Shown here piece after piece: positions 1-43,384 of a DNA stretch of 43,384 bases. The position numbers and the translations under genes are program-made. The notes under the pieces were generated by a model that did no database searches, had not been told where the DNA came from, and saw only the letters and a list, made by a program, of their open reading frames with translations. Positions within the stretch are counted from its first letter, which is position 1. Each line of letters begins with the position of its first letter. The stretch is from Actinomycetes bacterium (GTDB lineage: Bacteria; Actinomycetota; Actinomycetes; Streptosporangiales; Streptosporangiaceae), in assembly GCA_021792405.1 (NCBI GenBank), contig JAJYUU010000018.1:1-43384 (forward strand), in the 5' to 3' direction.

Positions 1-2
1 TG

Positions 3-173
3 ACCAGCGCGGCATGTCCGCTGACCGACGTGATCGAGGATCAGACGCAGGCTGCGCTCGACGGCCTGGTGCCCGACTTCCGGATCAACTGGGTGTGGCT
101 GCCCCCGTGGGGCCCGGAGAAGATCACCGAGGATGGCCGCGAGCAGCTGCGGGCCCTCGGCTTCAACGTCTGA
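3..173 (+). CDS. SUF-type metal-sulfur cluster assembly protein (DUF59/MIP18 family), 3' end only
   Basis: The window opens inside this gene; 56 codons and a TGA stop are visible. The protein ends in a tail with WVWLPPWGPEKI followed by REQLRALGFNV, which I recognise as the C-terminus of the actinobacterial DUF59 (PaaD/SufT/MIP18-like) protein encoded at the end of suf operons. The CPL motif near the start (ACPLTDVIEDQ) carries the conserved family cysteine. Members help mature Fe-S proteins in the cytoplasm. The rest of the suf operon should lie to the left. The frame is supported by the motif alone, since the start is missing. Confidence 0.8.
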   Translation, partial: TSAACPLTDVIEDQTQAALDGLVPDFRINWVWLPPWGPEKITEDGREQLRALGFNV

Positions 174-218
174 TCGCGCGGGCAGCAGCCGGGCGCGCCG
201 CTCACCATCCGGCAGGGC

Positions 219-534
219 ATGCAGCTGAGCGTGACAGTCGAGTACGCCAAGACGTCAATATGGCGCAGCGTGCAGCTTTCGGCTGACGGCGACCCTGGGT
301 GACCTGCACGCGGGGATCCAGGTCCGGGAGCATGCCCCGCTCCGTGACGTGGTTCCCGGCCGGCGACCCGAAGGTCACCTGCGTGCATGACTTCGGTGCC
401 GAGTGGACCCACGAGATCACCCGGCAGAAGACGATCACGCTCGATACCGGTCCGTCGTACCCCGTGTGCGTTGCGTTCGGCGGTGACTCCCCGGTCGAGT
501 GCCCGGCGGAGGACTGCGGCGAGGAGCGGGCGGG
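219..534 (+). pseudogene. Degraded pRiA4b ORF-3-like gene
   Basis: Three pieces of one protein family can be read in three frames. Positions 219-299 give MQLSVTVEYAKTSIW followed by SVQLSAD, then hit a TGA. Positions 295-321 give LGDLHAGIQ. Positions 383-510 give HDFGAEWTHEI, then LDTGPSYPVCVAFGGDSP and PAEDCGEE. Family members read IWRRVxVPADxTLxDLHxxIQ ... YDFGDxWxHxI ... YPxCxxGxxxxPPEDCGG, so at least two frameshifts and an internal deletion (the W...HLHxF centre) have destroyed it. The family often rides on plasmids and transposons. The call rests on motif memory; exact ends are uncertain. Confidence 0.65.
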
Positions 535-675
535 CCAGTCACCCCGTGCCGCACGGCAAGCAGGCGGCATCGCGGCGCGCCGCGATTGGTCGGCGCGTCC
601 GCAGCGTGTCCGCCCCGCGCTGTCGGCCGCGGGTGGAATGCTGTCCTCCGGTCGAAATCCACGGAGGTTCGCATC

Positions 676-1995
676 ATGGGGAAAGCCAGCCGTAACCGGC
701 GGCAGCGCAAGGACAAGGAGCGCCAGCGGCGCCGGGCGGAGCGTGCGGCGGACCTGGGCTGGTCGCCGGGCTGGCAGGGTATCCCGTCGCAGCGGGAGCT
801 TGTCGCGACCGCGGTGAGCGCGGCGGTCGATGCCGTCTGCCGGGGTGATGATCGCGGTTTCGCGGAGTATCTCGGGCTGCTGGCGGCGGAGCAGTCGCCC
901 GGCTGGACGCAGGCTGTCAGCCGGGAGATCACGGGCTTCCTGCGTCTTTCCGTCACGGCGGCGTGGCGGCATGGCTGGCAGCCGGCGGAGCTGGTCAGGC
1001 ACGCTGGACGGGAGCTGGGCGAGGCCTGCGCGGACATGGTCGCCGACATGGTCGCGGACGAGATGCGCGGCTACGCCCCCGCGCTGGTCGATGACCGCTG
1101 GGCTGCGCAGGTGCTGGCGCTCGGTGCCGAGGTGTGGTGGGGGAGCGACGCCGAGTTCCTGTCCGCCCGGAGCGGGGAACCGCTGCGGGTCGCCATCGAG
1201 CTGCTGCACCTGCTGCAGCACATGCCCGTGCTGGAGCGGCTGTGCCCGCTGCCGGGCATGGCCCGCGGCGGGGTGCGGGCGGCGGGCAGCGACGCGGACG
1301 AGCGGATCCTGGGCAAGATCCGCGCGCTGCTGGCGAAGGCGGAGTCGACGGAGTTCCCGGAGGAGGCGGAGGCGCTGTCGGCCCGGGCGCAGGAGCTGAT
1401 GGCCAAGCACAGCATTGATCACGCGCTGCTCGCCGCCCAGTCCGGGAGAAGGGACAAGCCGGCCGCGCGCCGGCTGCCGGTTGACAACCCGTACGAGTCG
1501 CCGAAGGCAACGCTGCTGCACGTTGTCGCGCACGCTAATCACTGCCGGTCGGTCTGGCAGAAGGCGATTGGCATGTCCACGGTGGTCGGCTTTCCGTCTG
1601 CCCTGGACGCGGTGGAGTTGCTGTATACGTCGCTGCTGGTGCAGGCCAACACGGCGATGCTGCGGGAGGGCGCGAAGAAGGACTCTTACGGGCGGTCGCG
1701 GACCCGGGCGTTCCGCCAGTCGTTCCTGGTGGCTTACGCATACCGGATCGGGGTACGGCTATCGCAGGCGACCGCGCACGCTGAGCAGGAGGCGGCGGCT
1801 GCCTCGCCGGGCAAGGACCTGGTACCTGTGCTGAAAGAGCGCCACGAGGCTGTCGATCAGGCCGTCGGCGAGATGTTCGGTGACGGTCTTGTCTACGACC
1901 GGGGGAGCCGTGCGACCGACCAGGAGGGATGGGCCTCCGGACTGGCCGCGGCCGACATGGCGGTGCTGCACAACCGGGAGCAGGTGAGCGCCTGA
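676..1995 (+). CDS. DUF2786 domain-containing protein
   Basis: This encodes 439 residues. The ATG at 676 follows ACGGAGG at 661-667 and is preferred over upstream in-frame starts that would run into the pseudogene. The N-terminus is very basic (GKASRNRRQRKDKERQRRR). Residues about 215-250 contain ILGKIRALLAKAESTEFPEE followed by AEALSARAQELMAKHSID, the hallmark of DUF2786. The C-terminal half is helical and ends in a segment similar to those of other actinobacterial DUF2786 proteins. Molecular function is unknown. The basic start might bind nucleic acid (inference). It stands alone between the pseudogene and the convergent ECF operon. Confidence 0.85.
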   Translation: MGKASRNRRQRKDKERQRRRAERAADLGWSPGWQGIPSQRELVATAVSAAVDAVCRGDDRGFAEYLGLLAAEQSPGWTQAVSREITGFLRLSVTAAWRHGWQPAELVRHAGRELGEACADMVADMVADEMRGYAPALVDDRWAAQVLALGAEVWWGSDAEFLSARSGEPLRVAIELLHLLQHMPVLERLCPLPGMARGGVRAAGSDADERILGKIRALLAKAESTEFPEEAEALSARAQELMAKHSIDHALLAAQSGRRDKPAARRLPVDNPYESPKATLLHVVAHANHCRSVWQKAIGMSTVVGFPSALDAVELLYTSLLVQANTAMLREGAKKDSYGRSRTRAFRQSFLVAYAYRIGVRLSQATAHAEQEAAAASPGKDLVPVLKERHEAVDQAVGEMFGDGLVYDRGSRATDQEGWASGLAAADMAVLHNREQVSA

Positions 1996-2029
1996 TCATG
2001 CCGCAACAGCCTTCATGGCTGGGCCTGGC

Positions 2030-2998
2030 TCAGAATCGGCCGCCGCCCAGCCCGATGACCACGAACGCGCCGAGGACGAGCGCAACCGCCGCAGCTACTG
2101 CTGCCCGGTCGGCGCGGGTCCAGGCCACCCGGCGGTATGTCGTCCTGCGCTTGTTGACGCCAAAGGCCCTGGAGTCGGCGACCAGCGCCATCTGGCCGCA
2201 GCCGCGCAGCGATCCGACCAGGATCGGCACCGTGAGCAGTGGCAGCGCGCGGACCATCCGTCGTCCGTAGTTCCATAGCTGCCCGAGCTTCCACCACTTC
2301 TCCGGTCGGCTGAAGTCGTAACCGCGCACTTCCGCGGCCCGCATGACGGTGTTGAGGCGCTCGAAGACCTGCGGCAGGAAGCGGACGCCGACGGAGATGG
2401 CCAGGCCGAGCCGCTGCGGCGCGAGGAGTTTCGTGGTGGCCCAGACGACGTCCGACGGACCTGTGGTGAAGATCAGCACCAGGGCCGCCGAAGCGGTGAC
2501 GAGCACCCGGCCGGCCTGGTGCAGGCCGTACACCAGGCCCGCGGTGGACAGGCCGGCGGTGCCGACCCAGGCCATCGTGATGGGGTAAGCGAAAATCAGG
2601 TGATCGTTGGGAGTGGTGTAATAGAGCCCTTGTGACCAGATCGACAGCAGCGCCGGGATGCCGATGATGACCGCCAGCACCCGTACCCGGAGAGCCGAGG
2701 GACGCAGCAGTATCCAGGGCACGAGGGTGACGCCGAACAGGACGTCGGTCCACTCCCAGTTCAGCAGGACCGACAGCGTGGTTATCACGATCGGGTACAG
2801 CAGCTTCAGCCGCGGATCGAGCCGGTGGATCGCTGTGTCGGCGGCCTCGTAGGACAGGACGTTGCGCAGTCCCTTCAGCCCGACGAAGCGCAGGAACAGT
2901 ATCGGGCCCACCAGCGGCACCAGAAAGGTGATCGCGTAGGCCACCACGGTCTGGCCGGCCAGCGTGTGGAACAGCAGATGGTTCAGCGTGTGCATCAT
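2030..2998 (-). CDS. ECF transporter transmembrane component EcfT (CbiQ family)
   Basis: This encodes 322 residues with several hydrophobic helices, for example VVAYAITFLVPLVGPILF near the start and AAVAAAVALVLGAFVVIGL at the end. The order of conserved features fits CbiQ/EcfT: an early RLDPRLKLLYPI segment, then a cytoplasmic helical region with AEVRGYDFSRPEKW resembling the AxxxRG coupling motif, and later VADSRAFG. EcfT ties the S subunit to the two ATPases in the membrane. It is the last gene of the minus-strand operon, starting 12 bases after the ATPase stop. ATG 2998 is the first of two adjacent ATG codons. Confidence 0.88.
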   Translation of the reverse strand: MMHTLNHLLFHTLAGQTVVAYAITFLVPLVGPILFLRFVGLKGLRNVLSYEAADTAIHRLDPRLKLLYPIVITTLSVLLNWEWTDVLFGVTLVPWILLRPSALRVRVLAVIIGIPALLSIWSQGLYYTTPNDHLIFAYPITMAWVGTAGLSTAGLVYGLHQAGRVLVTASAALVLIFTTGPSDVVWATTKLLAPQRLGLAISVGVRFLPQVFERLNTVMRAAEVRGYDFSRPEKWWKLGQLWNYGRRMVRALPLLTVPILVGSLRGCGQMALVADSRAFGVNKRRTTYRRVAWTRADRAAVAAAVALVLGAFVVIGLGGGRF

Positions 2999-3010
2999 GG
3001 CGCCGCCCCG

Positions 3011-4843
3011 CTAGCGCAGGCTCGGAACGAGGAGCCCGACGAATTCCGGCACGCTGAGGGCCACCTCGGCTGGCTGGCCGGCCAGCCGGCCATGCAGGGC
3101 CGATACCGCGGGCGCGCGCACCCCGCAGCGGGAGAGCAGGTCCGGCTGGGCGAATGCCCGTCGCGGCACGGTGTCGAGCACGACTTCTCCTTCTCGCACC
3201 GCGACTACCCGGTCGGCGAAGCGGGCGACCAGGCGCATGTCGTGGGTGATGAGCAGGCAGGTCAGCGAGCCCAGCGAGGTGCGGACCCTGGCCAGCAGAT
3301 CGAACAGCGCGGTGGCGTGCGCCTCGTCGAGGCCGGTGGTCGGCTCGTCCAGGATGAGGGCACGCGGAGCGCGGGTGAGCAGGGCGCCGAGCGCCAGCCG
3401 CTGGCGCTCGCCGCCGCTGAGGGCGTACGGGTGCGCGTCGGTCCGGTCGGCCAGGCCGATCAGGGCGGCGACCTCGCCAGGCGCCGGGGCGTCAGGCCCA
3501 GCCGGCACGTTATGCCGGCGGGTGAACTCGAGTTCTGCCGCCACGGTGTCGTTGAAGATCATGTCGTCGACGTTCTGGAACAGGTAGCCGACACGGTCTG
3601 CCTGGCGCGGGATGCGCCCGTACTCGACCGGGCGCCCGAAGCATGTCGCCGTTCCGGTGTCGGGCGCGACGAAGCCCATGAGCACGGAGCCGAGTGTCGT
3701 CTTGCCGGAGCCGTTCGCGCCGATCAGCGCGACCCACTCGCCGTCTGCGACGCGCAAGGACACGTCGCGGAGCGCTCGCTTTCCCTTGAAGGACACGCTG
3801 ACGCCGACTGCCTCCAGCGCCGGGCCGCCCAGGCCGCCCAGGCCGCTCGGGCCGCTCGGGCCGGCGCGGTCGTCGGGACGGCCGGTGGCGTGATCGGCGG
3901 CCAGGTTCATGCCAGCGAGCTGGACCGTTGCCTCGTCGACTGTGAGCGGGGGATCGGCGGTGAAATAGTCAGGCAGTCGCTCGCTGAGAGTGACCAGCTC
4001 GGGCGGCCGTACTCCGGCCTGGTGCCATCGGGAGGTCGGCAGGAACGCGCGGCGCGGGTGGTCGTCGACGACGATCCGCCCGCCGGTCATCAGCAGTACC
4101 CGGTCGGCGTACGGGGCGACCTCGTCGAGTTTGTGCTCGATGACCACGACGCCCCGGCCGCTGACGTGACACAGCTCATGCAGGACCTTGAGTACCTCGT
4201 CGGTTCCGACCGGGTCGAGGTCGGAGGTGGGCTCGTCGAGCACCAGCACCGGCGGCGCCATCGCCAGCGCCGCCGCGATCGCCACCCGCTGTTTCTGGCC
4301 GCCTGACAGCGAGCTGATGGCCGCGTCGGCCAGTGCCCCGGCACCCACCATGGACAGCGAGTCGTGCACCCGGGCGACGACCTCAGCGTGCGGCAGGGCC
4401 AGGTTCTCCGGGCCGAACGCCACCTCCGCATCCACCTGGTACTGGATGAGCTGGTACTCGGGGTTCTGGAAGGTGATACCCACGTGCTGGGCCGCCTCAT
4501 GCAGCGGCAAGGCGGTCAGGTCGACCGGCTCCGCGCCGGCGGTCTGCCAGGTTACCTCGCCGCGAAACTCACCGGCGATCCGGTGCGGGATAAGCCCGGC
4601 CAGGGCCAGCGCGAGCGTCGACTTTCCGCTGCCTGACGGCCCGGCCACGACCACCAGCTCGCCGGTGGTGATGGTCAGGTCGATGCCGCTGAGTACCGGC
4701 CGGCCACCCGGCTCGTAGGCGAACTCATCGATGACCGCCCGCAGGGTGGCAGGCGCCTGCGCGCTCCCCGTGGCCGGGTTGCAAATCCCGGCCACGGCAC
4801 TGGCGCGCAGGTCGTGAGTCGTGCTGTCCGGCTCAGCGATCAT
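3011..4843 (-). CDS. ECF transporter fused double ATPase (EcfA-EcfA)
   Basis: This encodes 610 residues with two complete ABC cassettes in one chain. The first has Walker A GPSGSGKST (about 68-76), Q-loop FQNPEYQL, signature LSGGQKQR (179-186) and Walker B VLVLDEP (199-205). The second has GANGSGKTT (about 375-383), LFQNVDD, LSGGERQR and ALILDEP. A linker rich in Gly/Pro/Ser (about 328-340) joins them. The VEYQ/VDD Q-loop pattern and the EcfT partner mark it as an energy-coupling-factor ATPase like YkoD rather than an exporter. Its ATG overlaps the end of the upstream small membrane protein gene by 11 bases, implying translational coupling. Confidence 0.92.
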   Translation of the reverse strand: MIAEPDSTTHDLRASAVAGICNPATGSAQAPATLRAVIDEFAYEPGGRPVLSGIDLTITTGELVVVAGPSGSGKSTLALALAGLIPHRIAGEFRGEVTWQTAGAEPVDLTALPLHEAAQHVGITFQNPEYQLIQYQVDAEVAFGPENLALPHAEVVARVHDSLSMVGAGALADAAISSLSGGQKQRVAIAAALAMAPPVLVLDEPTSDLDPVGTDEVLKVLHELCHVSGRGVVVIEHKLDEVAPYADRVLLMTGGRIVVDDHPRRAFLPTSRWHQAGVRPPELVTLSERLPDYFTADPPLTVDEATVQLAGMNLAADHATGRPDDRAGPSGPSGLGGLGGPALEAVGVSVSFKGKRALRDVSLRVADGEWVALIGANGSGKTTLGSVLMGFVAPDTGTATCFGRPVEYGRIPRQADRVGYLFQNVDDMIFNDTVAAELEFTRRHNVPAGPDAPAPGEVAALIGLADRTDAHPYALSGGERQRLALGALLTRAPRALILDEPTTGLDEAHATALFDLLARVRTSLGSLTCLLITHDMRLVARFADRVVAVREGEVVLDTVPRRAFAQPDLLSRCGVRAPAVSALHGRLAGQPAEVALSVPEFVGLLVPSLR

Positions 4844-5201
4844 GCTGCGGCACGGTAGCTGGGCCGGGCATCGCCGTCTGGTCGCCAGCGTCGGGCAGTC
4901 CGTCCGCTGCTCCGCCGTCTCGCTCCGCTGCGCGCAGCGGGCGGGCGATGCGCCACCACCCGACGAAGGTCACTACCGTCATCAGGACGCCAATGATTAG
5001 CAGCGACGTGCCTGACGACCTGTTGTCGTTGGCGAAACTGCCCCCGAAGACCGGGAATACGGGCTGGGCGTCGGCATTAAGCCCGCCGGTGAGGAACAGC
5101 ACGATGCCGTCGATAAGCAGGAAGGCGGAAATGACGGCACCGACCATAGTCATCCGGAACGCGGTCTTGTAGCTGCCCATTGGCTGCCGCCGGGCGGTCA
5201 T
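4833..5201 (-). CDS. Small two-helix membrane protein in the ECF operon
   Basis: This encodes 122 residues. Two hydrophobic stretches are clear: about 18-40 (MVGAVISAFLLIDGIVLFL) and about 67-85 (LLIIGVLMTVVTFVGWW). A polar loop between them holds PVFPVFGGSFAND. The tail is charged and disordered-looking. The start overlaps the S-component stop as ATGA, and its own end overlaps the ATPase start, so it is embedded in the operon and probably part of the transporter. I do not recognise a named family. It could be an accessory subunit or a split-off part of the S component (inference). Confidence 0.7.
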   Translation of the reverse strand: MTARRQPMGSYKTAFRMTMVGAVISAFLLIDGIVLFLTGGLNADAQPVFPVFGGSFANDNRSSGTSLLIIGVLMTVVTFVGWWRIARPLRAAERDGGAADGLPDAGDQTAMPGPATVPQHDR

Positions 5202-6217
5202 AGCGAGTCCTGCTGTCGGGAGGCTGGCGTCTCGCCGCTACCCGAAGCGTCCACCGCAGCGGTGCTCGCGACCTCAGCGCCGGGACTGCCGCCGGGACTG
5301 CCGCCGGGTGGCGCCAGCGAGGACCGGAGGGCACTACCGAGGCCGCCGCCTGCCTGGCTGGCGTTCGCCCCGGCGGACGGGCTCACGCTGCCGGCCACCC
5401 CGGCGGCAAACGCGGGAGTAGCCCGCCTCGTGCGCCGGTGGCCGGACAGGATGCCGACAGAACTGGCGACCTGGACTGCCAGGCCGGCCGTGATCGCCGC
5501 CTCGATGCCGTTGCCGATGCCGTTGCCGAGGATGCCGCCGCTGCCGGCGATGTTGGTGCCGACGAAGCTGGCCCAGGTGTGGATCTGGCCGTTCAGGAAC
5601 GGGTCAAGCACGGCGTCCCCGATGATGACGTTGGGCACGGCCCGGAGGAATCCGATCGCGAAGCCGTCCCACAGCATCGCCCGGGCGCCGGACAGCAGGG
5701 CGTCGCCGCGCCACATGATGAACAGGTCGGTGAAGACCCCCTCGTCGAGCGCGTCCGGCCAGTTGGGAATGTTCAGCCCGTGGGTGGCGTACATGATCTC
5801 GCCGAGAACCCGCTTGACGAAGATCAGGGCCGTGACGGTGCCGGGCTTCCTGATCATGGCAACGGCGACCATGATGATGAACATGTAGGGCAGGTCCGGC
5901 AGCTGGATCCAGTTCAGGAAGTTGCCCGCTACCGGGATGGCCGAGATGAGCGGGCCGAAGAGCTGGTCGTTGAGGAAGGTATCCCAGGCCAGCAGCAGGA
6001 CGGACAGGATGGCAAGGACGAATACGTCCTGAGTGGCCCACCGGTTCGCCTTGTTGCGCCGCGACCAGATGAACAGCACGAAGACACCGGCCGCCAGGAC
6101 GAGCCAGGTGATGACGTAGAGCAGCGCCTTGACCCAATCGGGCGGGTTGAAGGTGCCGTAGAGCCAGCCGTGAAGCACGGCCGACGCGGCGAGCACGTGC
6201 GGCGAGGCAGTGAGCAT
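5198..6217 (-). CDS. Putative ECF transporter substrate-binding (S) component
   Basis: This encodes 339 residues from ATG 6217, which follows GAAAGGATCAGC. It is a very hydrophobic protein: VLAAGVFVLFIW, VFVLAILSVLLLAWDTF, YMFIIMVAVAMIRKPGTV and a Gly-rich helix region (GSGGILGNGIGNGIE). The pattern of a W/D-containing helix, then an IRKPG turn, then a gene-order neighbour EcfA-EcfA is reminiscent of YkoE-type S components for thiamine precursors, but similarity is distant and the substrate is not established. The C-terminal 70 residues are low-complexity Ala/Gly/Pro/Ser. Its stop overlaps the next start by four bases. The identification depends strongly on operon context. Confidence 0.65.
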   Translation of the reverse strand: MLTASPHVLAASAVLHGWLYGTFNPPDWVKALLYVITWLVLAAGVFVLFIWSRRNKANRWATQDVFVLAILSVLLLAWDTFLNDQLFGPLISAIPVAGNFLNWIQLPDLPYMFIIMVAVAMIRKPGTVTALIFVKRVLGEIMYATHGLNIPNWPDALDEGVFTDLFIMWRGDALLSGARAMLWDGFAIGFLRAVPNVIIGDAVLDPFLNGQIHTWASFVGTNIAGSGGILGNGIGNGIEAAITAGLAVQVASSVGILSGHRRTRRATPAFAAGVAGSVSPSAGANASQAGGGLGSALRSSLAPPGGSPGGSPGAEVASTAAVDASGSGETPASRQQDSL

Positions 6218-6227
6218 GCTGATCCTT

Positions 6228-7013
6228 TCAGGATGTGAGAGTCGCGGTCGCGGTCGCGGGCAGTGAGTGACCGGGATCGCCGGCCTGGCTGTCCAGGCCG
6301 GCCAGGGCAAGGACGTGAGCCAGCCCGCGGGGGGCGCCGGCCGGTGCGGGCGGGAGTATCAGGCAGGGGCAGCCGACTGCGCTGGCGGCTCCGCCGTCAG
6401 CGGGTGCGTCGTTGCCGACCATGAGCGTCGCCGTTGGCTCGACGCCGAGTTGGTCGCAGGCGTGCCGGATGAGGGCAGGGTCCGGCTTCGCCCGGCCGTG
6501 CTCGTGCGACAGCACGAACACCTCGATCAGCTGAGCAAGGCCCGCGTGCTGGTATCCCTGCCGGATGTCCCAGCCGGTATTCGAGACGATGCCGATCGCC
6601 ACCCTGGCCTCGCGCAGGCGCTCAAGGGTGCCGCGGGTGTCCGCATACGGGACCATGGTTTCCGGGCTGGTCTTGTACCGCTCGTACATCGCGACGGCCA
6701 GGCCGTCGCAGATGTCGTCGAGCGGGCCGTATGAGGCGAGGTACGCAGCACGGTGAGCCGCTGCCGAGCGGTTGCGGGCAAGCCGCGCTTCCGGTGACTT
6801 GGACTTCGCGGCCTTCAGCCCTCGCCACCGTGCCTGAGCATCGGCGAGGGTGATGCGCACGCCCCGCTCGGCCGCCAGCCGGACGATTGCCTCGGCGGCC
6901 GGCGTGCGCCCGAACAGCGTGCCGCCGTTGTCGAACAGCACAGCCTGGAATCTGGATCGCCGCGCGGGTCGTGTCTCCGGCAGGCTGTTCTCGTCATGCA
7001 GATCAGTTGTCAC
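6228..7013 (-). CDS. HAD-superfamily hydrolase
   Basis: This encodes 261 residues from GTG 7013; a TTG at 7046 would add 11. HAD motifs are in order: motif I FDNGGTLF (nucleophile Asp28), motif II IVSNTG, motif III Lys in GRAKPDP, and motif IV VGNDAPAD. The usual second Asp of DxDxT is Gly here (D-N-G-G-T), as in a subset of HAD proteins. The cap insert between motifs I and II is helical. It ends 10 bases before the S component and leads the ECF operon, so it may dephosphorylate the imported compound or a product of it (inference). The substrate is unknown. Confidence 0.8.
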   Translation of the reverse strand: MTTDLHDENSLPETRPARRSRFQAVLFDNGGTLFGRTPAAEAIVRLAAERGVRITLADAQARWRGLKAAKSKSPEARLARNRSAAAHRAAYLASYGPLDDICDGLAVAMYERYKTSPETMVPYADTRGTLERLREARVAIGIVSNTGWDIRQGYQHAGLAQLIEVFVLSHEHGRAKPDPALIRHACDQLGVEPTATLMVGNDAPADGGAASAVGCPCLILPPAPAGAPRGLAHVLALAGLDSQAGDPGHSLPATATATLTS

Positions 7014-7110
7014 GTGGACAGCAAAGCCCGCGCAGGTTACAGGCAATGCCCTGGTAGATCATCCAGCAGGCAAACCTTCGACGTGCGCGATGACCGGATT
7101 GCCGGCGTAT

Positions 7111-8400
7111 TTACGAAAGAAACGAATCAATTGACGGTACGTGCCGGCGCCGTGACACCCTGGCTGGCCGCCCGCGGCCGCGCGGTGCCGCCAGCGTCAC
7201 CGTCTCGATCGTGCCGCCCGCCTCGAGCGCGCTGCGCGCAGCCGCGATCCGGTCTGCAGGCACGTTGCGGCCGAAGGCCGCTGACTGGCCGGTCAGGGAG
7301 AGGCCAACAGGGCCGGCCTCGCTGATCGCTTCGAGCAGGCGCCGCTGGATGACCTCATCGCCGCCGTCGGGCTGGATGACCTCATCGCCGCCGTCGGACA
7401 GGGCCCACGCCGCGGACTCACGGCAGTACCGCCACAGCGACAGGGCCGCTTCCAGGTGGCGTGGCCGGATCTCGTCGTCGCCATCGGTCACCGCGTAGAC
7501 CAGGCTCAGCCGGGTCACGAACCACGCCGCCCTGGCCACGGCGATGCCGAGCAGCCCGCCCGGGTCGTCCGCGGCGATCTCCTGGTACGCGCGGAACCAG
7601 AACGACGTGCAGTCCACTCCGCGGCGCATCGGGCCCGCCTGTCTGGCATGCTCCAGCCGCGGGGCGAGCAGGGCGCCGATGCGCTGGGTGACGCGGGCCG
7701 GCACCGATCCCTCGTCCGGGACCGGCCGGGGCCGGCGAACCCGCACGAACAGGAACCTGCCGAGGAAGCTCGCCGACGCGTCGGTGAGTGAGGTCTGCGT
7801 CCGAAGCTGCTCCAGCGTCACGTGCGCGACCAGGCCGACATGGTGCCGCGTCCCCGGGTGGTGCACCGCATCCAGCGGCAGGCCATCCCAGGCGTTGCGC
7901 AGCAGCCATGGCAGCGGCGACGAGGACTTGCGGGACATCGCCAGGCTGCGGGCGAACATCGGCTCGTGCACCAGCAAACCGGGAGAGTCGCCCTGGCCCG
8001 GTGCCGGCCGCGTCCGGGCGCTGATCGCACCGGTAAGTCCGGCAGGGCCGGAGAGCCCCTGCACGACCCGGCCCCAGCCCGGCGGCGCCGCGGCATCGAG
8101 CATCTGCCGGGCCAGCCGCCAGCTTATCCCGCGGTTCGCCTTCGGGGTCTCGGCCACCAGCAGGGCGAACAGCGTCGGCGGCTGGACCGTGTCGCCGGTG
8201 CGCACGGCTGCTCCCCGGCCGATGGCTGTCGCAGCGCAGACCAGCGCGGTCACCAGCACTGCGTACGGATCTGCCTCCGTCATCGTGCCCGCGATCTGCG
8301 CGTACTCGCCGAGCGGCCCGGAGAAGGCGGGATCGGCCGCGAGCAGGCCGCTGCCTGCGGCGGCAGGCCCTGCCAGCGTGCCAGCGTCCGGTTCGCTCAC
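7111..8400 (-). CDS. DUF3987-like protein (primase/helicase-associated family)
   Basis: This encodes 429 residues. The region with YAQIAGTMTEADPYAVLVT, then FALLVAETPKANRG at about 80, then GLLVHEPMFAR and LARSLAMS-type text, is typical of the DUF3987 proteins that accompany primase-polymerase genes on plasmids and integrated elements. The strict Walker A lysine motif (GxxxxGKS) is replaced by AETPKANRGISW, so ATP binding is doubtful. The C-terminus looks like a winged helix (LLEAISEAGPVGLSLTG). There is a perfect 27-bp duplication inside (see repeat). No primase or integrase lies next to it, so it may be a remnant of an element or a domesticated gene. Confidence 0.65.
   Translation of the reverse strand: MSEPDAGTLAGPAAAGSGLLAADPAFSGPLGEYAQIAGTMTEADPYAVLVTALVCAATAIGRGAAVRTGDTVQPPTLFALLVAETPKANRGISWRLARQMLDAAAPPGWGRVVQGLSGPAGLTGAISARTRPAPGQGDSPGLLVHEPMFARSLAMSRKSSSPLPWLLRNAWDGLPLDAVHHPGTRHHVGLVAHVTLEQLRTQTSLTDASASFLGRFLFVRVRRPRPVPDEGSVPARVTQRIGALLAPRLEHARQAGPMRRGVDCTSFWFRAYQEIAADDPGGLLGIAVARAAWFVTRLSLVYAVTDGDDEIRPRHLEAALSLWRYCRESAAWALSDGGDEVIQPDGGDEVIQRRLLEAISEAGPVGLSLTGQSAAFGRNVPADRIAAARSALEAGGTIETVTLAAPRGRGRPARVSRRRHVPSIDSFLS
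7344..7397. repeat. 27-bp perfect tandem duplication inside the DUF3987-like gene
   Basis: Two identical 27-base copies lie head to tail at 7344-7370 and 7371-7397. They are in frame and duplicate nine residues, so the protein reads DGGDEVIQ twice. Perfect identity at the nucleotide level suggests a recent slippage event. Confidence 0.95.
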
Positions 8401-8725
8401 CCGTGCACCGGTCCGCGGAGTCCGCCGACAGGCGGGACGAGCGAAACAGGAGGTTCGCTGTCGTCGCCGAGGCCGGCGAGGAACTGGTCGCGAAGTGGCG
8501 CAGGCATCGAGACGGGACGGCTGGGCGGGACGGCGCCGGCCGTGGTCCTCACGCTGGCTCCCTGTATCACGGTGCTTGGAGCGGCCTGGCTTCCTCGCGC
8601 CAGCGATTCGCCAGGCGCGAGGTGGTTCTGCGACGGAACTTTACTCTTGCGGGCCGGGCACGGGGCAGTGCAGACGCTGGCTCGCGGCCGCTAGCCGCCC
8701 GGCTGCGTGCTTACCGGCTGCGTGC
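8401..8725. other. Intergenic stretch with a 15-bp imperfect repeat
   Basis: No convincing gene was found on either strand. Near its right end a 15-base unit beginning GGCTGCGTGC occurs at 8701-8715 and 8716-8730 with one mismatch, followed by a half copy. The second copy covers the stop of the LLM oxidoreductase gene, so slippage there could lengthen that protein. The minus-strand promoter of the DUF3987-like gene should lie here, but I could not place it. Confidence 0.5.
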
Positions 8726-9601
8726 CTACCGGCTGCGCGGGGGGCCGGCTGCTATCCGGGACCGCATCTGATCGCGCGCCGCCCAGCGAGTCTCCAGCCA
8801 CCAGGTACAGCCGGCTGCTGCCCACTGCGCCGTGGTGGCCGCTGCGGCCTGCGGGTTTCCGGCCGGCGTTTCGCCGTCGGCGATGACGTCGAAGCTGCCG
8901 GGCATGCCCTGCTGGGTCAGCCAGCCGCGGACCGCCGCGGCGTCCTCGGGTCGCGGGCTCGCATCAGCGCCGGCGTATTGCGGGATGATGCCATCGCAGC
9001 GCAGCACCCGCCGCATCGACCGGGGCGCGGGCCAGACGCCTACCGCCCAGATCGGGATGCGCTGCTGCACCGGCTTCGCGGCGGCGCCAAGGTCCAGCCG
9101 CCCGGTCCCGTAGTCGTAGAACTTGCCGTGATAGCTGCGGCCGTCCTCCCACAGCGCGCGGATCAGGTCGATGCCCTCATCCATCCGGTCAGCCCGGTCC
9201 CGCAGGCCGGTGACCTCGCCGGTGCTGGGCAAGTCGGTCTCGAGCGCGCCGACTCCGACCGCGAGGATCGCCCGGCCTTCGGACAGCTGATCCAGCGTGG
9301 CAACCTGGCTGGCTACCTTCCATGGCCGGCGCCAGGGCAGTGGCGTCAGCATCGTGCCGAGCCGCACCCGGCGGGTTCGTTCCGCCATTGCCGCCAGCAT
9401 GCACCAGGCATCCGGCCCGTAGGCGGCTTCCCAGACGAAGACGCCGTCCCAGCCAGACTCCTCGGCCAGCACGGCTAGCTCGACCTGCTCGGGCGCCGTC
9501 CCGCCGGGCAGGACCGCACCGTACCGCATCCGCCTGCCGTCAGCCAGGCTCGCAACCGACTCGCTGGTCATGCCTGCGTCTGTCATGCCTGCGTCTGTCA
9601 T
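8726..9601 (-). CDS. LLM-class flavin-dependent oxidoreductase
   Basis: This encodes 291 residues. The bacterial luciferase-like fold is seen in YGAVLPGG near the start, then ELAVLAEESGWDGVFVWE, RVRLGTMLTPLPWRRPW and ASQVATLDQLSEGRAILAVG (the typical S-x-GR-xxLGxG strand). These enzymes use reduced FMN or F420 in the cytoplasm; FMN versus F420 cannot be decided here. Three in-frame ATGs (9601, 9586, 9571) arise from a 15-bp duplication. 9601 has the best Shine-Dalgarno (AGGAAGCAGGC). The protein is shorter than the usual 300-350 residues. It is divergent from leuA. Confidence 0.85.
   Translation of the reverse strand: MTDAGMTDAGMTSESVASLADGRRMRYGAVLPGGTAPEQVELAVLAEESGWDGVFVWEAAYGPDAWCMLAAMAERTRRVRLGTMLTPLPWRRPWKVASQVATLDQLSEGRAILAVGVGALETDLPSTGEVTGLRDRADRMDEGIDLIRALWEDGRSYHGKFYDYGTGRLDLGAAAKPVQQRIPIWAVGVWPAPRSMRRVLRCDGIIPQYAGADASPRPEDAAAVRGWLTQQGMPGSFDVIADGETPAGNPQAAAATTAQWAAAGCTWWLETRWAARDQMRSRIAAGPPRSR
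9569..9598. repeat. 15-bp tandem duplication at the LLM oxidoreductase start
   Basis: The unit CATGCCTGCGTCTGT occurs at 9569-9583 and 9584-9598 and is followed by a partial third copy. On the minus strand it repeats MTDAG and multiplies the start codons. Confidence 0.9.
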
Positions 9602-9639
9602 GCCTGCTTCCTAGCACTGACCTCTGACATCGGCCGGTC

Positions 9640-9672
9640 TTGCACCGGGCCCTGCGGCCGGTGGGATACACT
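9640..9672 (+). promoter_or_regulatory. Candidate promoter of the leuA leader
   Basis: A -10 box TACACT (9667-9672, TANNNT) lies 10 bases before the leader ATG. The best -35 match is TTGCAC (9640-9645), but the 21-base spacer is long, so the -35 assignment is weak. The start point would fall close to the leader ATG. Confidence 0.4.
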
Positions 9673-9682
9673 CGTCCGCGTC

Positions 9683-11573
<1,891 letters not shown>

Positions 11574-11581
11574 TCCGTGAT

Positions 11582-11607
11582 CCCGAAGGAAATTGCACCG
11601 TTTCGGG
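11582..11607. terminator. Weak hairpin between convergent leuA and the SseB-like gene
   Basis: CCCGAA (11582-11587) pairs with TTCGGG (11602-11607) after the leuA stop. A perfect palindrome GCGTTAACGC (11621-11630) and GGGGCT/AGCCCC (11635-11640, 11647-11652) follow. The last overlaps the stop of the opposing gene. This cluster of small dyads may end transcription from both sides. No T-run is present. Confidence 0.35.
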
Positions 11608-11644
11608 CTAAGGAATTTACGCGTTAACGCGATTGGGGCTTGGG

Positions 11645-12520
11645 CTAGCCCCGCCGGTAGAACGGCGTGGCGCAGGCGGAGATCCACTCGTCGATGTGGT
11701 CGGGCTCCCGCTCGCCCGGGAAGGTGACATCGATCGGGAACGCGGTGTCCTGCGCTGGCGCCTGCCACGCCGCGCGCTCGATGGCCCCGGCAGCGAGGTC
11801 GCGCGCGGCGGCCTCGGCTGGGTCGTCCAGCGTCACCGAGATGAGCAGGCCCTCGCCGGCGAACCGCACGGACAACCAGGCGGCGCTGGCATCGCGCACC
11901 TGCCCGATCTGCATGAACCCGGCAGCGATGTCCGCCAGCAGCCCGTCCGGCCGGACGGGCAGCGGCCCGACGCTGATGTGGTCCGGCTCGCCCGCTGGAT
12001 CCTGGGCGGCGAGGTACAAGACGCCGGGCGGGTAAACCGGCACGCTCTCGCTGGCCCCCGCGTTGAGCGCGATTCCGACGTTCGGTGGCAGCAGCCCGGC
12101 GAGGTCGGCGGCGCGGACCACGGCGTGCGGCAGGTCCCCGGCTGCCTGAGGCGTGTCAGCCCGGCGGGCTAGCTGCTGCAGTAACCGCGCCGAGGAGTAG
12201 GCGGGCACGAAGTCGCAGCCGAGATAGCAGACGGTCGGCAGCGTTACCGCGCTGCCCTGGACGGGCGCAGCGCCGCCAGTGGGCAGCGGCAGCCATAGCC
12301 GCGCCCTTCGCAGCACATCCAGCAGGTCGCCGACGCGGCCCGCGTCCTTGATCGCGGCGGCGAGCGCGCTCTCTACCGCGTACTCGGGCGCGATCTCGGG
12401 CGCGATCTCGGGCGCGATCACCGGCCACCCGGCCGGGCTCCCGGCAGCTGAACTGGCGGCCGCGGATCCGGGCGCAGCAGGGTCCGGCGTGGCGGTGTTG
12501 CTGTCGGTGGCGATGCTCAT
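11645..12520 (-). CDS. SseB-like family protein
   Basis: This encodes 291 residues from ATG 12520, which follows CTGGAGG with seven bases between. It has an SseB N-terminal-like domain (about 50-150: LLDVLRRARLWLPLP, then GSAVTLPTVCYLG and PAYSSARLLQQL) and a C-terminal domain (about 190-290: LLADIAAGFMQIGQVRDASAAW) ending in DEWISACATPFYRRG. Enhanced serine sensitivity protein B names the family; the molecular role is unknown. A triple IAPE repeat precedes the first domain. The gene diverges from acVLRF1. Confidence 0.8.
   Translation of the reverse strand: MSIATDSNTATPDPAAPGSAAASSAAGSPAGWPVIAPEIAPEIAPEYAVESALAAAIKDAGRVGDLLDVLRRARLWLPLPTGGAAPVQGSAVTLPTVCYLGCDFVPAYSSARLLQQLARRADTPQAAGDLPHAVVRAADLAGLLPPNVGIALNAGASESVPVYPPGVLYLAAQDPAGEPDHISVGPLPVRPDGLLADIAAGFMQIGQVRDASAAWLSVRFAGEGLLISVTLDDPAEAAARDLAAGAIERAAWQAPAQDTAFPIDVTFPGEREPDHIDEWISACATPFYRRG
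12384..12419. repeat. Three copies of a 12-bp unit in the SseB-like gene
   Basis: The unit TCGGGCGCGATC occurs three times head to tail (12384-12395, 12396-12407, 12408-12419). On the minus strand it encodes IAPE three times, between a disordered N-terminus and the first SseB domain. Confidence 0.95.
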
Positions 12521-12646
12521 ATCGTGTCCTCCAGGAGGGCCAGGACGTTGCCTGCTCGCTAGCAGCCTGGTTCTTCCGCGTCGCGGTCGGCATACGCTCG
12601 CGGCCAGTTCACCTGACGGATAGTAGGCGCTTGGGGGCAGTGCGTG

Positions 12647-13312
12647 ATGGAAAACGGCCGGCCTGCAACTCAGCGCTGGCTCGATGTCGGCCCTGAGCGC
12701 ATCGAACGCTGGCTCGATGAGTTCGCGCAGCGGCACGGCCCGGTGCAGCGTGACGTCGGCAACGACCGCGAGATCATCACCGTCCGGGCCGCCGATGGCT
12801 GCATCGCCGAGTGTCACGTCCCGTTCCCGCCGCTGCCTCCGGGGATGACCGGGACTGGCGCGGAGCTGGCCGGGCACGCCAGCGCCGACCGCACCGTCGC
12901 GGTGTTGCTGGTCCGCCTTGGCGGTTATGCGGCGGGCGTGTTCAGCGGCAGCCGGCCGCAACTCATCGCTTCGAAGGTCGGCAGCCGGCTCGTGCACGGG
13001 CGCAGTGCGGCCGGCGGGACCTCCCAGCATCGCTTCGCCCGGCGACGGGAGAAGCAGGCGCGCGAAGCGCTGCAGGCCGCAGCCGACACCGCGGTAGCGG
13101 TGTTCGGTCATTTCGATGGCAAGCTCGACGCGCTGGTGCTGGGCGGCGACCGGCGGTCAGTGTCGGCCCTGCGCGAGGACCCCCGGCTGCGTCCCTATTT
13201 CGAGATCGCGGTAAGCCGGTTCCTTACCGTGCCGGACCCGCGGCTGGTGGTGCTGCAGGGCACGCCGCGCCTGTTCCGGGCGGTGCGGATCAGGCTGACC
13301 GGAGAGGGATAA
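12647..13312 (+). CDS. acVLRF1-type peptidyl-tRNA hydrolase (Vms1/eRF1-like release factor)
   Basis: This encodes 221 residues. The segment KVGSRLVHGRSAAGGTSQHR is diagnostic: the GGxxQ motif (Gly123-Gln127) followed by basic HRFARRREKQ matches the actinobacterial Vms1-like release factor 1 family, related to eukaryotic Vms1/ANKZF1 and eRF1. Members free nascent chains from tRNA on stalled large subunits. The N-terminal part (about 1-100) is the less conserved domain. ATG 12647 or the GTG three bases earlier could start it; GGGGGCAG at 12633-12640 is the likely ribosome binding site. It sits 154 bases before an ABC-F gene, another ribosome-acting protein. Confidence 0.88.
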   Translation: MENGRPATQRWLDVGPERIERWLDEFAQRHGPVQRDVGNDREIITVRAADGCIAECHVPFPPLPPGMTGTGAELAGHASADRTVAVLLVRLGGYAAGVFSGSRPQLIASKVGSRLVHGRSAAGGTSQHRFARRREKQAREALQAAADTAVAVFGHFDGKLDALVLGGDRRSVSALREDPRLRPYFEIAVSRFLTVPDPRLVVLQGTPRLFRAVRIRLTGEG

Positions 13313-13354
13313 ACCGTTTCGCCTGCTGCGCGGGCCTCGGGTAAGCTCGCAGCC

Positions 13355-13375
13355 ATGCAACCGCTCCTGTCGTGA
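13355..13375 (+). CDS. Candidate six-codon upstream ORF of the ABC-F gene
   Basis: ATG CAA CCG CTC CTG TCG TGA encodes MQPLLS. A -10-like TAAGCT (13342-13347) ends seven bases before the ATG, suggesting a leaderless transcript. Two small hairpins follow: GGCTC/GAGCC around 13386-13402 and CCTGCC/GGCAGG around 13403-13418. ABC-F resistance genes are often controlled by such upstream ORFs. The evidence here is only positional, and a six-codon ORF can arise by chance. Confidence 0.35.
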   Translation: MQPLLS

Positions 13376-13466
13376 CGCCGCGCCCCGGCTCAGGGGCGGA
13401 GCCTGCCCGCTGGCAGGTTCCTGACTGGCGTCCGACCCGATTCCGGTTATCTGGAGCGAGTTTCTG

Positions 13467-15065
13467 ATGATCTCCGCACGCGATGTTGAACTTCGCGCTG
13501 GCGCGCGGCTGCTGCTCGGCGGTGCCACCTTCCAGGTCGCGGCCGGCGACAAGGTCGGCCTGGTCGGCCGCAACGGCGCGGGCAAGACGACGCTTGTCCG
13601 GGTGCTGGCAGGGGAGGGCCAGCCAGCAGCCGGCCAGGTTGCGACCGGCGGCTCGGTGGGCTACCTGCCACAGGACACCATGGTTGGTGACCTGACAGCA
13701 CTGGCGCTTGACCGGATCCTATCCGCCCGCGGCCTCGACTCGCTGCTGGCCGGCTTGCGCGAGGCGGAGCTGCAGATGGCGGATCCCGACCCGGCCCGGC
13801 GCGACGCCGGCGTTCGCCGGTACGGGCACCTGGAAGAGCGGCTGACCGTGCTCGGCGGCTACGCGGCCGAGTCCGAGGCGGCCTCGCTCGCGGCCAGCCT
13901 GGGGCTGCCGCAGAAGGTGCTCAGGCAGCCGCTGCGCACCTTGTCGGGCGGGCAGCGGCGGCGGATAGAGCTCGCCAGGATCTTGTTCGGCGGATCCGAC
14001 ACGCTCCTGCTGGACGAGCCGACTAATCACCTGGACGCGGACTCGGTGAGCTGGCTGCGCGACCACCTGCGGACCTTCCGTGGCGGGCTGGTGGTCATCA
14101 GCCACGACACCAGCCTGCTCGATGCTGTCGTCAACCGGGTCCTGCACCTGGACGCCGACCGCAGCGCCCTGGATGTCTACAACCTCGGCTGGCGGGCCTA
14201 CGTCGAGCAGCGCGAGACCGATGCCCGGCGACGCCGCAGGGAGCGGGTGAATGCCGAGCGGCAAGCCATCGCGCTGCAGTCGCAGGCCGACAAGATGCGG
14301 GCCAAGGCAACCAAGGCCCGGGCAGCGCACAGCATGCAGAAGCGAGCCGAGCGGCTGCTCGCCGGGGTCAGCGCGGACCGCGCCCCCGAGCGCGTCGCCA
14401 AGCTCCGGTTCCCGGTCCCGGTGCACTGCGGCAAGACGCCCCTGAGCGCGCAGCGGCTGTCGAAGTCCTACGGCTCGCTCGAGGTCTTCACCGACGTGGA
14501 TGTCGCGGTCGACCGGGGTGCCCGGGTGGTGGTGCTCGGCCTGAACGGGGCCGGGAAGACGACGCTGCTGCGGCTGCTCGCCGGAGTCGAGGACCCCGAT
14601 ACCGGCGAGGTGCTGGCCGGGCATGGCCTGCGGCTCGGCTACTACGCGCAGGAGCACGAGACGCTGGACAACTCGCGCACCGTCCTGGAGAACATGCGCT
14701 CGGCCGCCCCGGACCTGGCCGAGAGCGAGCACCGGCGCATTCTCGGCTCGTTCCTGTTCAGCGGCGACGACGTGAGCAAGCCGACCGGCGTGCTGTCCGG
14801 CGGGGAGAAGACCCGGCTCGCGCTGGCACTGCTGGTGGTGTCCGGCGCCAACGTGCTGCTGCTGGACGAGCCGACCAACAACCTCGACCCTGGCAGCCGG
14901 GCCGAGATCCTGGCCGCGCTGCGCACCTACCAGGGCGCGATAGTGCTCGTGACGCACGACGAGGGCGCGGTCGACGCGCTCCAGCCCGAGCGCGTGGTGC
15001 TGCTCCCTGACGGGGTCGAGGACGCGTGGAGCGAGGAGCTAGCCGACCTGGTGGCGCTGGCCTGA
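13467..15065 (+). CDS. ABC-F family ATP-binding protein (ribosome-acting)
   Basis: This encodes 532 residues with two ABC cassettes and no membrane segment. The first has GRNGAGKTT (34-42), LSGGQ (159-163) and LLLDEP (180-185). The second has GLNGAGKTT (358-366), LSGGEK (443-448) and LLLDEP (464-469). The charged linker (about 245-300, rich in Arg/Lys/Glu: RRRRRERVNAERQAIALQ) is the P-site tRNA interaction motif region of ABC-F proteins. These bind the ribosomal E site as translation factors or antibiotic-resistance proteins. Which subtype this is cannot be settled. It lies downstream of acVLRF1 and a tiny ORF. Confidence 0.93.
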   Translation: MISARDVELRAGARLLLGGATFQVAAGDKVGLVGRNGAGKTTLVRVLAGEGQPAAGQVATGGSVGYLPQDTMVGDLTALALDRILSARGLDSLLAGLREAELQMADPDPARRDAGVRRYGHLEERLTVLGGYAAESEAASLAASLGLPQKVLRQPLRTLSGGQRRRIELARILFGGSDTLLLDEPTNHLDADSVSWLRDHLRTFRGGLVVISHDTSLLDAVVNRVLHLDADRSALDVYNLGWRAYVEQRETDARRRRRERVNAERQAIALQSQADKMRAKATKARAAHSMQKRAERLLAGVSADRAPERVAKLRFPVPVHCGKTPLSAQRLSKSYGSLEVFTDVDVAVDRGARVVVLGLNGAGKTTLLRLLAGVEDPDTGEVLAGHGLRLGYYAQEHETLDNSRTVLENMRSAAPDLAESEHRRILGSFLFSGDDVSKPTGVLSGGEKTRLALALLVVSGANVLLLDEPTNNLDPGSRAEILAALRTYQGAIVLVTHDEGAVDALQPERVVLLPDGVEDAWSEELADLVALA

Positions 15066-15196
15066 GCGGGTGCCGGTCAGCCGGCCGGAAAAAAAGTTGA
15101 TCTCTGTGCGCTTGTCTGGGTAGCCGATCACGAGCGAATGAGTGATCATGGCGGGATACGGCAACTCAGCGGTCACTTCAGTTCCGGGAGGTTCGC

Positions 15197-15418
15197 GTGA
15201 CCGAGACTCTCAAGAAGGGCACGCGGGTCACCGGTGCCGACCGCACCAAGCTGGCGTCCGACCTCAAGAAGCGGTACGGCGCCGGGGAGAGCATCCGGTC
15301 GCTCGCGGCGTCGACCGGCCGATCGTACGGGTTCATCCACCGGATCCTGAGCGAGAGCGGCGTGGCCCTGCGCGGCCGCGGCGGCGCGACCAGGGGCAAG
15401 GCGAGGGCTAAGGCTTGA
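15197..15418 (+). CDS. Small helix-turn-helix protein
   Basis: This encodes 73 residues. GTG 15197 follows GGGAGG (15186-15191) with ideal spacing. Residues about 18-55 (KLASDLKKRYGAGESIRSLA, then STGRSYGFIHRILSE) form a helix-turn-helix like those of Hin/resolvase-type or SpoIIID-like small DNA-binding proteins. The tail is basic (RGRGGATRGKARAKA). Similar short proteins are widespread in actinobacteria; their targets are not known. It lies between the ABC-F gene and a crotonase gene, same strand. Confidence 0.8.
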   Translation: MTETLKKGTRVTGADRTKLASDLKKRYGAGESIRSLAASTGRSYGFIHRILSESGVALRGRGGATRGKARAKA

Positions 15419-15442
15419 CCCGGCACTCTGGCGTGACCAGCG

Positions 15443-16228
15443 GTGCCTGCTGACCTGGTCGGCCCGGCCGATCTGGTCGGCACCGGGCTCGAGCTGAGCA
15501 TCTGCGCGGACGTCGCGACGGTCACCCTGGCCAGGCCCGAGCGCCGGAACGCGATGACGCCCGGCATGTGGCGCGGCCTGGCGCGGATCGGTAATGCGCT
15601 CGCCGGGGCGGTCAGGGTGGTGGTCGTCCGCGGCGCCGGGCCGTCCTTCTGCGCCGGCATCGACCTGCGCATGTTCAGCGCCGAGGGCGTGCCCGGTGAG
15701 GAGGCGAACCCCGATCCGGCCGATGCGGCGTTCGATGAGTCCGTCGCCGGCTTCCAGGCTGGCTACACCTGGCTGCGCGATCCTTCGCTGGTGTCGATCG
15801 CCGCGGTGCAGGGCCACGCCATCGGCGCTGGCTTCCAGCTCGCGCTGGCCTGCGACCTGCGGGTGATCGCGGACGACGCGAAGTTCTGCATGAAGGAGCC
15901 GGCCCTGGGCCTGGTCCCGGACCTCACCGGGACCAAGCCGCTGGTCGAGATCGTCGGGCTGCCGCGGGCGATCGAGATGTGCCTGACTGCCAGGACGGTG
16001 GACGCCGCGGAAGCGGCGCAGCTCCGGCTAGCCGAACTGGTGGTGCCCAGGGCAGACCTCGACGCAGCGGTGAGCGACCTTGTCGCTGCGTTGCTGTCGA
16101 CCGACGCGGGCGCGGCCCGCGCCACCAAGGCGCTGCTCGTGCAGGCGCAAGGGAACACGCTGGAGCAGCAGGCGGCGGCGGAGCGAGCGGCCCAGGCGGT
16201 GCTGCTGGCGGCCAGGCGAGGGCGCTGA
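15443..16228 (+). CDS. Enoyl-CoA hydratase/isomerase family protein
   Basis: This encodes 261 residues of crotonase fold. The CoA/oxyanion-hole regions are visible: ARPERRNAM, then SFCAGIDL (about 68-75), then GHAIGAGFQLALACDL (124-139). Of the two glutamates used by classical hydratases, the first is Gln132 here, while the second appears to be kept as Glu152 (FCMKEPALGLVPD). It is therefore probably not a standard hydratase; isomerase or other crotonase chemistry is possible. GTG 15443 is the assumed start; there is no clear ribosome binding site. Confidence 0.85.
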   Translation: MPADLVGPADLVGTGLELSICADVATVTLARPERRNAMTPGMWRGLARIGNALAGAVRVVVVRGAGPSFCAGIDLRMFSAEGVPGEEANPDPADAAFDESVAGFQAGYTWLRDPSLVSIAAVQGHAIGAGFQLALACDLRVIADDAKFCMKEPALGLVPDLTGTKPLVEIVGLPRAIEMCLTARTVDAAEAAQLRLAELVVPRADLDAAVSDLVAALLSTDAGAARATKALLVQAQGNTLEQQAAAERAAQAVLLAARRGR

Positions 16229-16285
16229 CGCAGCCGGTCTGCCGAAGATCTGGTTCGCCGTGGGCTGAGGCGGGATGATCCGCTG

Positions 16286-16304
16286 CGGGTGTTAAGTTCA
16301 CCCG
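16286..16304. promoter_or_regulatory. Inverted repeat over the ABC exporter promoter
   Basis: CGGGTG (16286-16291) and CACCCG (16299-16304) are perfect inverted copies around TTAAGTT. The centre contains a -10 match TAAGTT (16293-16298) ending eight bases before ATG 16307. This looks like an operator overlapping the promoter of a leaderless gene. The regulator is unknown. Confidence 0.45.
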
Positions 16305-16306
16305 TC

Positions 16307-18253
16307 ATGACCATGCAGCACCAGTGGCAGGCCATGCGCGGCTTCACCCGCGATCCGTCGGTGACGAAGCAGCGGCTGAAGCCAGGCACCGTTCGCAGGA
16401 TCGCGCGGTACGCCCGGCCGTACCGCCTCGAACTGGCGATCTTCCTGCTTGCCTCGGCACTCGACGCGGTGGTCACGGTTGCGTACCCAGTGCTGCTCGG
16501 CATCGTCATCGACAAGGGCATCGTGCCCAGGCACACGTCGGTCGTGCTGGCCGTGGCCGGCATCGTCGCCGGGCTGGCGGTCTTCGACGCCTTCCTCGGG
16601 GTCGTGCAGCGCTACTTCACCGCGCGCGTCGGCGAGGGGCTTATCTACGACTTGCGCGCCCAGGTCTTCGAGCACGTGCAGCGGCAGCCGATCGCCTTCT
16701 TCACCAGGGCACAGACTGGCTCGCTGGTCAGCCGGCTCAACAGCGACGTGATCGGCGCACAGCAGGCACTCACCTCGACCCTGTCCTCGGTAGTCTCCAG
16801 CGCGCTCCAGCTGGTGCTCGTGCTGGCCGCGATGTTCTTCTACTCCTGGCTCGTCACCGTCGTCGCGCTGGTGCTCATCCCGGTCTTCCTGTACCCGGCG
16901 CGCCGGGTGGGCCGCAGGCTGCAACGGCTCACCAGGGAATCCATGCAGCTCGACGCCCAGATGGGCTCGACCATGACCGAGCGGTTCAACGTGGCCGGGG
17001 CGATGCTTGCCAAGCTGTACGGGCGGCCGGCGGACGAGCTCAGCCTGTTCTCCGGCCGGGCGGCGAGGGTCCGGGACATCGGCGTGCTCACCGCGCTGTG
17101 GGGCAGTGCGCTGTTCACCGGCCTCGGGCTGCTGGCGACGCTGTCGACGTCGGTTGTCTACGGGCTGGGCGGCGACCTGGTGATCCGCGGCACGCTTCAG
17201 ATCGGCGGCATGGTCGCGCTGGCGACGTTGCTGAGCAGGCTCTACGGACCGATCACCGCGTTGTCGAACGTGCAGGTCAACGTGATGACGGCGCTGGTCA
17301 GCTTCGACCGCGTGTTCGAGGTGCTCGATCTCAGGCCGCTGATCGACGAGCGCGAGGGCGCGGTGCCGCTAGCGGGCGCACCGGGCGCCAGCGGCTGGCA
17401 GGCCGGACCCAGCCGGGCCCCGGCAATCGAGTTCGACCATGTCAGCTTCCGCTACCCGGCAGCTGCCGAGGTCTCGCTCGCCTCCCTCGAGTCGATTGCG
17501 CTGCCGGTGCCAGAACGGCCGGGACCGGGCCTGCAGGCGCTGACCGATGTCAGCTTCGTCGCGCCCGCCGGCAAGCTCACGGCCCTGGTCGGGCCGTCAG
17601 GCGCCGGCAAGACCACCATCACCCACCTGGTGTCCCGGATGTACGACCCGACCAGCGGAGTCGTCCGGATCGGCGGCACCGATATCAGGGACGTCACCCT
17701 GATATCGCTGCACGACGCGGTCGGCGTGGTCACCCAGGACGCGCACCTGTTCCACGACACGATCCGGGCGAACCTGCAGTACGCCCGGCCGCAGGCGACC
17801 GAGCCGGAGCTCATCCTGGCCTGCCAGGCGGCGCAAATCTGGGACCTTGTGGCCGGGCTGCCGGACGGCCTGGACACTGTCGTCGGAGACCGCGGCTACC
17901 GGCTGTCCGGCGGCGAGAAGCAGCGGATCGCCATTGCCAGGCTGCTGCTGAAGGCGCCGTCAGTCGTCGTGCTCGACGAGGCGACCGCGCACCTCGACTC
18001 GGAATCCGAGGCTGCCGTGCAGCGCGCGCTGAAGACGGCGCTGGCAGGGCGGACGTCACTGGTGATCGCGCACCGGCTGTCCACCATCAGGGAAGCCGAC
18101 CAGATCCTGGTTATCGACGGCGGCCAGGTCATCGAGCGGGGAGTGCATGCCGGGCTGCTGGCGGCCGGCGGCTTGTATGCCGACCTGTACCAGACGCAGT
18201 TCGCCCGGCAGGAAGGCATCCAGCCGGCGCCAGCCGACGCGGCCTCACTGTAA
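16307..18253 (+). CDS. ABC exporter half-transporter (permease-ATPase fusion)
   Basis: This encodes 648 residues. Six membrane helices span about 30-320 (LAIFLLASALDAVVTVAYPV, LQLVLVLAAMFFYSWLVTVV and others). The C-terminal ATPase has GPSGAGKTT, Q-loop VTQDAHLFHD, signature LSGGEKQR and VVLDEATAHLD. It resembles MsbA/LmrA-like exporters and probably works as a homodimer in the cytoplasmic membrane. An insert of about 35 residues lies in the nucleotide-binding domain between the first strand and Walker A. ATG 16307 is chosen because a -10 box lies just upstream; no ribosome binding site is seen. The substrate is unknown. Confidence 0.92.
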   Translation: MTMQHQWQAMRGFTRDPSVTKQRLKPGTVRRIARYARPYRLELAIFLLASALDAVVTVAYPVLLGIVIDKGIVPRHTSVVLAVAGIVAGLAVFDAFLGVVQRYFTARVGEGLIYDLRAQVFEHVQRQPIAFFTRAQTGSLVSRLNSDVIGAQQALTSTLSSVVSSALQLVLVLAAMFFYSWLVTVVALVLIPVFLYPARRVGRRLQRLTRESMQLDAQMGSTMTERFNVAGAMLAKLYGRPADELSLFSGRAARVRDIGVLTALWGSALFTGLGLLATLSTSVVYGLGGDLVIRGTLQIGGMVALATLLSRLYGPITALSNVQVNVMTALVSFDRVFEVLDLRPLIDEREGAVPLAGAPGASGWQAGPSRAPAIEFDHVSFRYPAAAEVSLASLESIALPVPERPGPGLQALTDVSFVAPAGKLTALVGPSGAGKTTITHLVSRMYDPTSGVVRIGGTDIRDVTLISLHDAVGVVTQDAHLFHDTIRANLQYARPQATEPELILACQAAQIWDLVAGLPDGLDTVVGDRGYRLSGGEKQRIAIARLLLKAPSVVVLDEATAHLDSESEAAVQRALKTALAGRTSLVIAHRLSTIREADQILVIDGGQVIERGVHAGLLAAGGLYADLYQTQFARQEGIQPAPADAASL

Positions 18254-19147
18254 GTAGCCGACCCGGCGCAAGTCAGCGCCCGCCACCGACTCGATCTCGG
18301 TCAGCTGCGCGGCGGTGAGCTGCCGTCGCCAGGCGCCCGGCTCGGCAGCCGACGGGCCGTCACGCCGCACCGCCGCAACTGCGATCGGGCCGACCTTGTC
18401 GCCGACGAAACCGGACACTGCCGCCGCGGTAGCGGCCGGCTGCTGCACCATGTTCTCGTACCGAAGCGTGGCGAGCTGTTGCGCCGACAACGAGGTCCGG
18501 AGCCTGGCCATCGCGCGAACCGCGCCGCGCCAGCGCATGGCGCACTTCCCCGCCGCCGACAGCTCCGGCCAGATTGCCAGGTCATGCTCGGTCTCGATGC
18601 CGAAGAACGGGTTGGGGAACTCGCTCTCCACGTTCGCCCTGCCGGGCTTGAACCAGGCCAGCGCCTGCGGGTCGGTGAGCATAGCCGCCACCACGTCCCT
18701 GCCGTCCCGGACGATCTGCACGAGCCGGGCGTCGGGAAACGCGCCGACCAGGGCCTCGGCGCAATACATCAGGTCAGGGCTGGCGTCACCGTAGCGGACG
18801 ATGTCCCGGTCGGTCACGCAGCAAGCGGGCCCGGTGACCCGGCCAGCCTCCCGGCAGAACGGCGAGCAGGTCAGGCAGCAGTGCGCGGTTACCTGCCAGG
18901 ACTGGGCGAAGGCATCCCGCAGCACGGAGGCTGCCGCGTCGCTGCGGCCGCGCTGGATCGACGGGCTCCGGGCGAAGGCATAGACAACGCCCTGCACGGC
19001 TTCCTGACCGATCGTGACGTGGAAGCCAGCGGACTGTTTCAGCGCACGGCCGAACAGGTCCGCGCCGGAATGCGGGGCGCCGATGACGAAGACCGGCTGG
19101 CGGACCTTGCGGCCGTTGACTACCAGGATGTGCGTGCGGGGTGGCAT
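18245..19147 (-). CDS. Sulfotransferase family protein
   Basis: This encodes 300 residues. The 5'-phosphosulfate loop is FVIGAPHSGADLFGRAL (20-36), and RLVQIVRDGRDVVAAML is the 3'-phosphate segment. LRYENMV and a C-terminal helix follow. Members move sulfate from PAPS to small molecules or cell-envelope glycans. There is a cysteine-rich stretch (CCLTCSPFC ... PACCVTD) near the middle, unusual for the family. The last nine bases overlap the convergent ABC exporter gene. Confidence 0.82.
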   Translation of the reverse strand: MPPRTHILVVNGRKVRQPVFVIGAPHSGADLFGRALKQSAGFHVTIGQEAVQGVVYAFARSPSIQRGRSDAAASVLRDAFAQSWQVTAHCCLTCSPFCREAGRVTGPACCVTDRDIVRYGDASPDLMYCAEALVGAFPDARLVQIVRDGRDVVAAMLTDPQALAWFKPGRANVESEFPNPFFGIETEHDLAIWPELSAAGKCAMRWRGAVRAMARLRTSLSAQQLATLRYENMVQQPAATAAAVSGFVGDKVGPIAVAAVRRDGPSAAEPGAWRRQLTAAQLTEIESVAGADLRRVGYLQ

Positions 19148-19256
19148 GGCTACCCATCAGTGTGGCACCGCCCGGCCGGTGCCCGGTCCGGCTCCGTTGA
19201 TCGCGCCCGGCCCTAGCGGCCTGCTGTGCCGGGGCCTGCTGCGCTGGAAGCCGCCG

Positions 19257-21119
19257 TCACGACGGGCGCGCAGCCGGCCGCTTGCGTCCGCCGGTACGGC
19301 GGCAGTGTCCCGCGGCGTGACCCTCCAGGTTCAGCGCCGACTGGATGAGCGGAACGTGACTGAACGCCTGCGGTGTGTTACCAACCTGGCGGCCATACCG
19401 CGGGTCGTACTCCTCGCTCAGCAAGCCGAGATCGCTGCGAAGGCTCAGCAGCCGCTCGAATATCGCTACTGCCTCGTCGTACTCGCCGATCAGGTGCAGT
19501 GCGTTCACAAGCCAGAAGCTGCAGGCCAGGAACGCCCCTTCGGCGCCGGGCAGGCCGTCCACGTCGGCCTGGGCGCCGGAGTTTATCACCTTGGCCGGCT
19601 GGGTATAGCGCAGCACCAGGCCGTCGCGCATCAGCTCGCGCTTGATCACCTTGACCGTCGAGACGACCCTCGGGTCCTCTGGCGGCAGGAAGCCCACCTC
19701 GGGGATCAGCAGTACCGAGGCATCGAGTTCCTTGCTGCCGTAGTACTGGGTGAAGACGCCCCGATCGGCGTCGTAGCCCTGGTCGAGCACCTGGGCATGG
19801 ATCTCGTCCCTGATGGCGGTCCACCGCTCCAGCGGGCCCGGGCTGCCCTGCTGCACCAGGCGTATCGCGCGGTCGAAGGCCACCCAGGCCATCATCTTGG
19901 AATGCACGAAGTGCCGCCGCGGGCCGCGCACCTCCCAGATTCCCTCGTCCGGCTCGTGCCAGTGCTTCTCCAGGAAGTCCAGGAGCTGCCGCTGCAGGCT
20001 CCAGGTGTGCTTGTCGAACTCCAGCCCGGCCTGCCTGCCCAGCGTCAGCGCGTCGATGACCTCGCCGTAGACATCCAGCTGGCGCTGGTCGACAGCGGCG
20101 TTGCCGATCCGGACTGGCGCGGACCGCTCGTAACCGGGCAGCCAGCTGACTTCCCACTCAGCCAGCCTGCGCTCGCCGGCTACCCCGTACATGATCTGCA
20201 CGTCGTTCGGGTCGCCGGCGATCGCCCGGCCGAGCCACTGGCGCCAGCTGTCAGCCTCGGCCGTGTAGCCGGTCCGCAGCAGCGCCTCCAGCGTGATCGT
20301 GGCATCACGCAGCCAGCAGTACCGGTAGTCCCAGTTCCGCACGCCGCCGATGTCCTCCGGCAGCGAGGTGGTGGGCGCCGCGACGATGCCGCCGGTGGGC
20401 GCGTAGGTGAGCGCTTTCAGGGTGATCAGGGACCGCATCACCGCGTCCCGGTACGGGCCGGAGTAGGTGCACTGAGACGACCAGTCCGACCAGAAGTCCC
20501 TGGTCGACTCCAGTGCGGCCGCGCCGACGACGCACGGGTCAGGGGGGAGTTGTGATTGCTTCCAGGCCAGCGAGAACTCCACCCGATCGTCGGCCCTGAC
20601 GTCGAAAGTGGCCTGGTGGGCCATGTTCTGGCCGATACTGCGGACGGTGCCGTGGAAGCAGACCGAGTCTGGCCCGGCGATGGCCCTGATGTCGGTCCCG
20701 TGCCGCATGACCCACGGCACCACTTTGCCGTAGCCGAACCTGATCCGCAGCACCGACTCCATCTCCACGGTCCCGCTGATGCCCTCGATCATCCGGATCA
20801 GCACCGGGTAACCGTGGTCCCGCGGCGGCATGAAATCGATCACGCGCACTTCGCCGCTGAAGGTCGTCCAGGTGGTTTCCAGGATCAGCGAGTCACCCTG
20901 ATACTGCCGGCGTACTTCGCCGCGTCGGCTAACCGGCCCGTCAGTGACCGTGGGACAGACCCGCCAGTGCCCGTTACGTTCATCCCCGAGCAGCGCCGCG
21001 AAGCATGCATCGGAGTCGAATCTGGGCAGGCAGAGCCAGTCGACGGAGCCGTCCCGGCTGATCAGCGCAGCGGTCTGCATGTCCCCGATCAATGCGTAGT
21101 CCTCGATCAGGCCCGTCAT
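19257..21119 (-). CDS. Glycoside hydrolase family 15 protein (glucoamylase/trehalase-like)
   Basis: This encodes 620 residues from ATG 21119, with GGGAGG before it. The N-terminal beta domain opens with IEDYALIGDMQTAALISRDG followed by SVDWLCLPRFDSDACF, characteristic of bacterial GH15 enzymes. The (alpha/alpha)6 barrel includes GGVRNWDYRYCWLRDA, SAPVRIGNAAVDQRQLDVYG and, at the C-terminus, LLSEEYDP with GNTPQAFSHVPLI. The Glu in LSEEYDP fits the catalytic base position. Actinobacterial members include trehalases and glucoamylases; substrate cannot be assigned. No signal peptide is seen, so it is likely cytoplasmic. Confidence 0.93.
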   Translation of the reverse strand: MTGLIEDYALIGDMQTAALISRDGSVDWLCLPRFDSDACFAALLGDERNGHWRVCPTVTDGPVSRRGEVRRQYQGDSLILETTWTTFSGEVRVIDFMPPRDHGYPVLIRMIEGISGTVEMESVLRIRFGYGKVVPWVMRHGTDIRAIAGPDSVCFHGTVRSIGQNMAHQATFDVRADDRVEFSLAWKQSQLPPDPCVVGAAALESTRDFWSDWSSQCTYSGPYRDAVMRSLITLKALTYAPTGGIVAAPTTSLPEDIGGVRNWDYRYCWLRDATITLEALLRTGYTAEADSWRQWLGRAIAGDPNDVQIMYGVAGERRLAEWEVSWLPGYERSAPVRIGNAAVDQRQLDVYGEVIDALTLGRQAGLEFDKHTWSLQRQLLDFLEKHWHEPDEGIWEVRGPRRHFVHSKMMAWVAFDRAIRLVQQGSPGPLERWTAIRDEIHAQVLDQGYDADRGVFTQYYGSKELDASVLLIPEVGFLPPEDPRVVSTVKVIKRELMRDGLVLRYTQPAKVINSGAQADVDGLPGAEGAFLACSFWLVNALHLIGEYDEAVAIFERLLSLRSDLGLLSEEYDPRYGRQVGNTPQAFSHVPLIQSALNLEGHAAGHCRRTGGRKRPAARPS

Positions 21120-21237
21120 CGAAGCCTCCCGTCGCTGGCGCGCAGCAGCCGCCAGTGTGGCAGCCGCGGCACGCATTCTTCGACACTAAGGGTGACATGG
21201 GACCAGGGCGCACGGCGGCAGGTCGTAGAGTGGCGGC

Positions 21238-21654
21238 GTGCGCGCGGAATGGCTTGGCGGTCGGGGCCGGCAGCCCGAGACGGTCCGGCGGCGGGGTACC
21301 GCCCGCCGCCCCTTGATCGCGGCGGCTGCCGCAGCCGGCGCCGTCACGCTGATCGGGATCAGCGGCTGCGCGCAGATGACCGCGGCGATGGATAAGCAGT
21401 GGATGACAGTGCAGTTCAGCCCGAACACGTCGGTGGCTACCGCGCTGCACGTCAGGGCCGCGTGCTCGCACATTCAGAACACGCCGCCGATGGCGCTGCC
21501 AGCGCAGCACTCGGAGATCAACACGATGTACGGGGTGCGGTACGATACCACGAACTCCACTCCGGCTAACCTGGCTCAGCTCCAGACCTGCCTGCAGAAG
21601 TTCAAGGCGGTTCAGGGCGTGAACCCCGACAGCGCGGCCAACGAGGGCAGCTGA
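21238..21654 (+). CDS. Putative lipoprotein
   Basis: This encodes 138 residues from GTG 21238. After a basic stretch (RRRGTARR) comes a hydrophobic segment (LIAAAAAAGAVTLIGISGC) ending in a lipobox (ISGC, Cys about 44), so it should be a membrane-anchored lipoprotein. The mature part has two cysteines (AACSHI, LQTCLQK) that may pair. Similar short lipoproteins are common in actinomycetes; function is unknown. It diverges from the GH15 gene and converges on fdhD. Confidence 0.75.
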   Translation: MRAEWLGGRGRQPETVRRRGTARRPLIAAAAAAGAVTLIGISGCAQMTAAMDKQWMTVQFSPNTSVATALHVRAACSHIQNTPPMALPAQHSEINTMYGVRYDTTNSTPANLAQLQTCLQKFKAVQGVNPDSAANEGS

Positions 21655-21672
21655 CACACGGGCCGCCTGCGC

Positions 21673-22515
21673 TCACTGCGGCCAGGCGACCCGCTGCGGA
21701 CCGGTGTAGATGTTCATCGACTCACCGCGCACGAATCCCGCCAGCGTCAGGCCCGCGTCGTCGGCGAGCTCGGCAGCCAGCGATGACGGGGCGGAGACGG
21801 CCGCCAGCACCGGGATGCCGGCCAGCACGGCCTTCTGCACCAGCTCGAACGAGGCCCGCCCGCTCACCATCAGCACCGTGCGCCGCAACGGCAGCAGCCC
21901 GGCTTGCAGTGCCCAGCCAACGATCTTGTCGACAGCGTTGTGCCTGCCGACGTCCTCCCGTACCGCCAGCAACTCGCCCGCGCTGCTGAAGAGCCCGGCC
22001 GCGTGCAGCCCGCCGGTCCGGTCGAACACCCGCTGCGCGCCGCGGAGCGCGCCGGGCAGCCCCGCCAGCACGGCCGCGGGCACCTGGAACTGATCCTCAT
22101 CGAGCCTGTAACGGCCGGGAACGCGCAGTTCGGCGATGCTGGATTTGCCACAGACACCGCAGGCGCTGCTGGTCAGGAAGTTGCGGCGCGGGCCGGACGC
22201 CAGCGGAGGCCGCAGCTCCACGTCGGCAATGTTGCCGATCGCGTCGCCGGCCTCGTGGTCGTGGCCGCACTGGCTGCCGTCGCAGATCCTGATCGACCGG
22301 ATGTCCCCAGCCGAGCTGATAACGCCCTCGCTGAACAGGAAGCCGGCTGCCAGCTCGATGTCGTCGCCTGGCGTCCGCATGGTGAGGCTGACCGCCTGGC
22401 CGGCGATCCTGATGCCGAGCGGCTCCTCGGCGGCCAGCAGGTCAGCGCGCTCGCTCGTGCCGGGCTCGCCGATGCAGATCCGGGTTACCCGCCTGCGCGC
22501 CGTCCGTCCGGCCAC
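21673..22515 (-). CDS. fdhD: Formate dehydrogenase sulfurtransferase FdhD
   Basis: This encodes 280 residues from GTG 22515, preceded by GGAGGA. FdhD carries sulfur from cysteine desulfurase to the molybdenum cofactor and is needed for active formate dehydrogenase. The conserved CGVCGK (Cys-x-x-Cys sulfur shuttle), FDRTGGLHAAGLF, VREDVGRHNAVDKIVGWAL and SGRASFELVQKA segments are all present. The open frame continues further upstream, but length and ribosome binding site favour 22515. It diverges from the formate dehydrogenase operon across 92 bases. Confidence 0.95.
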   Translation of the reverse strand: MAGRTARRRVTRICIGEPGTSERADLLAAEEPLGIRIAGQAVSLTMRTPGDDIELAAGFLFSEGVISSAGDIRSIRICDGSQCGHDHEAGDAIGNIADVELRPPLASGPRRNFLTSSACGVCGKSSIAELRVPGRYRLDEDQFQVPAAVLAGLPGALRGAQRVFDRTGGLHAAGLFSSAGELLAVREDVGRHNAVDKIVGWALQAGLLPLRRTVLMVSGRASFELVQKAVLAGIPVLAAVSAPSSLAAELADDAGLTLAGFVRGESMNIYTGPQRVAWPQ

Positions 22516-22607
22516 GGCTCCTCCGACCTGGTCCGCGTGCTTCTGATCCCAGCCAATACGCCCCCCCCGGCTTGCCCTTTGCAGGCTACGTCCGTTTGGA
22601 TAGGACA

Positions 22608-25600
22608 GTGCCCCAACTACCCGGCTGGATCGCGAACTGGCCTGCCTACCGGCAGCTGACCGGACGTGACCGGCTGGGCCGGGGTGAGGCGGTCCGGTCA
22701 CCGCATACCGAGGCGGCGGCTCCGCGCACGCAGGCCGCCGATCGCGTCGTGAGCTCCATCTGCCCGTACTGCGCGGTGGGCTGCGGCCAGCGTGTCTACG
22801 TGGCCAGCGCAGGCGGCCGGGATGCGGTGACCCAGATCGAGGGCGACCCGGACTCGCCGGTGTCGCGCGGCCGCCTGTGCCCGAAGGGCGCCGCGAGCAA
22901 GCAACTGGTCACCCAGCCCGGCCGGCTGACGAAGGTGGCCTACCGGCGGCCCTACGGCACCGCCTGGGAGCAGCTGAGCCTGGACCAGGCGATGGACATG
23001 ATCGCCGACCGGGTGATCGCCACCAGGAGGGACACCTGGCAGGAGCACCATGGCGGCCAGCGGGTAGCCAGGACTCTCGGCATCGCCAGCCTTGGCGGCG
23101 CGACCCTGGACAATGAGGAGAACTACCTCATCAAGAAGCTGTGGACCGCGCTCGGCGCGATCCAGATCGAGAACCAGGCGCGGATATGACACTCCGCCAC
23201 CGTTCCCGGTCTGGGGACTAGCTTCGGCCGCGGCGGCGCCACCACATTCCCGCGCGACCTCGTCAACTCGGACTGCATCGTCATCTGCGGTTCGAACATG
23301 GCTGAGTGCCATCCGGTAGCGTTCCAGTGGGTCGTGGAGGCCAAGGCCCGCGGCGCCACGGTGATCCACGTCGACCCGCGGTTCACCCGCACCAGTGCGC
23401 TGGCGGACCTGCACGTGCCCACCAGGGCCGGCGGCGACATCGTGTTCCTCGGCGCGCTGATCAATCACGTGCTGTCCGGCGGGCACGAGTTCACCGAGTA
23501 CGTCCGCGCCTACACCAACGCCGCCGACATCTTGCCTGCGGAGTTCACCGACGCCGAGGACGGCGGCGGGCTGTTCTCCGGCTACGACCCGGACACCAGG
23601 ACTTACGACAACTCCAGCTGGCAGCCGACCGGGGAGCGGGACGAGACGCTGCAGCACCCGCGGTGCGTCTTTCAGGTGCTCAAGCGGCATTTCTCCCGGT
23701 ACACGCCGGATCTGGTGGAACAGGTCTGCGGGATCGGGCCAGCGGAGTTCGGCAGGGTCGCCGATGCCGTCGTCGCGGCCAGCGGGCGGGAGAAGACGAC
23801 CGCCTGGGTGTATGCGGTGGGCTGGACCCAGCACAGCACCGGGGTACAGCACATCAGGACCGCGTCCATCCTGCAGATGCTGCTCGGCAACATGGGCAGG
23901 CCCGGCGGCGGCATCCTGGCGCTCCGCGGGCACGCGAACATCCAGGGCGCGACCGATGTGCCGACCCTGTTCCACTTGCTCGGCGGCTACCTGCCGATGC
24001 CAGGGCCGGGCGAGGACATGGCCACCTACCTGGCCCGGATCCCGGACGGCGGTTTCTGGGGCAACAAGCGCAAGTACCTGGTCAGCATGCTGAAGGCCTG
24101 GTTCGGGGACGCGGCGACGGCAGACAACGACTTCTGCTTCGGCTACCTGCCCAGGATCAGCGGCGATCACGGCACCTACCGCACGACGCTGGACATGATC
24201 GACGGCAAGGTCAAGGGGTTCTTCCTGCTCGGCGAGAACCCGGCCGTCGGGTCGGCGGGCGGCCGGCTGCAGCGGCTGGCGCTGGCCAACCTGGACTGGC
24301 TGGTGGTCAAGGACCTGACCATGATCGAGAGCGCCTCGTTCTGGCAGGACTCACCAGAAGTGGCCGGCGGCGAGCTGGTCACCGAGCGGATCGGGACCGA
24401 GGTATTTCTGCTGCCGGCGGCCGCGCACGTGGAGAAGGACGGCAGCTTCACCAACACCCAGCGGCTGCTGCAATGGCACGCTAAGGCGCTGGACCCGCCC
24501 GGCGACGCGCGCAGCGACCTGGCGTTCATGTACGACCTCGGCAACCGGATCCGCGCCCGGCTGGCTGGCTCGGATGATCCGGCCGACCGGCCGGTGCTGG
24601 ACCTGACCTGGGACTACCCGGAAGAGCCTGGCGGCGACCCGTCGGCCGAGGCGGTGCTGGCCGAGCTGAACGGCTACGCGGCCGACGGGTCGCCGTTGGC
24701 CTCGTCCGCGCAGCTTGCCGATGATGGCTCGACCAGGTGCGGCAGCTGGATCCACGCGGGCTGCTTCGCCGGCGGAGTGAACCAGACCGCCCGCCGCACG
24801 CCGTGGCAGGAGCAGGACCACGTGGCGCTGGAGTGGGGCTGGGCGTGGCCGGCCAACCGGCGCATCTTGTACAACCGGGCATCGGCCGACCCGGACGGCA
24901 GGCCGTGGAGCGAGGCGAAGGCCTACGTCTGGTGGGACGAGCAGGCGCGCGAGTGGACCGGCCTGGACGTGCCGGACTTTGAGAAGGCCAAGCCGCCGGA
25001 CTACCTGCCGCCGCCCGGCGCCACCGGCCCGGCGGCGCTGAGCGGCCGCGATCCGTTCATCATGCAGGCAGACGGCAAGGCGGCGATCTTCGTGGCGCGC
25101 GGCCTGCAGGACGGGCCGCTGCCCGCGCACTTCGAGGCCGCCGAGTCGCCGCTGCGTAACCGGGTGTATCGGCAGGACGCCAGCCCGGTGTCGATCCAGT
25201 ACGCCGGCCGGCGGCAAACCCGCGACCAGGTAGCCGGGCATGACGCCACCTACCCGTTCGTGGTGACGACCTACCGGCTGACCGAGCACCATACCGCCGG
25301 CGGGATGAGCCGGACTCTGTCCAGGCTCGCCGAGCTGCAGCCCGAGCTGTTCTGCGAGGTGTCGCCTGAGCTGGCGGCGGAGCGCGGGCTGGAGAACGGC
25401 GGCTGGGCGACCATCATCACCGCGCGCGCGGCGATCGAGGCCAGGGTGCTGGTGACGCGAAGGCTGCGGCCGGTGCGGATACCCGGCGAGGGCGTCATCC
25501 ACCAGGTCGGGCTGCCGTACCACTTCGGCAGCGAGGGCCTGGTGACCGGTGACTCGGTCAACGACCTGCTGCCGCTGGTACTCGACCCGAACGTATTCAT

Positions 25601-25733
25601 CCAGGAGAGCAAGGTGGCTACCTGCGACATCAGGCCCGGGCGGCGGCCGACGGGAGCTGCCAGGATGCAGCTGGTGAACTCCTACCGGCACCGGGCGGGG
25701 CTGGCTGACGAAGAACCGCAGCCGGGCTCATGA
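22608..25733 (+). CDS. fdhA: Selenocysteine-containing formate dehydrogenase alpha subunit (TGA at 23187-23189 read as Sec)
   Basis: The gene is open from GTG 22608 to 25733 only if the TGA at 23187-23189 is decoded. It gives 1,041 residues, near the length of E. coli FdnG. The [4Fe-4S] site is ICPYCAVGC (Cys52, 55, 59) with Cys91 in RGRLCPKG. The active site reads ENQARI-Sec194-HSATVPGLGTSFGRG, as in Sec formate dehydrogenases. The remainder is the bis-MGD molybdopterin fold, ending in a cofactor-binding cap (VATCDIRPGR). It oxidises formate to CO2. No Tat signal is seen, so it is probably cytoplasmic. A TTG at 22572 is an alternative start. Its stop overlaps the beta subunit ATG. Confidence 0.93.
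23187..23218 (+). promoter_or_regulatory. Selenocysteine codon and bacterial SECIS hairpin
   Basis: Counting the T of TGA as +1, the hairpin arms are GTTCCC (+16 to +21) and GGGGAC (+27 to +32), with loop GGTCT (+22 to +26). The E. coli fdhF SECIS, as I recall it, has the same GGUCU loop with critical G23 and U24, and also U17 and U18. All four positions agree here. SelB binds such a loop while bringing Sec-tRNA. One stem pair is G-U. Confidence 0.85.
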
Positions 25734-26647
25734 CCAGCGACAGCATGCCGGTTGCCGATGGCGCACGCAACTCGCTGTACGGGCCGCTCGCTGACGTCGC
25801 TGCCGACGCCGGCTACCCCGGCAGTCATCCAGAGCGCGTCGGGTTCTTCACCGACACCAGCGTCTGCATCGGCTGCAAGGCATGCGAGGTGGCCTGCAAG
25901 GAGTGGAACGGGCTGCCCGACCCCGAGGCCGGCGCCCTGGCGCTAACCGGCATGTCTTATGACAACACCGGTGCGCTCGGCTCGAACAGCTGGCGTCATG
26001 TCGCGTTCATCGAGCAGACTGTGCCGTCCCGGGCCGATCCGGGCGAACCGGAGCTGATATCCGCGGTCGCCGACGGGGGCGCCACCCGCTGGCTGATGGC
26101 GTCCGACGTGTGCAAGCACTGCACGCATGCGGCTTGCCTCGATGTCTGCCCGACCGGCGCCCTGGTGCGCACCGAGTTCGGCACCGTTATCGTCCAGCCC
26201 GACGTGTGCAACGGCTGCGCCTACTGTGTGTCCGCTTGCCCGTTCGGCGTCATCGACCGGCGCGATGATGACGGGCGCGCATGGAAGTGCACGATGTGTT
26301 ACGACCGGCTGCGCGGCGGCCTGGAGCCAGCCTGCGCGAAGGCGTGCCCGACCGATTCCATCCAGTTCGGGCCGCTCGCCGAACTTCGCGAGATCGCCAG
26401 CGTCCGGCTCGCCGACGTGCAGGCGTCGGGGCATCCGGAGGCCCGCCTGTACGGGGCCGACCCGGACGACGGCATCGGCGGCGCCGGGGCGTTCTTCCTG
26501 CTGCTCGATGCGCCGGAGGTATACGGCCTGCCGCCGGACCCGGTGGTCACCACCAAGGACCTGCCGGCGATGTGGCGCTGGGCAGGTACGGCGGCCGCAG
26601 TCCTGGCGGCCGGCGTCGCGGTAGCGTTCGCGGGACGGCGCCGATGA
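25730..26647 (+). CDS. fdhB: Formate dehydrogenase beta (iron-sulfur) subunit
   Basis: This encodes 305 residues. It carries four [4Fe-4S] binding groups: CIGCKACEVAC, CKHCTHAACLDVC, CNGCAYCVSAC and CTMCYDRLRGG followed by ACAKAC. These are the ferredoxin-like clusters that pass electrons from the alpha subunit to the membrane. A hydrophobic C-terminal helix (AGTAAAVLAAGVAVAFAG) matches the membrane anchor of FdnH/FdoH-type subunits. The ATG overlaps the alpha stop by four bases, and its own stop overlaps the next start the same way, so the three subunits are translationally coupled. Confidence 0.93.
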   Translation: MTSDSMPVADGARNSLYGPLADVAADAGYPGSHPERVGFFTDTSVCIGCKACEVACKEWNGLPDPEAGALALTGMSYDNTGALGSNSWRHVAFIEQTVPSRADPGEPELISAVADGGATRWLMASDVCKHCTHAACLDVCPTGALVRTEFGTVIVQPDVCNGCAYCVSACPFGVIDRRDDDGRAWKCTMCYDRLRGGLEPACAKACPTDSIQFGPLAELREIASVRLADVQASGHPEARLYGADPDDGIGGAGAFFLLLDAPEVYGLPPDPVVTTKDLPAMWRWAGTAAAVLAAGVAVAFAGRRR

Positions 26648-27624
26648 CCGGGGGAGAGACCGTGACCCCGGCGAGAGACCGTGACAGGGGAGGCCGCGTG
26701 ACCGAACAGCCGCAGGTGCCGCCGGCCGACTTCCAGTCCTACTACGGCAGGCCCATCCTGAAGGTCAGCCGGTGGAAAGAGCCGCACCTGCCCGCATACC
26801 TGTTCCTCGGGGAGCTGTCCGGGGCGCTGGCGATGGTCGGTGCCGCCGCGGACGTGACCGGGCGCCCGTCGCTGGCCCGCGCCGCGCGGCTCGGGGCTGC
26901 CGCCGGGGCCTTCGCCGGCGGCGCCTTCCTGACGGCGGAGCTCGGCCGCCCGGAGCGCTTCCTCAACATGCTGCGGGTGGCGAAGCCGACCTCGCCGATG
27001 AGCATGGGCTCGTGGATTCTGGCGGCGCACTCCGGCCTGGTGTCGGCGAGCGCCGCGAGCGAGCTGACCGGCCGCCTGGCCAGCCTCGGCAGCCTGGCGG
27101 GAGCCGGCTCAGCCCTGACCGGGCCGCTGCTGGCGGCATATCCGGGCGTGCTGCTGGCGAACACCGCGGTGCCCGCCTGGCACGAGGCGTACCGGCAGCT
27201 GCCGCTGCTGTTCACCGGCGGCGCGATGACCGCGGCCGGTGCCGCCGGGCTGGCGGTCAGCGCGCTGAGCCGCGACCGGCCTGAGTTTGCCGCTGCCGGC
27301 CGGCTCGCGTTCATCGGCGCCGCGGTGGAAAGCCTCGCCGGGTACGGGCTGGAGACGATGCCGGGCCTGGCAGGCGAGCCGTACCGGACCGGGCCAGGCG
27401 GCCGGATGCTGACTGCCGCCAGGTACCTGACGATGGGCGGGGGAGTCGCGGCACTGGCCGGGCGGCGCAGCAGGACGGCTGCCGCCGTTTCGGCGGCGCT
27501 GCTCACCGGCGGCGGCTTGTGCGCCAAGTTCGCGGTCTTGCGAGCGGGGAAGGCCTCTGCTGCCGATCCGAAGTACGTGGTGGCCAGCCAGCGCGTTGCC
27601 CGGCCGGGCAGCCAGGGGGCGTGA
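26644..27624 (+). CDS. NrfD/PsrC-like membrane subunit
   Basis: This encodes 326 residues from the ATG overlapping the beta-subunit stop (ATGA). A polar start (about 1-50) holds FQSYYGRPILKVSRWKEP, then PAYLFLGELSGALAMVG begins the membrane part. Several further helices contain FLTAELGRPERFLNMLR, PMSMGSWILAAHSG and PAWHEAYRQLPLLFTGG, typical of NrfD/PsrC quinone-interacting subunits. In place of a cytochrome b gamma subunit (FdnI), it is expected to pass electrons to menaquinone. Helix topology was not computed. Confidence 0.88.
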   Translation: MTGGETVTPARDRDRGGRVTEQPQVPPADFQSYYGRPILKVSRWKEPHLPAYLFLGELSGALAMVGAAADVTGRPSLARAARLGAAAGAFAGGAFLTAELGRPERFLNMLRVAKPTSPMSMGSWILAAHSGLVSASAASELTGRLASLGSLAGAGSALTGPLLAAYPGVLLANTAVPAWHEAYRQLPLLFTGGAMTAAGAAGLAVSALSRDRPEFAAAGRLAFIGAAVESLAGYGLETMPGLAGEPYRTGPGGRMLTAARYLTMGGGVAALAGRRSRTAAAVSAALLTGGGLCAKFAVLRAGKASAADPKYVVASQRVARPGSQGA

Positions 27625-27682
27625 CGGGACCGGGCTGTTACCCCGGCGCCAGCCGGGGAGCGCGCTGGCGGCCGCTGCGGCG

Positions 27683-27997
27683 TCAGCCGCCGAGCACCTT
27701 GGCTTTCGCCGCGGCGAACTCATCGTCGGTCAGCGCGCCCTGCTGATGGAGCATGCTGAGCCGGCTGAGCTGATCCATCATCAGCGCTTCCGAGCTAGCC
27801 GGATCACCGTGCGCCGATCCGGGCGGGCTCGCCCGCACGTCGCCGGCGGCGCTGCCCTGGTGCTCCCCGGCTGCCTGCGCGCTCGCTTGCTGTTCCGCGC
27901 GGCGGCCCATTGCCCGGCCGGCCGCGTACGTCCCGCCTACCGCCGCCGCCCGCAGCAGCGGGCGCCGCCGCCGCACGACTACTCCTCGGCCCATCAT
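27683..27997 (-). CDS. SHOCT domain protein
   Basis: This encodes 104 residues. ATG 27997 follows GGAGGG with eight bases between. The N-terminus is basic (MMGRGVVVRRRRPLLR) and followed by a short Ala/Gly segment. The C-terminus (LSRLSMLHQQGALTDDEF, then AAAKAKVLGG) is a short C-terminal (SHOCT) domain, common in secreted or membrane-associated actinobacterial proteins. The function is unknown. It is 49 bases downstream of the CMD-like gene and likely co-transcribed with it. Confidence 0.8.
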   Translation of the reverse strand: MMGRGVVVRRRRPLLRAAAVGGTYAAGRAMGRRAEQQASAQAAGEHQGSAAGDVRASPPGSAHGDPASSEALMMDQLSRLSMLHQQGALTDDEFAAAKAKVLGG

Positions 27998-28046
27998 GTG
28001 CAGTACCCTCCTGGTCGCCGGCCGGTCGCTGGCCGGACCGGCCTCG

Positions 28047-28451
28047 TCACCTGCTGCGCTTCCCGCCATTGCTGGTGTCAGTGTCAGTGTCTGGCCCGGC
28101 CGGCAGCTCCAGGCCGAGAGCGATCATGATCTCGGGCGCTGCCGACACCACCCTTGCCATGCCTGCCTGCGGCGCCACGGCGGTCAGGACGCCGAGGATC
28201 TCCCGCGGTGCTGCTCCGGCGGTCAGCGCGGCCTCGACCTGGAACAGGTAGGACGCCGGTGCCGCGTCGAGCGCCACAAGCGCCGCGATCTTGACGAGCG
28301 CGAACGTCTTGGCATCCAGGCTGCTGTCCGCCCGGAGCTGCGCGCGCATTTCCATGGCCTCGCCCATCACGCCGGACTCGCCCATCGCGAGTGCGAGCAG
28401 CATGTCGCTCGTCGCCTGGTCCACCGTCACATCCATATCGGGAACGCCCAC
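28047..28451 (-). CDS. Carboxymuconolactone decarboxylase-like (CMD) family protein
   Basis: This encodes 134 residues from GTG 28451, after GGAGGACAA; the ATG at 28436 is an alternative. The fold is all-alpha with DAKTFALVKIAALVALDA, ASYLFQVEAALTAGAAPREI and LGVLTAVAPQAGMARVVSAA, which is the CMD pattern. The CxxC pair of AhpD peroxidases is absent, so peroxidase activity is unlikely. The tail is rich in Thr/Asp/Ser. The exact role is unknown. It diverges from the YccF gene. Confidence 0.8.
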   Translation of the reverse strand: MGVPDMDVTVDQATSDMLLALAMGESGVMGEAMEMRAQLRADSSLDAKTFALVKIAALVALDAAPASYLFQVEAALTAGAAPREILGVLTAVAPQAGMARVVSAAPEIMIALGLELPAGPDTDTDTSNGGKRSR

Positions 28452-28656
28452 TTGTCCTCCAGGATTGGGATCGGCATCGTCGTGCGGCGCGGGCCCGATC
28501 GCATGATGGGCCGGCCGGACACGGCTTCTCGCACACGATGCGCCCGCCGGCCCGGTCCCGTCATCACCCGGCCAGAGTGAATACGCGCAGCGGCGGCCAT
28601 GCGATGGTGGTGATGCGGCCGGTCGCCGGCGGGCCAGGTCACCTGCTGGGGGGCAG

Positions 28657-29067
28657 ATGCTCGACGCAATGCTGAATGTGGTCTGGCTCGTGCTTGAGGG
28701 CCTGTGGATGGCCATCGCGTACGTGATCGTCGGCCTTATCTGTTTTGTTCTGATCATTACGATCCCGTTCGGGATCGCGGCCTTCCGTATCGCGGGCTAC
28801 GTGCTCTGGCCATTCGGCCGGACGATCGAGCGGCGGCCGGGAGCCGGGGCTGCCTCGGTGATCGGCAACGTGGCGTGGATCATCTTGTTCGGCTGGTGGC
28901 TGGCGCTCGGGCATCTCGTCGCAGGGCTGCTGCTCTGCCTGACCGTCATCGGCATCCCGCTCGGCCTGGCCAGCTTCAAGATCATTCCGATTACCCTGGT
29001 GCCGCTCGGGGTGCAGGTGGTTCCGGCCGATCGGGTGCGCTCTTCAGCGGTGCCGCCGGAGCCTTGA
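28657..29067 (+). CDS. YccF domain membrane protein
   Basis: This encodes 136 residues starting at ATG 28657, after GGGGGGC. It has two similar halves, each with a hydrophobic hairpin: IAYVIVGLICFVLIITIPFG and LGHLVAGLLLCLTVIGIPLG. The IPFGIAAFRIAGYVLWPFGR and IPLGLASFKIIPITLVPLG turns are the YccF (DUF307) signature. It should sit in the cytoplasmic membrane. The function is not known. It converges on selD with 17 bases between the stops. Confidence 0.9.
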   Translation: MLDAMLNVVWLVLEGLWMAIAYVIVGLICFVLIITIPFGIAAFRIAGYVLWPFGRTIERRPGAGAASVIGNVAWIILFGWWLALGHLVAGLLLCLTVIGIPLGLASFKIIPITLVPLGVQVVPADRVRSSAVPPEP

Positions 29068-29084
29068 GCGCGGCTAGTGACCGG

Positions 29085-30080
29085 CTAACGCAGAACCAGC
29101 GCGTGCGGTCCGGGCTCGATCAGCTCGCCGATCACCGGCGCGCCGGGAATCTCGCCGGCCAGCAGCAGCCCGCCGGACGTCTGGGCGTCGGCAAGCAGCA
29201 GCAGTGCCTCCTCGTTAAGCTGGCCGAAGTCGCTGTGCGGAGCCACCCAGGCCAGGTTCCGGCGGCTGCCGCCTGGCACGTAGCCGGCCCGGATGGCGTC
29301 GGCAGCGCCCTCGATCAGCGGCACCGCGGCACTGTCCACGACGGCGGTGACGCCGCTCGCCCTGGCCAGCTTGAACAGGTGACCAAGCAGCCCGAAGCCA
29401 GTGACGTCGGTGGCACACCGGATCCCGGCGGTCAGCGCCGCGCGGCTGGCCGCATCGTTCAGCGTGGTCATCACCTCGATCGCGGCCGGAAATAGCTCGC
29501 CGGTGGCCTTGTGCCGCGAGTTCAGCGTGCCACTGCCGATTGGCTTGGTCAGCGAGAGCGGCAGGCCTGGCCGCCCGGCGTCGATGCGCAGCAGGCGGGC
29601 CGGGTCGGCCAGCCCGGTGACCGCCATGCCGTACTTCGGCTCTGGGTCGTCAATGCTGTGGCCGCCCGCCACGTGGCAGCCCGCCGCGCTCGCCACGGCA
29701 AGGCCGCCGCTCAGGACCTCGGCCGCCAGCTCTGGGCCCAGCACGTCCCGCGGCCAGCCAAGCAAGTTGAGCGCGACCAGCGGCTCGCCGCCGACCGCGT
29801 AGACATCCGAGAGCGCGTTCGCAGCCGCGATCCGGCCGAATGTGTAAGCGTCATCGACCACCGGGGTAAAGAAATCAGCGGTGGCGACTATCGCGCGGCC
29901 TCCGGCGATCCGGACGACGGCGGCGTCATCGCCGTGCTCCACGCCGATGAGCACGTCGGCGGGCTTGCGTGCCGGGATGAGCTTGGCTACCGCCTCCTCC
30001 AGCTCGCCGGGCGGGATCTTGCACGCGCAGCCACCGCCGCGGGCGTACTGGGTGAGCCGGACCGGAACCAGGATCGTCAT
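29085..30080 (-). CDS. selD: Selenide, water dikinase (selenophosphate synthase)
   Basis: This encodes 331 residues. SelD makes selenophosphate from selenide and ATP, the selenium donor for tRNA-Sec. The catalytic start reads LTQYARGGGCACKIPP, with Cys18 in the reactive position and Lys21. VGVEHGDDAAV-like text (LIGVEHGDDAAVVRI), ATADFFTPVVDDAYTFGRIAA, GGHSIDDPEPKYG and TDVTGFGLLGHL are all present. Here the active residue is Cys, not Sec. ATG 30080 has no clear ribosome binding site, but TACAGT (30088-30093, minus strand) lies seven bases upstream, consistent with a leaderless transcript. Confidence 0.96.
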   Translation of the reverse strand: MTILVPVRLTQYARGGGCACKIPPGELEEAVAKLIPARKPADVLIGVEHGDDAAVVRIAGGRAIVATADFFTPVVDDAYTFGRIAAANALSDVYAVGGEPLVALNLLGWPRDVLGPELAAEVLSGGLAVASAAGCHVAGGHSIDDPEPKYGMAVTGLADPARLLRIDAGRPGLPLSLTKPIGSGTLNSRHKATGELFPAAIEVMTTLNDAASRAALTAGIRCATDVTGFGLLGHLFKLARASGVTAVVDSAAVPLIEGAADAIRAGYVPGGSRRNLAWVAPHSDFGQLNEEALLLLADAQTSGGLLLAGEIPGAPVIGELIEPGPHALVLR

Positions 30081-30198
30081 GCCAGGAACTGTAATCGCTG
30101 GCTGGCTTGCGAACCGGCCGCGTGCATGGTGCCATGCGGTAGGGGTCCGCGCCGGGGCGATGCTAGCGGGCGGGCAACGACGAGCGATGGAGGCTGCA

Positions 30199-32068
<1,870 letters not shown>

Positions 32069-32082
<14 letters not shown>

Positions 32083-32905
32083 CCGGTGCCGGCTTCACCG
32101 CCGGCTTGACGGCCGGCTTCACCGCCCTGGTAGCGAAGTAACCGGGCAGGTACCTCGCAATCGGCCCGTCGTGGTGCGGGCGCTCGCGGAACCCGGTAAT
32201 GACGAACCCGGCGGCTAGCTGGCCGCCGATCTGCCCGGTGAGCGTGTGGCTGTACTCAACCGGGGCATCCGGGCCCCACAGCCGCACGCGCTCCGCCGCG
32301 CTCAGGTGGGTGAGGTCGCAGTAGGGCAGCGCATGCCGGACGATGAGCTCCCCGCGGTTCTCGCTGGCGTCAGCGTCGAAGATGAAGACGTCAGGGTTCA
32401 TGAACCCGGCGAGCAGGATTCCGCCGGGCCGCAGCACCCGGTAGCACTCGCGCCAGACCGGCTCGATGTCCGGGCAGAACACGTTGGACACCGGGTGGAA
32501 GACCAGATCGAAGCTGGCGTCAGGGAAGGCGCTGAGGTCGCGCATGTCGCCGAGCACGGTGGTCAGCTCCAGGTTGTCCCGATCGGCCACCATCCGGTCC
32601 TGAGCTAGCTGGCGAGGCGAGTTGTCCAGTACGGTCACCCGTGCGCCGGCCGCCGCCAGGACCGGTCCCTGCTGGCCACCGCCGCTGGCCAGGCACAGCA
32701 CGTCGGCGCCTGCCAGCACGTCAGGAAACCAGTCACGTGGCACAGGGTCGTAGCCGATCAGCACGACCGACCAGGTCCCGGCCCGCGCGGCGGCGGTAAC
32801 CTCGGGCCCGACCGGCACGGTCCACTCGCAGCCGGTCTCGACCTGGCGGTCCCAGGCGGACCGGTTGTGCGCTACTACTGCGTCGAGTTCACTAGTCACG
32901 CTCAC
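32069..32905 (-). CDS. Class I SAM-dependent methyltransferase
   Basis: This encodes 278 residues from GTG 32905, preceded by GGGAG with suitable spacing. Motif I is [13 protein letters not shown], motif II region is VTVLDNS, and [13 protein letters not shown] and [17 protein letters not shown] are later core strands. The substrate is unknown; small-molecule methylation is typical of this group. The C-terminus is a KPAV repeat (see repeat). It overlaps the acyl-CoA ligase by 14 bases, tail to tail. Confidence 0.88.
32089..32124. repeat. Three 12-bp units at the methyltransferase C-terminus
   Basis: Units at 32089-32100, 32101-32112 and 32113-32124 read CCGGCTTCACCG, CCGGCTTGACGG and CCGGCTTCACCG. 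On the minus strand they encode VKPA three times, a basic proline-rich tail. Confidence 0.9.
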
Positions 32906-32954
32906 ACAGTAGGCTCCCGGCGGCGCCGACCATGATCCCGTAAACAATGTGTCG

Positions 32955-32988
32955 CCGACGATACAAAAGTCTTCGTGATCACGGTCGG
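32955..32988. promoter_or_regulatory. Nested dyad with a 10-bp palindrome between two minus-strand genes
   Basis: CGTGATCACG (32974-32983) is a perfect palindrome. CCGAC (32955-32959) and GTCGG (32984-32988) are also inverted copies. The stretch sits between the GNAT gene end and the methyltransferase start and could be an operator or hairpin. No regulator can be named. Confidence 0.3.
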
Positions 32989-33000
32989 CAGCGGGTCAGG

Positions 33001-33561
33001 TCAGGCGGCAGTGTGGTCGCGTCCCAGCTTGATCAACCCGGGCACGGCCCGGCCCCCTGCAGCCTGCCATGCGGTGATCGCGGGCCTGATGACGACGGCG
33101 TCAGGCGTCCGCTGCCGTGGCGCGTCCGGCCACCAGCGGCTGACGATGCCGAGCATCCGGTCGTTGGCCGACAGCACGTCCAGGATCAGCGAGCCGACGC
33201 CACGCCCCGAGGCTCGGCCGATCAGCGTGCTGAGCAGCAGCGTGCCCAGGCCCTGCCGCTGCCACCAGTCGGCGACGACCAGCCCGATGTTGCTAGCCAG
33301 CTCGCCGGTAACCGGCGTGTCCGCGGCCATCCCGTGGGCGATCACAATCCCGTCGGGGTCAGTGATCAGCAGGATGTCAGCACCGGTCCGGCCGCACAGC
33401 ACGCGCATCAGCCCGGAGCTTGGCGGTGCAGCGGCGGCGAAGAAGCGCAGGTACTGCGAGCGCGGCGACAGGCCACAGATGAACTCGCGAATGCTGGCGG
33501 CGTCGTGCTCGCCGCCCGGCCGGATCAGGCCCACATCGGCATCCGACGGGGTTCGCTGCAT
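33001..33561 (-). CDS. GNAT family N-acetyltransferase
   Basis: This encodes 186 residues. The acetyl-CoA binding motif A is WWQRQGLGTLLLSTLIGRA (Q-R-x-G-L-G), preceded by the beta-4 strand ASNIGLVVAD. IRPGGEHDAASIREFICGLS begins the fold. The substrate is unknown; similarity to acyltransferase domains fused to acetyl-CoA synthetases suggests protein or small-amine targets. ATG 33561 lies six bases after a -10 match (GAAGCT, minus strand), with TTGACA 17 bases further up, so it is probably leaderless. It diverges from the HxlR-type gene. Confidence 0.88.
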   Translation of the reverse strand: MQRTPSDADVGLIRPGGEHDAASIREFICGLSPRSQYLRFFAAAAPPSSGLMRVLCGRTGADILLITDPDGIVIAHGMAADTPVTGELASNIGLVVADWWQRQGLGTLLLSTLIGRASGRGVGSLILDVLSANDRMLGIVSRWWPDAPRQRTPDAVVIRPAITAWQAAGGRAVPGLIKLGRDHTAA

Positions 33562-33567
33562 AGACCC

Positions 33568-33609
33568 AGCTTCTGCTGCCTTGCTAAGTCTGTCAAGTAG
33601 ACCTAGCCT
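33568..33609. promoter_or_regulatory. Divergent promoters with a shared inverted repeat (GNAT gene / hxlR-type gene)
   Basis: CTAAGTCT (33584-33591) and AGACCTAG (33599-33606) form an 8-bp inverted repeat with one mismatch and a 7-base gap. The plus promoter has -35 TTGCTA (33581-33586), a 17-base spacer and -10 TAGCCT (33604-33609). The minus promoter has -35 TTGACA (complement of 33591-33596), 17 bases, then GAAGCT (33568-33573). The repeat covers core elements of both. The HxlR-type protein is the obvious candidate regulator. Confidence 0.6.
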
Positions 33610-33615
33610 TCGGGT

Positions 33616-34092
33616 ATGGCAAAGTCCTGGGCGCTGGATTACGACCCGGCGACGTGCAACATCGCAGCTGCACTGGCGGTCGTGGGGGAGAAGTGGACCT
33701 TCCTGGTGCTGCGGGAGGCATTCAACGGCATCCGGAGGTTCGACGACATGCAGCGGCGGACCGGCGCGCCCAGGCAGGTGCTGAGCAGCCGGCTCTCGCG
33801 GCTGGTAGCCGAGGGCATCCTGGGCAAGGCGCCGTACCAGGAGCCCGGTCAGCGGCTGCGGCACGAATACCGGCTGACCGAGAAGGGGATCGAGCTGTTC
33901 CCTGTGATCGCGGCGCTGCTCGCCTGGGGGGACAAGCATGCTGCGGCGCCTGGCGGCCCGCCCGTAGAGCTGACCCACCGCGACTGCGGTGCGCCGGTAT
34001 TCCTGCAGCTCACCTGCTCTCAGGGTCATGTGCTCGGCTCGGCTCGGGACGTCACGCCGATACCCGGCGCGGGCGCCCGGCGAGTGGCGTGA
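33616..34092 (+). CDS. HxlR-family winged-helix transcriptional regulator
   Basis: This encodes 158 residues. The HxlR domain (about 15-105) contains ALAVVGEKWTFLVLREAF, GIRRFDDMQRRTGAPRQVLS, SRLSRLVAEGIL and EYRLTEKGIELFPVIAALL, typical of this MarR-like family. A cysteine (Cys14 in PATCNIAAAL) is in the position sensed by many HxlR proteins. The C-terminal 50 residues hold two more (HRDCGAPV, LTCSQGH). It is probably a dimeric repressor acting on its own divergent region. ATG 33616 follows its -10 box by six bases, so it may be leaderless. Confidence 0.9.
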   Translation: MAKSWALDYDPATCNIAAALAVVGEKWTFLVLREAFNGIRRFDDMQRRTGAPRQVLSSRLSRLVAEGILGKAPYQEPGQRLRHEYRLTEKGIELFPVIAALLAWGDKHAAAPGGPPVELTHRDCGAPVFLQLTCSQGHVLGSARDVTPIPGAGARRVA

Positions 34093-34149
34093 GCACCAGA
34101 GTGCCTGACTGACCGCGGACCGTCGGCGCGCCCGGTAGGGTCTGGTCCC

Positions 34150-34242
34150 GGAGGCGTCAGGGTGCCTGGTGGCCCCCATGGTCTTCAAAACCACTGGGCG
34201 GCGCTCCGCGCCGCCGGCGGGTTCGATTCCCGTCCGCCTCCG
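34150..34242 (+). tRNA. selC: Selenocysteine tRNA (anticodon TCA)
   Basis: The 93-base gene has acceptor arms GGAGGCG (34150-34156) and CGCCTCC (34235-34241), with discriminator G at 34242. The anticodon loop CTTCAAA (34183-34189) has TCA at 34185-34187. The long variable arm is an 8-bp stem, GGCGGCGC/GCGCCGCC, around TCC. The T arm holds GGTTCGATTCC. These features mark tRNA-Sec, charged with serine and converted by SelA. CTA follows, so CCA is not encoded. The eighth acceptor pair, one D-stem pair and the outer anticodon pair look mismatched by eye. A TAGGGT (34136-34141) upstream could be the -10. Confidence 0.92.
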
Positions 34243-34307
34243 CTAAGAGCCGCGCGAACTGCCGGGATCGCCACTGGCCGCGGGCATGACCGGGCGTCCC
34301 GTGGCGC

Positions 34308-34931
34308 TCAGCTGCCGGGCGGCGGGTACTGCGCAGTTGTCGTGTCTGGCGCCGACGGGAACTGCCCGGCTGTCGTCGGGTAAGCGGCGGCCGCTGCCGG
34401 GAACTGCTCTGGCTGGCTCGAGTAGGAGTAGGCGTCCGCTTCCACGGCCGCGACGTCACGCGCCGCCAGCAGCGAGAACCTGCCGATGGCGAGCGCGGCC
34501 ACGAACACGATCAGCGCGCCGAGCCCGAAGAACAGGGCTGCCCGCGCCAGGTAGTCCTGCAGGGCGGCCGTCATGCTCGCGCTCTGCAGCGGCTTGCCGA
34601 TGCTGACCGAGGTGTTCTTCAGCACCGCCTTGACGAACCCGCTGCCGGCAATGAACCACGCGCCGCCGAGCACGCCGAGTACCGCGCCGGAAATGCCCAC
34701 TACGCGGCTTCGCGTGACGAGCATCATGAGCCCGCCGAGCAGCGCTGCCGCGCCGGGAATAGCCGACAAGTACAGCCGTCCAGAGGTGTAGGCCCAGGCC
34801 TTATCGGGCGTGAAGCCAAAGTGGTAGTAAGGGCCGGCGAACGGCGCCAGGGCACCCCACAGGCCGAGCAGGATCAGAAACAGGCCGCAGATCGCGCCCC
34901 TGCTCCGCGGAATGCTTGCTAGGTCAGTCAT
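34308..34931 (-). CDS. Four-helix membrane protein of unknown function
   Basis: This encodes 207 residues. Hydrophobic segments are about 13-33 (AICGLFLILLGLWGALAPFAG), about 53-72 (LYLSAIPGAAALLGGLMMLV), 77-97 (VVGISGAVLGVLGGAWFIAG) and 130-155 (ALFFGLGALIVFVAALAIG). The C-terminal 45 residues are low-complexity, rich in Ala, Pro, Gln, Tyr and Thr, and probably cytoplasmic or disordered. I do not recognise a named family with certainty. It lies between selC and selA, on the opposite strand to both. Confidence 0.75.
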   Translation of the reverse strand: MTDLASIPRSRGAICGLFLILLGLWGALAPFAGPYYHFGFTPDKAWAYTSGRLYLSAIPGAAALLGGLMMLVTRSRVVGISGAVLGVLGGAWFIAGSGFVKAVLKNTSVSIGKPLQSASMTAALQDYLARAALFFGLGALIVFVAALAIGRFSLLAARDVAAVEADAYSYSSQPEQFPAAAAAYPTTAGQFPSAPDTTTAQYPPPGS

Positions 34932-35071
34932 GTCTGCTCACCCTCCGCGTTATCGGATCCTTAAAGACTTGCACATGCACGATGCTCTCCGGCGGGTGAG
35001 TTGGGCAAAGTGCTGGTAAATCACCCCGTAAGAGCTGTACAGCCCCTGCCGGCCGGGGCCGGCGGCCAGGT

Positions 35072-36415
35072 ATGGTCGCGCTCGTGGACGTGCGCAGGCT
35101 GACCCCGCGTACCGATGCAGTGCTGGCAGATCCGCGACTGGCCGCGGCAGAGCACCGGCTCGGCCGCGCGATCGTGCTGTCTGCCGTGCGGCGCGCGCAG
35201 GATCGCGCCCGTGCCGGCGAGATCGAGCCAACAGCCGTGCCGGACGCTGCCGTGGAGAGCTTGCCGTCGCATGCCGCCACGCTGACGCCGGTGATCAACG
35301 CGACCGGCGTACTGCTGCACACCAATCTCGGCCGGGCACCGCTCTCGGCAGCTGCCAGAGACGCTCTTGAGGCTGCCGCCGGGAGCACTGACCTGGAATT
35401 CGACCTGGCCTCGGGGCAGCGCGGGCGGCGCGGTCGCGGCATGCTCAGCGCGCTGTCGGCCGCCGTGCCCGCCGCCGAGGCCGTCCATGTCGTCAACAAC
35501 AACGCCGCCGCGCTGGTGCTTGCCGCTACGGCACTGGCAGCCGGCCGCGAGGTGATCGTGAGCCGCGGTGAGCTGATCGAGATCGGTGACGGATTCCGGC
35601 TGCCCGACCTGCTGGAATCAACCGGGGCACGGATCCGCGAGGTTGGCACGACCAACCGGACGACTGCTGCCGACTACGCTGCGGCGATTGGCCCGCAGAC
35701 CGCCTTCGTGCTCAAGGTGCACCCGTCGAATTACCGGATCGAGGGATTCACTGCCAGCGCCTCCATCGCGGAGCTGGCCGCCCTGAGCGTACCCGTCATC
35801 GGCGACATCGGCTCGGGCCTGCTGACTCCGCACCCGCTGCTGCCGGCGGAGCCGGACGCCAGCAGCTGGCTCACGGCCGGGGCGGCGGTTGTCACCGCCA
35901 GCGGCGACAAGCTGCTCGGCGGCCCGCAGGCCGGCCTGCTGGCCGGCCGGGCTGACCTGATCGCCCGGCTTGCCCGGCACCCGCTGGCCAGGGCGCTACG
36001 GGTCGACAAGCTGACGGCCGCGGCCCTGGAGGCAACGCTGACCGGACCGCGGCCACCGGTGGCCGAGCAGCTCGCCGCGCCGCAGGCAGAGCTAGCCGCG
36101 CGGGCCGGGCGGATCGCCGATGTGCTCGCTGCCGTGGGCATCGATGCTCGCGCTCAGCACTGCGGGGCTGCGGTTGGCGGCGGCGGCGCACCCGGAGTGA
36201 GCCTGCCGAGCGCGGCCGTCAGCTTGCCGGCCGAGCTTGCGGTGGAGCTGCGGTCTGGCCTGGCGGTACGCCGGGGCGCGAGGCCGGCCGTCGTTGGCCG
36301 GATCGAGGACGGGCGGTTGCTGCTCGATCTGCGCGCGGTCAGCGAAGCTGACGACCAGCGCCTCACCGCGGCGGTACGGTCGGCGGCCGCAACGGGCCCG
36401 GCTGAGGCGGGCTGA
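35072..36415 (+). CDS. selA: L-seryl-tRNA(Sec) selenium transferase
   Basis: This encodes 447 residues. SelA is a cytoplasmic PLP enzyme that converts Ser-tRNA-Sec to Sec-tRNA-Sec using selenophosphate. Motifs seen are INATGVLLHTNLGRAPLS, VVNNNAAALVLA, SRGELIEIGDGFRLPDLL, EVGTTNRTTAADY and VLKVHPSNYRI; the PLP lysine is Lys280 in SGDKLLGGPQAG. Start ATG 35072 has only a weak AGG upstream; a GTG at 35084 is possible. It ends 26 bases before the SelB start, as in a selAB operon. Confidence 0.96.
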   Translation: MVALVDVRRLTPRTDAVLADPRLAAAEHRLGRAIVLSAVRRAQDRARAGEIEPTAVPDAAVESLPSHAATLTPVINATGVLLHTNLGRAPLSAAARDALEAAAGSTDLEFDLASGQRGRRGRGMLSALSAAVPAAEAVHVVNNNAAALVLAATALAAGREVIVSRGELIEIGDGFRLPDLLESTGARIREVGTTNRTTAADYAAAIGPQTAFVLKVHPSNYRIEGFTASASIAELAALSVPVIGDIGSGLLTPHPLLPAEPDASSWLTAGAAVVTASGDKLLGGPQAGLLAGRADLIARLARHPLARALRVDKLTAAALEATLTGPRPPVAEQLAAPQAELAARAGRIADVLAAVGIDARAQHCGAAVGGGGAPGVSLPSAAVSLPAELAVELRSGLAVRRGARPAVVGRIEDGRLLLDLRAVSEADDQRLTAAVRSAAATGPAEAG

Positions 36416-36441
36416 TCGCGATGGAATCCAGGGCCCGCGCC

Positions 36442-38550
36442 ATGCATGTCGTCGTCACTGCCGGACACGTCGACCACGGAAAGTCTGCGCTGATCCGCGC
36501 CCTCACCGGAATGGAGCCGGATCGGTGGGCCGAAGAACAGCGCCGCGGCATGACGATCGACCTCGGTTTCGGCTGGCTCACGCTGCCCTCCGGCGATCGG
36601 CTGGCGTTCGTCGACGTGCCCGGCCACGAGCGGTTCGTGACCAACATGCTGGCTGGCGCAGGACCAGTACCGGCCGTGATGTTCGTGGTGGCGGCCGACG
36701 AGGGCTGGATGCCGCAGTCCGCTGAGCATCTGGCCGTGGTGGCCGCGCTCGGCATCAGGCGCGGCGTGCTAGTCGTCACCAAGAGTGATCTGGCCGACCC
36801 GGTGCCTGCGATCAGCCAGGCAACCGCTCAGATCGCGCAGACGGCCCTCGGCGAGCTGCCGGCGATCGCGGTCAGCTCGGTAACCGGGGCGGGTCTTGCC
36901 GAGCTGGCCGAGGCGCTGGACGAGCTGTGCAGCAGCCTGCCCGAACCCGATCCCGGCGCACCGGTGCGGATCTGGATCGACCGCGTCTTCAGCATGACCG
37001 GCAGCGGCACGGTCGTGACCGGCACCCTTCCGGCCGGCTCCGTGCACCGGGGTGACGAGCTGGTAATCACGCCGTCGATGCGCCCAGTACGAGTGCGGGA
37101 CCTTCAGTCACTCGGCGAGACGGCACAAGCCGCCGCGGGAGTGGCGCGCGTGGCGCTCAACTTGCGCGGCATCGGGCGTGACTCGCTGCATCGCGGCATG
37201 GCGCTCGTGCAGGCCGGCCGCTGGACCCTTACCGACCTGATCGACGTCCGGCTGACCGTGCAGCCGGGCAGCCCCGTGCCGCCGGGCAGCCCCGCCGAGC
37301 CTGGACAGCTGGCGCGATCGGTAGCCGTGCACGTGGGCTCTGCCCGCGTCGTTGCCCGGGTGCGGCCGCTTGGCGCGGGACTGGCCAGGCTTAGCCTGGC
37401 GGACCCGTTGCCACTGCACGTCGGCGACCAGATCCTGCTGCGCGACCCTGGCAGCCGCCGTACCGGCTCGTTTCCGGCGGTGGCCGGCGCGGTCGTCCTC
37501 GATGTCGCACCGCCGTCGCTCGGTCGCCGTGGCGCCGCCGCCGCGGCGGCGCGGATGCTGTCGGGCTGGCCCGACCGGCCGGGAGCCGCCGAGCTGCTCG
37601 CCCGGCACGGGATCATTCGGGCCAGCACGCTGCTTGCCATGGGCGTGTCGGATCACCCGGTGCCAGTGGCGGGCGAGTGGCTCGCCGATCCCGGCCACTG
37701 GCGTGCACTTGGTCACCACCTCGGCGAAGTGCTCGCGAGCCATGCGGCCGCCGAGCCGCTGGCTGCGGGAATGCCGGTTGACGCGGCCAGGGCAGCGCTG
37801 GAACTGCCCGACCGAAAGCTGGTGCTTGCGCTTGCCAAGCCGCCGTTCCGGGTCACTGGCGGAGCGCTGCACATAGGACGGCCGACCGGCCAGGATGTCG
37901 GTCCGGAACTCCCCGAGGCGGTTCGTGCGGCGGTGCGGGTGCTTCGCGCAGACCTGGCCGCGGCCCCATTCCTGTCACCGGACGCAGACCGGCTGCGCAA
38001 GCTCGGGCTCGACGCGCGCAGCATCGCCGCCGCAGTGCGGGCCGGGGAGCTCATGCGCGTCAGCGACCAGGTCGTGCTCGCTCCTGGCGCTGACGTGCTC
38101 GCCAGCGAACTGCTGGCCCGGCTGCCGCAGCCATTCACGGCGGCGCAGGCCAGGCAGGCGCTCTCTAGCACCAGGCGCACCGCCATCCCGCTGCTGGAGT
38201 ACCTGGACTCGGCAGGAATCACCCAGCGGCTGCCAGACGACCGGCGAGTGCTGGTCAGCAGGCCCGCGCACGCCGGAGATCCGGCCGTGAGCGGTGCGGC
38301 TGCCAGCGCGATCGCCGCCAGCCTGACCCGCGCGGCTGGCGCCGGCGCCGGCCGTACCGGCATGACCACGGCTGACCTGACGATCAGCGGCGGGCACGGC
38401 ACCAGCAGGCCCGCAGCCGGGGTGGCGGCCAGCCGGGCAGATGCCAGCACGACCGGTGCCAGCACGACCGGTGCCAGCACGACCGGTGCCAGCACGACCG
38501 GTGCCAGCACGACCGGTGCCAGCACGACCGGTGCCGCGTCCGGCCTCTGA
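36442..38550 (+). CDS. selB: Selenocysteine-specific elongation factor SelB
   Basis: This encodes 702 residues from ATG 36442, giving the usual MHVVVTAGHVDHGKS start; ATG 36421 would add seven residues. GTPase motifs are AGHVDHGKS (7-15), GMTIDLGFGW, DVPGHERFV and TKSDLADP. Domains 2 and 3 resemble EF-Tu. The C-terminal third holds winged-helix repeats (PFRVTGGALHIG, RKLGLDARSI, QPFTAAQARQAL, RRTAIPLLEYLDS) that bind SECIS RNA. The final 90 bases are a 15-bp tandem repeat giving an ASTTG tail, beyond the normal end of the protein. SelB delivers Sec-tRNA at the TGA in the formate dehydrogenase gene. Confidence 0.96.
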   Translation: MHVVVTAGHVDHGKSALIRALTGMEPDRWAEEQRRGMTIDLGFGWLTLPSGDRLAFVDVPGHERFVTNMLAGAGPVPAVMFVVAADEGWMPQSAEHLAVVAALGIRRGVLVVTKSDLADPVPAISQATAQIAQTALGELPAIAVSSVTGAGLAELAEALDELCSSLPEPDPGAPVRIWIDRVFSMTGSGTVVTGTLPAGSVHRGDELVITPSMRPVRVRDLQSLGETAQAAAGVARVALNLRGIGRDSLHRGMALVQAGRWTLTDLIDVRLTVQPGSPVPPGSPAEPGQLARSVAVHVGSARVVARVRPLGAGLARLSLADPLPLHVGDQILLRDPGSRRTGSFPAVAGAVVLDVAPPSLGRRGAAAAAARMLSGWPDRPGAAELLARHGIIRASTLLAMGVSDHPVPVAGEWLADPGHWRALGHHLGEVLASHAAAEPLAAGMPVDAARAALELPDRKLVLALAKPPFRVTGGALHIGRPTGQDVGPELPEAVRAAVRVLRADLAAAPFLSPDADRLRKLGLDARSIAAAVRAGELMRVSDQVVLAPGADVLASELLARLPQPFTAAQARQALSSTRRTAIPLLEYLDSAGITQRLPDDRRVLVSRPAHAGDPAVSGAAASAIAASLTRAAGAGAGRTGMTTADLTISGGHGTSRPAAGVAASRADASTTGASTTGASTTGASTTGASTTGASTTGAASGL
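38443..38532. repeat. Six perfect 15-bp units at the selB 3' end
   Basis: The unit GCCAGCACGACCGGT repeats six times without any mismatch at 38443-38532. It encodes ASTTG six times, followed by AASGL and the stop. Six identical copies indicate recent expansion by slippage and probable length variation among strains. Confidence 0.97.
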
Positions 38551-38566
38551 CGGCGGGCAGTCGCGG

Positions 38567-39703
38567 CTAGCGGCCGCCGAACCGGGTCGCCGACCAGGTG
38601 TGCGCCTGTGCTGGCGGTAGCCCGGCGGCGATCCAGCGGGATAGCACCGCAGCCGTCACCGGCGCGTTGAGTATGCCGGTACGAAAATGCCCCGACGTCA
38701 GCCAGGCATTAGCCAGGCCAGGCACCCGGTCGATGACGGGACGACGGTCCGGATGCCGTGGGCGGAAGCAGCACCACTGATAGGCGATCCCGACGCCATG
38801 CAGGCTCGGCAGCACGGCGGCGAGGCCGCCAGCGATCGCGTCAATGACATCCTGCTGCACCGCCGGGCTCTCATCGCCGAGGTCGAACGTACCGCCGGCG
38901 AGCAACTGACCGTTCTCGATCTGGGTCGCCAGCGGCGCGACGATCCCCGGCAGCGTTATGTCGGTGCGCTCGGTCACGATCAGGTGGCCTTTCACCCGGT
39001 CGGACGGGATCCGCAGCGGCAGACCGTCGAGCACCGGCGGCCGCCCGGTGGCGAAGACCACCGCGCCCGGCATGATCTCGCCAGCGGAGGTGCCGATGCT
39101 GACCACACGGTCGCCGCTGACCTGGGCGGACATAGCGGCGACACCGGTCGCGACGGCCGGAAGCCCCGCTGCTAGCCGCGCGACCGCGCGCAGCGGATTG
39201 ACCCTGGCCTGCCGGCGGATCAGCGCGCCTTCCATCGGCCGGGCCAGGCCCGGAATCAGCTCCGCGACCTGCCCTGGGTTCAGCCACTGCACGTCTTTGG
39301 GCTGGTGCGCGGCGTAGCCGCTGTCGTGCGGGGCAAGTCCCAGCCAGTCCAGTTCCACCAGGCCGACGCCGCCGCGAACGGACTCCTGGAGATCCCGCCA
39401 GCGCTCCAGCCCGGCACGCTCGAAATCGACAAATGGCTCGGGATCGCTCCACTGATGGGGCTCAGGGATCAGCAGTCCGGTCGCCCCGCCGGTAGCGCCG
39501 GCCCCCAGGCGCCCGGTCTCGATGAGCAGGACGTCGCCGAGGCCGGCCTCGGCGCAGGCTGCCGCCGTGGTCACGCCCAGGATGCCGCCGCCGACGACGA
39601 GCACGTCCGGGGTCGCGCCCGCGATGTCGCCGTCCGCCCGGCCCAGCACGGCCCGCTCCTGCGGGGTGAGCTGATCACGCCAGATAGCGCGGTTCAGGGT
39701 CAT
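38567..39703 (-). CDS. FAD-dependent oxidoreductase (DAO family)
   Basis: This encodes 378 residues from ATG 39703, preceded by AGGATGACGCC. The dinucleotide fold is VLVVGGGILGVTTAAACAE (GxGxxG-like), followed by VLLIETGRLGAGATGGATGL. The middle contains GAVVFATGRPPVLDGLPL, and the C-terminus holds GVGIAYQWCCFRPRHPDRRP followed by NAWLTSGHFRTGILNAP, the closing FAD-binding GHxxxGxxxAP pattern. It resembles amine/glycine oxidase or D-amino acid dehydrogenase relatives such as ThiO; the substrate is unknown. It converges on selB, 16 bases apart, and diverges from moaA. Confidence 0.88.
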   Translation of the reverse strand: MTLNRAIWRDQLTPQERAVLGRADGDIAGATPDVLVVGGGILGVTTAAACAEAGLGDVLLIETGRLGAGATGGATGLLIPEPHQWSDPEPFVDFERAGLERWRDLQESVRGGVGLVELDWLGLAPHDSGYAAHQPKDVQWLNPGQVAELIPGLARPMEGALIRRQARVNPLRAVARLAAGLPAVATGVAAMSAQVSGDRVVSIGTSAGEIMPGAVVFATGRPPVLDGLPLRIPSDRVKGHLIVTERTDITLPGIVAPLATQIENGQLLAGGTFDLGDESPAVQQDVIDAIAGGLAAVLPSLHGVGIAYQWCCFRPRHPDRRPVIDRVPGLANAWLTSGHFRTGILNAPVTAAVLSRWIAAGLPPAQAHTWSATRFGGR

Positions 39704-40125
39704 GGCGTCATCCTGGGTGGTCCGGTCCTGGCGGCCCGGCCGACTGGCCGGCCTGCTGATGATCCGCAGGCGCCCGCGGCGCAGGAGCCAGCGAGTGAAT
39801 CGTAGGCGAACGCCCGGCCCCGCCGCGATCCCTGCCGCGCGGCGCGGGCCAGGCTCAGTCGCAGTGGCCAGAGTGAGGCCGAACGCCGGCGCCTCCGGTG
39901 CCCGGCGTCCGCCTGGTACCACCGCGGCCGGCCGGGCGGGCTGGCGCCAGATACCCCGTTCCCGTCATGATCTTCCTTAGACGGGAAGTTATGGCGCTGC
40001 GCCGTTGCTGCAGTAGCCAGCGCGCCTGCCGCGCCCCCGAGGGGCGCTTAGGGTGGGGTTCGCTGCCGCGGCCTGGACGGCGGCCACGCTGGTCGGATCA
40101 GGCGGAGATGCAAGGAGGTGCAGGG
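39704..40125. other. Divergent intergenic region upstream of moaA with a nested stem
   Basis: No convincing gene was found in these 422 bases. The outer arms GCGCCA (39944-39949) and TGGCGC (39992-39997) enclose an 8-bp perfect stem TTCCCGTC/GACGGGAA (39959-39966, 39980-39987). A separate hairpin GCGCCCC-CGA-GGGGCGC lies at 40031-40047. The moaA ribosome binding site AAGGAGG is at 40112-40118. It could hold a long 5' leader of moaA. I cannot match it to the Moco riboswitch consensus. Confidence 0.4.
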
Positions 40126-41115
40126 ATGCTGATCGACTCGTACGGGCGGACAGCCACCGACCTCCGGGTGTCGCTCACCGATCGGTGCAATCTGCGATGC
40201 TCGTACTGCATGCCCGCCGAGGGCCTGGACTGGCTGCCCAGGCCGGAACTGCTGACCGATGACGAACTAGTCCGGCTGATCGCCCTAGCGGTGACCCGGC
40301 TGGGCATCACCGCGGTCCGGTTCACCGGGGGCGAGCCGCTGCTGCGCCGCGGCCTGCCGGTCGTCATCGAGCACGTGGCTGCCCTGCGGCCCCGGCCAGA
40401 GATCTCGCTGACTACGAACGGCATCGGACTCGAGCGGCTTGCCGGGCCGCTGCGAGCGGCCGGGCTGGATCGCGTCAACGTCTCGCTCGATACGCTGTCG
40501 GCCGAGGTGTTCGTGCAGCTCACCCGCCGTGACCGGCTCGCTGACGTGCTGGCGGGACTGGCCGGGGCGGCCGAGACCGGACTCGCGCCGGTAAAGGTCA
40601 ACGCGGTGCTGATGCGCGGTGTCAACGACAGCGAAGCGCCGGCGTTGCTGCGGTTCTGCCTGGCCAGGGGTTACCAGCTGAGGTTCATCGAGCAGATGCC
40701 GCTGGATGCCCAGCACGGCTGGCGTCGCGAGCAGATGGTGACAGCCGATGAGATCCTGACCGCGTTGCGTGCGGAGTTCTGCCTGACACCGGCCGACCCG
40801 GCGGAGCGCGGTTCCGCTCCGGCGGAGAAGTTCCTGGTGGACGGCGGGCCTGAGACAGTCGGCGTGATCGGATCGGTGACCCGCCCGTTCTGCGGAGCCT
40901 GCGACCGGGTCCGGCTGACGGCCGACGGGCAGCTGAGAAACTGCCTGTTCGCCAGGGACGAGAGCGACCTGCGGACCCCGTTGCGGGCAGGCGCGTCCGA
41001 TGACGAGCTCGCGGCTCGGTGGGAGCGCTGCGTCGCGGCTAAACTGCCAGGCCACGGCATCAATGAGATCGGCTTCCTGCAGCCTGCGAGGCCGATGTCC
41101 GCTATTGGCGGCTGA
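40126..41115 (+). CDS. moaA: GTP 3',8-cyclase (molybdenum cofactor synthesis)
   Basis: This encodes 329 residues from ATG 40126, with AAGGAGG at 40112-40118. MoaA is a radical SAM enzyme that rearranges GTP in the first step of molybdopterin synthesis. The radical SAM cluster is CNLRCSYC (Cys21, 25, 28), followed by VRFTGGEPLLRRG. The second, substrate-side cluster is CGACDRVRLTADGQLRNC near the C-terminus. The chain ends in Gly-Gly (SAIGG), the conserved tail required in MoaA. It heads a moaA-mobA-DUF6457 cluster that could feed the formate dehydrogenase. Confidence 0.97.
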   Translation: MLIDSYGRTATDLRVSLTDRCNLRCSYCMPAEGLDWLPRPELLTDDELVRLIALAVTRLGITAVRFTGGEPLLRRGLPVVIEHVAALRPRPEISLTTNGIGLERLAGPLRAAGLDRVNVSLDTLSAEVFVQLTRRDRLADVLAGLAGAAETGLAPVKVNAVLMRGVNDSEAPALLRFCLARGYQLRFIEQMPLDAQHGWRREQMVTADEILTALRAEFCLTPADPAERGSAPAEKFLVDGGPETVGVIGSVTRPFCGACDRVRLTADGQLRNCLFARDESDLRTPLRAGASDDELAARWERCVAAKLPGHGINEIGFLQPARPMSAIGG

Positions 41116-41137
41116 CCGGCAGCGGCCGCCCGTGGGT

Positions 41138-41809
41138 ATGCCCGAGTTCGACACGGTAATCCTGGCCGGCGGCCGGGCTGCCCGGATGGGCGGAGCGGAT
41201 AAGCCCGCCCTGATAGTGGGCGCTGAGCCGATGGTGGTCTCGGTGGCGCGCGCTGCGGTGACGGCCGGAGCCAGCCGGCTGATCGTCGTCGGGCCGCGGC
41301 GCCCTGGACCCGTGCTCGACGCGCTGCAGGGGGTGGCCGCCAGCGGGCCGGCCGAGCTTCGGTTCGCCCGTGAGGAGCCGCCGGGCTCCGGGCCAGTTGC
41401 GGCGCTGCGCTGCGGCCTGGCCGAAGTTGCCGCGCCGTGGCTGACGCTGCTCGCCGCTGATCTGCCGTTCCTGCGTGACAGGCAGCTCGGCGAACTGCTC
41501 GGCCGGGCGATGGCCGCTGGCCGTCCGGGCGCGGTGCTAGCCGACGCCGTGGCCAGGCCGCAATGGCTGGCGGGCGCCTGGCAGGCTGGTGCGCTGCGGG
41601 CGGCGCTGCGTGACTATGCAGGCAGTTCGCTGCACGGTCTGCTGGCACCGCTGGAACCAGTCTCGGTGCAGGCGGCCGGGCAGGCGGCCGGGCAGGCGGC
41701 CGGGCAGGCGGCCGGGCTCATGTCATGGCTGGATTGCGACACTCCGGACGACCTGGCCGCGGCTCGGCAGTCGTGGCAGCTCCGTGACACCGGGAATGAG
41801 CCGCGCTGA
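41138..41809 (+). CDS. mobA: Molybdenum cofactor guanylyltransferase-like protein
   Basis: This encodes 223 residues. The nucleotide-binding start is VILAGGRAARMGGADKPAL (about 8-26), the LAGGxxxRMGGxDK motif of MobA, followed by LLAADLPFLRDRQLGELL. MobA attaches GMP to molybdopterin to make the dinucleotide form used by bis-MGD enzymes such as formate dehydrogenase. A GTG six bases upstream (41132) is an alternative start. A repeat of QAAG, four times, interrupts the C-terminal part. It follows moaA by 22 bases. Confidence 0.9.
   Translation: MPEFDTVILAGGRAARMGGADKPALIVGAEPMVVSVARAAVTAGASRLIVVGPRRPGPVLDALQGVAASGPAELRFAREEPPGSGPVAALRCGLAEVAAPWLTLLAADLPFLRDRQLGELLGRAMAAGRPGAVLADAVARPQWLAGAWQAGALRAALRDYAGSSLHGLLAPLEPVSVQAAGQAAGQAAGQAAGLMSWLDCDTPDDLAAARQSWQLRDTGNEPR
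41669..41716. repeat. Four perfect 12-bp units in mobA
   Basis: The unit CAGGCGGCCGGG is repeated four times at 41669-41716 and encodes QAAG four times, ahead of the final LMSWLDCDTP segment. Confidence 0.97.
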
Positions 41810-41889
41810 GGGAAGCGCACCGGAACTGAGCGGCGCCACAGCGACTCGGCGCCGGCGAGCGAGGCAATGAGATCGGAGGCATGACGGGC

Positions 41890-42123
41890 ATGACCACACT
41901 CGACAACTGGACCGCCGCGGCCTGCGAGCAGCTGGGCATCGAAACCGAGCTGGTCGACGTACGGCAGATCCTCGACCTGGCGAAGGTGGCCGCGCATCAG
42001 GTCGATCGGCCGGCCGCGCCGATCACCGCTTTCCTGCTCGGCGTCGCCGTGGGCGCCGGGCAGCCGGCCGGCCAGGTGGCAGCGCGGCTGAGTGAGCTGG
42101 CGGCGGCCTGGCCGCCCGGATAG
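41890..42123 (+). CDS. DUF6457 protein linked to molybdenum cofactor genes
   Basis: This encodes 77 residues from ATG 41890; the earlier ATG at 41881 is too near the GGAGG at 41875-41879. The text TTLDNWTAAACEQLGIETEL with ILDLAKVAAHQVDRPAAPIT then AFLLGVAVGAG matches the small all-helical DUF6457 family, which I know mostly from molybdenum-cofactor neighbourhoods and C-terminal MobA fusions. Its exact role is unknown. It ends the moaA-mobA cluster. Confidence 0.8.
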   Translation: MTTLDNWTAAACEQLGIETELVDVRQILDLAKVAAHQVDRPAAPITAFLLGVAVGAGQPAGQVAARLSELAAAWPPG

Positions 42124-42292
42124 GCCGTAGGCGGCTGCCAACCAGTCGAGGCACGGTAACGAGGCTTGCCGCTAATCCTCATCGCGGCGGCTGATCGGCG
42201 GGCGCTAGGTGGTCGGCAGGCGGAAGCCGATGGGCGCCCGCGACTGTGTCGGCTGCGCCGGTGCGGCGCGGGCTGGCTCCACGCGCTGGCTT

Positions 42293-42334
42293 CTGCGGGC
42301 TAGCCCCTGCAGGCTAGCCACTGCAGGCTAGCCG
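42293..42334. repeat. Three 14-bp units containing GGCTAGCC
   Basis: Units at 42293-42306, 42307-42320 and 42321-42334 read CTGCGGGCTAGCCC, CTGCAGGCTAGCCA and CTGCAGGCTAGCCG. Each carries the palindromic core GCTAGC. They sit 52 bases upstream of the padR palindrome. Confidence 0.9.
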
Positions 42335-42385
42335 ACGGCGGGATCTAAGTGCACTAGCGTTTGCGGACTGGCTAGTAACGATATA

Positions 42386-42403
42386 TCTTTGACCTATCAA
42401 AGA
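42386..42403. promoter_or_regulatory. Perfect 7-4-7 palindrome, candidate PadR operator
   Basis: TCTTTGA (42386-42392) and TCAAAGA (42397-42403) are exact inverted copies around CCTA. The adjacent TATATC (42382-42387) could be a -10 box, so binding here would block transcription. PadR-family regulators commonly bind AT-rich palindromes in their own promoters. Confidence 0.55.
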
Positions 42404-42488
42404 GCTACGGCGACAAGGCGAATGTCGCGGCGGGGCACGATTGGCCCCCCGCAGCTGGACCGTGGCTAACGTCCGCGAAGGGGTAATG

Positions 42489-43277
42489 ATGATGCGATAC
42501 GACGAGGAACGCGGCAGGCGCCGCGGCCCTGGCCGGTGGGAACCGGCCGATGACCGCGAAGGGCTCCGCTGGCACGGTGAGGACGGCGAGCACCACGGTG
42601 GGCGTGGCCGGGCCCGCCATGTGCGAGAGCGGTTCGGCGGGCCGGCCTTCGGACCCGCTTTCGGCGCGGTTGGCTTCGCTGGCGGGCCAGGCGGGCCGGA
42701 GGGCTTCGGACCGCACTGGCGCGAGCCGAGGGGGATGCGCGGGCCGAGGGCACGGCGTGGCGATGTCCGGGCCGCGGCGCTGGCTCTGTTGGCTGAGCGG
42801 CCCATGAACGGCTATCAGATCATCCAGGAGATCGGCGAGCGCAGCGGGGGAGTCTGGCGGCCTAGCCCCGGCTCGATCTACCCGGCACTGCAGCAGCTCG
42901 AGGACGAGGGCCTGATCAGGGCTGAGGCCGGTGAGGGCGGTCGGCGCGCGTACCAGCTGACTGACGATGGGCGTGCCTACGCGACAGCACACGCTACTGA
43001 GCTGAAGGCACCCTGGGACCTTGTGGCCGGCGGTGCGTTCGGTGCGGCGATCGAGATGCGCAAGCTCATCGGGCAGGTCGCGATGGCGGCATTTCAGGTG
43101 CTCAGCGCTGGTACTGACGCACAGGCCGGTCAGGCTCGGCAGGTGCTGACCAATACGCGGAAGGCGCTGTACCGGATTCTCGCGGCTGACGAGGCCGAGG
43201 CCGAGGACGAGGGCGCCGGGCCGTCCGGGCGGTCCGAGCAGCCCGGGCCGTCCGAGGCCGTTTCCGACGGCGGCTGA
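42489..43277 (+). CDS. PadR-family transcriptional regulator
   Basis: This encodes 262 residues. Three adjacent ATGs lie at 42486, 42489 and 42492; GAAGGGG (42477-42483) best suits 42489. The N-terminal 90 residues are unusually long, rich in Gly, Arg, His and Pro, and probably disordered. The PadR winged helix (about 92-165) contains RAAALALLAERPMNGYQIIQ, WRPSPGSIYPALQQLEDEGL and YQLTDDGRAYA. A helical C-terminal region (about 170-240) forms the dimer arm, and an acidic Glu/Ala/Pro tail follows. It probably represses itself and the next gene. Confidence 0.92.
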   Translation: MMRYDEERGRRRGPGRWEPADDREGLRWHGEDGEHHGGRGRARHVRERFGGPAFGPAFGAVGFAGGPGGPEGFGPHWREPRGMRGPRARRGDVRAAALALLAERPMNGYQIIQEIGERSGGVWRPSPGSIYPALQQLEDEGLIRAEAGEGGRRAYQLTDDGRAYATAHATELKAPWDLVAGGAFGAAIEMRKLIGQVAMAAFQVLSAGTDAQAGQARQVLTNTRKALYRILAADEAEAEDEGAGPSGRSEQPGPSEAVSDGG

Positions 43278-43368
43278 CTGCGCTCGGCAGGCAAACCGGC
43301 CAGGAGATTACCCTCGTAGCGGGCCGGTCGGAGGATCAGGACGAAAGAGCGCCCCGGAGGCAGCAGCT

Positions 43369-43384
43369 ATGGCAGCGCAGGCAG
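43369..43384 (+). CDS. Start of a downstream gene, truncated by the window
   Basis: An ATG at 43369 is preceded by GGAGG (43356-43360) with eight bases between, a near-ideal ribosome binding site. Only MAAQA is visible, so no function can be suggested. It follows padR by about 90 bases on the same strand and may be its target. Confidence 0.5.

Follow-up and report, generated by a model that had tools for sequence, protein, structure and literature searches.

A probable selenocysteine codon and its covarying SECIS hairpin in an actinomycete formate dehydrogenase gene

The window, a 43,384-nucleotide stretch of DNA from an actinomycete, carries a formate dehydrogenase gene (fdhA) with an in-frame TGA at 23187–23189, and insertion of selenocysteine (Sec) at this codon is very strongly supported by sequence comparison with homologous genes. 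We are highly confident that the product would be a membrane-type (FDH-N-like) Mo/Sec formate dehydrogenase, whose Sec is supplied by the sel machinery and directed by a hairpin at +16 to +32, counted from the U of the UGA. The features are collected in Table 1.

The fdhA reading frame

The TGA stands in the context QARI-TGA-HSATVPGLGTS and the frame continues past it for 847 codons to a stop at 25731–25733, in agreement with the QARI-TGA-HS context and the more than 800 further codons described in an earlier, sequence-only reading of this DNA. Counted from a GTG start at 22608 the UGA is residue 194, as that reading had it; from the other start candidate, a TTG at 22572, it is residue 206. 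The protein matches the model formate_DH_Act (NF041513) over its whole length with 1759 bits (cut-off 1400) and that of the FDH-N alpha subunit (TIGR01553) with 910 bits (cut-off 814), in addition to the three Pfam domains listed in Table 1, and by score the family is the FDH-N type. The expectation that automatic annotation would split the gene or call it a pseudogene holds for a simple ORF caller, which does split fdhA, but not for the NCBIfam model NF041513, which spans the TGA.

Table 1. Features of the window, with the evidence for each
Feature	Position	Strand	Evidence
fdhD, sulfurtransferase for formate dehydrogenase maturation	21673..22701	-	PF02634 236.6 bits
fdhA, formate dehydrogenase alpha subunit, probable selenoprotein	22608..25733	+	NF041513, TIGR01553, PF04879, PF00384, PF01568
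UGA codon, probably read as selenocysteine	23187..23189	+	alignment of 110 homologous sites; codon matches tRNA-Sec anticodon
SECIS hairpin, G16-C32 to C21-G27, loop GGUCU	23202..23218	+	covariation, slid and shuffled controls, RNAalifold, lost in Cys homologues
fdhB, iron-sulfur beta subunit	25730..26647	+	TIGR01582 169.5 bits (under its cut-off), Fer4_11
probable fdhC, NrfD-type membrane subunit	26281..27624	+	PF03916 NrfD 35.5 bits
selD, selenophosphate synthetase, Cys form (GGGCACKI)	29085..30296	-	TIGR00476 370 bits, cut-off 125; family match 29154-30059
selC, tRNA-Sec, anticodon UCA	34150..34243	+	ARAGORN; RF01852 73.9 bits, cut-off 47
selA, selenocysteine synthase	35072..36415	+	TIGR00474 437.6 bits, cut-off 267.9
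selB, Sec-specific elongation factor	36421..38550	+	TIGR00475 286.5 bits, cut-off 242.25; SelB-wing_3
moaA	39898..41115	+	
MobA-like gene	41000..41809	+	

A covarying hairpin follows the UGA

The region was compared at 110 homologous sites from other genomes, composed of the closest 80 from a species-genome scan and 30 from a phylum sample; with this selection, proportions within the set are not population estimates, and as the homologues are related by descent the counts exceed the number of independent changes. In the window itself the sequence GGTCT occupies +22 to +26 (23208–23212), and the bases U17, U18, G23 and U24 are those given in the sequence-only reading. The strands flanking the loop form a continuous helix of six pairs, G16-C32, U17-A31, 18-30, C19-G29, C20-G28 and C21-G27. 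Among 35 distinct Sec hairpins the helix is paired in 99.5% of cells, versus 91.4% when shuffled and at most 63.3% when slid, and 15 cells are changed on both sides, versus 3.2 in the shuffles. Pair 18-30 occurs as CG, UA, GC, UG and GU, and pair 21-27 as CG and GC. RNAalifold adds an R22-U26 pair, leaving a GUY triloop in which G23 and U24 are invariant (93/93 Sec sites).

RNA folding had been proposed as a check, and the thermodynamic fold of the single sequence proved no better than that of shuffles (z about 0.4 for 40 nt and −1.3 for 21 nt). This fold alone is not significant; the case for the hairpin rests on comparative evidence, and the covariance comparison with actinobacterial homologues, suggested alongside the folding, gave a clear outcome: the hairpin covaries in the Sec genes and is destroyed in the Cys genes. 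Rfam SECIS families score under threshold here, with SECIS_3 reaching 15.9 vs 63 bits at the correct place. The published bacterial SECIS (bSECIS) consensus comprises a 3–9 nt apical loop, an upper stem of 4–16 bp, a G in the first two loop positions and a distance of 16–37 nt from the UGA (PMC13188914); the present hairpin has a stem of 6–7 bp, a loop of 3–5 nt with G23, and lies 18–19 nt from the UGA. The 5.39 Mb genome contains the 11-mer CCCRGTYTGGG 12 times, against 9 occurrences of the backwards control, and of these 12 copies the one described here is alone in having a stop codon at −18.

Comparison with the E. coli fdhF and fdnG elements

The sequence-only reading placed the hairpin in the register of the E. 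coli fdhF element, the sequence of which is confirmed in 5,368 of 5,426 E. coli genomes. In fdhF-type elements U17 is bulged from the 5' strand, and positions 15–19 are paired with 28–31 (PMC8659212); folding of the fdhF sequence likewise gave a bulged U17. The distance of the loop from the UGA is indeed equal to that in fdhF, and in this one sequence bases 16–18 and 22–26 are identical, so that U17, the GGUCU loop, G23 and U24 are held in common. However, it is unlikely that the element has the full fdhF architecture, bulged U17 included. The fdhF-register pairs 15-31, 16-30 and 21-26 are broken in the majority of sequences; with the fdhF pairing imposed on the actinobacterial set, 51.4% of cells are paired and the covariation score is no higher than that of shuffles. 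Moreover, U17 faces A31 or G31, and is predicted to be paired, in 92/93 Sec sites.

The pairing register is shifted from that of fdhF and corresponds to that of E. coli fdnG (FDH-N; 38.6% protein identity), with which the upper-stem pairs 18-30, 19-29, 20-28, 21-27 and 22-26 and the GUC of the loop are shared. The two differ in the lower part of the stem. In the fold of fdnG itself U17 is bulged because C31 pairs with G16, whereas the actinobacterial sequences have A or G at position 31 and pair G16 with C32; U17 is accordingly predicted to pair, and the helix is continuous.

Conservation of the loop in an actinomycete, with U17, U18, G23 and U24 agreeing with E. coli, had been taken to suggest a SelB with the same rules for RNA contact. 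The invariance of G23 and U24 is consistent with that proposal, but the U17 bulge is absent, and position 18, which is C, U or G, is one half of a pair that covaries with position 30. U18 is unconserved in the actinobacterial family, and judged by this alignment it matches fdhF by chance in this one sequence; support for shared contact rules stops at G23 and U24. We found no open-access paper describing SelB–SECIS contacts at the level of residues. The SelB encoded in the window has the C-terminal winged-helix domain (SelB-wing_3), and when aligned with 21 actinobacterial SelB sequences and that of E. coli it conserves an E. coli-like motif, (S/T)RR..(I/V)PLLE.LD..G.T.

G23, U24 and pairing of the stem are apparently required of a bacterial SECIS, which may do without the bulged U17; the absence of the E. 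coli bulge from this hairpin is in itself a mildly interesting detail. It is conceivable, though we hold it only tentatively and lean somewhat against it, that the SECIS of actinobacterial formate dehydrogenases is a lineage-specific form without bulged U17, in which SelB reads a continuous helix and a G23-U24 loop. If true, one contact held essential in E. coli would be dispensable here.

The loop is conserved as RNA

The loop could in principle be kept only through conservation of the protein sequence V-P-G-L and not as an RNA signal, and the first two positions of the Val, Gly/Ser and Leu codons do partly explain U17, G23 and U26; V, G and L also persist in the Cys homologues. We nevertheless regard this account as very improbable. 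Position 24, third and silent in the Gly/Ser codon, is U at 93/93 Sec sites and at 0/18 Cys sites, and GGT accounts for only some 10% of the Gly codons used by the genes of the window, where the joint usage of CCC-GGT-CTG for Pro-Gly-Leu is approximately 0.013. The silent bases 18 and 30 covary, and Pro CCC/CCG switches together with Leu CTG/CTC. In the Cys homologues pair 19-29 is formed in 0/18 and pair 18-30 in 5/18. Because these homologues lose both the pairing and U24, and because GGT is rare, conservation of the loop is not a mere by-product of the protein. By its covariation, and its loss with Cys, the hairpin is a genuine SECIS element.

The codon follows the tRNA-Sec anticodon

The codon at the 110 homologous sites is TGA in 81, TAG in 11 and Cys in 18, and with the window's own the TGA total is 82. 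An unrelated residue in the homologues, named beforehand as an outcome that would count against Sec, occurs in none of them. The closest relative (L009, a different MAG with 82% identity) shares both the TGA and the loop. The TAG sites belong to Geodermatophilus, Blastococcus, Modestobacter and a MAG labelled Frankiales (homologues L022, L030, L040, L045, L051, L052, L056, L062, L076, L082 and L085, with L051 the one labelled Frankiales). The tRNA-Sec anticodon is CUA in 11/11 TAG genomes and UCA in the 6/6 TGA genomes tested. This tracking of the anticodon by the codon across genomes argues strongly for reading of the stop codon by tRNA-Sec, and Sec decoding of the TGA, as first proposed, is borne out by the homologous sites, the sel genes and the codon–anticodon match. 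ARAGORN mislabels the CUA tRNA-Sec as tRNA-Pyl; as RF01852 these tRNAs score 64–67 bits.

Ten genomes with a Cys copy were searched for tRNA-Sec; a UCA tRNA-Sec was found in two, and it was absent from the other eight, which gave tRNA-Ser cross-matches only. One of the two, Actinoallomurus soli, has two TGA copies as well, and the loop is kept in both of these and missing from the Cys copy. The Sec homologues (UGA and UAG) together with the Cys homologues form a clean natural experiment on the requirements of bacterial SECIS elements.

There is next to no chance that fdhA is dead, with the TGA a genuine stop or a sequencing or assembly artefact: a simple ORF list does divide fdhA at the TGA, and the assembly is a draft of 314 contigs, but a further 81 homologous sites have TGA too, the only replacements being TAG or Cys codons, the remaining frame is intact and above the family cut-off, and the sel genes are present.

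Selenocysteine genes of the window and related systems

The genes of the bacterial Sec-decoding trait, selA, selB, selC and selD, all lie inside the window. By analogy with E. coli, SelA and SelD would make Sec on the UCA tRNA-Sec, and SelB would carry the Sec-tRNA, bind the hairpin behind the UGA through its loop and deliver the Sec-tRNA to the ribosome, where release factor 2 would otherwise act. What SelB recognises would be the continuous six-pair helix, with a possible R22-U26 pair, and the loop bearing the invariant G23 and U24. The activity of the enzyme as a formate dehydrogenase is likewise predicted from knowledge of E. coli.

An fdhA gene with a UGA and a SECIS is an ordinary case of a well-known arrangement whose family is modelled by NCBIfam, and the present analysis puts right how one more selenoprotein gene is annotated. 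Such an enzyme is not surprising in an actinomycete: 68/396 genomes of the phylum sample have an over-cut-off match, most of the matches listed having one TGA, and a case has been published. In Actinomycetospora chiangmaiensis a Sec formate dehydrogenase with a bSECIS and sel genes is described, together with selenium-dependent formate removal and detection of FdhA (PMC7176365), and 12 selenoprotein families had been counted in Actinobacteria by 2006 (PMC1794560). The present gene resembles FdhA1 of that species, and the actinobacterial family NF041513, in its over-cut-off match, the Sec in FdhA, the bSECIS after the codon and the proximity of fdh to selA and selB. It differs in nothing essential; here the fdh genes, tRNA-Sec, selA, selB, selD, moaA and the MobA-like gene lie within about 20 kb. 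In the Geodermatophilaceae/Blastococcus group decoding of UAG for Sec has been published (PMC5330540, citing Mukai et al. 2016). That system has a homologous formate dehydrogenase and hairpin and uses UAG with a CUA tRNA-Sec, whereas the standard UGA and UCA are used here.

With a covariance model of the hairpin, this site is the only one recovered in the genome (next best E 6.9); no further selenoprotein with the same type of element was found, the model covering this type of SECIS alone. SelD was checked as a candidate second selenoprotein and rejected, as it has Cys.

The true start of fdhC is downstream of that in Table 1, behind fdhB. With moaA and the MobA-like gene placed after the sel genes, genes for the molybdenum cofactor and for Sec, which serve one enzyme, are clustered. 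In its longest form, an antisense ORF (33001–34194, minus strand) with a weak match to GNAT acetyltransferases reaches into the tRNA-Sec gene with its 5' end, and its true start is probably further in. SelB has 709 residues here, versus 563–618 in the 21 actinobacterial relatives, and ends in an unusual tail of about 100 residues. A perfect 15-base tandem repeat at the 3' end of selB (38442–38535; 6.3 copies, 100% match) encodes GASTT repeats within this tail.
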